IMG/VR virus record: IMGVR_UViG_3300041405_000257
Span: 1 to 34,066 of that record
Reading direction: 5' to 3' (one strand)
DNA: 34,066 nt
Source: a virus
Shown here: piece after piece, positions 1-34,066 of the stretch
Numbering within the stretch: position 1 is the stretch's first letter
How the letters are laid out: each line of letters starts with the position of its first letter
The notes under the pieces: generated by a model
Seen by the model: only the letters and a program-made list of their open reading frames with translations
Database searches by the model: none
What the model was told of the DNA's origin: nothing
Translations under genes and position numbers: made by a program

Positions 1-490
1 GCGTCAGCAGGGAGTGCGCGTCCTCCTCGGAGTCCACCCACTCGGAGATGGTGGCGAACACCATCTCCTTGGCGCTGTCGTCGTCGGCGAGCACCGGCAG
101 CAGGGCGTTGGGCACGAAGTCCCCCGTCACGTCGCCGAGCACACCCTCCTCGTCCAGCCGCTGCAGTCCTTCGGTCGTACGCACGAGCAGCGACGTCGCG
201 TTGTCGTCGGCCTGCTCACTGTTCTGGGCCACCATGAACTCGAAGCCCGCGAGCTCGCCGTCGCTGGCGAACAGGGCGTCGAACTGGTGGGCCGCGATCC
301 GGCGCAGCTCCTCCCTGGGCAGGGGGCGCCACACCGTACGGTCCTGGTCCGGCGGCGTGCCGAGCGCAGGCGTCTCGTAGTCCTCGGGCAGGTACAGCCC
401 CGAGCGGTAGCGGACCAGGCCGTAGCTCTTGGCGAGCTTGTGTGCTGCTTCCGCCCGGTCTCTTGGCGTCATGAGCTTGAGCACGGTCAC
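1..490 (-). CDS. Probable phage primase/helicase (D5-like), 5' part only
   Basis: The gene runs off the left edge. The GTG at 490 is preceded on the minus strand by AGAAAGGAG seven bases upstream, and an open frame of 163 codons reaches base 2. The visible N-terminal part has a tryptophan-proline segment (VWRPLPREEL), then a region ending in EEDAHSLL. In many actinophage D5-type primase-helicases I recall a similar stretch just before the P-loop ATPase domain, which here would lie outside the window. The Walker motifs cannot be seen, so the assignment rests on overall resemblance and on the neighbouring replication genes. It would unwind the fork and prime synthesis for the family A polymerase encoded upstream in the same operon. 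It could instead be an unrelated replication protein. Confidence 0.45.
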   Translation of the reverse strand, partial: MTVLKLMTPRDRAEAAHKLAKSYGLVRYRSGLYLPEDYETPALGTPPDQDRTVWRPLPREELRRIAAHQFDALFASDGELAGFEFMVAQNSEQADDNATSLLVRTTEGLQRLDEEGVLGDVTGDFVPNALLPVLADDDSAKEMVFATISEWVDSEEDAHSLLT

Positions 491-521
491 GTGCTGGCTC
501 CTTTCTGGTCTCTGTCATAGC

Positions 522-558
522 GACGGTCGGTCCCTGGTAACGACAGGGACCGACCGTC
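522..558 (-). terminator. Perfect 15-bp intercistronic stem-loop
   Basis: GACGGTCGGTCCCTG (522-536) and its exact complement (544-558) enclose a 7-nt loop. It lies between the stop of the 39-codon gene and the ribosome binding site of the primase-like gene. No T-tract follows on either strand, so it is either a U-less terminator of the actinobacterial kind or an RNA processing/stability element. Confidence 0.5.
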
Positions 559-567
559 TCGGTTGAG

Positions 568-687
568 TCACTCCTGGTACTTCTTGAGCACCGCCAGCTT
601 CCGGTCAATCAGCTCGACCTGCTCGGTGTTCTGAGCCTGCACGAGCTGTGCCTTCAGCTGTCGGATCTCGAGTGCATCGTCTTCCAC
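568..687 (-). CDS. Small coiled-coil protein, 39 aa
   Basis: A GTG start at 687 follows GAGAGGAGACAC, a good Shine-Dalgarno sequence at normal spacing, and the frame closes with TGA at 568-570. The product begins with acidic residues (EDDALE) and continues as a Leu/Gln/Lys/Glu-rich amphipathic helix (RQLKAQLVQAQ, then RKLAVLKK) that should form a short coiled coil. No known family is recognised. It sits between two stem-loops in the gap between the SF2 helicase and the primase-like gene, so it may act with the replisome. This is inferred from position only. Confidence 0.55.
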   Translation of the reverse strand: MEDDALEIRQLKAQLVQAQNTEQVELIDRKLAVLKKYQE

Positions 688-702
688 GTGTCTCCTCTCT
701 CA

Positions 703-727
703 GGGTCCGGCGATCTGCCGGCCACCC
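703..727 (-). terminator. Bulged intercistronic stem-loop after the helicase gene
   Basis: GGGT+CCGGC (703-711) pairs with GCCGG+ACCC (717-727) as a 9-bp stem with a 2-nt CC bulge (722-723) and a 5-nt loop. It lies 15 bases after the helicase stop codon. It is a weaker member of the recurrent stem-loop series in this phage, with no U-tract. Confidence 0.35.
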
Positions 728-742
728 CTCACCCGGTCGAGG

Positions 743-1927
743 TCACACGTTGATGCGGACGACCCTCTTCATCGAGGCGTCCACGTCTGCACCACGAGGC
801 ATGATGCGTCCGATGAGCTGGCGCCGCAGCGCGTCGTCGTCGGTGTCGTCCACGATGATGAGCAGGTCGCAGACCTTGTCGAGCCCGTCGGTTCCCGTAG
901 CCAGGGACGCCGTGCCGACCAACACGTCGAGCTCGCCGCAGCGGAACTCGTCGATGATCCGGGCTTTGGTCTTCGTCGACAGCGAGCCGTCGACCAACCC
1001 GTGATCCAGCCCTGCTGCGAACAGCGTGGTGGACAGAGCCGTTGCCACCGTCGCATGGTTGGCGAAGATGAGCACCGGCGTGGAACTGTCCTCGATGTAC
1101 CCGGTCACGGTCTCGAAGACATCGGTGTGCAGGAGACTGTCCTCGTCGATGAGCTTGAGCTGCACCTCGGTGTGGCGCATCTCCATGGCGCTGGCCACCA
1201 TGCGGTGGTTGCGCCGCTCATAGCCGTACGTCGCCAGCTCCGCGGGTAGCGGGATGTCGACGTCGTGCTCCTCGATCGTGTACTCGACGTTGTCCGGCAC
1301 GTGGTACACGCCAGGCAACGATCGCAGAAAATTTTCTGCCGAGTCGAAGAACAGGAACGGATCCTCCTCGTCGACCAGCGGCTCCATCCCGAAGGGGTTG
1401 GGTTGCGTGTTGCAGTTGGTCACGAGGAAGTGGATGTACCCACCCTTCGTCCCGTGCGGATCGAGCACGTGCTTGATGCAGTACACCCGCTCCGCGTCGT
1501 TGTAGTTCGGCGTCGCCGAGCACAGGATCAGCGGCGCCTGCAGGTGCTTGGCCAGGGTGTCGAACTTCCCGAACCCCTTGCCGCCGTGCCCGCCGAACAT
1601 GTGGAACTCGTCGGCGATCACAGCCCGGTGCCGGCTGGTGCGGTAGTCCTTCTGCCGGAACTTCGCGTGGCTGATGGTCTCGACCGTCATGCTCAGCTGC
1701 TTCGCCTGCTTCTGCCAGGTGTCGTGCGTCGACGGCGGCGCGATGACCAGCACGTCGTCCTGACCCTTGAGCTTCATCATCGCCAGCGAGGTGATGCTCT
1801 TGCCGGCGCCCGTGCGGTAGTAGAGACAGGCACGGGTGATACCTTCGAGGATCCACGAGTCGAACGTCTCGACCTGGTAGTCGAACCAGTCGTAGCCGAC
1901 CATCTTGGCCAGGTCGTCGTACCTCAC
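743..1927 (-). CDS. SF2 DEAD/SNF2-like DNA helicase
   Basis: The 394-aa product has a complete superfamily 2 layout. Walker A TGAGKS is at residues 39-44, the DEFH box at 106-109, SAT (motif III) at 137-139, an LATGTDGLD segment resembling motif V, and a QLIGRIMPRG motif VI with its arginine finger near 370-379. A Q-motif-like N-terminus (FDYQVETFDSW) precedes the P-loop. Phage proteins of this type unwind or remodel DNA, like UvsW-type helicases, during replication and recombination. GTG at 1927 overlaps the TGA of the upstream gene as GTGA, so translation is probably coupled. The size is normal for compact phage SF2 helicases. The exact substrate cannot be read from sequence. Confidence 0.9.
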   Translation of the reverse strand: MRYDDLAKMVGYDWFDYQVETFDSWILEGITRACLYYRTGAGKSITSLAMMKLKGQDDVLVIAPPSTHDTWQKQAKQLSMTVETISHAKFRQKDYRTSRHRAVIADEFHMFGGHGGKGFGKFDTLAKHLQAPLILCSATPNYNDAERVYCIKHVLDPHGTKGGYIHFLVTNCNTQPNPFGMEPLVDEEDPFLFFDSAENFLRSLPGVYHVPDNVEYTIEEHDVDIPLPAELATYGYERRNHRMVASAMEMRHTEVQLKLIDEDSLLHTDVFETVTGYIEDSSTPVLIFANHATVATALSTTLFAAGLDHGLVDGSLSTKTKARIIDEFRCGELDVLVGTASLATGTDGLDKVCDLLIIVDDTDDDALRRQLIGRIMPRGADVDASMKRVVRINV

Positions 1928-2286
1928 GACCCACCTGCCTGCTGTGCCAGGTAGTCCAGCACGCCCTGGTCGTTGGCGTCCTCAGCCTCCACTTCGATGA
2001 GCGCGGAGACCGCGGTCATGGTGTCGGGCAGGTCGATGATGGCCGTCGGCTGCAGCGGCAGGAACACGTTCTCCGGCACGCGCAGCGTCAGCTCCACTAC
2101 CACGCACCCCGACTTCGGCTTCGACGGTCGGGACTGCGTGATGTTCACGACCGCAGCCCCGTCCACCGTGGGGACGTTCTTCTTCTGCTGCGAGTCCCAC
2201 CGGGTACGGATGCCACGCGGCTCGACCTGTGCGTAGAACTTGGCGTCGACTACGCGGTAGCCCTTGGTCGGGTGGTCGTAGCTCAT
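1924..2286 (-). CDS. Hypothetical protein, 120 aa
   Basis: ATG at 2286 overlaps the stop of the DUF6378-type gene by four bases (ATGA), and its own TGA overlaps the helicase start. A longer upstream extension of the frame is possible but would read through two neighbouring genes and has poor amino-acid sense. The product looks beta-rich (alternating hydrophobics in KSGCVVVELTLRVPENVFL and PTAIIDLPD) with an acidic, Asp/Glu-rich C-terminal helix. No catalytic motif is seen and I do not recognise the family. Its place between regulator and helicase suggests a replication accessory protein. Confidence 0.7.
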   Translation of the reverse strand: MSYDHPTKGYRVVDAKFYAQVEPRGIRTRWDSQQKKNVPTVDGAAVVNITQSRPSKPKSGCVVVELTLRVPENVFLPLQPTAIIDLPDTMTAVSALIEVEAEDANDQGVLDYLAQQAGGS

Positions 2287-2594
2287 GCCTCGACCCCGTC
2301 CTTCTGGGCCCAGTACTCCGCCGGCGTCCGGGCGTGGACCATGTCGTCTCCCACCAAGCGGCGGAAGATGTCCATGTACCCGTCGACGTCGTCGCTGTTG
2401 TCGCTGTAGTCGGGCGTCACCGAGGTGCGCACCAGCTTCATCCCCGCCATCATCAGCGGGACCTGCACGGGCTGGACCTCGACACCGAGGATCCCGCTCC
2501 ACACCTGAGCGATGCGGACGAACCCGTCGATCGGATCCCCGTAGATGGCCACGCGCTTGGCGACCACCTCGTCTGTCACGTCTGTCATGGTCAT
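2283..2594 (-). CDS. DUF6378-like phage protein, 103 aa
   Basis: The product carries the pattern of a small helical family common in actinophages: YGDPIDGFVRIAQVWSGILG followed by MMAGMKLVR and a short acidic loop (DNSDDVDGY). That resembles DUF6378, whose function is unknown. Two in-frame ATGs are available. The one at 2594 overlaps the WhiB stop as ATGA. The one at 2588 sits seven bases after AAGGGAG, a better spacing, and would give 101 aa. The gene is translationally coupled on both sides. Confidence 0.7.
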   Translation of the reverse strand: MTMTDVTDEVVAKRVAIYGDPIDGFVRIAQVWSGILGVEVQPVQVPLMMAGMKLVRTSVTPDYSDNSDDVDGYMDIFRRLVGDDMVHARTPAEYWAQKDGVEA

Positions 2595-2866
2595 GCTCCC
2601 TTCTTCTTCTGTCTGAGTCGGTAGGCCCTGCGTTCCCTCTCGGTGAGTCCGCCGTAGATCCCGTAGAGGGTCTCGTTGGTCTCGAACTCGTAGTCGAGGA
2701 TCTTGCCCTGGCACTCGGCCAGCTTGGTACAGCCGGAGCACACGCCTTTGGCGTAGCGCTGGTCCTGCTTGTTGCGCTCGTCGGCGAACCAGAGCTCCGG
2801 GTCGAACTGTCCGCAGTCCCCGTCGAGCAGGGCCAGCTCCATGAGGATCCGGTCAGGCGATGACAC
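2591..2866 (-). CDS. WhiB-family iron-sulfur transcription regulator
   Basis: The 91-aa product has the four cysteines of the Wbl family in order: C18, then C43-x2-C46-x5-C52, which would hold a [4Fe-4S] cluster. The glycine turn GIYGG follows at residues 69-73, and after it comes a basic C-terminus (ERERRAYRLRQKKK) suited to contact DNA. In hosts, Wbl proteins bind region 4 of the primary sigma factor and redirect promoters; phage versions are known to interfere with host WhiB functions and division. Wbl proteins are confined to Actinobacteria and their phages, so this gene is good evidence for the host. ATG at 2866 lies inside the end of the resolvase gene (14-bp overlap). Confidence 0.93.
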   Translation of the reverse strand: MSSPDRILMELALLDGDCGQFDPELWFADERNKQDQRYAKGVCSGCTKLAECQGKILDYEFETNETLYGIYGGLTERERRAYRLRQKKKGA

Positions 2867-3347
2867 GCCACGGCCTCCCGTCGATGTAGTCCCGGATCAC
2901 GTCGGCCAGCAGCTCGTTGTGCTCCTTGAGCATGCCGAGCACAGCGATGCGCGCGGCCGAGCGCAGGTCGTCGTGGTGCGTGGGCGTGCTGAACTTCCAC
3001 ACACCCAGCGCCTGCAGCACCGCCGGCTTCACCGTCTTCTTCACGCCCGTGTTGTCGAGCGCCTTGCCCTTCGTCGCAGCGACCATGTCGCGCACGGCGA
3101 TGAGCATGTCCTTGTCGTGACCCAGGTTGCCGCGGCTGCGGTAGCCCTCGACGTAGATGACGGGGGCCGTCGTACCGGGTACCGAAGGTGCTCGATAGAT
3201 CCAGTCGACAACTGCTTGCGGGTCGAGTCCGTCGACCACCTCGTGGTGGACTTCGACATCCCTCAAATAGGGGAAGAAGTTGAGTTCTACCACCCCAGTG
3301 TGCACGAGTCCTGGGTCAACACCCACGATGTGTGTATCTTGGTGCAC
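2853..3347 (-). CDS. RuvC-like Holliday junction resolvase (RNase H fold)
   Basis: The 164-aa product starts with the first RuvC strand, VGVDPGLVHTGVV (D11), followed by IYVEGY (E67) and HHDDLRSAAR (D126, D127), the acidic set that binds two metal ions in RuvC nucleases. The length is close to bacterial RuvC (about 170 aa). It would cut branched DNA before packaging or during recombination. The GTG at 3347 is preceded by AAAGGAG at good spacing. It lies downstream of DNA polymerase and is separated from it by a stem-loop. Confidence 0.88.
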   Translation of the reverse strand: MHQDTHIVGVDPGLVHTGVVELNFFPYLRDVEVHHEVVDGLDPQAVVDWIYRAPSVPGTTAPVIYVEGYRSRGNLGHDKDMLIAVRDMVAATKGKALDNTGVKKTVKPAVLQALGVWKFSTPTHHDDLRSAARIAVLGMLKEHNELLADVIRDYIDGRPWRVIA

Positions 3348-3382
3348 GGCAGCACTCCTTTCTGTCTGTCTGTTGAGTCGAT

Positions 3383-3416
3383 GGTGGGGCCGAGGCTTGG
3401 TCTCCCCGGCCCCACC
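3383..3416 (-). terminator. 10-bp stem-loop after DNA polymerase
   Basis: GGTGGGGCCG (3383-3392) pairs exactly with CGGCCCCACC (3407-3416) around a 14-nt loop, four bases after the polymerase stop. The minus strand then reads GACTCAAC and CAGAAAGGAG before the resolvase start. No U-tract is present. Confidence 0.5.
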
Positions 3417-3420
3417 GATC

Positions 3421-5571
3421 TCACTTCGTGTAGCGATAGTCGTCCTTGACGTCTGCTTCCAGCGGGAACTGGGTCAGCGAGTCCGGGTCCGACATGGCGA
3501 CCTCGAGCAGTCTCTTCGCGTGCTCGAGGTCTACCGAATCGGTGGCCTGATCGGGCCACCAGTCCAGCACGATCTCGTCGTGGAACTGACCGATGATCTG
3601 CAGGTTGGTGAACCTGTTCTCCCTGATGATTCGGTCCATCCTGCGCAGCGAGGTGAAGAACATCTCCCGGCACATCGACTGCGTCAGGATCCCGCTGAGC
3701 TTCCCACCGTAGATCGAGAAGAACCGGATCTCTCCGGTCTTCGGGTCACGGTAGTGGCTGACCCACACGTTGCCGGTCTTCTTCGACGTCGGCTTGTAGA
3801 AGCAGATGCTCTTGCCCCGGATGTAGCACCCGTGGAAGAACCTCTTCACCAGCATCGAGCCGGCGGCCGTGCGCAGCCTCACGCAGATGGACGTCGCCCC
3901 TGGGTGCAGGGCCACCAGTGAGGTGGGCGTCTCGATCTTGCGGACCTCCACCATGAGGCGGTTGCCCACCTCCTTCTCGGCGAGGTCGGCACCGTCCTCG
4001 ACCACCCGCCGGAGCAGGATGTCGAGGATCTCCCACAGGTGGACCACCTCGGGGTTGGCGTACCGCCAGTCGGCGACCAGCTGGTTCGCCTCCCCCTCGG
4101 TGAGCAGCGTGCCCATCTTCTTGGCGAAGGACTGCACCGCACCGCCGCCGGCCTGGTAGCCGCACGACAGCTCGCCCACCTTGCCGAACTGGCGACGGTC
4201 CTTGGTCACAGCGTCGTACGCGCAGCCGTCGATACGGGCGGCCAGGACCTTGTACATGTCCTTGCCGTTGCGGAACTCCTGGAGCTTCCACTCCGCACCA
4301 GCCAGGTAGGCCAGGCCGCGTGACTCGATCGAGGACAGGTCGCCCACGATGAGGGCGCCGTCGTCGTGGCTGGCGGTGAAGACCTGACGCAGGTTGCGCG
4401 CCAGCTCCTCGTTGGTCCAGTCGGTGTCCTCGTCCTCGAGCTCGTCCATGTCCTTGACCTCGGCCAGCCGCTTCAGGTTCTGCAGCTGCACGCCGCGGCC
4501 GCTGGTCCGCCAGGACTGGCCGGCACCGATGTGCAGGTACTGGCCACGCAGCCGGTCGTCAGGACCGACCTGGTCGAGGATGGCCTGCAGCTTCTTCAAG
4601 CTGGAGCCACCGAGGATCTGCTTGGTAGTCAGCATCTCCTTCACGTGCATCAGGTTCTGCAACTGGTCCAGCTTCATGGTGTTGCCGTGCGTCTCGATCC
4701 GCTTCCGGATCCGCGCGAGGTACATGGTGACGTGCTCCTCGTCGAACGACTTGCACTTCACACCCCGCATCTCGCACCACTTCTTCAACTGCGGGAAGCT
4801 GGCGAAGTTGAGCGCCTTGCCCTCGATGATGTCCTCGGGCGTGAGGTGCGCCTCGTGCTTGGCACGGAACTCAGCAAGCGCCTTGGCCTGGTTGTCCAGG
4901 TACCGGCGCTGCATCTCCTGCACCAGGCCCACGTCGACCGGCCAGCCCACATCGTTCATCTCGTGGGTGACAACCTGGTTCTCTAGTTCCTGCCAGGACA
5001 GGACGTGGCCCCAGGCGTTGGCGATCCGCCAGCCGAGCTCGGCGTCGATGTCGCAGTAGCGGCCGTACTCGTCCCACTCGAGCGGGTTGTGCTTGACCAC
5101 CAGCGGGTCGAACTCGAGCGTGCCGTTCGCCTCCTGGTACTTGCCCGGCAGGGAGAACAGCCGCATCAGGTGCTTGCCCTGCTCGAGCTTGTCCACGTCC
5201 AGCAGCTGTGGTGCCGCCGCTTCCAGCTTCCCGGCCGCACCCGCGGCACGAGCCACGACTGCGGAGTCGATGAAGTCCCGGTGGGCCCTGCTGATGCCGA
5301 GCAGCCGGAGCATGCGCTGCTCGAACGGTGCGTTGTGTGCCCCGATGCTCAGCTCGCCGAGCTCGTCGATCAGTCCCTGCAGTGCAGACACGTGGTAGTC
5401 CTGCACGAAGTCGAACCGCCGGCGAACCTCCCGGCCACCCGAACCCATCCGGAACGTGCTGGCGATCAGCACCCGGCAGGTGGGGTCACTGGCGTAGCGG
5501 TCCAGCCCGTGCTTCGGCAGGTCCACCCCGCCGTAGGTCTCGAAGTCGAGACCGATGATGTCGTTGCTCAT
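3421..5571 (-). CDS. Family A DNA polymerase with 3'-5' exonuclease-like domain
   Basis: The 716-aa product begins with GLDFETYGG (D9, E11), the first exonuclease motif of DnaQ/Pol I folds. Polymerase motif A, DLSSIESRGLAYLAG, starts at residue 411; the usual Asp is followed by SSIE, as in many phage Pol A proteins. Motif B runs through RRQFGKVGELSCGYQ (K464, Y472). Motif C is FHDEIV, with HDE at 664-666. It is the replicative polymerase of the phage. The longer open frame upstream is discarded because ATG at 5571 has GGAAGGAGAG just before it and starts the conserved strand. The nuclease gene lies 13 bases upstream in the same operon. Confidence 0.95.
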   Translation of the reverse strand: MSNDIIGLDFETYGGVDLPKHGLDRYASDPTCRVLIASTFRMGSGGREVRRRFDFVQDYHVSALQGLIDELGELSIGAHNAPFEQRMLRLLGISRAHRDFIDSAVVARAAGAAGKLEAAAPQLLDVDKLEQGKHLMRLFSLPGKYQEANGTLEFDPLVVKHNPLEWDEYGRYCDIDAELGWRIANAWGHVLSWQELENQVVTHEMNDVGWPVDVGLVQEMQRRYLDNQAKALAEFRAKHEAHLTPEDIIEGKALNFASFPQLKKWCEMRGVKCKSFDEEHVTMYLARIRKRIETHGNTMKLDQLQNLMHVKEMLTTKQILGGSSLKKLQAILDQVGPDDRLRGQYLHIGAGQSWRTSGRGVQLQNLKRLAEVKDMDELEDEDTDWTNEELARNLRQVFTASHDDGALIVGDLSSIESRGLAYLAGAEWKLQEFRNGKDMYKVLAARIDGCAYDAVTKDRRQFGKVGELSCGYQAGGGAVQSFAKKMGTLLTEGEANQLVADWRYANPEVVHLWEILDILLRRVVEDGADLAEKEVGNRLMVEVRKIETPTSLVALHPGATSICVRLRTAAGSMLVKRFFHGCYIRGKSICFYKPTSKKTGNVWVSHYRDPKTGEIRFFSIYGGKLSGILTQSMCREMFFTSLRRMDRIIRENRFTNLQIIGQFHDEIVLDWWPDQATDSVDLEHAKRLLEVAMSDPDSLTQFPLEADVKDDYRYTK

Positions 5572-5584
5572 GTCTCTCCTTCCC

Positions 5585-6316
5585 TCAGCCGAGGCCGAGG
5601 ATCTCGTCCTCGTCGAATGGCGAGGGGTACAGCAGCTGCATGGTGGCCGGGCACAGCGGTGCACCCTTGGGTGACCGCGAGTGCGGGTAGGCCGGGCAGA
5701 ACTTGCAGTGGTCGGACGGACCGAAGGTCACGTCGTTGGCGTTGACCTTGGCCTGTGCTGCGATGAGCTGGGTCTCGAACTGCTTGAGCTCGATGCTCGT
5801 GAGGTACTGCGACTCGAGGTTGTCAGCCTTCGGCTGCAGGATGTGGATGGTCACACCCTTCGCCTTCGGTGCCAGGTGCAGCACGCACAGCGCGTAGAAG
5901 ATCGTCTGGATGTTGTCGAACACCTCGACCGGGATCTTCCCCCACTTCAGGTCCAGCACGTGCAGCTCGTCCTGGGTGTAGAGCACCAGGTCCAGCGTGC
6001 TGTTCGGGTGCTTCCCGGTCTTCGGGTCCAGCGCCAGCCAGGTCGCCTCGACCGGGAGCTCACGCTCCACCTTGAACCGGCGCGTCGACCGCAGCTTCTC
6101 GATGTACTCGAGCACCGTGATCCAGTGGCGCAGGTCGGCACGGCTGTAGCCCATCAGCTGGTCGAACACCTCGTGTGCTGCGGTGCCCTCGTCGCTGGCT
6201 CGGACCTTGTCGTCCTCCTCCGGCGGCGTGTAGTTCGGGATGGCCAGCTCGAGGTTGGCACTGGCTGGGCAGGCCATGTGCTTGGCGGCGTTGCTCGCCG
6301 AGAAGCGTTCGGGCAT
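5585..6316 (-). CDS. Cas4/RecB-like PD-(D/E)XK nuclease (DUF2800)
   Basis: The 243-aa product shows the nuclease core STLDLVL (D109) followed by ELHVLDLKWGK (D122-x-K124), the PD-(D/E)xK signature. C16 near the N-terminus together with C204-x2-C207 and C222 match the four-cysteine iron-sulfur clasp of Cas4 and AddB nucleases. The DUF2800 family is commonly found beside a DUF2815 protein and a family A polymerase in phages, exactly as here. It likely processes DNA ends for recombination. ATG at 6316 follows GAAGGAG at good spacing, and a tRNA gene sits directly upstream. Confidence 0.88.
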   Translation of the reverse strand: MPERFSASNAAKHMACPASANLELAIPNYTPPEEDDKVRASDEGTAAHEVFDQLMGYSRADLRHWITVLEYIEKLRSTRRFKVERELPVEATWLALDPKTGKHPNSTLDLVLYTQDELHVLDLKWGKIPVEVFDNIQTIFYALCVLHLAPKAKGVTIHILQPKADNLESQYLTSIELKQFETQLIAAQAKVNANDVTFGPSDHCKFCPAYPHSRSPKGAPLCPATMQLLYPSPFDEDEILGLG

Positions 6317-6356
6317 GGGTCGTACTCCTTCTGTCGTTGGTCTGGTCGTTGAGTCG

Positions 6357-6429
6357 CTCGCCCGGCAGGGTTCGAACCTGCGTCACCGGGATCAAGAGCC
6401 ACGGTGTCCTACCGCTAGACGACGGGCGA
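6357..6429 (-). tRNA. tRNA, probably Lys (anticodon CTT); Gln possible
   Basis: On the minus strand, 6429-6423 (TCGCCCG) pairs perfectly with 6364-6358 (CGGGCGA) as a 7-bp acceptor stem. The D arm GTCT/GGAC holds conserved A14, GG and A21, and the T arm is GCAGG-TTCGAAC-CCTGC. The discriminator is G and no CCA is encoded. The anticodon arm is imperfect: CGTGG/TCCCG has one T-C mismatch and leaves two bases after the D stem, with loop CTCTTGA and anticodon CTT (Lys). Another folding puts TTG (Gln) in the loop but with C at position 33. The unusual arm makes isotype uncertain and function possibly reduced. It lies between a stem-loop and the DUF2800 leader. Confidence 0.8.
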
Positions 6430-6432
6430 TAG

Positions 6433-6469
6433 GGAGAGGCCCACCCCACCACGTGGAGTGGGCCTCTCC
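6433..6469 (-). terminator. Perfect 12-bp stem-loop between ssDNA-binding gene and tRNA
   Basis: GGAGAGGCCCAC (6433-6444) is exactly complementary to 6458-6469 around a 13-nt loop that itself contains CCACGTGG. It lies 12 bases after the stop of the DUF2815 gene and 3 bases before the tRNA 5' end, so it may mark where the tRNA precursor is released. There is no U-tract. Confidence 0.5.
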
Positions 6470-6481
6470 GGTGAGCCACGC

Positions 6482-7156
6482 TCAGTCGGCGAAGATCTCG
6501 TCCTCGTCGACCGACGTGCCGCCGCCGAAGCGCTCGCCGTCCATCTTGAAGACCGCCGTGCTGCCGCCCGCGGAGAACCCGGGGTTCTTGCCGTTGTGGT
6601 AGGCGTACAGGTTGAGCGTCACCGCCACGTAGCAGCCGGGGTACATCGAGTGCACCGTCTGCCCGATCGGCTTGATGACCGGGAACGTGAGCAGGTCCGG
6701 GTCCGGAACCTTGAGCTCGTCCTCGTCGGTGACGATGGCCTTCAGCTCCAGGTCCACGCCCTTGTTGCCGATCACCTTGATCGCGGCCACGCACTCGGGA
6801 GCGAGCGGCTGCGTCTTCTCGTGGATCGGCTTGATCGGGGTGTTGAAGTTCTGGTCGGCCAGGTCACCGGTGATGTCGGCGGTCAGCTTGGCGACCTCCT
6901 TGTCGGAGAGCACGTCCCGCTTCTCACCGTTCTTCTCCTGCTCGATGCAGTAGGGGAAGAACTCGCTGGTGATGTGGTTCATCAGCTTGTCCAGCTGCGG
7001 CTGCTCGAGCAGCAGCTGGAAGTCAGGCGCTGCCTCGGCCACGGACTTGGCCGGGTACTGACCCTTCTGGCTGCGGGCGAATGCCTCGTCCGCGGTGAAG
7101 GTCGGGAACGACAGGCGTCCGTAGATGGTGACGACCTTCGGGTTCTTGGCACCCAT
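6482..7156 (-). CDS. DUF2815-like ssDNA-binding protein
   Basis: The 224-aa product has the DUF2815 pattern: an N-terminal YGRLSFPTF strand, and toward the end MYPGCYVAVTLNLYAYHN followed by NPGFSAGG and FKMDGERFGGG. The C-terminus is acidic and ends in a hydrophobic residue pair (TSVDEDEIFAD), as in phage ssDNA-binding proteins such as T7 gp2.5, where the tail contacts polymerase. I infer an OB-fold protein coating single strands at the fork. ATG at 7156 follows AGAAAGGGG. A longer frame reaching 7267 includes the leader stem-loop and makes little protein sense. Confidence 0.82.
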   Translation of the reverse strand: MGAKNPKVVTIYGRLSFPTFTADEAFARSQKGQYPAKSVAEAAPDFQLLLEQPQLDKLMNHITSEFFPYCIEQEKNGEKRDVLSDKEVAKLTADITGDLADQNFNTPIKPIHEKTQPLAPECVAAIKVIGNKGVDLELKAIVTDEDELKVPDPDLLTFPVIKPIGQTVHSMYPGCYVAVTLNLYAYHNGKNPGFSAGGSTAVFKMDGERFGGGTSVDEDEIFAD

Positions 7157-7450
7157 GGGGTACCCCTTTCTGTTGATGTGTCGAACTCGTGGATTGACTG
7201 CGATCGCCGGAGAATTTTTCTCCGGTGATCGGGTGGCCCCGGAACCGATCCGCCGTGTCTCAACCACGTACGGACCAGACCGGGACCCGACTACTGCACG
7301 TTGGCCCTACCGGTTTACGTCGATCAGCCACCCGGAGGAACTTCCCCTGACCCGGAATGCTGACTGTTTGCACACGACGTTCACCCCTCACCTCCCGTTA
7401 ACGCCTGGTGGTTGAGCACCCTGCGACATACCTCGGCGTGCAGAAGTTGT
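7157..7450. other. 294-bp leader region between VWA gene and ssDNA-binding gene
   Basis: This is the longest gap in the replication arm outside the control region. It holds a stem-loop at 7201-7231, a possible 25-codon minus-strand frame at 7307-7384, and the minus-strand leader TCAACAGAAAGGGG before the ssDNA-binding gene. I see no convincing -35/-10 pair, but a promoter for the polymerase/nuclease operon would be expected here. Confidence 0.5.
7201..7231 (-). terminator. 12-bp stem-loop with A/T loop in the ssDNA-binding gene leader
   Basis: CGATCGCCGGAG (7201-7212) pairs with CTCCGGTGATCG (7220-7231), one G-T wobble, around AATTTTT. On the minus strand it precedes the gene by about 45 bases, so it could be an attenuator or 5' stabiliser rather than a 3' end. 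The T-run is in the loop, not after the stem. Confidence 0.5.
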
Positions 7451-8413
7451 TCAGCTGCTCAGGACGTACGGGCCCGGGGCAACCAGGATCGGCCGCACCT
7501 CCTTGGCACGGGTGCCGACGCACTCGGCCAGGAACGTGGGCCTGTTGACCAGGGACACGTCGAGCACCAGCTCGATGCTCCCGCTCCGCCGGCGCAGCGC
7601 GTCGCGCGCGTCGACGAACGAGTCGTAGTCCGCCACCGTGATGACGACACCCCAGTCCATGTCCATGAGCGGAGCCAGCTGCTCGTAGTGCGTGCCGCTG
7701 AACTCGGCCTTGTTGAGCACCGAGTCGGCGTCGTAGTTGCCCGGCTCCCAGTGGGTGACCGTGTCGGACACGATCGCCAGGTGGGCGTTGGCCTCGTACG
7801 CCAGGGCCACCACGTCGTTGACGATGGTGCGCACCGTGCCCGCGGTCATCGACCCGGACACGTCGAGGATCAGCAGGTTCTGCTGCTGCCGCGCGTGGTG
7901 GATCTGGGCCCGGTAGTCGCCGATGGTCGGGCGCTTCGCGTTCATCGCCATCATCGAGCGGAAGTGCATCTCGCCGGTCTTGCCCGGCAGCATGCCCACC
8001 ACCTCACCGAGCTTGGCCGCCACGTCCTTGATGGACTGGGCGACCTCCACCTCCATCGACTTCCACACCTCCGGGAGGATCTCCCCCGTCGGCACGTCCG
8101 GGTCGTAGGTGATGTCACCCTCCTCGACCCCGTAGATGTCGTCGACCATCTCGTCGAGGTAGCCCTGCAGCGTGGTGCTGTGGTCGCCCGTGCTCAGCGC
8201 CTGGACCAACGAGGTCTCGGGCATCACGGTGTAGAGCAGCTGGGACAGCTGCCTGTGGTCCAGCTCGTAGACCTTGCCGAAGAAGAACACGGTCTCGGCA
8301 TCGGGCAGCATCGCCCTCAGCGTGTTGACCGGGAACTTCAGACCCGGCTTCACCTCCATGAGGCTGAGGTCAATCCGAGAGGCCGGCGAAGATGTCGTCG
8401 TCGAATTCGTCAC
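7451..8413 (-). CDS. VWA-domain (MIDAS) protein, MoxR partner
   Basis: The 320-aa product has a C-terminal von Willebrand factor A fold. LLILDVSGSMT contains the MIDAS motif DxSxS (184-188), and IVSDT (D217) resembles a further metal ligand. The first 170 residues are helical and resemble the substrate-binding part of MoxR-associated VWA proteins. Such proteins pair with a MoxR AAA+ ATPase to remodel or insert cofactors into protein complexes, and that ATPase is the overlapping upstream gene. GTG at 8413 lies 44 bases inside the ATPase gene and has GAAGGAG nine bases before it, so the two are translated together. The target in infection is unknown. Confidence 0.85.
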   Translation of the reverse strand: MTNSTTTSSPASRIDLSLMEVKPGLKFPVNTLRAMLPDAETVFFFGKVYELDHRQLSQLLYTVMPETSLVQALSTGDHSTTLQGYLDEMVDDIYGVEEGDITYDPDVPTGEILPEVWKSMEVEVAQSIKDVAAKLGEVVGMLPGKTGEMHFRSMMAMNAKRPTIGDYRAQIHHARQQQNLLILDVSGSMTAGTVRTIVNDVVALAYEANAHLAIVSDTVTHWEPGNYDADSVLNKAEFSGTHYEQLAPLMDMDWGVVITVADYDSFVDARDALRRRSGSIELVLDVSLVNRPTFLAECVGTRAKEVRPILVAPGPYVLSS

Positions 8414-9335
8414 TGGCGGGTGCTCCTTCCTTCTGGTTGCGGATCTCCTCGACCTGGATCAGCTGCTTGTTCATCTGCAGGTTGAGCCTCTGCAGAGGAG
8501 ACAGCTTGTCGACCGGGAGCTTGGTGATGGCACCGACGTACTTGGCGTCGACACCCTTGCCGTCGAGCAGCATCACGTACTGCCACTTGGCAGCCGCGAT
8601 CGCACGACGGTTGTTCATGGTGATGAGCTCGCGCAGGCCATCGCTCTGCACGTGGCGCAGCTGTGCCTGCCCGATCAGCTTCCGGATCGACTGGCCCTTG
8701 AGCATCGTCGGTGCGGAAGCACCCCCCTTGTCGAACGAGTCGAGCACGTCGAACATCGGCAGCACCTCGGCGGCGAGCATGTCCTGCATCTCCTGCGACT
8801 TGGCCATCTCCGGCATCAGGCCCAGGTCTTCGACGAGGATGTCAGCCATCTTCTGCTTGGCCTTCTTGTCCTTGCGCGGGTCGTCGACCTTGATGTGCAG
8901 CAGCCGGTCCTCGAGCGCCTTGTCATAAGCGATGGCCGAGTTGCTGGCCCCGATGATGAACACCTTGGGCAGCTTGAACGCACCCGCCCTGCGGCTGGTG
9001 AGGATGTCGAGCAGCCCGTTGTAGACCTCGGGGAACCCACGGAGGAACTCGTCCAGTAGCAGGACGTCCCCCTCTTCGAGGGCTTTCCAGTACGTGGCCG
9101 GCAGCATCCGGAGAACCATCTCCTCGCCCGTACCGTGTGGCATCTGCACGCCCTCGGTCTCGAGCGGGCTGAGCCGGGACACGTTGATGATGTGCAGCTT
9201 CTTGCCCACCATGTTGGCGAGCAGCTCCACCGTGGTGGACTTGCCACACCCGGGCGGACCGATCAGGTGCGGCAGCGGCGATGTCGGGCCGAAGGCCATG
9301 AACGCCGCGTACAGCTTGAGCAGAGTCTCAAGCAT
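8370..9335 (-). CDS. MoxR-type AAA+ ATPase
   Basis: The 321-aa product has Walker A GPPGCGKS at 26-33, Walker B LLLDEF at 92-97, sensor 1 in IIGASNSA (N132) and an arginine finger candidate R144 in LEDRLLH. These are features of the MoxR/RavA clade. It would form a hexamer that works with the VWA protein as a chaperone-like remodelling machine. ATG at 9335 is chosen over an upstream extension because GGAAGGAT stands just before it and the intergenic stem-loop would otherwise be coding. The acidic C-terminus (DEFDDDIFAGLSD) is typical of proteins in this arm. Confidence 0.88.
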   Translation of the reverse strand: MLETLLKLYAAFMAFGPTSPLPHLIGPPGCGKSTTVELLANMVGKKLHIINVSRLSPLETEGVQMPHGTGEEMVLRMLPATYWKALEEGDVLLLDEFLRGFPEVYNGLLDILTSRRAGAFKLPKVFIIGASNSAIAYDKALEDRLLHIKVDDPRKDKKAKQKMADILVEDLGLMPEMAKSQEMQDMLAAEVLPMFDVLDSFDKGGASAPTMLKGQSIRKLIGQAQLRHVQSDGLRELITMNNRRAIAAAKWQYVMLLDGKGVDAKYVGAITKLPVDKLSPLQRLNLQMNKQLIQVEEIRNQKEGAPASDEFDDDIFAGLSD

Positions 9336-9373
9336 GTGCGATCCTTCCTGTAGGGACTGAATGGTTAGGCCTC

Positions 9374-9406
9374 GAGGGGTGGCGGACGGGACATCCGCCA
9401 CCCCTC
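9374..9406 (-). terminator. Perfect 13-bp intercistronic stem-loop
   Basis: GAGGGGTGGCGGA (9374-9386) pairs exactly with 9394-9406 around a 7-nt loop, nine bases after the stop of the 172-aa gene. The leader CATTCAGTCC then ACAGGAAGG follows on the minus strand. No U-tract. Confidence 0.5.
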
Positions 9407-9415
9407 ACTGTTCGC

Positions 9416-9934
9416 TCAGGCGAACGGGTCCTCGCCGTTGGTGTCCGGGTCGTCGGACGAGCCCGAGAGGAACACGTCGTCGGCCGGCTCGTTGGCGTGC
9501 GGGTCGCCCGAGGCCACGACACCGGTGTTGCTGGTGCCGGGCAGGACGTCGAGGATCTCGAGGTCGTCGCCGACCCAGACCAGGCGGTCGGTGCCGCCGT
9601 CCTCGATGAGACGCAGGACCATGCTGTCCTTGGTCAGGCGCACGATCTGCGGCGCCCGGCCCGGCACGTGGTCCTGGCCCTCGTCCAGGGTGACGAAGCC
9701 GAGGCTGTCCTCCGGACGCTCGAGCGACTTGCCGACCTTCTCGGCAGCCTCGAGCAGCGGCTTGTAGAACTCCTCGACCGCGGCGTCGAACGCCTCGCCC
9801 GCCGTCTTCACGTCGGCACGGGCCTTGAGCTCGAGCCACTGGCTGGCGTCGAGAACGACCTGGCCCTTGTTGCCGTCGACGTCCGCACCGGACACGAGCA
9901 CGCGCTCGCCGGTCAGGTTCTTGGTGGTGAACAT
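9416..9934 (-). CDS. Hypothetical protein, 172 aa, acidic tail
   Basis: ATG at 9934 follows GGAAAGGGGAACGC. The N-terminal part predicts beta strands (ERVLVSGADVDG, GQVVLDASQWLEL), a central helix (AGEAFDAAVEEFYKPLLEAAEKV) and a second beta region (IVRLTKDSMVLRLIED, DRLVWVGDDLEILDVL). The last 35 residues are disordered and rich in Asp, Ser, Gly and Pro. No family is recognised. It sits at the head of the MoxR-VWA cassette and may be its substrate or adaptor, which is inference from position. Confidence 0.75.
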   Translation of the reverse strand: MFTTKNLTGERVLVSGADVDGNKGQVVLDASQWLELKARADVKTAGEAFDAAVEEFYKPLLEAAEKVGKSLERPEDSLGFVTLDEGQDHVPGRAPQIVRLTKDSMVLRLIEDGGTDRLVWVGDDLEILDVLPGTSNTGVVASGDPHANEPADDVFLSGSSDDPDTNGEDPFA

Positions 9935-10010
9935 GCGTTCCCCTTTCCAGGGATTGAGTGGTTGGTCTAGTGATTCAGTTGAGTTGAGATCTTCAGTTGT
10001 GGTGGCGGAG

Positions 10011-10178
10011 TCAGACCTTGGTGAAGCCGTACTCCTGCACAGCCTTGATGTGGCCGGCGTCCTTCGCCGACTGGAACATGGCTGCGAGATCGGGGACTGA
10101 CGCAGCCTCGACGAGTGAGTCGAGGCTATCGTCAGGCACCGACACTGGGATGCCGAACATCGTGTCGTCGCTGCTCAT
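10011..10178 (-). CDS. Small protein, 55 aa
   Basis: ATG at 10178 has GGAGGGCGACTA in front, and the upstream gene ends in TAATG, sharing one base with this start. The product (begins MSSDDTMFGIPVSVPDD) is acidic at the N-terminus and helical after residue 20 (LVEAASVPDLAAMFQSA). No family is recognised. It is the last of a row of six tiny overlapping genes. Confidence 0.65.
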   Translation of the reverse strand: MSSDDTMFGIPVSVPDDSLDSLVEAASVPDLAAMFQSAKDAGHIKAVQEYGFTKV

Positions 10179-10297
10179 TAGTCGCCCTCCTTGATCTTGA
10201 TGGTGTCCACACCCTCGAGCTCGGTGATGTGTTCGGCCATAAACTCGGGCGAGACCAGCGACGGGTCGTATCGGATGATGAGGATGACGTGATCCAT
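10178..10297 (-). CDS. Small protein, 39 aa
   Basis: ATG at 10297 overlaps the preceding stop by one base (TGATG), and the gene stops with TAA shared with the next start. The sequence begins DHVILIIRYDPSLVSPEFMAEHI, an alternating strand-helix pattern resembling the first half of a ferredoxin-like fold, and resembles its neighbours' strand openings (RLQLIVEVD, KLIIMLEVD). No function can be assigned. Confidence 0.6.
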   Translation of the reverse strand: MDHVILIIRYDPSLVSPEFMAEHITELEGVDTIKIKEGD

Positions 10298-10479
10298 CAC
10301 GGTCTCGCCTTCACAGGCCGGCCGATCGGCTGGATCTCGTTGAACGCGACGAGCTGCACGTCACCACCCGAGCCGAGCATCAGGAGCGCACGCTCCTCGA
10401 CCATCTCGGCCAGCTGGTCCAGCACCTCCTCGCACTCGTCCTCGGTGGCGTCCACCTCGACGATGAGCTGAAGCCTCAC
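10297..10479 (-). CDS. Small protein, 60 aa, strand-helix-strand
   Basis: GTG at 10479 follows GGAGGAGG and overlaps the upstream stop as GTGA. The product opens with a strand (RLQLIVEVDATEDE), then an acidic helix (CEEVLDQLAEMVEERALLML) and a final strand (VQLVAFNEIQPIG). The layout resembles half of a ferredoxin-like fold and is similar in kind, though not clearly in sequence, to the adjacent 53-aa and 39-aa genes, which may be diverged paralogues. Confidence 0.65.
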   Translation of the reverse strand: MRLQLIVEVDATEDECEEVLDQLAEMVEERALLMLGSGGDVQLVAFNEIQPIGRPVKARP

Positions 10480-10655
10480 TGTCCGTACACCTCCTCCCCG
10501 TCATCGGGGATGGACTGCAGCCGGTGGAGCAGCTGGCCCGGGATGGGCGGCAGCTTTCCCTCCGACTTCTCGATCCCGTAGAGGAACACCGCCAGCTCGG
10601 TGGCTTCGCCGCCGTTGAGCTGGATGGTGACCTCGGTCTTGGTCGTGACCTTCAC
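10476..10655 (-). CDS. Small protein, 59 aa
   Basis: GTG at 10655 has GGAAGGAGG nine bases upstream. It overlaps the stop of the 70-aa gene (GTGA) and its own stop overlaps the next GTG. The product starts with KVTTKTEVTIQLNGGEATEL, a strand followed by a helix containing AVFLYGIEKSEGKLP, and ends in an acidic tail. No family is recognised. The much longer frame extending upstream to 10991 is a composite of other genes' shadows. Confidence 0.65.
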   Translation of the reverse strand: MKVTTKTEVTIQLNGGEATELAVFLYGIEKSEGKLPPIPGQLLHRLQSIPDDGEEVYGQ

Positions 10656-10864
10656 GATGTCTGTCCTCCTTCCACCACGGGTGTGCCAGGGCAGCGGAGC
10701 GGCCGCCTCGGACCAGGCCCGTGGGTGTGGTGCGTGTGTGGGTGGTGCTCGTCGATCCGACCGCAGTACGGTGACGGCTCGGACTCCCGCTGCTCCGGCG
10801 GGTTGGGGTTCGGGATGACCCGCATGCCCCGCTCCTTCCTGGTGTAGCGCTCGTGCACGATCAT
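10652..10864 (-). CDS. Small His/Pro-rich protein, 70 aa
   Basis: ATG at 10864 overlaps the preceding stop as ATGA. The product is basic at the start (ERYTRKERGMRV), then Pro/Glu-rich, then contains a histidine cluster (EHHPHTHHTH) between two cysteines, which could bind metal. The C-terminus is low complexity. Its Shine-Dalgarno signal is weak, so expression would depend on coupling to the gene before it. It may be a true small protein, or partly spacer sequence. Confidence 0.5.
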   Translation of the reverse strand: MIVHERYTRKERGMRVIPNPNPPEQRESEPSPYCGRIDEHHPHTHHTHGPGPRRPLRCPGTPVVEGGQTS

Positions 10865-11022
10865 CGGAGCACCACGAGTTTCTCGATCTCGACGGACTTG
10901 ACACGAGGGAACTGAGACAGTGCCTCGGTCTTTCCGTACTGCACGATCTTCTGGCCCAGGTACTGGATGGCTCCGTCCATGACGTAGTCACTGTCGACCT
11001 CGAGCATGATGATGAGCTTCAC
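10861..11022 (-). CDS. Small protein, 53 aa
   Basis: GTG at 11022 has GGAGG seven bases upstream and overlaps the stop of the nucleotidyltransferase-like gene as GTGA. The product is strand-helix-strand (KLIIMLEVDSDYV, then GAIQYLGQKIVQYG, then VKSVEIEKLVVLR), again half of a ferredoxin-like layout, close in plan to the 60-aa gene downstream. No function is recognised. Confidence 0.65.
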   Translation of the reverse strand: MKLIIMLEVDSDYVMDGAIQYLGQKIVQYGKTEALSQFPRVKSVEIEKLVVLR

Positions 11023-11828
11023 TCGAGTGCCTCCATGATCTGGTCGAGGCTGTCCTTGTAGTCGATCTTCTTGGTCGCCTTGACCAGCTCGTCGATCGCG
11101 TCGTCCTCGATGTTGTCGGCGATGCGCCCGTAGATCTGGCCCATCGTCTGCTTCTCGAGATCGAAGTGGTCGCCGAGGTAGAGCTCCGCTGCGCGGTAGC
11201 CCTCGGCCAGGTCGTCCTTGACCAGGCTCATGTCGTAGCCGTAGCCGTGGTACTTGGCGTACCGCCCGAACTCACGCAGCCCGTTGTACTGGCTGATGAA
11301 TCCGGCCCGCCAGTTGCTGCGCTTGCTCGGCATCATCGGCAGCGGGTCGCCCTTCGCCGTGCCCGGGAACAGGTAGCCCTGCATGTCCCGGTAGTCACCG
11401 GTCCGGGTCTCGTACCCGGTGCAGAGCAGGCCGAAGTCGAAGGACTCGATGACCTCGGCCAGGCTGGTGGCAGCGTGACCCTCGGTCAGCTTGTAGACCA
11501 GGTTGGTCTCGACCCCCCCAGGGCTGTGCAGGCGCAGGCTGTTGGTGTGCCACGACTTGAAGCCGTAGGTCAGCCAGCGTTCCCACACTCGAGAGAACCT
11601 GTCGTCCAGCTTGTAGCCCAGACCGAGCAGGTGCTGGGCAGCGGCGACCAGCGTGTGACTGGTCGGCATGAAGACATCGATGTCCGACCACGAGAACTGC
11701 AGGCCGTGGTCCTGGGCAGCGACAGTGGATCCGGTGAGGAACCCGTTGAAACCCTTGAGGTCAGCGAGCACCTGGTCGATCGCGGTGTCAGCTGCGATCG
11801 GTGCGGTCGTGACCGGTGTGTTGGTCAT
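11019..11828 (-). CDS. Nucleotidyltransferase-like protein (pol beta superfamily)
   Basis: The 269-aa product has FLTGST (G33-S34) followed by WSDIDVFMP (D49, D51), the GS...DxD signature of the DNA polymerase beta-type nucleotidyltransferase fold. An acidic residue on a later strand (GGVETNLVY, E107) could be the third carboxylate. The C-terminal half is helical. Members of this superfamily transfer nucleotides to RNA, proteins or antibiotics, and some are toxins; the substrate here cannot be told. ATG at 11828 follows AGAAGGGAG, directly after a long stem-loop. Confidence 0.6.
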   Translation of the reverse strand: MTNTPVTTAPIAADTAIDQVLADLKGFNGFLTGSTVAAQDHGLQFSWSDIDVFMPTSHTLVAAAQHLLGLGYKLDDRFSRVWERWLTYGFKSWHTNSLRLHSPGGVETNLVYKLTEGHAATSLAEVIESFDFGLLCTGYETRTGDYRDMQGYLFPGTAKGDPLPMMPSKRSNWRAGFISQYNGLREFGRYAKYHGYGYDMSLVKDDLAEGYRAAELYLGDHFDLEKQTMGQIYGRIADNIEDDAIDELVKATKKIDYKDSLDQIMEALE

Positions 11829-11853
11829 GGCCTCTCCCTTCTGTCTGGACAGA

Positions 11854-11894
11854 CAGCGGGCCCGCCTCCTATCCCCACGGAGGCGGGCCCGCTG
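11854..11894 (-). terminator. Perfect 16-bp intercistronic stem-loop
   Basis: CAGCGGGCCCGCCTCC (11854-11869) pairs exactly with 11879-11894 around a 9-nt loop. It is the longest perfect stem of the series and lies eight bases after the stop of the coiled-coil gene. No U-tract. Confidence 0.55.
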
Positions 11895-11902
11895 AGCTGT
11901 GG

Positions 11903-12181
11903 TCAGGCCTCGTCGGTCGACGGGGCCTCGATGCCGGCGGCACGGCGCAGGTCGTGGAGCTCCTGCTCCGCGGCGTCGAGCTTGGCCTGCGCCTGGTCCC
12001 GACGCTCGGTGAGGACGGTGACGTTGGCCTCGGCCTGCGCCACCTTGCCGGCGGCACGCTGGGCCTCACGCTTCTCGAGCGCCTCGGCCTCAGCCTTCAG
12101 CTTCTCGATCCGCTGTGCCGGCGTGAGGACGGTGCGCTTCTTGGCAGGCGCCTCGTCCTTCTTGGTGCTGTCCTTGGTCAT
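11903..12181 (-). CDS. Coiled-coil protein, 92 aa
   Basis: ATG at 12181 follows AGAAAGGACTCAGC. After a Lys/Asp-rich unstructured start (TKDSTKKDEAPAKKR), residues 20-80 form one long Ala/Glu/Lys/Arg/Gln helix with heptad spacing and no helix breakers until AGIEAPST. It has no known domain. A small, probably dimeric coiled-coil protein of this sort could be a scaffold, a DNA-associated protein or an adaptor; the gene stands alone between two strong stem-loops and so may be transcribed as its own unit. Confidence 0.75.
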   Translation of the reverse strand: MTKDSTKKDEAPAKKRTVLTPAQRIEKLKAEAEALEKREAQRAAGKVAQAEANVTVLTERRDQAQAKLDAAEQELHDLRRAAGIEAPSTDEA

Positions 12182-12214
12182 GCTGAGTCCTTTCTGCTTG
12201 CGTCCAGGTTGGAG

Positions 12215-12254
12215 CCCAGCCCCAGGTGTGGACGCAGATACACCTGGGGCTGGG
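12215..12254 (-). terminator. Perfect 15-bp intercistronic stem-loop
   Basis: CCCAGCCCCAGGTGT (12215-12229) pairs exactly with 12240-12254 around a 10-nt loop, 11 bases after the stop of the 65-aa Cys/His protein. The minus-strand leader then reads CAGAAAGGAC. No U-tract. Confidence 0.55.
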
Positions 12255-12265
12255 GGTCGTGGGTA

Positions 12266-12463
12266 CTACGGCTTCTTGCCTCGAGGGTTGGCGAGCTTGC
12301 GGATCTCCTCGACCTTGTCGGGATTCGCAGCACGCCACCGCTCGTGACAGTCGTAGCAGTAGTACAGGTACGGGCCGTGCTCGGAGCAGCAGCCACTCGG
12401 TCCGGTCGGACTGTTGTGGTTGTGCCCGCAGCCGTTGCCGCACAGAATGATGGACTCGCTCAT
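12266..12463 (-). CDS. Small Cys/His-rich zinc-binding-like protein, 65 aa
   Basis: Cysteines and histidines are clustered: C8-x3-C12-x-H14-x-H16, then C25-C26-x2-H29, then C36-x2-C39-H40. This could hold two zinc ions. The tail is basic (KVEEIRKLANPRGKKP). ATG at 12463 overlaps the upstream stop as ATGA. A longer frame to 12631 exists but would overlap the 50-aa gene fully. Function unknown; nucleic-acid or protein binding is plausible. Confidence 0.7.
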   Translation of the reverse strand: MSESIILCGNGCGHNHNSPTGPSGCCSEHGPYLYYCYDCHERWRAANPDKVEEIRKLANPRGKKP

Positions 12464-12612
12464 CGGTAGTCCATGACGTCGAGCGCCGTGCACCCGGGCT
12501 TGCACCACTGGTCGGGTGCAGCCTGGCACAGCGGGCACGACTTGCCCGAACCCCTGACGAGGTGGCCGTTGAGGAACTGCGGCCGGTTGGTCCTTCGCTT
12601 GAACCAGAACAT
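12460..12612 (-). CDS. Small zinc-ribbon-like protein, 50 aa
   Basis: The product starts with a basic segment (FWFKRRTNRPQF) and has C26-x2-C29 and C37-x3-C41, a compact four-cysteine metal site. ATG at 12612 follows GAGAGGTGG. It begins just after the 146-aa gene and overlaps the next start as ATGA, so it is one of a coupled series of Cys-rich proteins. Too short for the usual gene callers' cut-offs but well supported by its motifs and signals. Confidence 0.65.
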   Translation of the reverse strand: MFWFKRRTNRPQFLNGHLVRGSGKSCPLCQAAPDQWCKPGCTALDVMDYR

Positions 12613-12617
12613 GGGTG

Positions 12618-13058
12618 TCACCACCTCTCAAAGATGTGCTTGAACTTGGTGCTGATGAACAGGCTGGTCACCTCGGCATCGCCGAGTACCTTGTAGACGA
12701 AGTCCTCGTGGCTGAACTCGTTGCCGCCGTAGAACTTCCCGGTGCCGGTGATGAACCACTTGTGGTTCGCGTAGATCGCGGCGTAGGTGAACTTCAGGTT
12801 GGAGGTCCACACCACGACGCAGTCACGATGGTCGCGGCCTCGTTGGAGCATGATGTCCAGCTGATGCAGGTCGAGGTGCCTGTCAGGGCGTGTGCTCGAT
12901 GGCTGCTGCTGTGCAGGTGCGAAGCTCTTGCCGGACTGACGAGGCGTGGTCGTGATCAACGCACGTCTCTCCTCATCGGAGAGCGAGGCGTTGGCCATGT
13001 ACTGCTGATGCAGCTCGTTGAGCACAGCCGGGTCGACGTAGAGCTGGGCGTCATCCAT
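12618..13058 (-). CDS. Hypothetical protein, 146 aa
   Basis: ATG at 13058 follows AAGGACCACCGCT and overlaps the 97-aa gene by eight bases. The first 60 residues are helical then unstructured (SFAPAQQQPSSTRP). The remainder alternates strands and helices (HRDCVVVWTSNLKFTYAAIY, KWFITGTGKFYGG, TSLFISTKF) and resembles a small alpha/beta domain. I do not recognise the family. A frame extension to 13202 is rejected because it duplicates the coding region of the upstream gene in another frame. Confidence 0.7.
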   Translation of the reverse strand: MDDAQLYVDPAVLNELHQQYMANASLSDEERRALITTTPRQSGKSFAPAQQQPSSTRPDRHLDLHQLDIMLQRGRDHRDCVVVWTSNLKFTYAAIYANHKWFITGTGKFYGGNEFSHEDFVYKVLGDAEVTSLFISTKFKHIFERW

Positions 13059-13344
13059 AGCGGTGGTCCTTGCAGACCCCGAGCGAGATGATGACCAGCG
13101 CACCGGACTTGGCCGTGCGCTGCACGTGTCCGGTGTAGAAGTCCTCCCGCGGATACGGGCAGTACTTGCCGCAGCAGTCGCACGACCGCTCCCACCTGGC
13201 ACGCTGCAACGCGGTGCTGTTCTCCGGTGGTTCGGCCAGCGGCATGATGATGAGCGGAGCCGGCGCGACTCGAAGGTGCTCGTCGATCAGCGCGATGCGC
13301 TGGTCAACGGCAGCCTCGAGCCACGCCGGCAGCTCTCCTGCCAT
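13051..13344 (-). CDS. Cys-rich zinc-binding-like protein, 97 aa
   Basis: The N-terminal half is a helix ending in a proline-rich linker. The C-terminal half has C55-x-C57-C58-x3-C62, H73 and C91-x2-H94, spaced like one or two zinc sites. The start at 13344 shares a base with the stop of the membrane protein gene upstream (TGATG); the Shine-Dalgarno signal is weak, so coupling is likely. No named family is recognised. Confidence 0.7.
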   Translation of the reverse strand: MAGELPAWLEAAVDQRIALIDEHLRVAPAPLIIMPLAEPPENSTALQRARWERSCDCCGKYCPYPREDFYTGHVQRTAKSGALVIISLGVCKDHRYG

Positions 13345-13526
13345 CAGCGGCGGGAGGCGACCGCCGGAGCGAACGCCTCGAGCACTTGGACGTGCGGCTG
13401 CAGTCGCAGCTGGAGCAGCAGGTGCCTCGTCTGTGCGCGGTGCTTGGCACGGCGCTGGCGCTCCCGCTCGAGAGCGGCGAGGAGCGCGATGGTCAGGATC
13501 AGGATGCTGAAGATGATGAAGAGCAT
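13344..13526 (-). CDS. Single-TM small membrane protein, 60 aa
   Basis: Residues 2-18 (LFIIFSILILTIALLAA) form one hydrophobic helix, immediately followed by a dense basic/acidic stretch (ERERQRRAKHRAQTRH) that predicts an N-out, C-in topology or a membrane-anchored nucleic-acid-binding helix. ATG at 13526 has CCAAGGAGTACGTCCC before it. Function unknown; early phage membrane proteins can alter host envelope functions or exclude other phages. Confidence 0.7.
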   Translation of the reverse strand: MLFIIFSILILTIALLAALERERQRRAKHRAQTRHLLLQLRLQPHVQVLEAFAPAVASRR

Positions 13527-13569
13527 GGGACGTACTCCTTGGTCTGGGATCTGAATGATGGTCAGGCTG

Positions 13570-13749
13570 TCACATCTGGAGCGGGACGTCTCCGACGATG
13601 GTCAGCAGCCGGTGGTCGAACAGCTCTGCGTGCACGGTGCAGTAGAGCTCGACGATGCCCGGCTTGTCGGTGGTCATGCCGACGATGTCGGCGTTCTTCA
13701 CGGTGTGTCCGCCAGCGCAGGTGCGCAGGCTGGTCTCGGACATGGGCAT
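13570..13749 (-). CDS. Hypothetical protein, 59 aa
   Basis: ATG at 13749 (a second in-frame ATG is at 13743) follows GAGAGGCACTGACC, just after the stop of the 131-aa membrane protein. The product (opens MPMSETSLRTCAGGHTV) has C11-x3-H15 and C38-x2-H41, which could bind one metal ion, and otherwise reads as a small beta domain (TIVGDVPLQM). No family is recognised. Confidence 0.62.
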   Translation of the reverse strand: MPMSETSLRTCAGGHTVKNADIVGMTTDKPGIVELYCTVHAELFDHRLLTIVGDVPLQM

Positions 13750-13751
13750 GG

Positions 13752-14147
13752 TCAGTGCCTCTCGTGTTGGTCGCCCGTGAGGTTGTCATCCTCGAGGCGC
13801 AGGTGGTCTGTCTGAACGAAGTGAGCTGGTGCCTTGAGCCGGTGGCAGGTCAGACAGTAGCCGAGCCGGCTGATGAGGCCATCCACCGAAAGGTCGAGAT
13901 ACTCGGCGTCGCCCTCGGTGGTGGTGACCCTCGTCGGCTCGGGCAGCTTGGCGTCCACGAGGGACTGCTGGAACCGGACGACCAGGACCAGGGAGCGGAT
14001 CCGCCGCTCGAGGTTCTCGGAGCGGTTGCGCTCTTGCGTGAAGCGATGGTCAGCGTGGATGGCAACCGCCATGAGTACGACCACCAGCAGGATGTAGGCG
14101 ATCGAGTCGAGGTTGCGCTCGAGGGCATCGAGCAGGTCAGTGGTCAT
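13752..14147 (-). CDS. Single-TM membrane protein, 131 aa
   Basis: Residues 16-32 (IAYILLVVVLMAVAIHA) form a transmembrane helix, followed by a charged amphipathic helix (QERNRSENLERRIRSLV). A CLTCH motif near residues 98-102 and several histidines follow. ATG at 14147 is preceded by AGCCAAGGACGCAGACAC and is the first gene downstream of the large control region, so it heads the left-arm transcript. It is probably expressed early. Function unknown. Confidence 0.75.
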   Translation of the reverse strand: MTTDLLDALERNLDSIAYILLVVVLMAVAIHADHRFTQERNRSENLERRIRSLVLVVRFQQSLVDAKLPEPTRVTTTEGDAEYLDLSVDGLISRLGYCLTCHRLKAPAHFVQTDHLRLEDDNLTGDQHERH

Positions 14148-14236
14148 GTGTCTGCGTCCTTGGCTGTTGAGCTTGTGTTGAGTCTAAGTAGATCTGGGAG
14201 TGGTTGTCGGTAGAACTGCGTAGTCCGTTATGACTA

Positions 14237-14287
14237 TCTCCTTCTCTCCTCCTCCTCTTTCCTCCTTCCTTCCCCCTTCCTTCCTCC
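14237..14287. repeat. 51-nt uninterrupted polypyrimidine tract
   Basis: Every base from 14237 to 14287 on the plus strand is C or T, built from TCC/CTT units. The minus strand is therefore all purine and holds many GGAGG-like Shine-Dalgarno look-alikes with no start codon after them. Such tracts can form triplex DNA or unwind easily. Function not established. Confidence 0.85.
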
Positions 14288-14478
14288 ACAAAGTCTTAAC
14301 TTTCCCAGCGCGTAGCAACGAAGCGCCCGAAGCATCGGGCACACAGCAGCAGCTGTGCGTGTGTGCGCACTGAGACAGACGAAGAGCTCGCGCGAAGCGA
14401 GACCCTTGACTCTCCCAGATCCACCTGCACGGTGGTGGAAACCAGGCCCTTCACAGGGTGTAAGGACCACTACCCGGA

Positions 14479-14713
14479 TGTAGACATAACAGCGGGTGTA
14501 GACACCCTGTAGACACCCCCCCCCCTGTCTACGTGTTTGCCCAGGTCAGAGGCCCTTTTTCGGCGTGTAGACACTGTAGACACCCTGAAACTTCCTCAGA
14601 CGTACGGAAGGTTTCAGACTTTCTGGGTGTCTACGTGTCTACACGGGTCGAAAAGGGGCTCTGACCTGCGGAAACATGTAGACACCCCCAGGGTGTCTAC
14701 AGGGGTGTCTACA
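14479..14713. repeat. Array of 11 TGTAGACA / TGTCTAC units
   Basis: Forward units TGTAGACA start at 14479, 14497, 14508, 14566, 14575 and 14677. Inverted units TGTCTAC start at 14526, 14628, 14636, 14694 and 14706. Most are followed or preceded by CCC/GGG. The best palindrome is 14677-14701, with 11-bp arms around CCA. A 10-C homopolymer (14516-14525) separates one forward/inverted pair. The dimeric half-site layout suggests a protein that binds as a dimer, either a replication initiator or a repressor-like regulator. Confidence 0.85.
14543..14668. repeat. Long imperfect inverted repeat (about 126 bp)
   Basis: The left arm (CAGGTCAGAG ... CGTGTAGACAC ... GTAGACACCC ... TGAAAC ... TTCC) is matched in reverse order on the right by GGAA, GTTTCA, GGGTGTCTAC, GTGTCTACACG and CTCTGACCTG. 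Small insertions interrupt the arms. The centre is around 14594-14605. It could extrude as a cruciform or fold as a very long RNA hairpin on either strand. Confidence 0.8.
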
Positions 14714-14920
14714 TGGGGTGGTTGGTAACGAACAGGTAACGGTAGCGATGGCTTGCCTTGGTCTTAGCGAGAGTGACGGCTCTCTCTCAAAAGAACACAT
14801 GCGTAGCGTGTACTCGTCTAGTGGTTCCGGTCGCTCGGTAGCCCGAGCGCAAGCGTCACGAGACTAGGCGAAGTCAATGCATGGCTTAATCTGTCGAGTC
14901 GTCCAACACGTAACGCATGT

Positions 14921-14960
14921 GGAAAAAAGAGAGAGAGCCTCTAGTCCGAGGACCAGAGGC
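14921..14960 (-). terminator. Rho-independent terminator of the 98-aa gene
   Basis: On the minus strand GCCTCTGGTCC (14960-14950) pairs with the opposite arm at 14947-14937 (one A-C mismatch, 2-nt loop) and is followed by TCTCTCTCTTTTTT. It lies 14 bases after the stop of the 98-aa gene. Unlike the other stem-loops in the window it has a clear U-tract. Confidence 0.8.
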
Positions 14961-14974
14961 AATCCCTGCGGGAA

Positions 14975-15271
14975 CTACTGCGAAGCCAGGTCAGCGTTGG
15001 CACGAGCGATCCGCGAGTAGGACTCGAGGATGTCGAGCGAGACTGCTTCGAGCTTGGCTGCGAAGGCAGACTGCTGAGTACCGGACGAGCCGTTGGCCTT
15101 GTCGACCAGCGGCATGAGCGTGGTGGTGACCGAGCTGATGGATGAAGCGATGGTCTGGCCTGCGTCAGAGCTGAGCGTGATGAGACCGGCGTTAACGAGC
15201 TTGGACTCGTTCTCGTCCTTGTTCATGCGACCGAGAATCGCGGGCAGCATGGCGTCCTTGTACATGGACAT
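14975..15271 (-). CDS. Isolated hypothetical protein, 98 aa
   Basis: ATG at 15271 follows a near-perfect AGGAGG (CCAGGAGGTTCCC). An AT-rich region lies upstream and a true rho-independent terminator downstream, so this is a strongly expressed single-gene unit. The product is helical, rich in Ala, Ser, Leu and Asn, without cysteine, with a Ser/Thr-rich middle (SSDAGQTIASSISSVTTT). No family is recognised. Being adjacent to the repeat array, it could be the protein that binds there, or an abundant early or virion protein; the sequence alone does not decide. Confidence 0.78.
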   Translation of the reverse strand: MSMYKDAMLPAILGRMNKDENESKLVNAGLITLSSDAGQTIASSISSVTTTLMPLVDKANGSSGTQQSAFAAKLEAVSLDILESYSRIARANADLASQ

Positions 15272-15759
15272 GGGAACCTCCTGGTAGGGAAACGAACTTG
15301 AAACTGATATTCCAAATTCACAACTGAAACAAAACGAAACAACCTAATCAATGTATGGAGGAAGGCTTACCTATATACATACATACATATATGTATAGGG
15401 GGTATAGTGTGTGTTGTTTGTTTCTTTTGTATATATTGGAACCTCTCGCAAAAGTTTCCCGCAATCGACTCACCCGTCACGATCTGCCCAGGTCAGAGCG
15501 GGTGTGGATGCGGTTGGCCGTTCCGGTACGGGCGGTTCGGGGGCTTCATCCCATCGGGGGTTCACCGATCTGCTTCATTCTGGCGATCTCCCGTCGGGGA
15601 GTCGTAGGTTCCCTACGCTGCAGATCGTCGGCCTGCCACGCTGCAGATCGTCGGGGCTCCTCGTCGTTGCTCCCGCGTGTTGTTGTTGTGAACTCCTGAG
15701 ACACCCGTAGCCTCTCCCTCGTTCGGAGCGGCGGGCTCCGTAGCAGCGAGGAGCGCAGC
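15272..15759. promoter_or_regulatory. Divergent AT-rich promoter region
   Basis: Leftward and rightward transcription separate here. Bases about 15290-15450 are strikingly AT-rich for this genome and hold the palindrome ATACATATATGTAT (15383-15396), TATAGT (15403-15408) and TATATT (15432-15437, with an upstream TG), which are possible -10 elements for the rightward late operon; no good -35 is seen. Further on are TGCCCAGGTCAGAG (15485-15498), shared with the repeat array, and a 17-bp direct repeat. I see no gene in the interval. Confidence 0.6.
15615..15654. repeat. 17-bp direct repeat in the late-operon leader
   Basis: ACGCTGCAGATCGTCGG occurs at 15615-15631 and again at 15638-15654, a 23-bp period, about two helical turns. 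This is consistent with two adjacent binding sites for a regulator of the giant-gene operon. Confidence 0.8.
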
Positions 15760-17589
15760 GTGGCCGAGCGGGAGCCCAAGTCGTCGAGCATCATCGGGCA
15801 GTACGCGGCTGGTGCAGCGAACCCGGCCGGGCCCCGCGGGCTGCAGCAGGTGAGCCAGCAGGCACACGATGTGGCGGCGCAGTCTGGCCCGGAGTCCGAC
15901 TCCCTGATCGGGCAGTACGCCGTCGACGGCGGGTCCCAGGTCGAGGCGGCGCGCGGCTGGTACACCGGCGCGAACATGGAGGGCGTCTCCAACGGCTGGG
16001 AGACCGGCTTCATGGCGGAGGCGTTCAAGCAGTACGACGAGCAGATCCAGGCGGCGCAGGAGGCCCAGGACGGTTCGGAGTTCTACAGCTGGTTCGACCG
16101 TGACGACGCCACCGGTGTCTCGATGTGGGACGACGAGGACAAGGGCATCGAGCGCGGCGACGTGTTCAACGCGGGCAAGAAGGTCGGCAACGTCTACAAG
16201 GACTTCGACGAGCGCACCGCGAACGTGATGATGGCGGAGTTCACCCTGGACCGGGAGACGAAGGCGAAGATCTTCGCCGACCCGGACCGGGACCGCTGGC
16301 TCGCCGACGAGGTGGGCAAGGTCCTCGACGAGGAGACCACCCGGGCGCAGACCATCAAGGACCAGGCGGCGTTCGCCTCCGACATCGACGACCGGCAGAG
16401 CGCGATCCTGGAGGGGAAGTCGGAGAAGGGCATCGCGGCCGCGGGCTTCGCAGGTGGTGCAGCCCTCGGTGCTGGTGCCGGCTCCATCGTGCCGGGTGTC
16501 GGTACCGCGGTCGGTGCGGCGGTCGGTGCCGGTGTCGTCGGTGTCGCCGGTGCGTACGCCGCGTGGAAGAACCGGGACCAGCTGAGCGAGCAGATCGCCC
16601 GTGCCGAGGAGATCACGGCTCGCGCGAACGAGCGCTACGGCGACCTCGAGGCGCTCAGTGTCGGGGTGAAGGAGTGGTCGGGGGTCGGGATGCGGTTCAT
16701 CTCCCCGGCCTCCAACCTGGTGCAGGGCATCGCCGACGACAAGGAGGGCGACGGCGACTCCCGCTTCTACCGCATCGACGAGAACGGCAACCGCGAGGTC
16801 TCGGGCTGGACCCGGGCCGCGGACATCGGCGCGACGCTCGCGGACTCGGTGGCGCAGTTCTCCAACCCGCTGGGCATCGCGGCCTACATGACCACGATGG
16901 GCGGCACGGTCGCGGGCCAGAGCGCGTTCATGGCGCAGACCGGCGCCGGCTGGAACGACCGGATCGGCGACTTCGACGACTACGAGGGCGGCAAGGAGTG
17001 GAGCGCGGCGCTCGGCTCCCTGGCGATCGACGTGACGCAGATGGGTGTCGCCGGTGCCGTGGTCCGGGCGGGGGCGGCCAGCCGGGCGGCGTTCGGGGCG
17101 ACTGAGCCGAGCCGGTTCACCCGGGCGTTCGAGAAGGTCCGCGACACGCTCCGGCCGTGGGGTGACGACGTCGTGGAGACCCGGACCCTGCAGGGTCGCA
17201 CGTTCGGGCTGAACGCCGAGGGCCGTGCGGTGGAGTCGCGCCGCGGTGCCGCGTTCGCGGTGAACATGCTGGCGCCGAGTGAGGCGATCCGCTACGTCAA
17301 CACCGCCTGGCGCGCGCGGTCCCGGGTGGCGCTCGGGGACACGCCGGGCCACGACGACTTCTACCGGGCCGCACTGGAGACCGCCGGTGGCAACCGGTTC
17401 GGCCAGGCGGTCGTCAACGGCTGGCCGAGGGCACGGAGGAGGGCGTGCAGGCGATCCTCGAGCCGGTGTCCTTCTCCGCCGACATCGAGGCCGGGCAGGT
17501 CGTGGAGTCGGTCCTGTACGGCGCGGCCTCCGGGATGGGCATGGGGCTCAGCTCGATGGCGCGGCAGGCCACCAACGACCAGGTGCTGA
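15760..17589 (+). CDS. Giant virion-type polyvalent protein, N-terminal part (frame-broken)
   Basis: GTG at 15760 follows GCGAGGAGCGCAGC. The frame makes sense for 554 codons (to about 17421), after which it becomes Arg/Pro/Ser-rich nonsense until the stop, while the sensible sequence continues in the frame of the next entry. Visible features are two copies of S-x-S-[IL]-I-G-Q-Y-A (residues 8-16 and 46-54), an acidic helical region, and a glycine/alanine zipper at about 224-269 (AAGFAGGAALGAGAG onward) able to cross or perforate a membrane. No cysteine occurs before the frame break. I infer that this is the N-terminus of one ~4,647-aa protein ejected with the DNA. An independent 609-aa product is possible but less likely. 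Confidence 0.7.
   Translation: MAEREPKSSSIIGQYAAGAANPAGPRGLQQVSQQAHDVAAQSGPESDSLIGQYAVDGGSQVEAARGWYTGANMEGVSNGWETGFMAEAFKQYDEQIQAAQEAQDGSEFYSWFDRDDATGVSMWDDEDKGIERGDVFNAGKKVGNVYKDFDERTANVMMAEFTLDRETKAKIFADPDRDRWLADEVGKVLDEETTRAQTIKDQAAFASDIDDRQSAILEGKSEKGIAAAGFAGGAALGAGAGSIVPGVGTAVGAAVGAGVVGVAGAYAAWKNRDQLSEQIARAEEITARANERYGDLEALSVGVKEWSGVGMRFISPASNLVQGIADDKEGDGDSRFYRIDENGNREVSGWTRAADIGATLADSVAQFSNPLGIAAYMTTMGGTVAGQSAFMAQTGAGWNDRIGDFDDYEGGKEWSAALGSLAIDVTQMGVAGAVVRAGAASRAAFGATEPSRFTRAFEKVRDTLRPWGDDVVETRTLQGRTFGLNAEGRAVESRRGAAFAVNMLAPSEAIRYVNTAWRARSRVALGDTPGHDDFYRAALETAGGNRFGQAVVNGWPRARRRACRRSSSRCPSPPTSRPGRSWSRSCTARPPGWAWGSARWRGRPPTTRC
17410..17424 (+). other. Frame break inside the giant gene
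   Basis: Frame 1 gives ...Q-A-V-V-N-G up to 17421. From 17421 the reading ctg gcc gag ggc gives L-A-E-G-T-E-E-G and stays open for 12 kb. A single extra C after aacggc would restore one frame. There is no X-XXY-YYZ slippery heptamer, so a one-base deletion in this genome or an assembly error is more likely than programmed -1 frameshifting. Confidence 0.75.
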
Positions 17590-20500
17590 GCAGTCGGGCG
17601 CGGGCACTGGAGATGCGCCGCAACGGTGTCGAGTACACCAACGAGGAGTGGAAGGCGCGGTGGAAGGAGGTCGACGCCGACCAGCGCAAGCGGCTCGCGC
17701 TGGCCTCCCCCGACGAGGCCGCCGACATCCTGGCCACGATGCGCGCGCAGCAGGAGCTGCTCCGCTTCGACCGTTCCGCCTCCTCGGTGATCGCGGCCAC
17801 CGGGCTCAACGACCTGCAGGCCTCGCAGTTCGCGCGCGACCTGGCCAACGCCAACCCGAACCGGGACAACGTGCTGGTGCTAGCGGGCATGTCCGCGGAC
17901 CGGGTGGTGGCCACCGACGCCGACGGCAACGTGTTCGTCGACCGGGACTCCCTGCCGGCGCATGCGGGTGCCGCCTCGATCTTCCAGGCGCTGATGAACG
18001 TCACGAACCACCAGATCGCCACGGCGACGGTGGCCGAGGACATCACCCGGCAGACCCAGGCGCTGCAGGCCGAGCTCGGCCAGGCCGACGCCGACCGGGC
18101 CGCCGAGATCCAGGCGCAGCTGGCCGAGCTGACCGACGAGCTCGAGATGAGCGAGCGGGTCGCCGCGATCGGCAACCAGATCCGCAAGAGGCTCACCCAG
18201 GTCTACGAGCAGTACCGGCAGGCCGCGGACGTGACGGACGCCGAGGCGGCCGTGGACCTGTTCAACCAGATCATCCGCAACGCCTTCGACGGCACCGACA
18301 TGTTCGACGAGACCGGCACCCCGCTGGCCGGCCGCGACCTCGAGGCGGCCCGCCGCAGCGTGGAGATCATGGTGGCCCGGCACCCGGAGATCGCGGGCGA
18401 CTCGTTCATGTTCGTGATGCCGCAGGCGTCCAAGGCGCTGAGTCGGGCCAACGCGCACGGCATGATGCAGGTGCACCAGTCGACGCTGCTGGCGCCGGGT
18501 GCCGACCATGACGGCGACACCGAGGTCAGCGTGAACTTCGCGCGCGGCCTGAGCCAGACCCGCATCGACAGCCTCCGGGCCGGGGACCAGTACGTCCGGC
18601 CCGGTGTCCGGGAGGACGGCACCGAGGGCCACCTGGTCACCTTCGACCCGCCGGACGGGGAGAAGGAGTTCATCCGCCAGGTCTCGTCCGCGCTGAACGC
18701 GGCGGCCGTGCGCACCGAGTGGGCGGTGGCCACCGACGCGGTGCAGCGCCTGGTCGCCGACATCTGGACCCGGTTCGAAGCGCACCTGCCGCGCCCGGAG
18801 CTGACGCGGGTCCTCGACGACTTCCGTGCCGACCTGCTCGCCGGTGACCCGGACGCGCGGATGCGGCTGGTGGAGGGCCTGGTCAACGTCGACGTGGCCG
18901 GCTGGCGCCGGGCCGCGGCCGCCGCAGGATCCACCCCGCAGGTGCCGTGGCTCAACCAGCGAATCACCCTGGCGTGGGAGCAGGTGCTCACCGGCACAGC
19001 CGCGAACAGCCACGATCTCGAGTTCACGCCGAAGGACATCGACGCCGACCTGACCGAAGACAAGGCCTTCCAGCGGGCGCTGGCCAAGCGGGAGGCCGTG
19101 ACCGACGGGCAGACCGCGTACCTGGTGACCGAGGGCAACAACGCCACCCGCGAAGGCCAGAAGCTCCACTACGACGTCTACCGTGCCGCGGTCGACGTGG
19201 CGCGCGGCGACATGACCACCGAGCTGCAGGAGCGCTTCATCCGGCTCTACGCCGAGCTCGGCTCGAACATGGGCCAGTCCGAGATCGCCCGGGTCCGGGG
19301 CCGCAACGCCGTCGAGCGTCGGGTCGCGGTCTGGCTGCGCGAGATCCACGCCGAGGCGAAGAAGGACCCGAACACCCCGGCGCCGAACAGCCTGCTGATG
19401 CTGGCCAACACCAAGGTCGCCGACGTGCGCGCCGAGGTGGGTGGCGGCTGGGGCTACTACGAGGGCGAGATCACCCTGGCGCAGCTGCTGCTGCGCAAGT
19501 CGGTGGAGATCGAGAAGCAGACCCACCGCAACGTCCTCGACCAGGACGAGGAGATGCAGCGCAAGCTGCGCCGCTTCGAGCGGCTCGCCTCCCCCGACCA
19601 GCACACCGACCAGTCGACGACGCCGTTCCTGGCGTTGAAGGAGATCTTCGGCTCCTACCAGATGCACGACCTGCTCGGGGACTCCGCGAAGTACCTGGGC
19701 CCGCACCTGACGATGAACCAGCTGGTCGCCGACATGGCGAACCGCAGCGACAAGTCCCGTCAGGACCAGCTCAACCGCTGGCGCCGCAAGGCCCCGTATG
19801 TGATGCACAAGCACACGCCGAACCCGCCGTACGACGCGGCCATGCTCACCTCGGGCACGCTGTCGTCGTACCGGGTGGTGGTCGACACGATCGCCGCGAG
19901 CGTGAACACCGAGCCGCGCCGGCTCCGCGAGGAGAACGTCCGCGCCCGCGAGTCGTTCAAGCGAGGCATCAACAACCTGCGCCAGATCCTCGAGGAGTTC
20001 CGCAAGCTCAACGCCGAGACCCTCACCGACACCACCGACCGCGGGGTGCTGCGCGCGGTGCTGCAGTCCAACCCCGGCGTCGCCAAGCTGATCGCGGACC
20101 TGATCCCGGACGCTGCGAAGCTCGGTGCGTTCGCCCGCATCGACGGCAAGTACTACGCCGCGGAGTGGGTCGAGGCGATGCTGGTGATGCCGCCGGACAA
20201 GGCGGCCGTCACCTACGTGGTGAACACCCGCCTCGCGGAGTGGAACCAGATGGGCGGTGCCATCGACCTCGACGGTGAGGGCTCCGGCCGGCCGAAGGGG
20301 GAGTCGCCCAAGGCTCCCGCGCGGGAGGCGTACAAGATCAAGTCCCGGCTGCTGCAGACCGTCGCCCAGCTCGCGGCACAGCCGGACGGGATCCACCTCG
20401 ACCGGCTCGTGGTGGCGATGAAGAACGCCTCCAGCGTCGAGGCGCTCGAGGAGATCCTGAACACCGACCCGGCGTTCTCCGGTGACCGGGCCGAGCTGCT

Positions 20501-23500
20501 GCTGTTCGTCGACGACGTGGCCGCCTACGAGACCGACCCCCGCGACGTGTGGTCGGCCAACCTGCCGGGCACGCTGCAGCGGGAGGCGATCACCGCGTTC
20601 GCCGAGCGCACCTCGGTGCTGAGCACCGCGATGGCGAACTTCGCGGCCGAGCACGCCGTCGAGCGCACGCTGCTGAAGTCGATCCTCGACTACGACACCG
20701 ACCGCTCTGTCGACCGTTCCGAGGCCTCGAAGTACCACCGGCTGCTGGAGATGGCGCTGGAGCACCGGCAGCTCGGCAGCGACCACCTCGGCCCGGCGGT
20801 GCGTGACCGCTTCACCGAGAAGGTCCAGGACGGGATCATCCGGATCCACGACAAGGGCACCGCGGACGCGGCGATCGCGCCGTTCGGTGAGGCCCTGGTC
20901 ACCACCGACGAGTTCGGGGTGAAGGCCTCCCCGATGCAGGCGGCCGACGCGCTCACGGCGTACGACCCCGAGGACATCCTGTCGAACCCGACGAAGCTCA
21001 CCGAGGGCCCGGTGCTGGTGCGGGTCGCCGACGGCTCCGAGCTGATCGTCGACTTCACCACGGTGCGGGGTGCGGCGCTCGCGCTGGCGGACCCCGCCAC
21101 CAACGCCTTCGCCAAGCAGGTGCTGTTCCCGACCGCGCGCGACGTGAACGCGGTGGGCTCGCTGAGCACCTACCTCAACGTCACCCACCCCAGCCTGCAG
21201 TCGATGCTCAAGGAGGCGAACTTCGGCGACCTGTTCGTCCACAAGAGCGAGCGGCTCAGTGTCGGCCAGGCCCACAAGTACATCTCGATGCTCGAGGCGA
21301 TCGTGCGCCGCAAGGCCATCGACGGCACGCCCGAGGACCGGGAGAAGGCGTACTTCCCGATCCAGACCCTCATCAACGACTTCGTCGTCGCCTACACCCA
21401 CTCCCCGGGCGCGGAGACCACGGACCGGAAGAAGGTCCGCGACGGGCTGTACGTCGACATCGCCACCGCGCTGCAGCAGATCGCCTCGCTCAACAGCAAG
21501 GACCCGCGGCTCGTCGACCAGATGCTTGACGCGGTCGGTGCGATCCTGCGCGACCGCTACCACCGACACTCCTCCGAGCTCGACGCGGTGCTCTCCGACT
21601 CCCTCGACAAGGCGGTCGCCGACACCGTCCTCCTCGAGGCCGAGCTCGACAGCTACCGCCGCGACATCGAACGGCTGACCACCGAGCTGGCCGCCACGAC
21701 CGACCCGGACCGGCAGAACCAGCTCGTGGACCAGCTGGCCACCGCGAACCGGCGGCTCAAGGACCGGATGGACCGGCTGCAGCTGCTGACCACCGACGAC
21801 AACGTGGTCACCGCGGCGATCAACATGTTCACCCTCACCGGCAACGACGTGGCCGACGTCGACCGCAAGGGCGCGATCCTGCGGCTGCTCGGCACAGGCA
21901 ACCGGGTGGCGAAGTTCCAGGGCCACCACCTCATCAAGAGGCTGAACACGGTGCTGGCCGCCGACGCCTACGCGCTGTCCGACCCCGACGTGTTCGACAC
22001 CGAGGAGTGGTCCGAGCTCGGGCTGTGGGCCTCCTCGATCTACCTGGCCGAGCTCAGCGCCAGGGCCGGATCCACCATCAAGCTGACCCCGCTGGTGCTG
22101 GGGGAGAAGGGCGAGCGGCTGCGCCGGCTCTACGACCCGACGTGGTCCGGCCTGCTCGAAGGGTTCCGCAACCCGCTGGTGCTCGAGGCCGCGACGACGA
22201 TGGCCAACCAGGCGGGCTGGAAGCCGGACCTCACCGACGTCGACGTGGCGCGCACGCTCGAGGGCGGGCTGCTCAACGAGAAGCGGCTGGGCCGCTGGAC
22301 CGAGCTGGTCATCCCGGCCGCGCTGAAGGCGCAGCAGGTGATGGACTCCGCCTCGGTCGGCCTGGCGATCCCGGTCGGCGGCGACCTGCCGAAGGAGATG
22401 GCGGCCTACGTCGGCTCCGGCCGGCGGACGTTCAAGACCCCGGACGACACGATGCTCACCACCGCGGCGTTCACCGTCGACGCCGACGGCGACATGGCGT
22501 GGACCGACGAGGCGTTCTTCAAGCTGAACAACCACTTCGCCCGCTCCGTGGTGTTGCGCGACGCCGCCGGTGCCGAGCTCGACCTGACGCCCCAGGTCGG
22601 CGCCGCGTGGATGGGTGAGCCGTCCGTGGAGGCGTCCGGCTACAAGATCATCACCCGTACCCGGATCGACAAGGCGGTGGCCGACGCCCTCGAGTCCGGC
22701 ACCCTGACCGGCCCGCTGCAGGTGGAGATCGCCTACTTCGACATCGACACGATGCCGTGGTCGCGCGAGTGGGCGAACAACGTCTACTTCGAGGGTGTCG
22801 GCCGGGAGGCCGAGATCGGCTCGACGCCCGGCCTGGTGGCCGAGCTGTTCTTCGCCCCCGGCGGGATCAGCAAGGAGGCGCAGCAGAACCCGCTGAACAT
22901 GGCGACCAAGGGGGGCGCCGGCTACCAGGCGACCAAGGTCATCCCCCGCTCGGTCGCCGAAGCGTACGAGGCCCGGCACAACGTGGCCAGCGTGCTGCGC
23001 GGCAAGGCCCACGAGCTGTGGACCAAGACCTACGACGTCGGCCAGCCGCTGTCCGGCGACGCGAACTCCTTCTACAAGCTGATGCTGCAGCGCCACGTCG
23101 TGGTCGGCACCAACGCCGCGGGCGAGAAGGAGGTGTGGTGGGCGGGCCGGGCCATCGAGTGGCAGACCCTCAACGCGGGCCAGCCGCTCAGCTCCCCGGA
23201 CTTCCCGCTGCAGGGCGCCCGCCTGGTCGCGCTGACCGACGGCCAGGCCCAGACGCTGCTGGGCGAGCCCGGCAACAAGGGCGTCCCCGGTGCCTGGTCG
23301 GAGCCGGTGCTCAACCTCGACGACCTCGACATCTTCCCCGAGCTCACCGCCGAGTACCTGGCCGCGCGCGGCATCACCCGCCTCGGGGAGACCACCACGC
23401 TGCGCGAGTCCCCGTTCGCGGGGAAGCTCCCGCTGATGAACGTGCAGTGGTCCGGCGACCGCGACCCCGGGCAGAACACCCGGTGGGAGGCGATGATCGA

Positions 23501-26500
23501 GAAGCACCGCGGCCGCCAGCTCGAGATCTTCAACCGCCGCATGGACGCCAAGGGCTTCTCCACCTCCAACATCAACGACCAGAACGCCAACGCGCTGAAG
23601 CGGATGCTGGGGCTCGAGGGCCTGACCGCGCTGTTCCAGAAGCTGGGCGTGCCGTTCGCGGAACTGCGGGACCCCAGCGACACCCGGCTCTCGGAGGTGC
23701 TGGCCACCAAGCTGCAGGAGCTGACGGCGCTCAACCCGTCGTCGGTGATCTGGCAGCACCGCCACGGTGTCAGCGCGGACCCGCGCAACGGCGTGCTCAC
23801 CGACACCACGATCCGCGAGACCGACGGCTTCTCCGGCAAGCCGGAGGCGACGTGGCCGACGTACGAGGACGTCGTGGTCATCGATCTCGACTCGTTCGTC
23901 ACCGCCTCCGGCAAGCGCTACGTCGAGGCCTACGACCAGGCGCTCGCGGCGATCCGGGTGTACACCCGCTCGGGCGTCACCATCGTGCTGGCCGGCGACC
24001 AGAAGCTGCGCTCCGACATCGCTGACCACCTCAACGAGGGCAGCGAGGGCTACGCCCGGATGGCGCAGTCGGCGCACTTCTTCGCCCCGGCCCAGCCGGA
24101 CGCGATGATGCACCTGTCGCAGCGGGCACTGGACTCCACGCTGCGCGACACCCGGGTCTTCACCGGCACGTCGCTGATCCTGACCCACAACTCCGACCGC
24201 TACTCCTCCTACGGGTCGTCGGAGAACGCCACGTTCTGGGACCTGCGTCCCGGCCAGCCGGTGTGGCGGGGCGAGTCGGTGGTGCTGCTGCCCACCTCGA
24301 TGGGCACGATGTTCAACCGGCCGGTGCCGGGCGTGGGCGCCAACGACCAGGCCTCCCTGGTGTACGGCCAGCTCGAGCTGCTGCTGTCCAGCCCGGAGGG
24401 GCGCGCGCACATCAAGCGCCTGACCTCCGACCCGGAGAACGTGCCGACCTACAGCAACGTCAACGGCGTGGAGTCCTACGGCATCCGCTCCCTCGACGAC
24501 GCGATGGACCGGCTGCTGCAGCTGGCGCAGATGAAGCGCGACCCGCTGACTCCGGGCGAGGAGCTGATGATCGGCGACTTCATCCCGACCGTCGCCGAGG
24601 ACGGATCCGTCCTGCTGGTGCGGGTCGGCTTCAAGCCACCGCGCGAGCACGAGATCCGCGCCCAGCTCAAGGAGCCGATCGACCCGGCCGACACCGCGAA
24701 GAACCGCGGCAAGGTCGCGGTGTTCACCTCCGAGCTCGAGCAGGCGTGGACCACGAAGCCTCCCGGGATCATCGAGTCCCGCGACCCCGACCACATGGCC
24801 GGGCTGAGCGTGCGGGTGAAGTACGACCTGGCGCGCTTCGGCAAGTCGACCTCGGCGATGGACGGCTGGAAGACCGAGCGCTCCCCGATGCCCGATGACC
24901 TGGCCGGGCCGGACGAGGACATGAGCGCCAACGGGCTGCGGGTGAACTCGTTCTCCTCGCAGAAGTCTCCGGAGTCGAAGCAGGCGATCACCGGCACCGT
25001 CGACAACTTCGGTTGGGCGATCGCGCTGGCCGGTATCGACTTCCGCCCCGACCTGGTCGAGTTCTTCCTCGGACCCAACCGCCGGGCCGAGGACCTCGAG
25101 ACGGACTGGAACCAGGTCCGGGTGTTCCTCGACGAGTGGGCCTCGACGTCGCACAACCTGACGGCCACCGACATCTCGAAGCGACTCAGCGAGGGCACGT
25201 TCCTGGCGATCATGGGTGCCCAGATCAACGAGGTGGCCGAGCAGTTCTTCGGCGTCGGCTTCGACATCCAGGGCGGTGCCGACGCGCTCGACATGCCCAC
25301 CGCGAACCAGCGGCTGGCCCAGCTGCTGCTGGCCTCGCTGATGGTGCCGGGTGTCAACGTCGACCACGTGGTCCGCTCCTCGGGCCTGCTCAGCTTGCAG
25401 CGCCTCGACATGGGCGCCACGGTGCAGCTGCTGCCGGACATCCTGACCTCCCACCTCTCGGACCCGGACCACCCCGAGCTGCGGGACATGCTGGTCCAGC
25501 GGATCAACGCTCGGATGCCGCGCCGCCCCGACGGCACCCGGCCCTACATCCTGCTGCCGAACTGGGACTTCCTCATCGAGATGAAGCACCCGAAGACCGG
25601 CGTCTCGGAGTACGTGCCCGGCAAGCTGCAGATCTCGTTGGAGTACCCCGCCGACGAGAACCCGGTCAACTACGTGCAGGCAGGTATCCGCTCCGCACGC
25701 CAGGGCGCGAGCCAGCACGTGGCGTTCGTGGGCTACGAGACCATCGGCATGCGTACCGCGGTCGAGCGGGCCAGCCGGATCCGCGAGACGGTCGACGAGC
25801 GCGCCGGCCTGGCCGACCTCGACGTCGACGGCGGCCTCTGGCGGATGCTGCGCAACAACCCGCTGTCGAAGGACGACCCGACGTACAGCCCGTGGCGCAC
25901 CCGGACCCGGCTGCAGCAGCTGGAGATCCAGGAGGCGGCCGTCAAGTACGCCTCCTACATCAAGCCGCTCGACACCGAGGGCTGGTCGGCCGGGGACCTG
26001 GCGGCGTACTCCAAGCTCCAGGACACCTACCTGGCGCTGGTGCACGGCAACGACGCCGAGGACTACCGGGTCGGCACCGACTACCTGGTGCGGCAGTGGC
26101 TCGGGATGCCGGAGTCACGGCCGGGCCAGCCGGAGTACGTCGGCAAGGTCTCCCCGTCCGCGGCGCTGCAGGCGATGCAGGTCATCGTCGACAACGTCCG
26201 CGACCACCTGATCCCGACGTACGGCGGTGTGGTGCCGCTGCCGGACCACGCGACGATGGCGCTGATCCACGACTCCAACGAGCGCCGGCCGGAGAAGGAC
26301 CGCTGGGCGCCGCGGATGGGCGTGGGCCGCAAGAAGGAGCTCGCCGGGAAGTGGGACGACTGGGTCAAGGCCACGTTCGGCCAGACCATGGACTCCTCCG
26401 ACCTGTTCGACGCCGCGTTCGCCCAGGACGCCAACGGCTTCATGCACACCTGGCAGTCGGCCCACGAGGACCGCGGCCCGCAGCACGTGTCGCTGGACAG

Positions 26501-29500
26501 GCTGCGCGAGCAGAAGCTCTACAACGTGGAGGCCAACCAGTTCCTCGCCAGCCAGGACCCGAGCGAGGAGGCCCGGCTCACGCAGCCGGTGATCTTCGAG
26601 ACCGCGGTGGCCACCCTCGACGCCATCACCGGGCAGGAGGCGGCGTTCAACCGGGAGTCGGCACGCACGACTCCGGACGCCGAGCTGGCGCAGCGGATCG
26701 AGAAGCACCTGAAGTGGCGTGCCTCGCGGAAGATGCCGAAGCAGCAGAAGCAGTCGTACAAGCAGTTCCGGGACCAGGGCACCTGGTACCTGGAGACCGC
26801 GCGCGACGGCAACAACTTCTTCCACCACATGGTGAACCTGTCGATCGGCATGCGGCTGGTGAACCCGGCGCTGTGGACCTCCGCGATCCTCGAGACGTTC
26901 GTGCGCTCGAAGATCGAGACCACCACCAACCTGCTGCTCGGCCAGTCGAACACCGCGCTGGGTGGTGCGGTGGCCCGCGCCGGCCAGGTGGTGGGTGTGC
27001 AGCCGCGCTACACCCCGGAGCAGCGGAAGAAGATCAACGACCTGGCCGAGAAGATGGGCCGCAACAACGACTTCCTCTCGCGGCTCTACGACGACATGGT
27101 CTACCGCAACCTCGTCGAGCATGGCCGCGGCCGGACCGGTGCGGCGCTGGAGAAGTTCGCCGGGTTCGGCGCGCGGATGTCGGCGGGCCCGTTCTTCGGG
27201 ATGCGTGAGAAGGCAGTGGCCATGCGCTACCTCGAGGCGGTGCTGGAGTACCTCGACACCACCGACAACGTGGTGCCGTTCGACGTGCTCGTGCGGGAGA
27301 TGGACCTCGACCCACTGTGGCTGGAGAAGAACTTCCGCTCCGACGGCCGCTTCACCCCGCACATGGCGGGCATGAACCGGATCGCACAGGTCCGGGCGAT
27401 GAAGGCCTCCGTGCCGAGCAAGATCATCATGGGCGGCATCGACACGATGACGTCGAGCGAGAAGCCGTTCTTCCACGCAGCCGGACACCTGCTGAAGATC
27501 CCGCTGCTGTTCACCCGCTTCAACGCCGGAGCGCTCCTCACGATGACCGGCCTGGGCGGCATCGACCAGCTCATCGCCATGAACCTCGACCAGCGCACCT
27601 CGGAGAGGAAGGCCTGGCTGCAGGGCCTCATCACCGGCGAACCAGTCACCGAGGAGACCTCGCGCATCGACATGACCGACATCATCGAAGGGGCGAACCT
27701 GTTCCGGCCCTTCGTGAAGGGTGCGCTGACCCAGACCGGGCTGCTCGCGTTCGGGATGATGGCCGGTGGGCTCGGGCTCTCGGGCGAGGACGAGGAGACG
27801 AAGCGCCGGCGGCGGCTGGCCAGCTGGCTCGACCTGCCCTACTACTACGACCCGCGCGCGGTGGAGAACGACTTCCGCTACGCCGACGCGCTGTTCGTGG
27901 ACTGGATGCCCGGCTGGATGGAGGCCGCGCTCGAGCCCGGCGACCGTGAGGGCGTCGGCGGGGAGAAGAAGGTGCTGCAGCCGCACTGGATCCTGCGGCA
28001 GTTCCTGTCCCCGGTCATGGGTGTCGAGCGCTTCCTGTCCACCGGCGACGTCCGGCAGATCGGCTGGGGCTTCTCGGACGCCTTCTCGGTGATGCCGAAC
28101 TCGATCGCGCGGCTCTGGACAGAGGCCAAGCTGACCGCAGACGCGCTCGCCCAGTCCGCCCGGGAGGTCGACGGCGCCACCGTGACCAGCACCGCGGAGG
28201 GCCAGGCCCTGGCGCAGAAGTACATCATCTCGATCGCCGGTGTGTACGAGAAGGCGCTGTTCGAGAACTCGTTCGTCAACGCGATCCGCAACGGCTTCGA
28301 CGACTACGACCGCAACCCGTGGGAGATCCCGGACGAGCTGAAGAACGGCAACGGCTACAAGCTGGACCCGGTCACCCGGCAGCCGGTGCCGACCACGGCG
28401 CTCGAGCAGACCATCGACACCCGCACCGGTGAGCCGGTGGTGTCGTACGCCGAGCGTGACGCGGTTGACGCCTACCTGCACCAGTACGCCGAGAACAACC
28501 TGTCGGCCGCGATCATGCTCTCGCTGTTCACCGGGCAGCCGACGCTGGACTCGACGTACTTCCGGCAGAACATGGTGCCTGCGCAGAAGTCGCTGTCGCT
28601 GCCGGAGAAGGGGCAGACGCACGACGAGACCGTCATCATGGCGGCGCTGCAGGGCATGGCCGCGAAGGGCGAGGGCTTCGAGAACCTCACCCAGTACGAG
28701 GCCGAGAAGATGGTGTGGGCCAACAAGCCGGAGGATGCGTTCTGGTCCCAGGCTCAGGTCTCGAAGATCGCGGCCGGCTACGTGGCCAAGGCCAACGCGG
28801 GCGGCGAGGTCGGCGCGATGACACTGTTCGACGAGGCCGGGCGCGAGCTGCTGTCGAAGCAGGGCGCACACACCGTGCTGCGGTCCCTGGCCGACGGGTC
28901 GATCACGCTGTCCGACCCGAGCATGGTCGGCATCCACATCAGCCGGGAGATGCGTGAGCAGATCCAGGAGGAGTGGACCGAGGAGCTCGTGCTCGAGGGG
29001 CTGGCGCTGGGGCTGGACGAGGCGACCGCGAAGTCGCGGGCGCGGCGGATCTGGTACGGCAACACCTACGAGGACCCCAACGCCAACGGCCTGCAGCACC
29101 TGCTGTGGACCAACGAGATCCCGTCGTCGCCGAAGGTGACCTACAACCAGCTGAACACCACGTTCGTGCTCGGTCCGGACGGGCGGCCATGGGCCACGCC
29201 GTTCGGTCGGCAGAACGTCCTGCAGGCCCTCGGCATCCCGATCCCCGCGACTCCGATCCGGCCCGCCGGCGCCGGGCTGTCGCGCGACAGCCGCGGCAAC
29301 GTGGTCGACGACGTCTACGGCATCAACACCGGCCTCATGGCGCTGGAGCGTGTCGAAGACCAGGAGCAGCTAGTGCCTCCGAAGGAGGACCCGTTCGCCT
29401 TCACCGACGCCGCGAAGTACACCGCCGGTGACAGCGGCAGTGGCAGCGGCTGGAAGGACTTCGGCTACACGCCGTACAAGAAGCGGGGCTACACCCCGTA

Positions 29501-29702
29501 CAAGCGCCGCAGCTACTCCAGCGGTGGCGGGGGCTCGACGGGCTACCCCAACTTCACCCGGATGTACGGGCTCCCCGGGGCCCAGACCCCCTACGCCAAT
29601 GACATCCCGTTCATCAACACGAGCAACCCGATCCTGCGCCGGGCAGATGTACGCAGGGAACGTGTCTGGTCCGAGCGAGGAAGGCTGAACCAGTGGCAGT
29701 GA
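17445..29702 (+). CDS. Giant virion-type polyvalent protein, main part; candidate RNA polymerase
   Basis: This 4,085-codon frame (residues 563-4647 of the joined protein) continues the preceding entry. The GTG at 17445 is only the first available start; GGAGGAGGG lies one base before it, too close for good initiation. I find no cysteine in the whole frame. Near joined residue 916, LLAPGADHDGDTEVSV matches the xADxDGDxxxxx loop that holds the catalytic magnesium in multisubunit-type RNA polymerases, preceded at the right side by a Pro/Arg/His-containing segment (MPQASKALSRANAHG). A long coiled coil lies near 1958-2010, a VVVIDLDSF ... GVTIVLAGDQ alpha/beta unit near 2705-2745, a hydrophobic Gly/Met-rich helix near 3990-4010, and a tandem GYTPYKKR/GYTPYKRR near 4569-4584. 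It lies directly upstream of portal, overlapping it by 10 bases. Virion-packaged polymerase or ejection protein is inference. Confidence 0.8.
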   Translation: MQAILEPVSFSADIEAGQVVESVLYGAASGMGMGLSSMARQATNDQVLSSRARALEMRRNGVEYTNEEWKARWKEVDADQRKRLALASPDEAADILATMRAQQELLRFDRSASSVIAATGLNDLQASQFARDLANANPNRDNVLVLAGMSADRVVATDADGNVFVDRDSLPAHAGAASIFQALMNVTNHQIATATVAEDITRQTQALQAELGQADADRAAEIQAQLAELTDELEMSERVAAIGNQIRKRLTQVYEQYRQAADVTDAEAAVDLFNQIIRNAFDGTDMFDETGTPLAGRDLEAARRSVEIMVARHPEIAGDSFMFVMPQASKALSRANAHGMMQVHQSTLLAPGADHDGDTEVSVNFARGLSQTRIDSLRAGDQYVRPGVREDGTEGHLVTFDPPDGEKEFIRQVSSALNAAAVRTEWAVATDAVQRLVADIWTRFEAHLPRPELTRVLDDFRADLLAGDPDARMRLVEGLVNVDVAGWRRAAAAAGSTPQVPWLNQRITLAWEQVLTGTAANSHDLEFTPKDIDADLTEDKAFQRALAKREAVTDGQTAYLVTEGNNATREGQKLHYDVYRAAVDVARGDMTTELQERFIRLYAELGSNMGQSEIARVRGRNAVERRVAVWLREIHAEAKKDPNTPAPNSLLMLANTKVADVRAEVGGGWGYYEGEITLAQLLLRKSVEIEKQTHRNVLDQDEEMQRKLRRFERLASPDQHTDQSTTPFLALKEIFGSYQMHDLLGDSAKYLGPHLTMNQLVADMANRSDKSRQDQLNRWRRKAPYVMHKHTPNPPYDAAMLTSGTLSSYRVVVDTIAASVNTEPRRLREENVRARESFKRGINNLRQILEEFRKLNAETLTDTTDRGVLRAVLQSNPGVAKLIADLIPDAAKLGAFARIDGKYYAAEWVEAMLVMPPDKAAVTYVVNTRLAEWNQMGGAIDLDGEGSGRPKGESPKAPAREAYKIKSRLLQTVAQLAAQPDGIHLDRLVVAMKNASSVEALEEILNTDPAFSGDRAELLLFVDDVAAYETDPRDVWSANLPGTLQREAITAFAERTSVLSTAMANFAAEHAVERTLLKSILDYDTDRSVDRSEASKYHRLLEMALEHRQLGSDHLGPAVRDRFTEKVQDGIIRIHDKGTADAAIAPFGEALVTTDEFGVKASPMQAADALTAYDPEDILSNPTKLTEGPVLVRVADGSELIVDFTTVRGAALALADPATNAFAKQVLFPTARDVNAVGSLSTYLNVTHPSLQSMLKEANFGDLFVHKSERLSVGQAHKYISMLEAIVRRKAIDGTPEDREKAYFPIQTLINDFVVAYTHSPGAETTDRKKVRDGLYVDIATALQQIASLNSKDPRLVDQMLDAVGAILRDRYHRHSSELDAVLSDSLDKAVADTVLLEAELDSYRRDIERLTTELAATTDPDRQNQLVDQLATANRRLKDRMDRLQLLTTDDNVVTAAINMFTLTGNDVADVDRKGAILRLLGTGNRVAKFQGHHLIKRLNTVLAADAYALSDPDVFDTEEWSELGLWASSIYLAELSARAGSTIKLTPLVLGEKGERLRRLYDPTWSGLLEGFRNPLVLEAATTMANQAGWKPDLTDVDVARTLEGGLLNEKRLGRWTELVIPAALKAQQVMDSASVGLAIPVGGDLPKEMAAYVGSGRRTFKTPDDTMLTTAAFTVDADGDMAWTDEAFFKLNNHFARSVVLRDAAGAELDLTPQVGAAWMGEPSVEASGYKIITRTRIDKAVADALESGTLTGPLQVEIAYFDIDTMPWSREWANNVYFEGVGREAEIGSTPGLVAELFFAPGGISKEAQQNPLNMATKGGAGYQATKVIPRSVAEAYEARHNVASVLRGKAHELWTKTYDVGQPLSGDANSFYKLMLQRHVVVGTNAAGEKEVWWAGRAIEWQTLNAGQPLSSPDFPLQGARLVALTDGQAQTLLGEPGNKGVPGAWSEPVLNLDDLDIFPELTAEYLAARGITRLGETTTLRESPFAGKLPLMNVQWSGDRDPGQNTRWEAMIEKHRGRQLEIFNRRMDAKGFSTSNINDQNANALKRMLGLEGLTALFQKLGVPFAELRDPSDTRLSEVLATKLQELTALNPSSVIWQHRHGVSADPRNGVLTDTTIRETDGFSGKPEATWPTYEDVVVIDLDSFVTASGKRYVEAYDQALAAIRVYTRSGVTIVLAGDQKLRSDIADHLNEGSEGYARMAQSAHFFAPAQPDAMMHLSQRALDSTLRDTRVFTGTSLILTHNSDRYSSYGSSENATFWDLRPGQPVWRGESVVLLPTSMGTMFNRPVPGVGANDQASLVYGQLELLLSSPEGRAHIKRLTSDPENVPTYSNVNGVESYGIRSLDDAMDRLLQLAQMKRDPLTPGEELMIGDFIPTVAEDGSVLLVRVGFKPPREHEIRAQLKEPIDPADTAKNRGKVAVFTSELEQAWTTKPPGIIESRDPDHMAGLSVRVKYDLARFGKSTSAMDGWKTERSPMPDDLAGPDEDMSANGLRVNSFSSQKSPESKQAITGTVDNFGWAIALAGIDFRPDLVEFFLGPNRRAEDLETDWNQVRVFLDEWASTSHNLTATDISKRLSEGTFLAIMGAQINEVAEQFFGVGFDIQGGADALDMPTANQRLAQLLLASLMVPGVNVDHVVRSSGLLSLQRLDMGATVQLLPDILTSHLSDPDHPELRDMLVQRINARMPRRPDGTRPYILLPNWDFLIEMKHPKTGVSEYVPGKLQISLEYPADENPVNYVQAGIRSARQGASQHVAFVGYETIGMRTAVERASRIRETVDERAGLADLDVDGGLWRMLRNNPLSKDDPTYSPWRTRTRLQQLEIQEAAVKYASYIKPLDTEGWSAGDLAAYSKLQDTYLALVHGNDAEDYRVGTDYLVRQWLGMPESRPGQPEYVGKVSPSAALQAMQVIVDNVRDHLIPTYGGVVPLPDHATMALIHDSNERRPEKDRWAPRMGVGRKKELAGKWDDWVKATFGQTMDSSDLFDAAFAQDANGFMHTWQSAHEDRGPQHVSLDRLREQKLYNVEANQFLASQDPSEEARLTQPVIFETAVATLDAITGQEAAFNRESARTTPDAELAQRIEKHLKWRASRKMPKQQKQSYKQFRDQGTWYLETARDGNNFFHHMVNLSIGMRLVNPALWTSAILETFVRSKIETTTNLLLGQSNTALGGAVARAGQVVGVQPRYTPEQRKKINDLAEKMGRNNDFLSRLYDDMVYRNLVEHGRGRTGAALEKFAGFGARMSAGPFFGMREKAVAMRYLEAVLEYLDTTDNVVPFDVLVREMDLDPLWLEKNFRSDGRFTPHMAGMNRIAQVRAMKASVPSKIIMGGIDTMTSSEKPFFHAAGHLLKIPLLFTRFNAGALLTMTGLGGIDQLIAMNLDQRTSERKAWLQGLITGEPVTEETSRIDMTDIIEGANLFRPFVKGALTQTGLLAFGMMAGGLGLSGEDEETKRRRRLASWLDLPYYYDPRAVENDFRYADALFVDWMPGWMEAALEPGDREGVGGEKKVLQPHWILRQFLSPVMGVERFLSTGDVRQIGWGFSDAFSVMPNSIARLWTEAKLTADALAQSAREVDGATVTSTAEGQALAQKYIISIAGVYEKALFENSFVNAIRNGFDDYDRNPWEIPDELKNGNGYKLDPVTRQPVPTTALEQTIDTRTGEPVVSYAERDAVDAYLHQYAENNLSAAIMLSLFTGQPTLDSTYFRQNMVPAQKSLSLPEKGQTHDETVIMAALQGMAAKGEGFENLTQYEAEKMVWANKPEDAFWSQAQVSKIAAGYVAKANAGGEVGAMTLFDEAGRELLSKQGAHTVLRSLADGSITLSDPSMVGIHISREMREQIQEEWTEELVLEGLALGLDEATAKSRARRIWYGNTYEDPNANGLQHLLWTNEIPSSPKVTYNQLNTTFVLGPDGRPWATPFGRQNVLQALGIPIPATPIRPAGAGLSRDSRGNVVDDVYGINTGLMALERVEDQEQLVPPKEDPFAFTDAAKYTAGDSGSGSGWKDFGYTPYKKRGYTPYKRRSYSSGGGGSTGYPNFTRMYGLPGAQTPYANDIPFINTSNPILRRADVRRERVWSERGRLNQWQ

Positions 29703-31681
29703 TGGAAGAGCACGAGCCGGTGACGGAGTTCGCCCAGTGGTACGTCGACTACGACGCCACGGGCGGCCGCGACGGGTGCCTGGAGTTCCGGGGGTTCGCG
29801 CCGAAGGGCGAGAAGCTGCACCGGCTCTACACCAAGTCGAAGTCCGAGATGGACGCCCGGGTGCACAACTACGACAAGCTGGAGAAGCTGGCCGACGGCG
29901 AGGTCATCTCGCCGAAGCCGGACCTCCCGAACGTGTCGTCGGGCGAGACCGCCGGGCTGATCCGTCGTACGGCGCGCAACCTGGTGCAGAACACCCCGAA
30001 CGTGGAGATCATCTCCAAGTTCGACGACGACTCGGTGCAGGGGCTGTTCGCCCGGCACATCCTGCTGTCCCGGATCGTCGGCTCCGACCAGTACTCCAAC
30101 GACATGCAGCAGAACCTCTTCTCCTCCACGAAGAGCGCGCTCACCCTCGGCTACGACGCCGTGGTTCCGGCGCTGCTGCAGGACGCCGGCGGCTCCTGGT
30201 ACATCAAGTACGACTCGATCCACTACCGTGACGTCTTCCCCGAGCCCGGGGTCAAGGACGTCCGGGACGCCACCTTCGTCTTCGTGCGGCGCTACCTGAC
30301 ACAGGGCGAGGTGGTGTCGCTGATCCGCAACAAGGCGGTGGGCTGGGACCACCAGGCGCTACGCGAGCTGCTCAAGTCCAACCCGGGGACGCGGGAGCGT
30401 CAGTCGGTCGATCACCAGACTGCCAAGCACCGGCAGATCCCCGAGGGCTACGAGATCATCACCTGGTACTCGTCGAGCGGTGAGCACTTCCTGACCTTCC
30501 ATGCAACCACCAAGCTGCTGCTGCGCATCGAGAAGAACAAGCACCCCCTGAAGAAGCACCCGGTCTTCTTCCTCGTGCTCGAGAAGGACGCGCAGCAGCC
30601 ACTCGGTAAGTCGCAGGTGGAGCTGATGGTCGGCCGCCAGGACTTCCAGGACCTGATGCTCAACGGTGCCATGAAGCTCTGGTACCGCAACATCAACCCG
30701 AGCATCATCGGCTACGGCGCGGCCAACGCGATCCCCAACCTCAGCCCCGGCAAGTACACCCAGATCAGCAACCCGAACGCCAAGGTCGAGGCGTTCGAGG
30801 TGAACACGCAGACACTCCTGCAGTACGGCACCATCTCCCAGCAGAACCTCGGTTCGATGGTGAACCTGCTCGGGACGGCGGACCAGCAGATGGCGACCCA
30901 GGCGGGCAGCGGCATGAGCGCCACGCCGCAGGGCGTCGAGGCTCAGCAGACGATGGTGGACATCACCACGAACAACTACCAGAAGGCGATCGAGGGCTTC
31001 TTCAGTCACTACTGCTCCTACGCTCTGACGATCTACTTCCAGGAACTGAAGTCGATCAAGAAGGTCACGCCCACAGCGGAAGCTCGTATGAAGTTGCTGA
31101 AGGCTGGACTGGATCCGAACCAGATCAACGAAGACGGCACCCTCGACATCGACTTCGAGGAGCTCGCCACGGAGTACTGGGTCCGGTGTGTACCTGGCAG
31201 CCTGACGGAGATGGAGGACGAGAAGCAACTGCGCGTTCTCAACGAGCTGTTCATCCCGCTCTCCCAGGCCATGCCGGCGCTCGCCAACAGCGGCGACCAG
31301 ACGATCATCCGGCAGGCCGCGATGGCGATGAGCTACATCATCGAGAAGCAGATCGAGCTGTCCGGTGCGGCCGACGCACTGGCCATCCGGGACCTCTGGT
31401 CAGGCAAGAAGACCGACGAGCAGGTCGACGAGCGAGACCTGCGGATCGCCGAGCTCGAAGCCAAGCTCGCCTCCCCCGAACTGGAGCAGGAGCGGGAGCT
31501 GACTGCTCAGGCACTTGTAGGCCTGGCCGAGCAGCTGAGAGTTCAGGGAGAGGCAATCTCAGCGATTATGGACCGTTTAGGTGCGCATCAGGGTGCATAT
31601 GCCGGTGAACAGAATAGTTCCGGCGAAGCAACACCGCAGGGACCGCCGCCTGTACCTACTGTTCTGCCTGCCAGCGCCTGA
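29693..31681 (+). CDS. Portal protein
   Basis: The 662-aa product has the size and order of features of tailed-phage portals, especially those of short-tailed and crAss-like phages: an alpha/beta wing region, LMVGRQDFQDLMLNGAMKL leading into the stem, a long central helix region (QQNLGSMVNLLGTADQQMATQ) and helical crown ending in a coiled coil (DERDLRIAELEAKL). Twelve copies would form the DNA channel at one capsid vertex. GTG at 29693 follows GAGGAAGGCTGAACCA and overlaps the end of the giant gene. The last ~60 codons (31500-31680) use AT-ending codons rare elsewhere here. Immediate downstream capsid gene supports the call. Confidence 0.82.
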   Translation: MAVMEEHEPVTEFAQWYVDYDATGGRDGCLEFRGFAPKGEKLHRLYTKSKSEMDARVHNYDKLEKLADGEVISPKPDLPNVSSGETAGLIRRTARNLVQNTPNVEIISKFDDDSVQGLFARHILLSRIVGSDQYSNDMQQNLFSSTKSALTLGYDAVVPALLQDAGGSWYIKYDSIHYRDVFPEPGVKDVRDATFVFVRRYLTQGEVVSLIRNKAVGWDHQALRELLKSNPGTRERQSVDHQTAKHRQIPEGYEIITWYSSSGEHFLTFHATTKLLLRIEKNKHPLKKHPVFFLVLEKDAQQPLGKSQVELMVGRQDFQDLMLNGAMKLWYRNINPSIIGYGAANAIPNLSPGKYTQISNPNAKVEAFEVNTQTLLQYGTISQQNLGSMVNLLGTADQQMATQAGSGMSATPQGVEAQQTMVDITTNNYQKAIEGFFSHYCSYALTIYFQELKSIKKVTPTAEARMKLLKAGLDPNQINEDGTLDIDFEELATEYWVRCVPGSLTEMEDEKQLRVLNELFIPLSQAMPALANSGDQTIIRQAAMAMSYIIEKQIELSGAADALAIRDLWSGKKTDEQVDERDLRIAELEAKLASPELEQERELTAQALVGLAEQLRVQGEAISAIMDRLGAHQGAYAGEQNSSGEATPQGPPPVPTVLPASA

Positions 31682-31717
31682 CGTTCAGGCACACGACAGC
31701 AACAGGAGGAATGCGAC

Positions 31718-33121
31718 ATGGTCGCTCCCGTCCGCAAGGACAGCCTGACCGACTACCAGGTCGCTCTGGCCACGTACCTGCGTATCTCGTCCCCGGTGGC
31801 AGGCATGTTCACCGGCAACGAGATCAAGCCCAACCCCAACGCCCGGTCCATCCGCGTGCCCGACATCCGGGTCGACGACTACATCGTCGACGCCGAGATC
31901 GGCCGCATCGGTGCCGACCACTACTCCGGCTCGGAGTTCACCGGCGAGTGGAAGAACGGCATCCCGCCCATCGAGTGGCGCACCTACTCGATGTCGCGTC
32001 ACCGCAGCTTCGGCTTCACGGTGTTCGACGAGCAGCTCCGCTACTCGCCGATCAAGAACATCGTGCAGGAGTACACCGGTCGCAAGATGCAGACCACGGT
32101 GCTCCGTGACCACGACAAGTACTGCCTGCTCGCGGCGGTCCAGGGTCACATGACCGGCAAGATGGTGGCCCGCACCGCGGCCGACGCCGTCCCTCCGGTC
32201 AACGCCGACGCCTACCGGATCTCCAACACCGGCAACGCGGCCGACTACAAGTGGATCGCGGAGCCCGGCGAGGACTACGACAACGAGATCCAGCCCTCGT
32301 TCGCCACGATCACGGGCATGTACCTCGACGACGCGGACCCGCTGGCCAGCCTCGACGCGCTGACGCTGCTGTTCTCGGACAACTGGTTCGACAGCAACTT
32401 CGGCAACAACGAGCGCTTCCTCCTCGTCACCTCCGCCCTCGAGCTCGTGTTCATCAACGCGCTCATCGAGAAGGGCGCCGGCACCGAGTCCGCGTTCGAC
32501 CTGCTCAAGAACGGCGACATCTCGGGCGCCAACGCGGCCGGGTACCTCGGCACGCTCAAGGGCTCGTGGAAGCTCCACAAGATCCACCCGGAGTTCCTGC
32601 CCAAGGTCTACACCGACGTCAACCTGGTCGTCGACCCGGTCGCCACGTCGGCCACCGGTGGCCGCACGCTCCGCCAGGTCGTGGCGCTGGCCGCGTACAA
32701 GAACGCGATCCAGACCTACGAGCACTTCTCCGAGCGCCGCGAGCAGGACGGCGGCACCCGGTTCAAGGGCAAGGAGTACGTGCAGGACTTCTCCTACGAC
32801 TGCTGGGTCATCGACCAGCTGTCCGAGGGCGTCGTCCCGCTCTTCCTCCCGGCGGTCCTCGACAACCTCAGCGTCGTGAACACCTCGTTCACCAACGTCG
32901 CTGCCAAGGTCGCGGCCGCCCGTGCCCAGACCAGCGTCGCCCCGGTGACCTACCCGCTCTCCGGCGCCGACGTGGCCAAGAGCCGGCCGGAGTGGTTCAC
33001 CTCTCCGTACGAGAGCACCACCGCTCTCGACGCGGGCCTGGCGATCCAGGAGACCGGCGACGTCGCGCACCGCAACCCGCTGCTCGCCGTCGACGACACC
33101 ACGGACTCGGGCGGGGAGTGA
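31718..33121 (+). CDS. Major capsid protein
   Basis: The 467-aa product has the length and mixed alpha/beta character of HK97-fold capsid proteins: a polar N-arm-like start, an E-loop-like segment rich in charged and aromatic residues (WKNGIPPIEWRTYSMSRHR), a long spine-like helix (LRDHDKYCLLAAVQGHM) and a C-terminal beta region. It lies just after portal, with a strong AGGAGG eight bases before ATG at 31718, as expected for the most abundant virion protein. There is no separate protease or scaffold gene between portal and capsid. Function assigned from position, size and pattern rather than a diagnostic motif. Confidence 0.8.
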   Translation: MVAPVRKDSLTDYQVALATYLRISSPVAGMFTGNEIKPNPNARSIRVPDIRVDDYIVDAEIGRIGADHYSGSEFTGEWKNGIPPIEWRTYSMSRHRSFGFTVFDEQLRYSPIKNIVQEYTGRKMQTTVLRDHDKYCLLAAVQGHMTGKMVARTAADAVPPVNADAYRISNTGNAADYKWIAEPGEDYDNEIQPSFATITGMYLDDADPLASLDALTLLFSDNWFDSNFGNNERFLLVTSALELVFINALIEKGAGTESAFDLLKNGDISGANAAGYLGTLKGSWKLHKIHPEFLPKVYTDVNLVVDPVATSATGGRTLRQVVALAAYKNAIQTYEHFSERREQDGGTRFKGKEYVQDFSYDCWVIDQLSEGVVPLFLPAVLDNLSVVNTSFTNVAAKVAAARAQTSVAPVTYPLSGADVAKSRPEWFTSPYESTTALDAGLAIQETGDVAHRNPLLAVDDTTDSGGE

Positions 33122-33125
33122 GCTT

Positions 33126-33163
33126 CGGAGGGGGTGGGTTACTCCAGGTCCCCGCCCCCTCCG
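33126..33163 (+). terminator. 13-bp stem-loop after the capsid gene
   Basis: CGGAGGGGGTGGG (33126-33138) pairs with 33151-33163 (one T-G wobble) around a 12-nt loop, four bases after the capsid stop. It has no T-tract and is the plus-strand counterpart of the left-arm stem-loops. It may protect the capsid mRNA 3' end or reduce readthrough. Confidence 0.55.
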
Positions 33164-33196
33164 TCGTCACCCTCTCGAACTCAGGAAGGAACACCC

Positions 33197-33346
33197 ATGG
33201 ACCAGCTCATCGAGCTGCTGCAGCAGATCCAGGATCTGGCTGGCACGGCGATCGAGGCGCTGCAGGGCGCCATGTCGGACGCCGGTGGCGAGGCACCCGC
33301 CGAGGGTGCCCCGGCCGAGGGCGCTCCGCCCGAGCCGCCCGCCTGA
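33197..33346 (+). CDS. Small Ala/Glu/Pro-rich head protein, 49 aa
   Basis: ATG at 33197 follows AGGAAGGAACACCC; a longer frame upstream would start inside the stem-loop. Residues 1-25 are an amphipathic helix (DQLIELLQQIQDLAGTAIEALQ). The rest is a flexible repeat-like tail (EAPAEGAPAEGAPPEPPA). Its place after the capsid gene suggests a minor head component or decoration, but no family is recognised. Confidence 0.65.
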   Translation: MDQLIELLQQIQDLAGTAIEALQGAMSDAGGEAPAEGAPAEGAPPEPPA

Positions 33347-33364
33347 CCGCAGCACACCCTGCTT

Positions 33365-33402
33365 GAAGGGCCCGAGCAGGTAACCCCTGTCTCGGGCCCT
33401 TC
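33365..33402 (+). terminator. 12-bp (+4) stem-loop between head genes
   Basis: GAAGGGCCCGAG (33365-33376) pairs exactly with 33391-33402; inside, CAGG/CCTG adds four pairs past one bulged base. The sequence ATCTGTCTGAAAGGAC follows, i.e. the same stem-loop plus leader arrangement as the left arm. No U-tract beyond short T's. Confidence 0.55.
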
Positions 33403-33425
33403 ATCTGTCTGAAAGGACACCTGCT

Positions 33426-33788
33426 GTGGACGCCATCGCGGACATCATCGGAGCGGTCGACACCCCGCTCGGGCTGCTCGCTCTCGTCATCATCGGCTTC
33501 TTCGCGCTGGCGTGGAAGTTCGGCAAGGAGCTCATCTCGCTGCTCAAGGAGATCCGCGTCGAGCAGGCCACCACCAAGGAGAAGGTCGAGCACGTATCGA
33601 CCTCGATCGTCACGAACCATGGCTCGAAGAACATAGGAGACGCCGTCGACCGCCTGACCGGCTGGTTCATGGACTCCGAGACCGAGCGGGCCGAGAACAC
33701 CCAGCTGCTGCAGCTGGTCGCCACCCGGCTCGACAAGCACATCGCGGACTGCGAAGCGTTGAGAGGACAGCCCCGTGCTCAGCACTAG
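33426..33788 (+). CDS. DUF2746-like single-TM protein
   Basis: GTG at 33426 follows GAAAGGACACCTGCT. The 120-aa product has one N-terminal transmembrane helix (about residues 14-31, PLGLLALVIIGFFALAWKF), a coiled-coil segment (KELISLLKEIRVEQATTKEKVEHV), then SIVTNHGSKNIGDAVDRLTG, which resembles the core of the DUF2746 family of actinophage membrane proteins. These are sometimes annotated as holin-like without proof. A further helix ends in a lone cysteine (ADCEALRG). It lies in the structural operon, so a structural or entry-related role is as likely as lysis. Confidence 0.7.
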   Translation: MDAIADIIGAVDTPLGLLALVIIGFFALAWKFGKELISLLKEIRVEQATTKEKVEHVSTSIVTNHGSKNIGDAVDRLTGWFMDSETERAENTQLLQLVATRLDKHIADCEALRGQPRAQH

Positions 33789-34066
33789 CCCACGGCAGGC
33801 CACCTACTTCCGCCTCGAGCGGGGCTACCCGTTCGCGGTGAACCTCGAGTTCACCAAGAGCGACGACTCGGCCGTCGACCTGTCCGGCGCGTCCATCTTC
33901 TTCGACATGGACCAGCCCGACCACCTCGGCGGCGCTAACATCATCACGGCCCGGCCCGCTGTGCTCGAGGACCCGGCCACCCTCGGGCGGGCGTTCTTCT
34001 CGCTACAGGGCGAAGACCTCGACATCGCGCCCGGTGAGTACCCCTTCGCGTTCACGATCCTGGCCG
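33775..34066 (+). CDS. Fibre/baseplate-like protein, N-terminal part
   Basis: GTG at 33775 follows GAGAGGACAGCCCC and lies inside the end of the preceding gene; the frame is open to the right edge (97 codons). The visible part is a beta-sandwich pattern: TYFRLERGYPFAVNLEF, then SAVDLSGASIFFDM, then a polar stretch and GEYPFAFTI. This resembles the N-terminal domain of BppU-type baseplate upper proteins and other phage appendage proteins. The rest is outside the window, so the role in the tail or head fibre is provisional. Confidence 0.5.
   Translation, partial: MLSTSPRQATYFRLERGYPFAVNLEFTKSDDSAVDLSGASIFFDMDQPDHLGGANIITARPAVLEDPATLGRAFFSLQGEDLDIAPGEYPFAFTILA

Follow-up and report, generated by a model that had tools for sequence, protein, structure and literature searches.

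A giant gene of Burro-type actinobacteriophages probably encodes a virion protein with both barrels of a cellular-type RNA polymerase

The giant gene and its neighbourhood

The window, i.e. the whole 34,066-nucleotide stretch of viral DNA that was analysed, an IMG/VR fragment of a soil bacterial virus, carries on its plus strand a giant gene at 15760-29702, directly before the portal gene. The ORF list and its translations place this gene in two overlapping open frames: frame 1 at 15760-17589 (609 aa; P0001) and frame 3 at 17445-29702 (4,085 aa; P0002, hereafter the second frame), both on the plus strand, the latter of which holds both of the polymerase barrels described below. Both frames are coding, since in blastp searches each half matches, in register, the single giant protein of five isolates (Burro, Arete, MissAmericana, Akoni and Xitlalli), the frame 1 product being 25-31% identical to their N termini. 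The 13.9-kb gene that a sequence-only reading had marked out is thus joined by homology. Of the figures given in that reading, the size of ~4,647 residues is right in scale, although 4,647 is the coordinate span and the joined frames come to about 4,640 residues; the share of 41 per cent (13,943 of 34,066 bases) applies to this record because the record is a fragment, whereas the giant gene occupies about 25% of the ~54-kb genome in complete relatives.

The single frame break that had been predicted lies near 17421 (within 17415-17445, plus strand), at a short G run where DNA alignment with the nearest relative, L059, shows a one-base difference. The N-terminal ~550 residues of the giant correspond to the part of frame 1 before the break, and the frame 1 residues past it are without homology to the relatives. 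All 21 IMG/VR relatives tested are open across the break site, with frames of 4,205-4,911 aa that contain no stop, and the giant gene of each of the five isolates lies in one frame; the break is therefore confined to this contig, where it most likely reflects a mistake of assembly or sequencing or else a private mutation. Programmed frameshifting, yielding a short N-terminal and a full-length form, would suit a break that sits where two open frames overlap in a gene that is otherwise intact, but the undivided frame of all these relatives and the one-base G-run difference from the nearest of them make it so improbable that we reject it.

The portal gene (29693-31681, plus strand) overlaps the end of the giant gene by 10 bases, and its identity is certain: it is 65% identical to the MissAmericana portal in tblastn and matches 58 phage records, with 53-65% identity among the matches listed, all of them from Microbacterium phages except that of Arthrobacter phage MissAmericana. 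The arrangement of genes matches cluster EK and Burro, i.e. a leftward replication arm, a non-coding gap, the giant gene, portal and capsid, and the giant directly precedes the portal in the rightward virion arm of the window and of the five isolates mapped. With a gene of more than 13 kb directly before the portal, interrupted here by one frame break, the window falls among the cluster EK and Burro-type podophages that have a giant gene. Identity to MissAmericana is 83% for the capsid protein (31718-33121), 65% for the portal, 46% for the DNA polymerase and ~25% for the giant, which indicates much faster evolution of the giant than of the genes beside it. A tRNA-Lys (CTT) gene is present on the minus strand of the replication arm (6356-6429); Microbacterium EK and Burro phages have been tabulated without tRNA (PMC7302621). 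The sole long non-coding gap between the divergent arms holds, at 14475-14720, nine copies of TGTAGACA (eight of TGTAGACAC, where 0.13 would be expected across the entire window) in both orientations, together with a 34-nt inverted repeat. The same nine-copy cluster occurs in the nearest relative L095 (5982-6215) and is absent from the more distant isolates; it is a candidate for origin iterons or for a promoter array of the proposed polymerase.

The giant gene itself is already known from cluster EK and Burro-type podophages of Microbacterium and Arthrobacter. A 2020 paper counted it among the largest viral genes, with its 'role unclear', and found it unlike the N4 vRNAP (PMC7302621), so that the sequence-only suggestion of an undescribed machine does not hold, and later papers left its function 'unknown' or unnamed (PMC8281081, PMC12022796, PMC12243512). 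Published annotations call the product 'hypothetical' or 'tape measure', and no RNA polymerase assignment for the EK/Burro giants was found in the open-licence papers examined. What is new is the predicted content of the gene, namely RNA polymerase barrels recognised by sequence signatures and structure models.

Outside the barrels, two segments of the giant stand out. A glycine/alanine-rich membrane-type segment, the glycine zipper expected from the sequence-only reading, is present at 16441-16575 (plus strand; P0001 residues ~228-272, GIAAAGFAGGAALGAGAGSIVPGVGTAVGAAVGAGVVGVAGAYAA). It is the sole hydropathy peak above the cut-off in the window's giant, comparable peaks occur in the giants of MissAmericana, Burro and Akoni, and the glycines of the segment are conserved; no late hydrophobic helix, which had also been expected, rose above the cut-off used when the hydropathy of the second frame was scanned over 19 residues. 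Towards the C terminus of the giant lies its best-conserved module (27705-28094, plus strand; LGLxGEDEE...DPRxxxNDF...HWxLxQFxSP); it belongs to no known family and may bind the portal or other virion proteins. A profile of this module (A2) recovered 33 related loci, and searches with the window's N-terminal piece or with the divergent A1 alignment recovered none. Searches of the full proteins against PHROGs and Pfam gave nothing useful, the two PHROG matches both falling on the glycine-rich segment, and in BFVD the matches were mainly the already known giants of Burro, Truong and TinyTimothy. A stretch at ~23850-24050 (P0002 residues ~2140-2190; VVVIDLDSF...GVTIVLA) resembles a HAD-type fold, with a motif that is only partly conserved, and one relative weakly matches Pfam Hydrolase (E 0.011).

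Predicted polymerase barrels

Together with 29 IMG/VR relatives and three isolates, the second frame, aligned along its length, gives 33 rows; pairwise identities among them are mostly around 20-30%, and those to the window mostly 17-30%. Against this background of divergence, a catalytic signature of the form R-x-P-x5-S ... D-x-D-G-D (18378-18518, plus strand; DxDGD at 18504-18518) is invariant in all 33 rows and also in alignments A3 and A6; the invariant residues include N274, R312, P314, S320, D354, D356, G357 and D358 in second-frame numbering. The D-x-D-G-D occurs at one place in every giant examined, contigs L041 and L052 included, at about residue 910 of the joined protein; another DxDGD of the window, at residue ~1678 of the second frame, shows no conservation. 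Judged by its sequence, the signature is the one with which the beta' barrel of cellular RNA polymerases binds metal, and an R-x-P ahead of DxDxD is also found in P23-45 gp96, P23-45 gp64 and phi14:2 gp66. A profile of the DxDGD segment (A6), searched against 177,635 PDB sequences, matched the phiKZ polymerase beta' (E = 0.0013) and AR9 beta' (0.025), followed by RPA1, RPC1 and cyanobacterial gamma at E 0.5-1.2, and the alignments shown are in register on R-x-P...S...DxDGD. The A1 and A3 profiles, too diluted for this purpose, gave no significant match to PDB sequences. The invariant DxDGD, the phiKZ profile match and a structure model that matches beta' together point to a DPBB-A barrel carrying its DxDxD metal motif, predicted at 17865-18644 (plus strand; AlphaFold model m2d65f5598f0e; about residues 700-960 of the giant) with a helical insert at 17979-18290 (plus strand).

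A second signature lies far downstream. A G-D at 24573-24578 is followed by K-x8-K at 24843-24872 (predicted DPBB-B signature, 24573-24872, plus strand; alignments A4 and A7), with G2377, K2467, K2476 and K2512 of P0002 invariant in 33 of 33 rows and with many relatives showing GDK...GMK. By sequence this is the catalytic lysine signature of DPBB-B; in the E. coli beta subunit the paired lysines are K1065 and K1073 in GDKMAGRHGNKG, at a spacing of 8 compared with 9 in the giant. The surrounding region (24156-25655, plus strand; model m16f2982c5084) aligns with residues 622-1034 of the M. tuberculosis RNA polymerase beta subunit. The invariant paired lysines after G-D, and the match of the model to beta/Rpb2, argue for a DPBB-B at about residues 2,800-3,100 of the giant, with its signature at about residue 3025; a profile of this second barrel (A7) found no polymerase match among PDB sequences.

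The AlphaFold and Foldseek check that the sequence-only reading had proposed was run, and it matched polymerase beta' and beta folds. Residues 91-1240 and 2000-3050 of P0002 were modelled separately from alignments of 30 sequences, with mean pLDDT of 75 and 77, respectively, and pTM of ~0.5. In the first model, strands around 144-177 are followed by a helical insert and by strands with R-x-P that lead into DxDGD; the beta' barrel has an insert at the same position, which is helical in bacteria (PMC7824862, a review of jumbo phage polymerases). RNA polymerase beta'/largest subunit or QDE-1 accounts for 49 of the best 50 PDB rows found with this model by Foldseek (best E 0.022), and VIA-align gives Z up to 9.8 on beta' chains, for example T. 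thermophilus beta' 627-948 (235 residues, 5.2 A). For the second model, all of the best 50 Foldseek rows are beta or Rpb2 (best E 0.0098, probability 0.96), as are all the VIA-align rows listed (Z up to 8.4, 184 residues, 3.8 A). Many of the Foldseek rows repeat one protein under several entries, so that these counts are not independent matches; the E values are only 0.01-0.02, the TM-scores are low (0.09-0.17) when taken over the long models, and VIA Z of 8-10 is modest, the tool warning that Z under 8 may be a common arrangement. The weight of the polymerase case is carried by two independent searches that name complementary subunits, together with the invariant catalytic residues.

Beyond the barrel region, the first model has long helices in which a bridge helix and trigger loop were sought, with no reliable match. 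No Pfam or PHROG polymerase family was detected in the window's protein, and hhalign comparisons with P23-45 gp96, P23-45 gp64 and phi14:2 gp66 were not significant, the best A3 alignment to gp96 being in the right register at E = 0.035. An A4 alignment to gp96 877-1078 (E = 0.01) lies off the lysine region and was taken as chance. A T7-type palm was sought by Pfam and PDB-sequence searches, without a match, and the structure models cover about half of the chain.

The order of the predicted barrels, A (~910) before B (~3025) at a distance of ~2,100 residues, is the reverse of the DPBB-B-before-DPBB-A order of the known single-chain two-barrel enzymes of phages and plasmids and of QDE-1 (PMC10770324). 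No conserved lysine precedes DxDGD in 24-33 sequences, which speaks against a hidden B barrel in the usual place. An A-then-B order with a ~2,100-residue gap in a phage of short-tailed actinophage type found no match in the open-licence papers examined; an earlier report elsewhere is possible.

Virion association and alternative explanations

The giant is most likely a component of the particle. Purified Burro virions contain a protein of ~250 kDa, seen as one SDS-PAGE band, which exceeds every other predicted Burro product and was assigned by the authors to the giant gp27 or part of it (PMC7302621). Cysteine is absent from the window's giant and from all five isolate giants, and the 29 other relatives have 0-2 cysteines over the ~4,000-4,200 residues covered; at the rate of the neighbouring virion genes, 8-12 would be expected. 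The giant virion polymerases N4 gp50 (3,500 aa) and P23-45 gp96 (5,002 aa) also have none. The absence of cysteine fits, indirectly, a chain that would be threaded through the tail. Ejection of N4 gp50 has been proposed to proceed as loosely linked domains (PMC12633501), and P23-45 gp96 has been proposed to transcribe during DNA entry (PMC10770324). The sequence-only comparison with the virion giants of N4 and crAss-like phages is therefore borne out as to location, but ejection alone is unlikely to be the main job, and the supposed lack of enzymes is not supported, given the signatures and models that point to the two catalytic barrels of cellular-type RNA polymerases. The presence of both barrels suggests that the main job is likely to be transcription of the incoming DNA.

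We consider it probable, on the signatures and the predicted structures, that the gene product is a giant virion protein that contains a two-barrel (cellular-type) RNA polymerase and belongs to a podophage of the cluster-EK/Burro type. We propose that the giant would be packed in the particle near the portal and ejected together with the DNA or ahead of it, as a cysteine-free chain that is largely unfolded. The glycine-zipper segment may help it to meet the membrane, and the giant would refold in or at the host membrane; the two barrels would then meet and form the active site, and the enzyme would transcribe the first phage genes without waiting for the host polymerase. At ~250 kDa, the band corresponds to roughly half the Burro giant (~490 kDa), and a cut between the barrels is therefore possible; that they are separated by such cleavage is speculation. 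In its fullest form, put forward tentatively, the protein would be an RNA polymerase polyprotein with its beta' and beta halves reversed, cut near the middle at assembly into two ~250 kDa pieces that reassemble after ejection. If true, this would be a separate route from the split phage subunits to a fused enzyme.

The probable reading as a virion polymerase has to be weighed against two others. It is unlikely that the polymerase is real but made in the infected cell rather than packaged, or that the giant is a structural protein with a dead polymerase fold. The Burro band may be part of the giant only (PMC7302621), which leaves some room for these versions, but the place of the gene in the virion arm directly before the portal, in the window as in the five mapped isolates, and the lack of cysteine shared with N4 gp50 and P23-45 gp96 argue for packaging, while the invariance of the catalytic residues argues against a dead fold. 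It is very unlikely that the giant is a pure structural or ejection protein, internal to the virion or like a tape measure, with polymerase folds that arise by chance and a DxDGD that is a calcium loop. Such a protein would be in keeping with the name 'tape measure protein' given to some homologs in RefSeq and GenBank, with the long helical stretches and the glycine zipper, and with the C-terminal module, not the barrels, being the best conserved. However, the conserved positions that an EF-hand requires after DxDGD are absent in A6, for which reason we rejected the calcium-loop reading; R-x-P...S and K-x8-K are just as invariant as DxDGD, and the separate models pick beta' and beta, respectively. 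Moreover, EK/EM phages are podoviruses, in which no tape measure is expected (PMC12243512), and the tails of the related isolates, at less than 10 nm, argue against a tape-measure length ruler.

Relation to known polymerases and significance

The closest counterparts of the window's giant are Burro gp27, Akoni gp31 and MissAmericana gp30, with which it shares full-length homology, the place before the portal, size, the absence of cysteine and both signatures, although it is frame-broken here and its identity to the isolate giants is only ~20-30%. Virion-packaged two-barrel polymerases inside giant proteins are already known from P23-45 and crAss-like phages. P23-45 gp96, a tape-measure-fused virion RNA polymerase whose two-barrel part is N-terminal (PMC10770324), resembles the giant as a cysteine-free giant virion protein with a single DFDGD in its polymerase and an R-x-P before it, but its DPBB-B and DPBB-A follow each other in that order within residues 327-1124, it shows no significant sequence match, and P23-45 is a long-tailed siphophage whereas the EK/Burro phages are podoviruses. 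The crAss-like phi14:2 gp66 is likewise a virion-packaged two-barrel polymerase, from a short-tailed phage with giant virion proteins, but has 2,180 residues, DFDID, barrel B before A and 2 cysteines. The phiKZ and AR9 polymerases, which give the best sequence-profile match of barrel A, are split into separate subunits and belong to jumbo phages, whereas the giant holds both predicted barrels in one frame in a podophage type of ~54 kb. N4 gp50 is similar in being a giant virion protein that is ejected by a podovirus as a single chain without cysteine, but its catalytic domain is T7-type and not two-barrel, and the authors of PMC7302621 found no similarity to it.

N4 gp50, P23-45 gp96 and the EK/Burro giants are all cysteine-free while their polymerase domains are not all related, which by analogy points to a rule shared by proteins that leave through phage tails. 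The assignment would give a concrete function to the largest gene family of actinobacteriophages, which has been of 'unknown function' in papers up to 2025, and would make Burro, Akoni and Xitlalli, well-studied phages of teaching collections, candidates for early transcription that is independent of the host polymerase. If the reversed and far-separated order of the barrels holds, it would represent a new architecture in the polymerase superfamily that is common to all cells.
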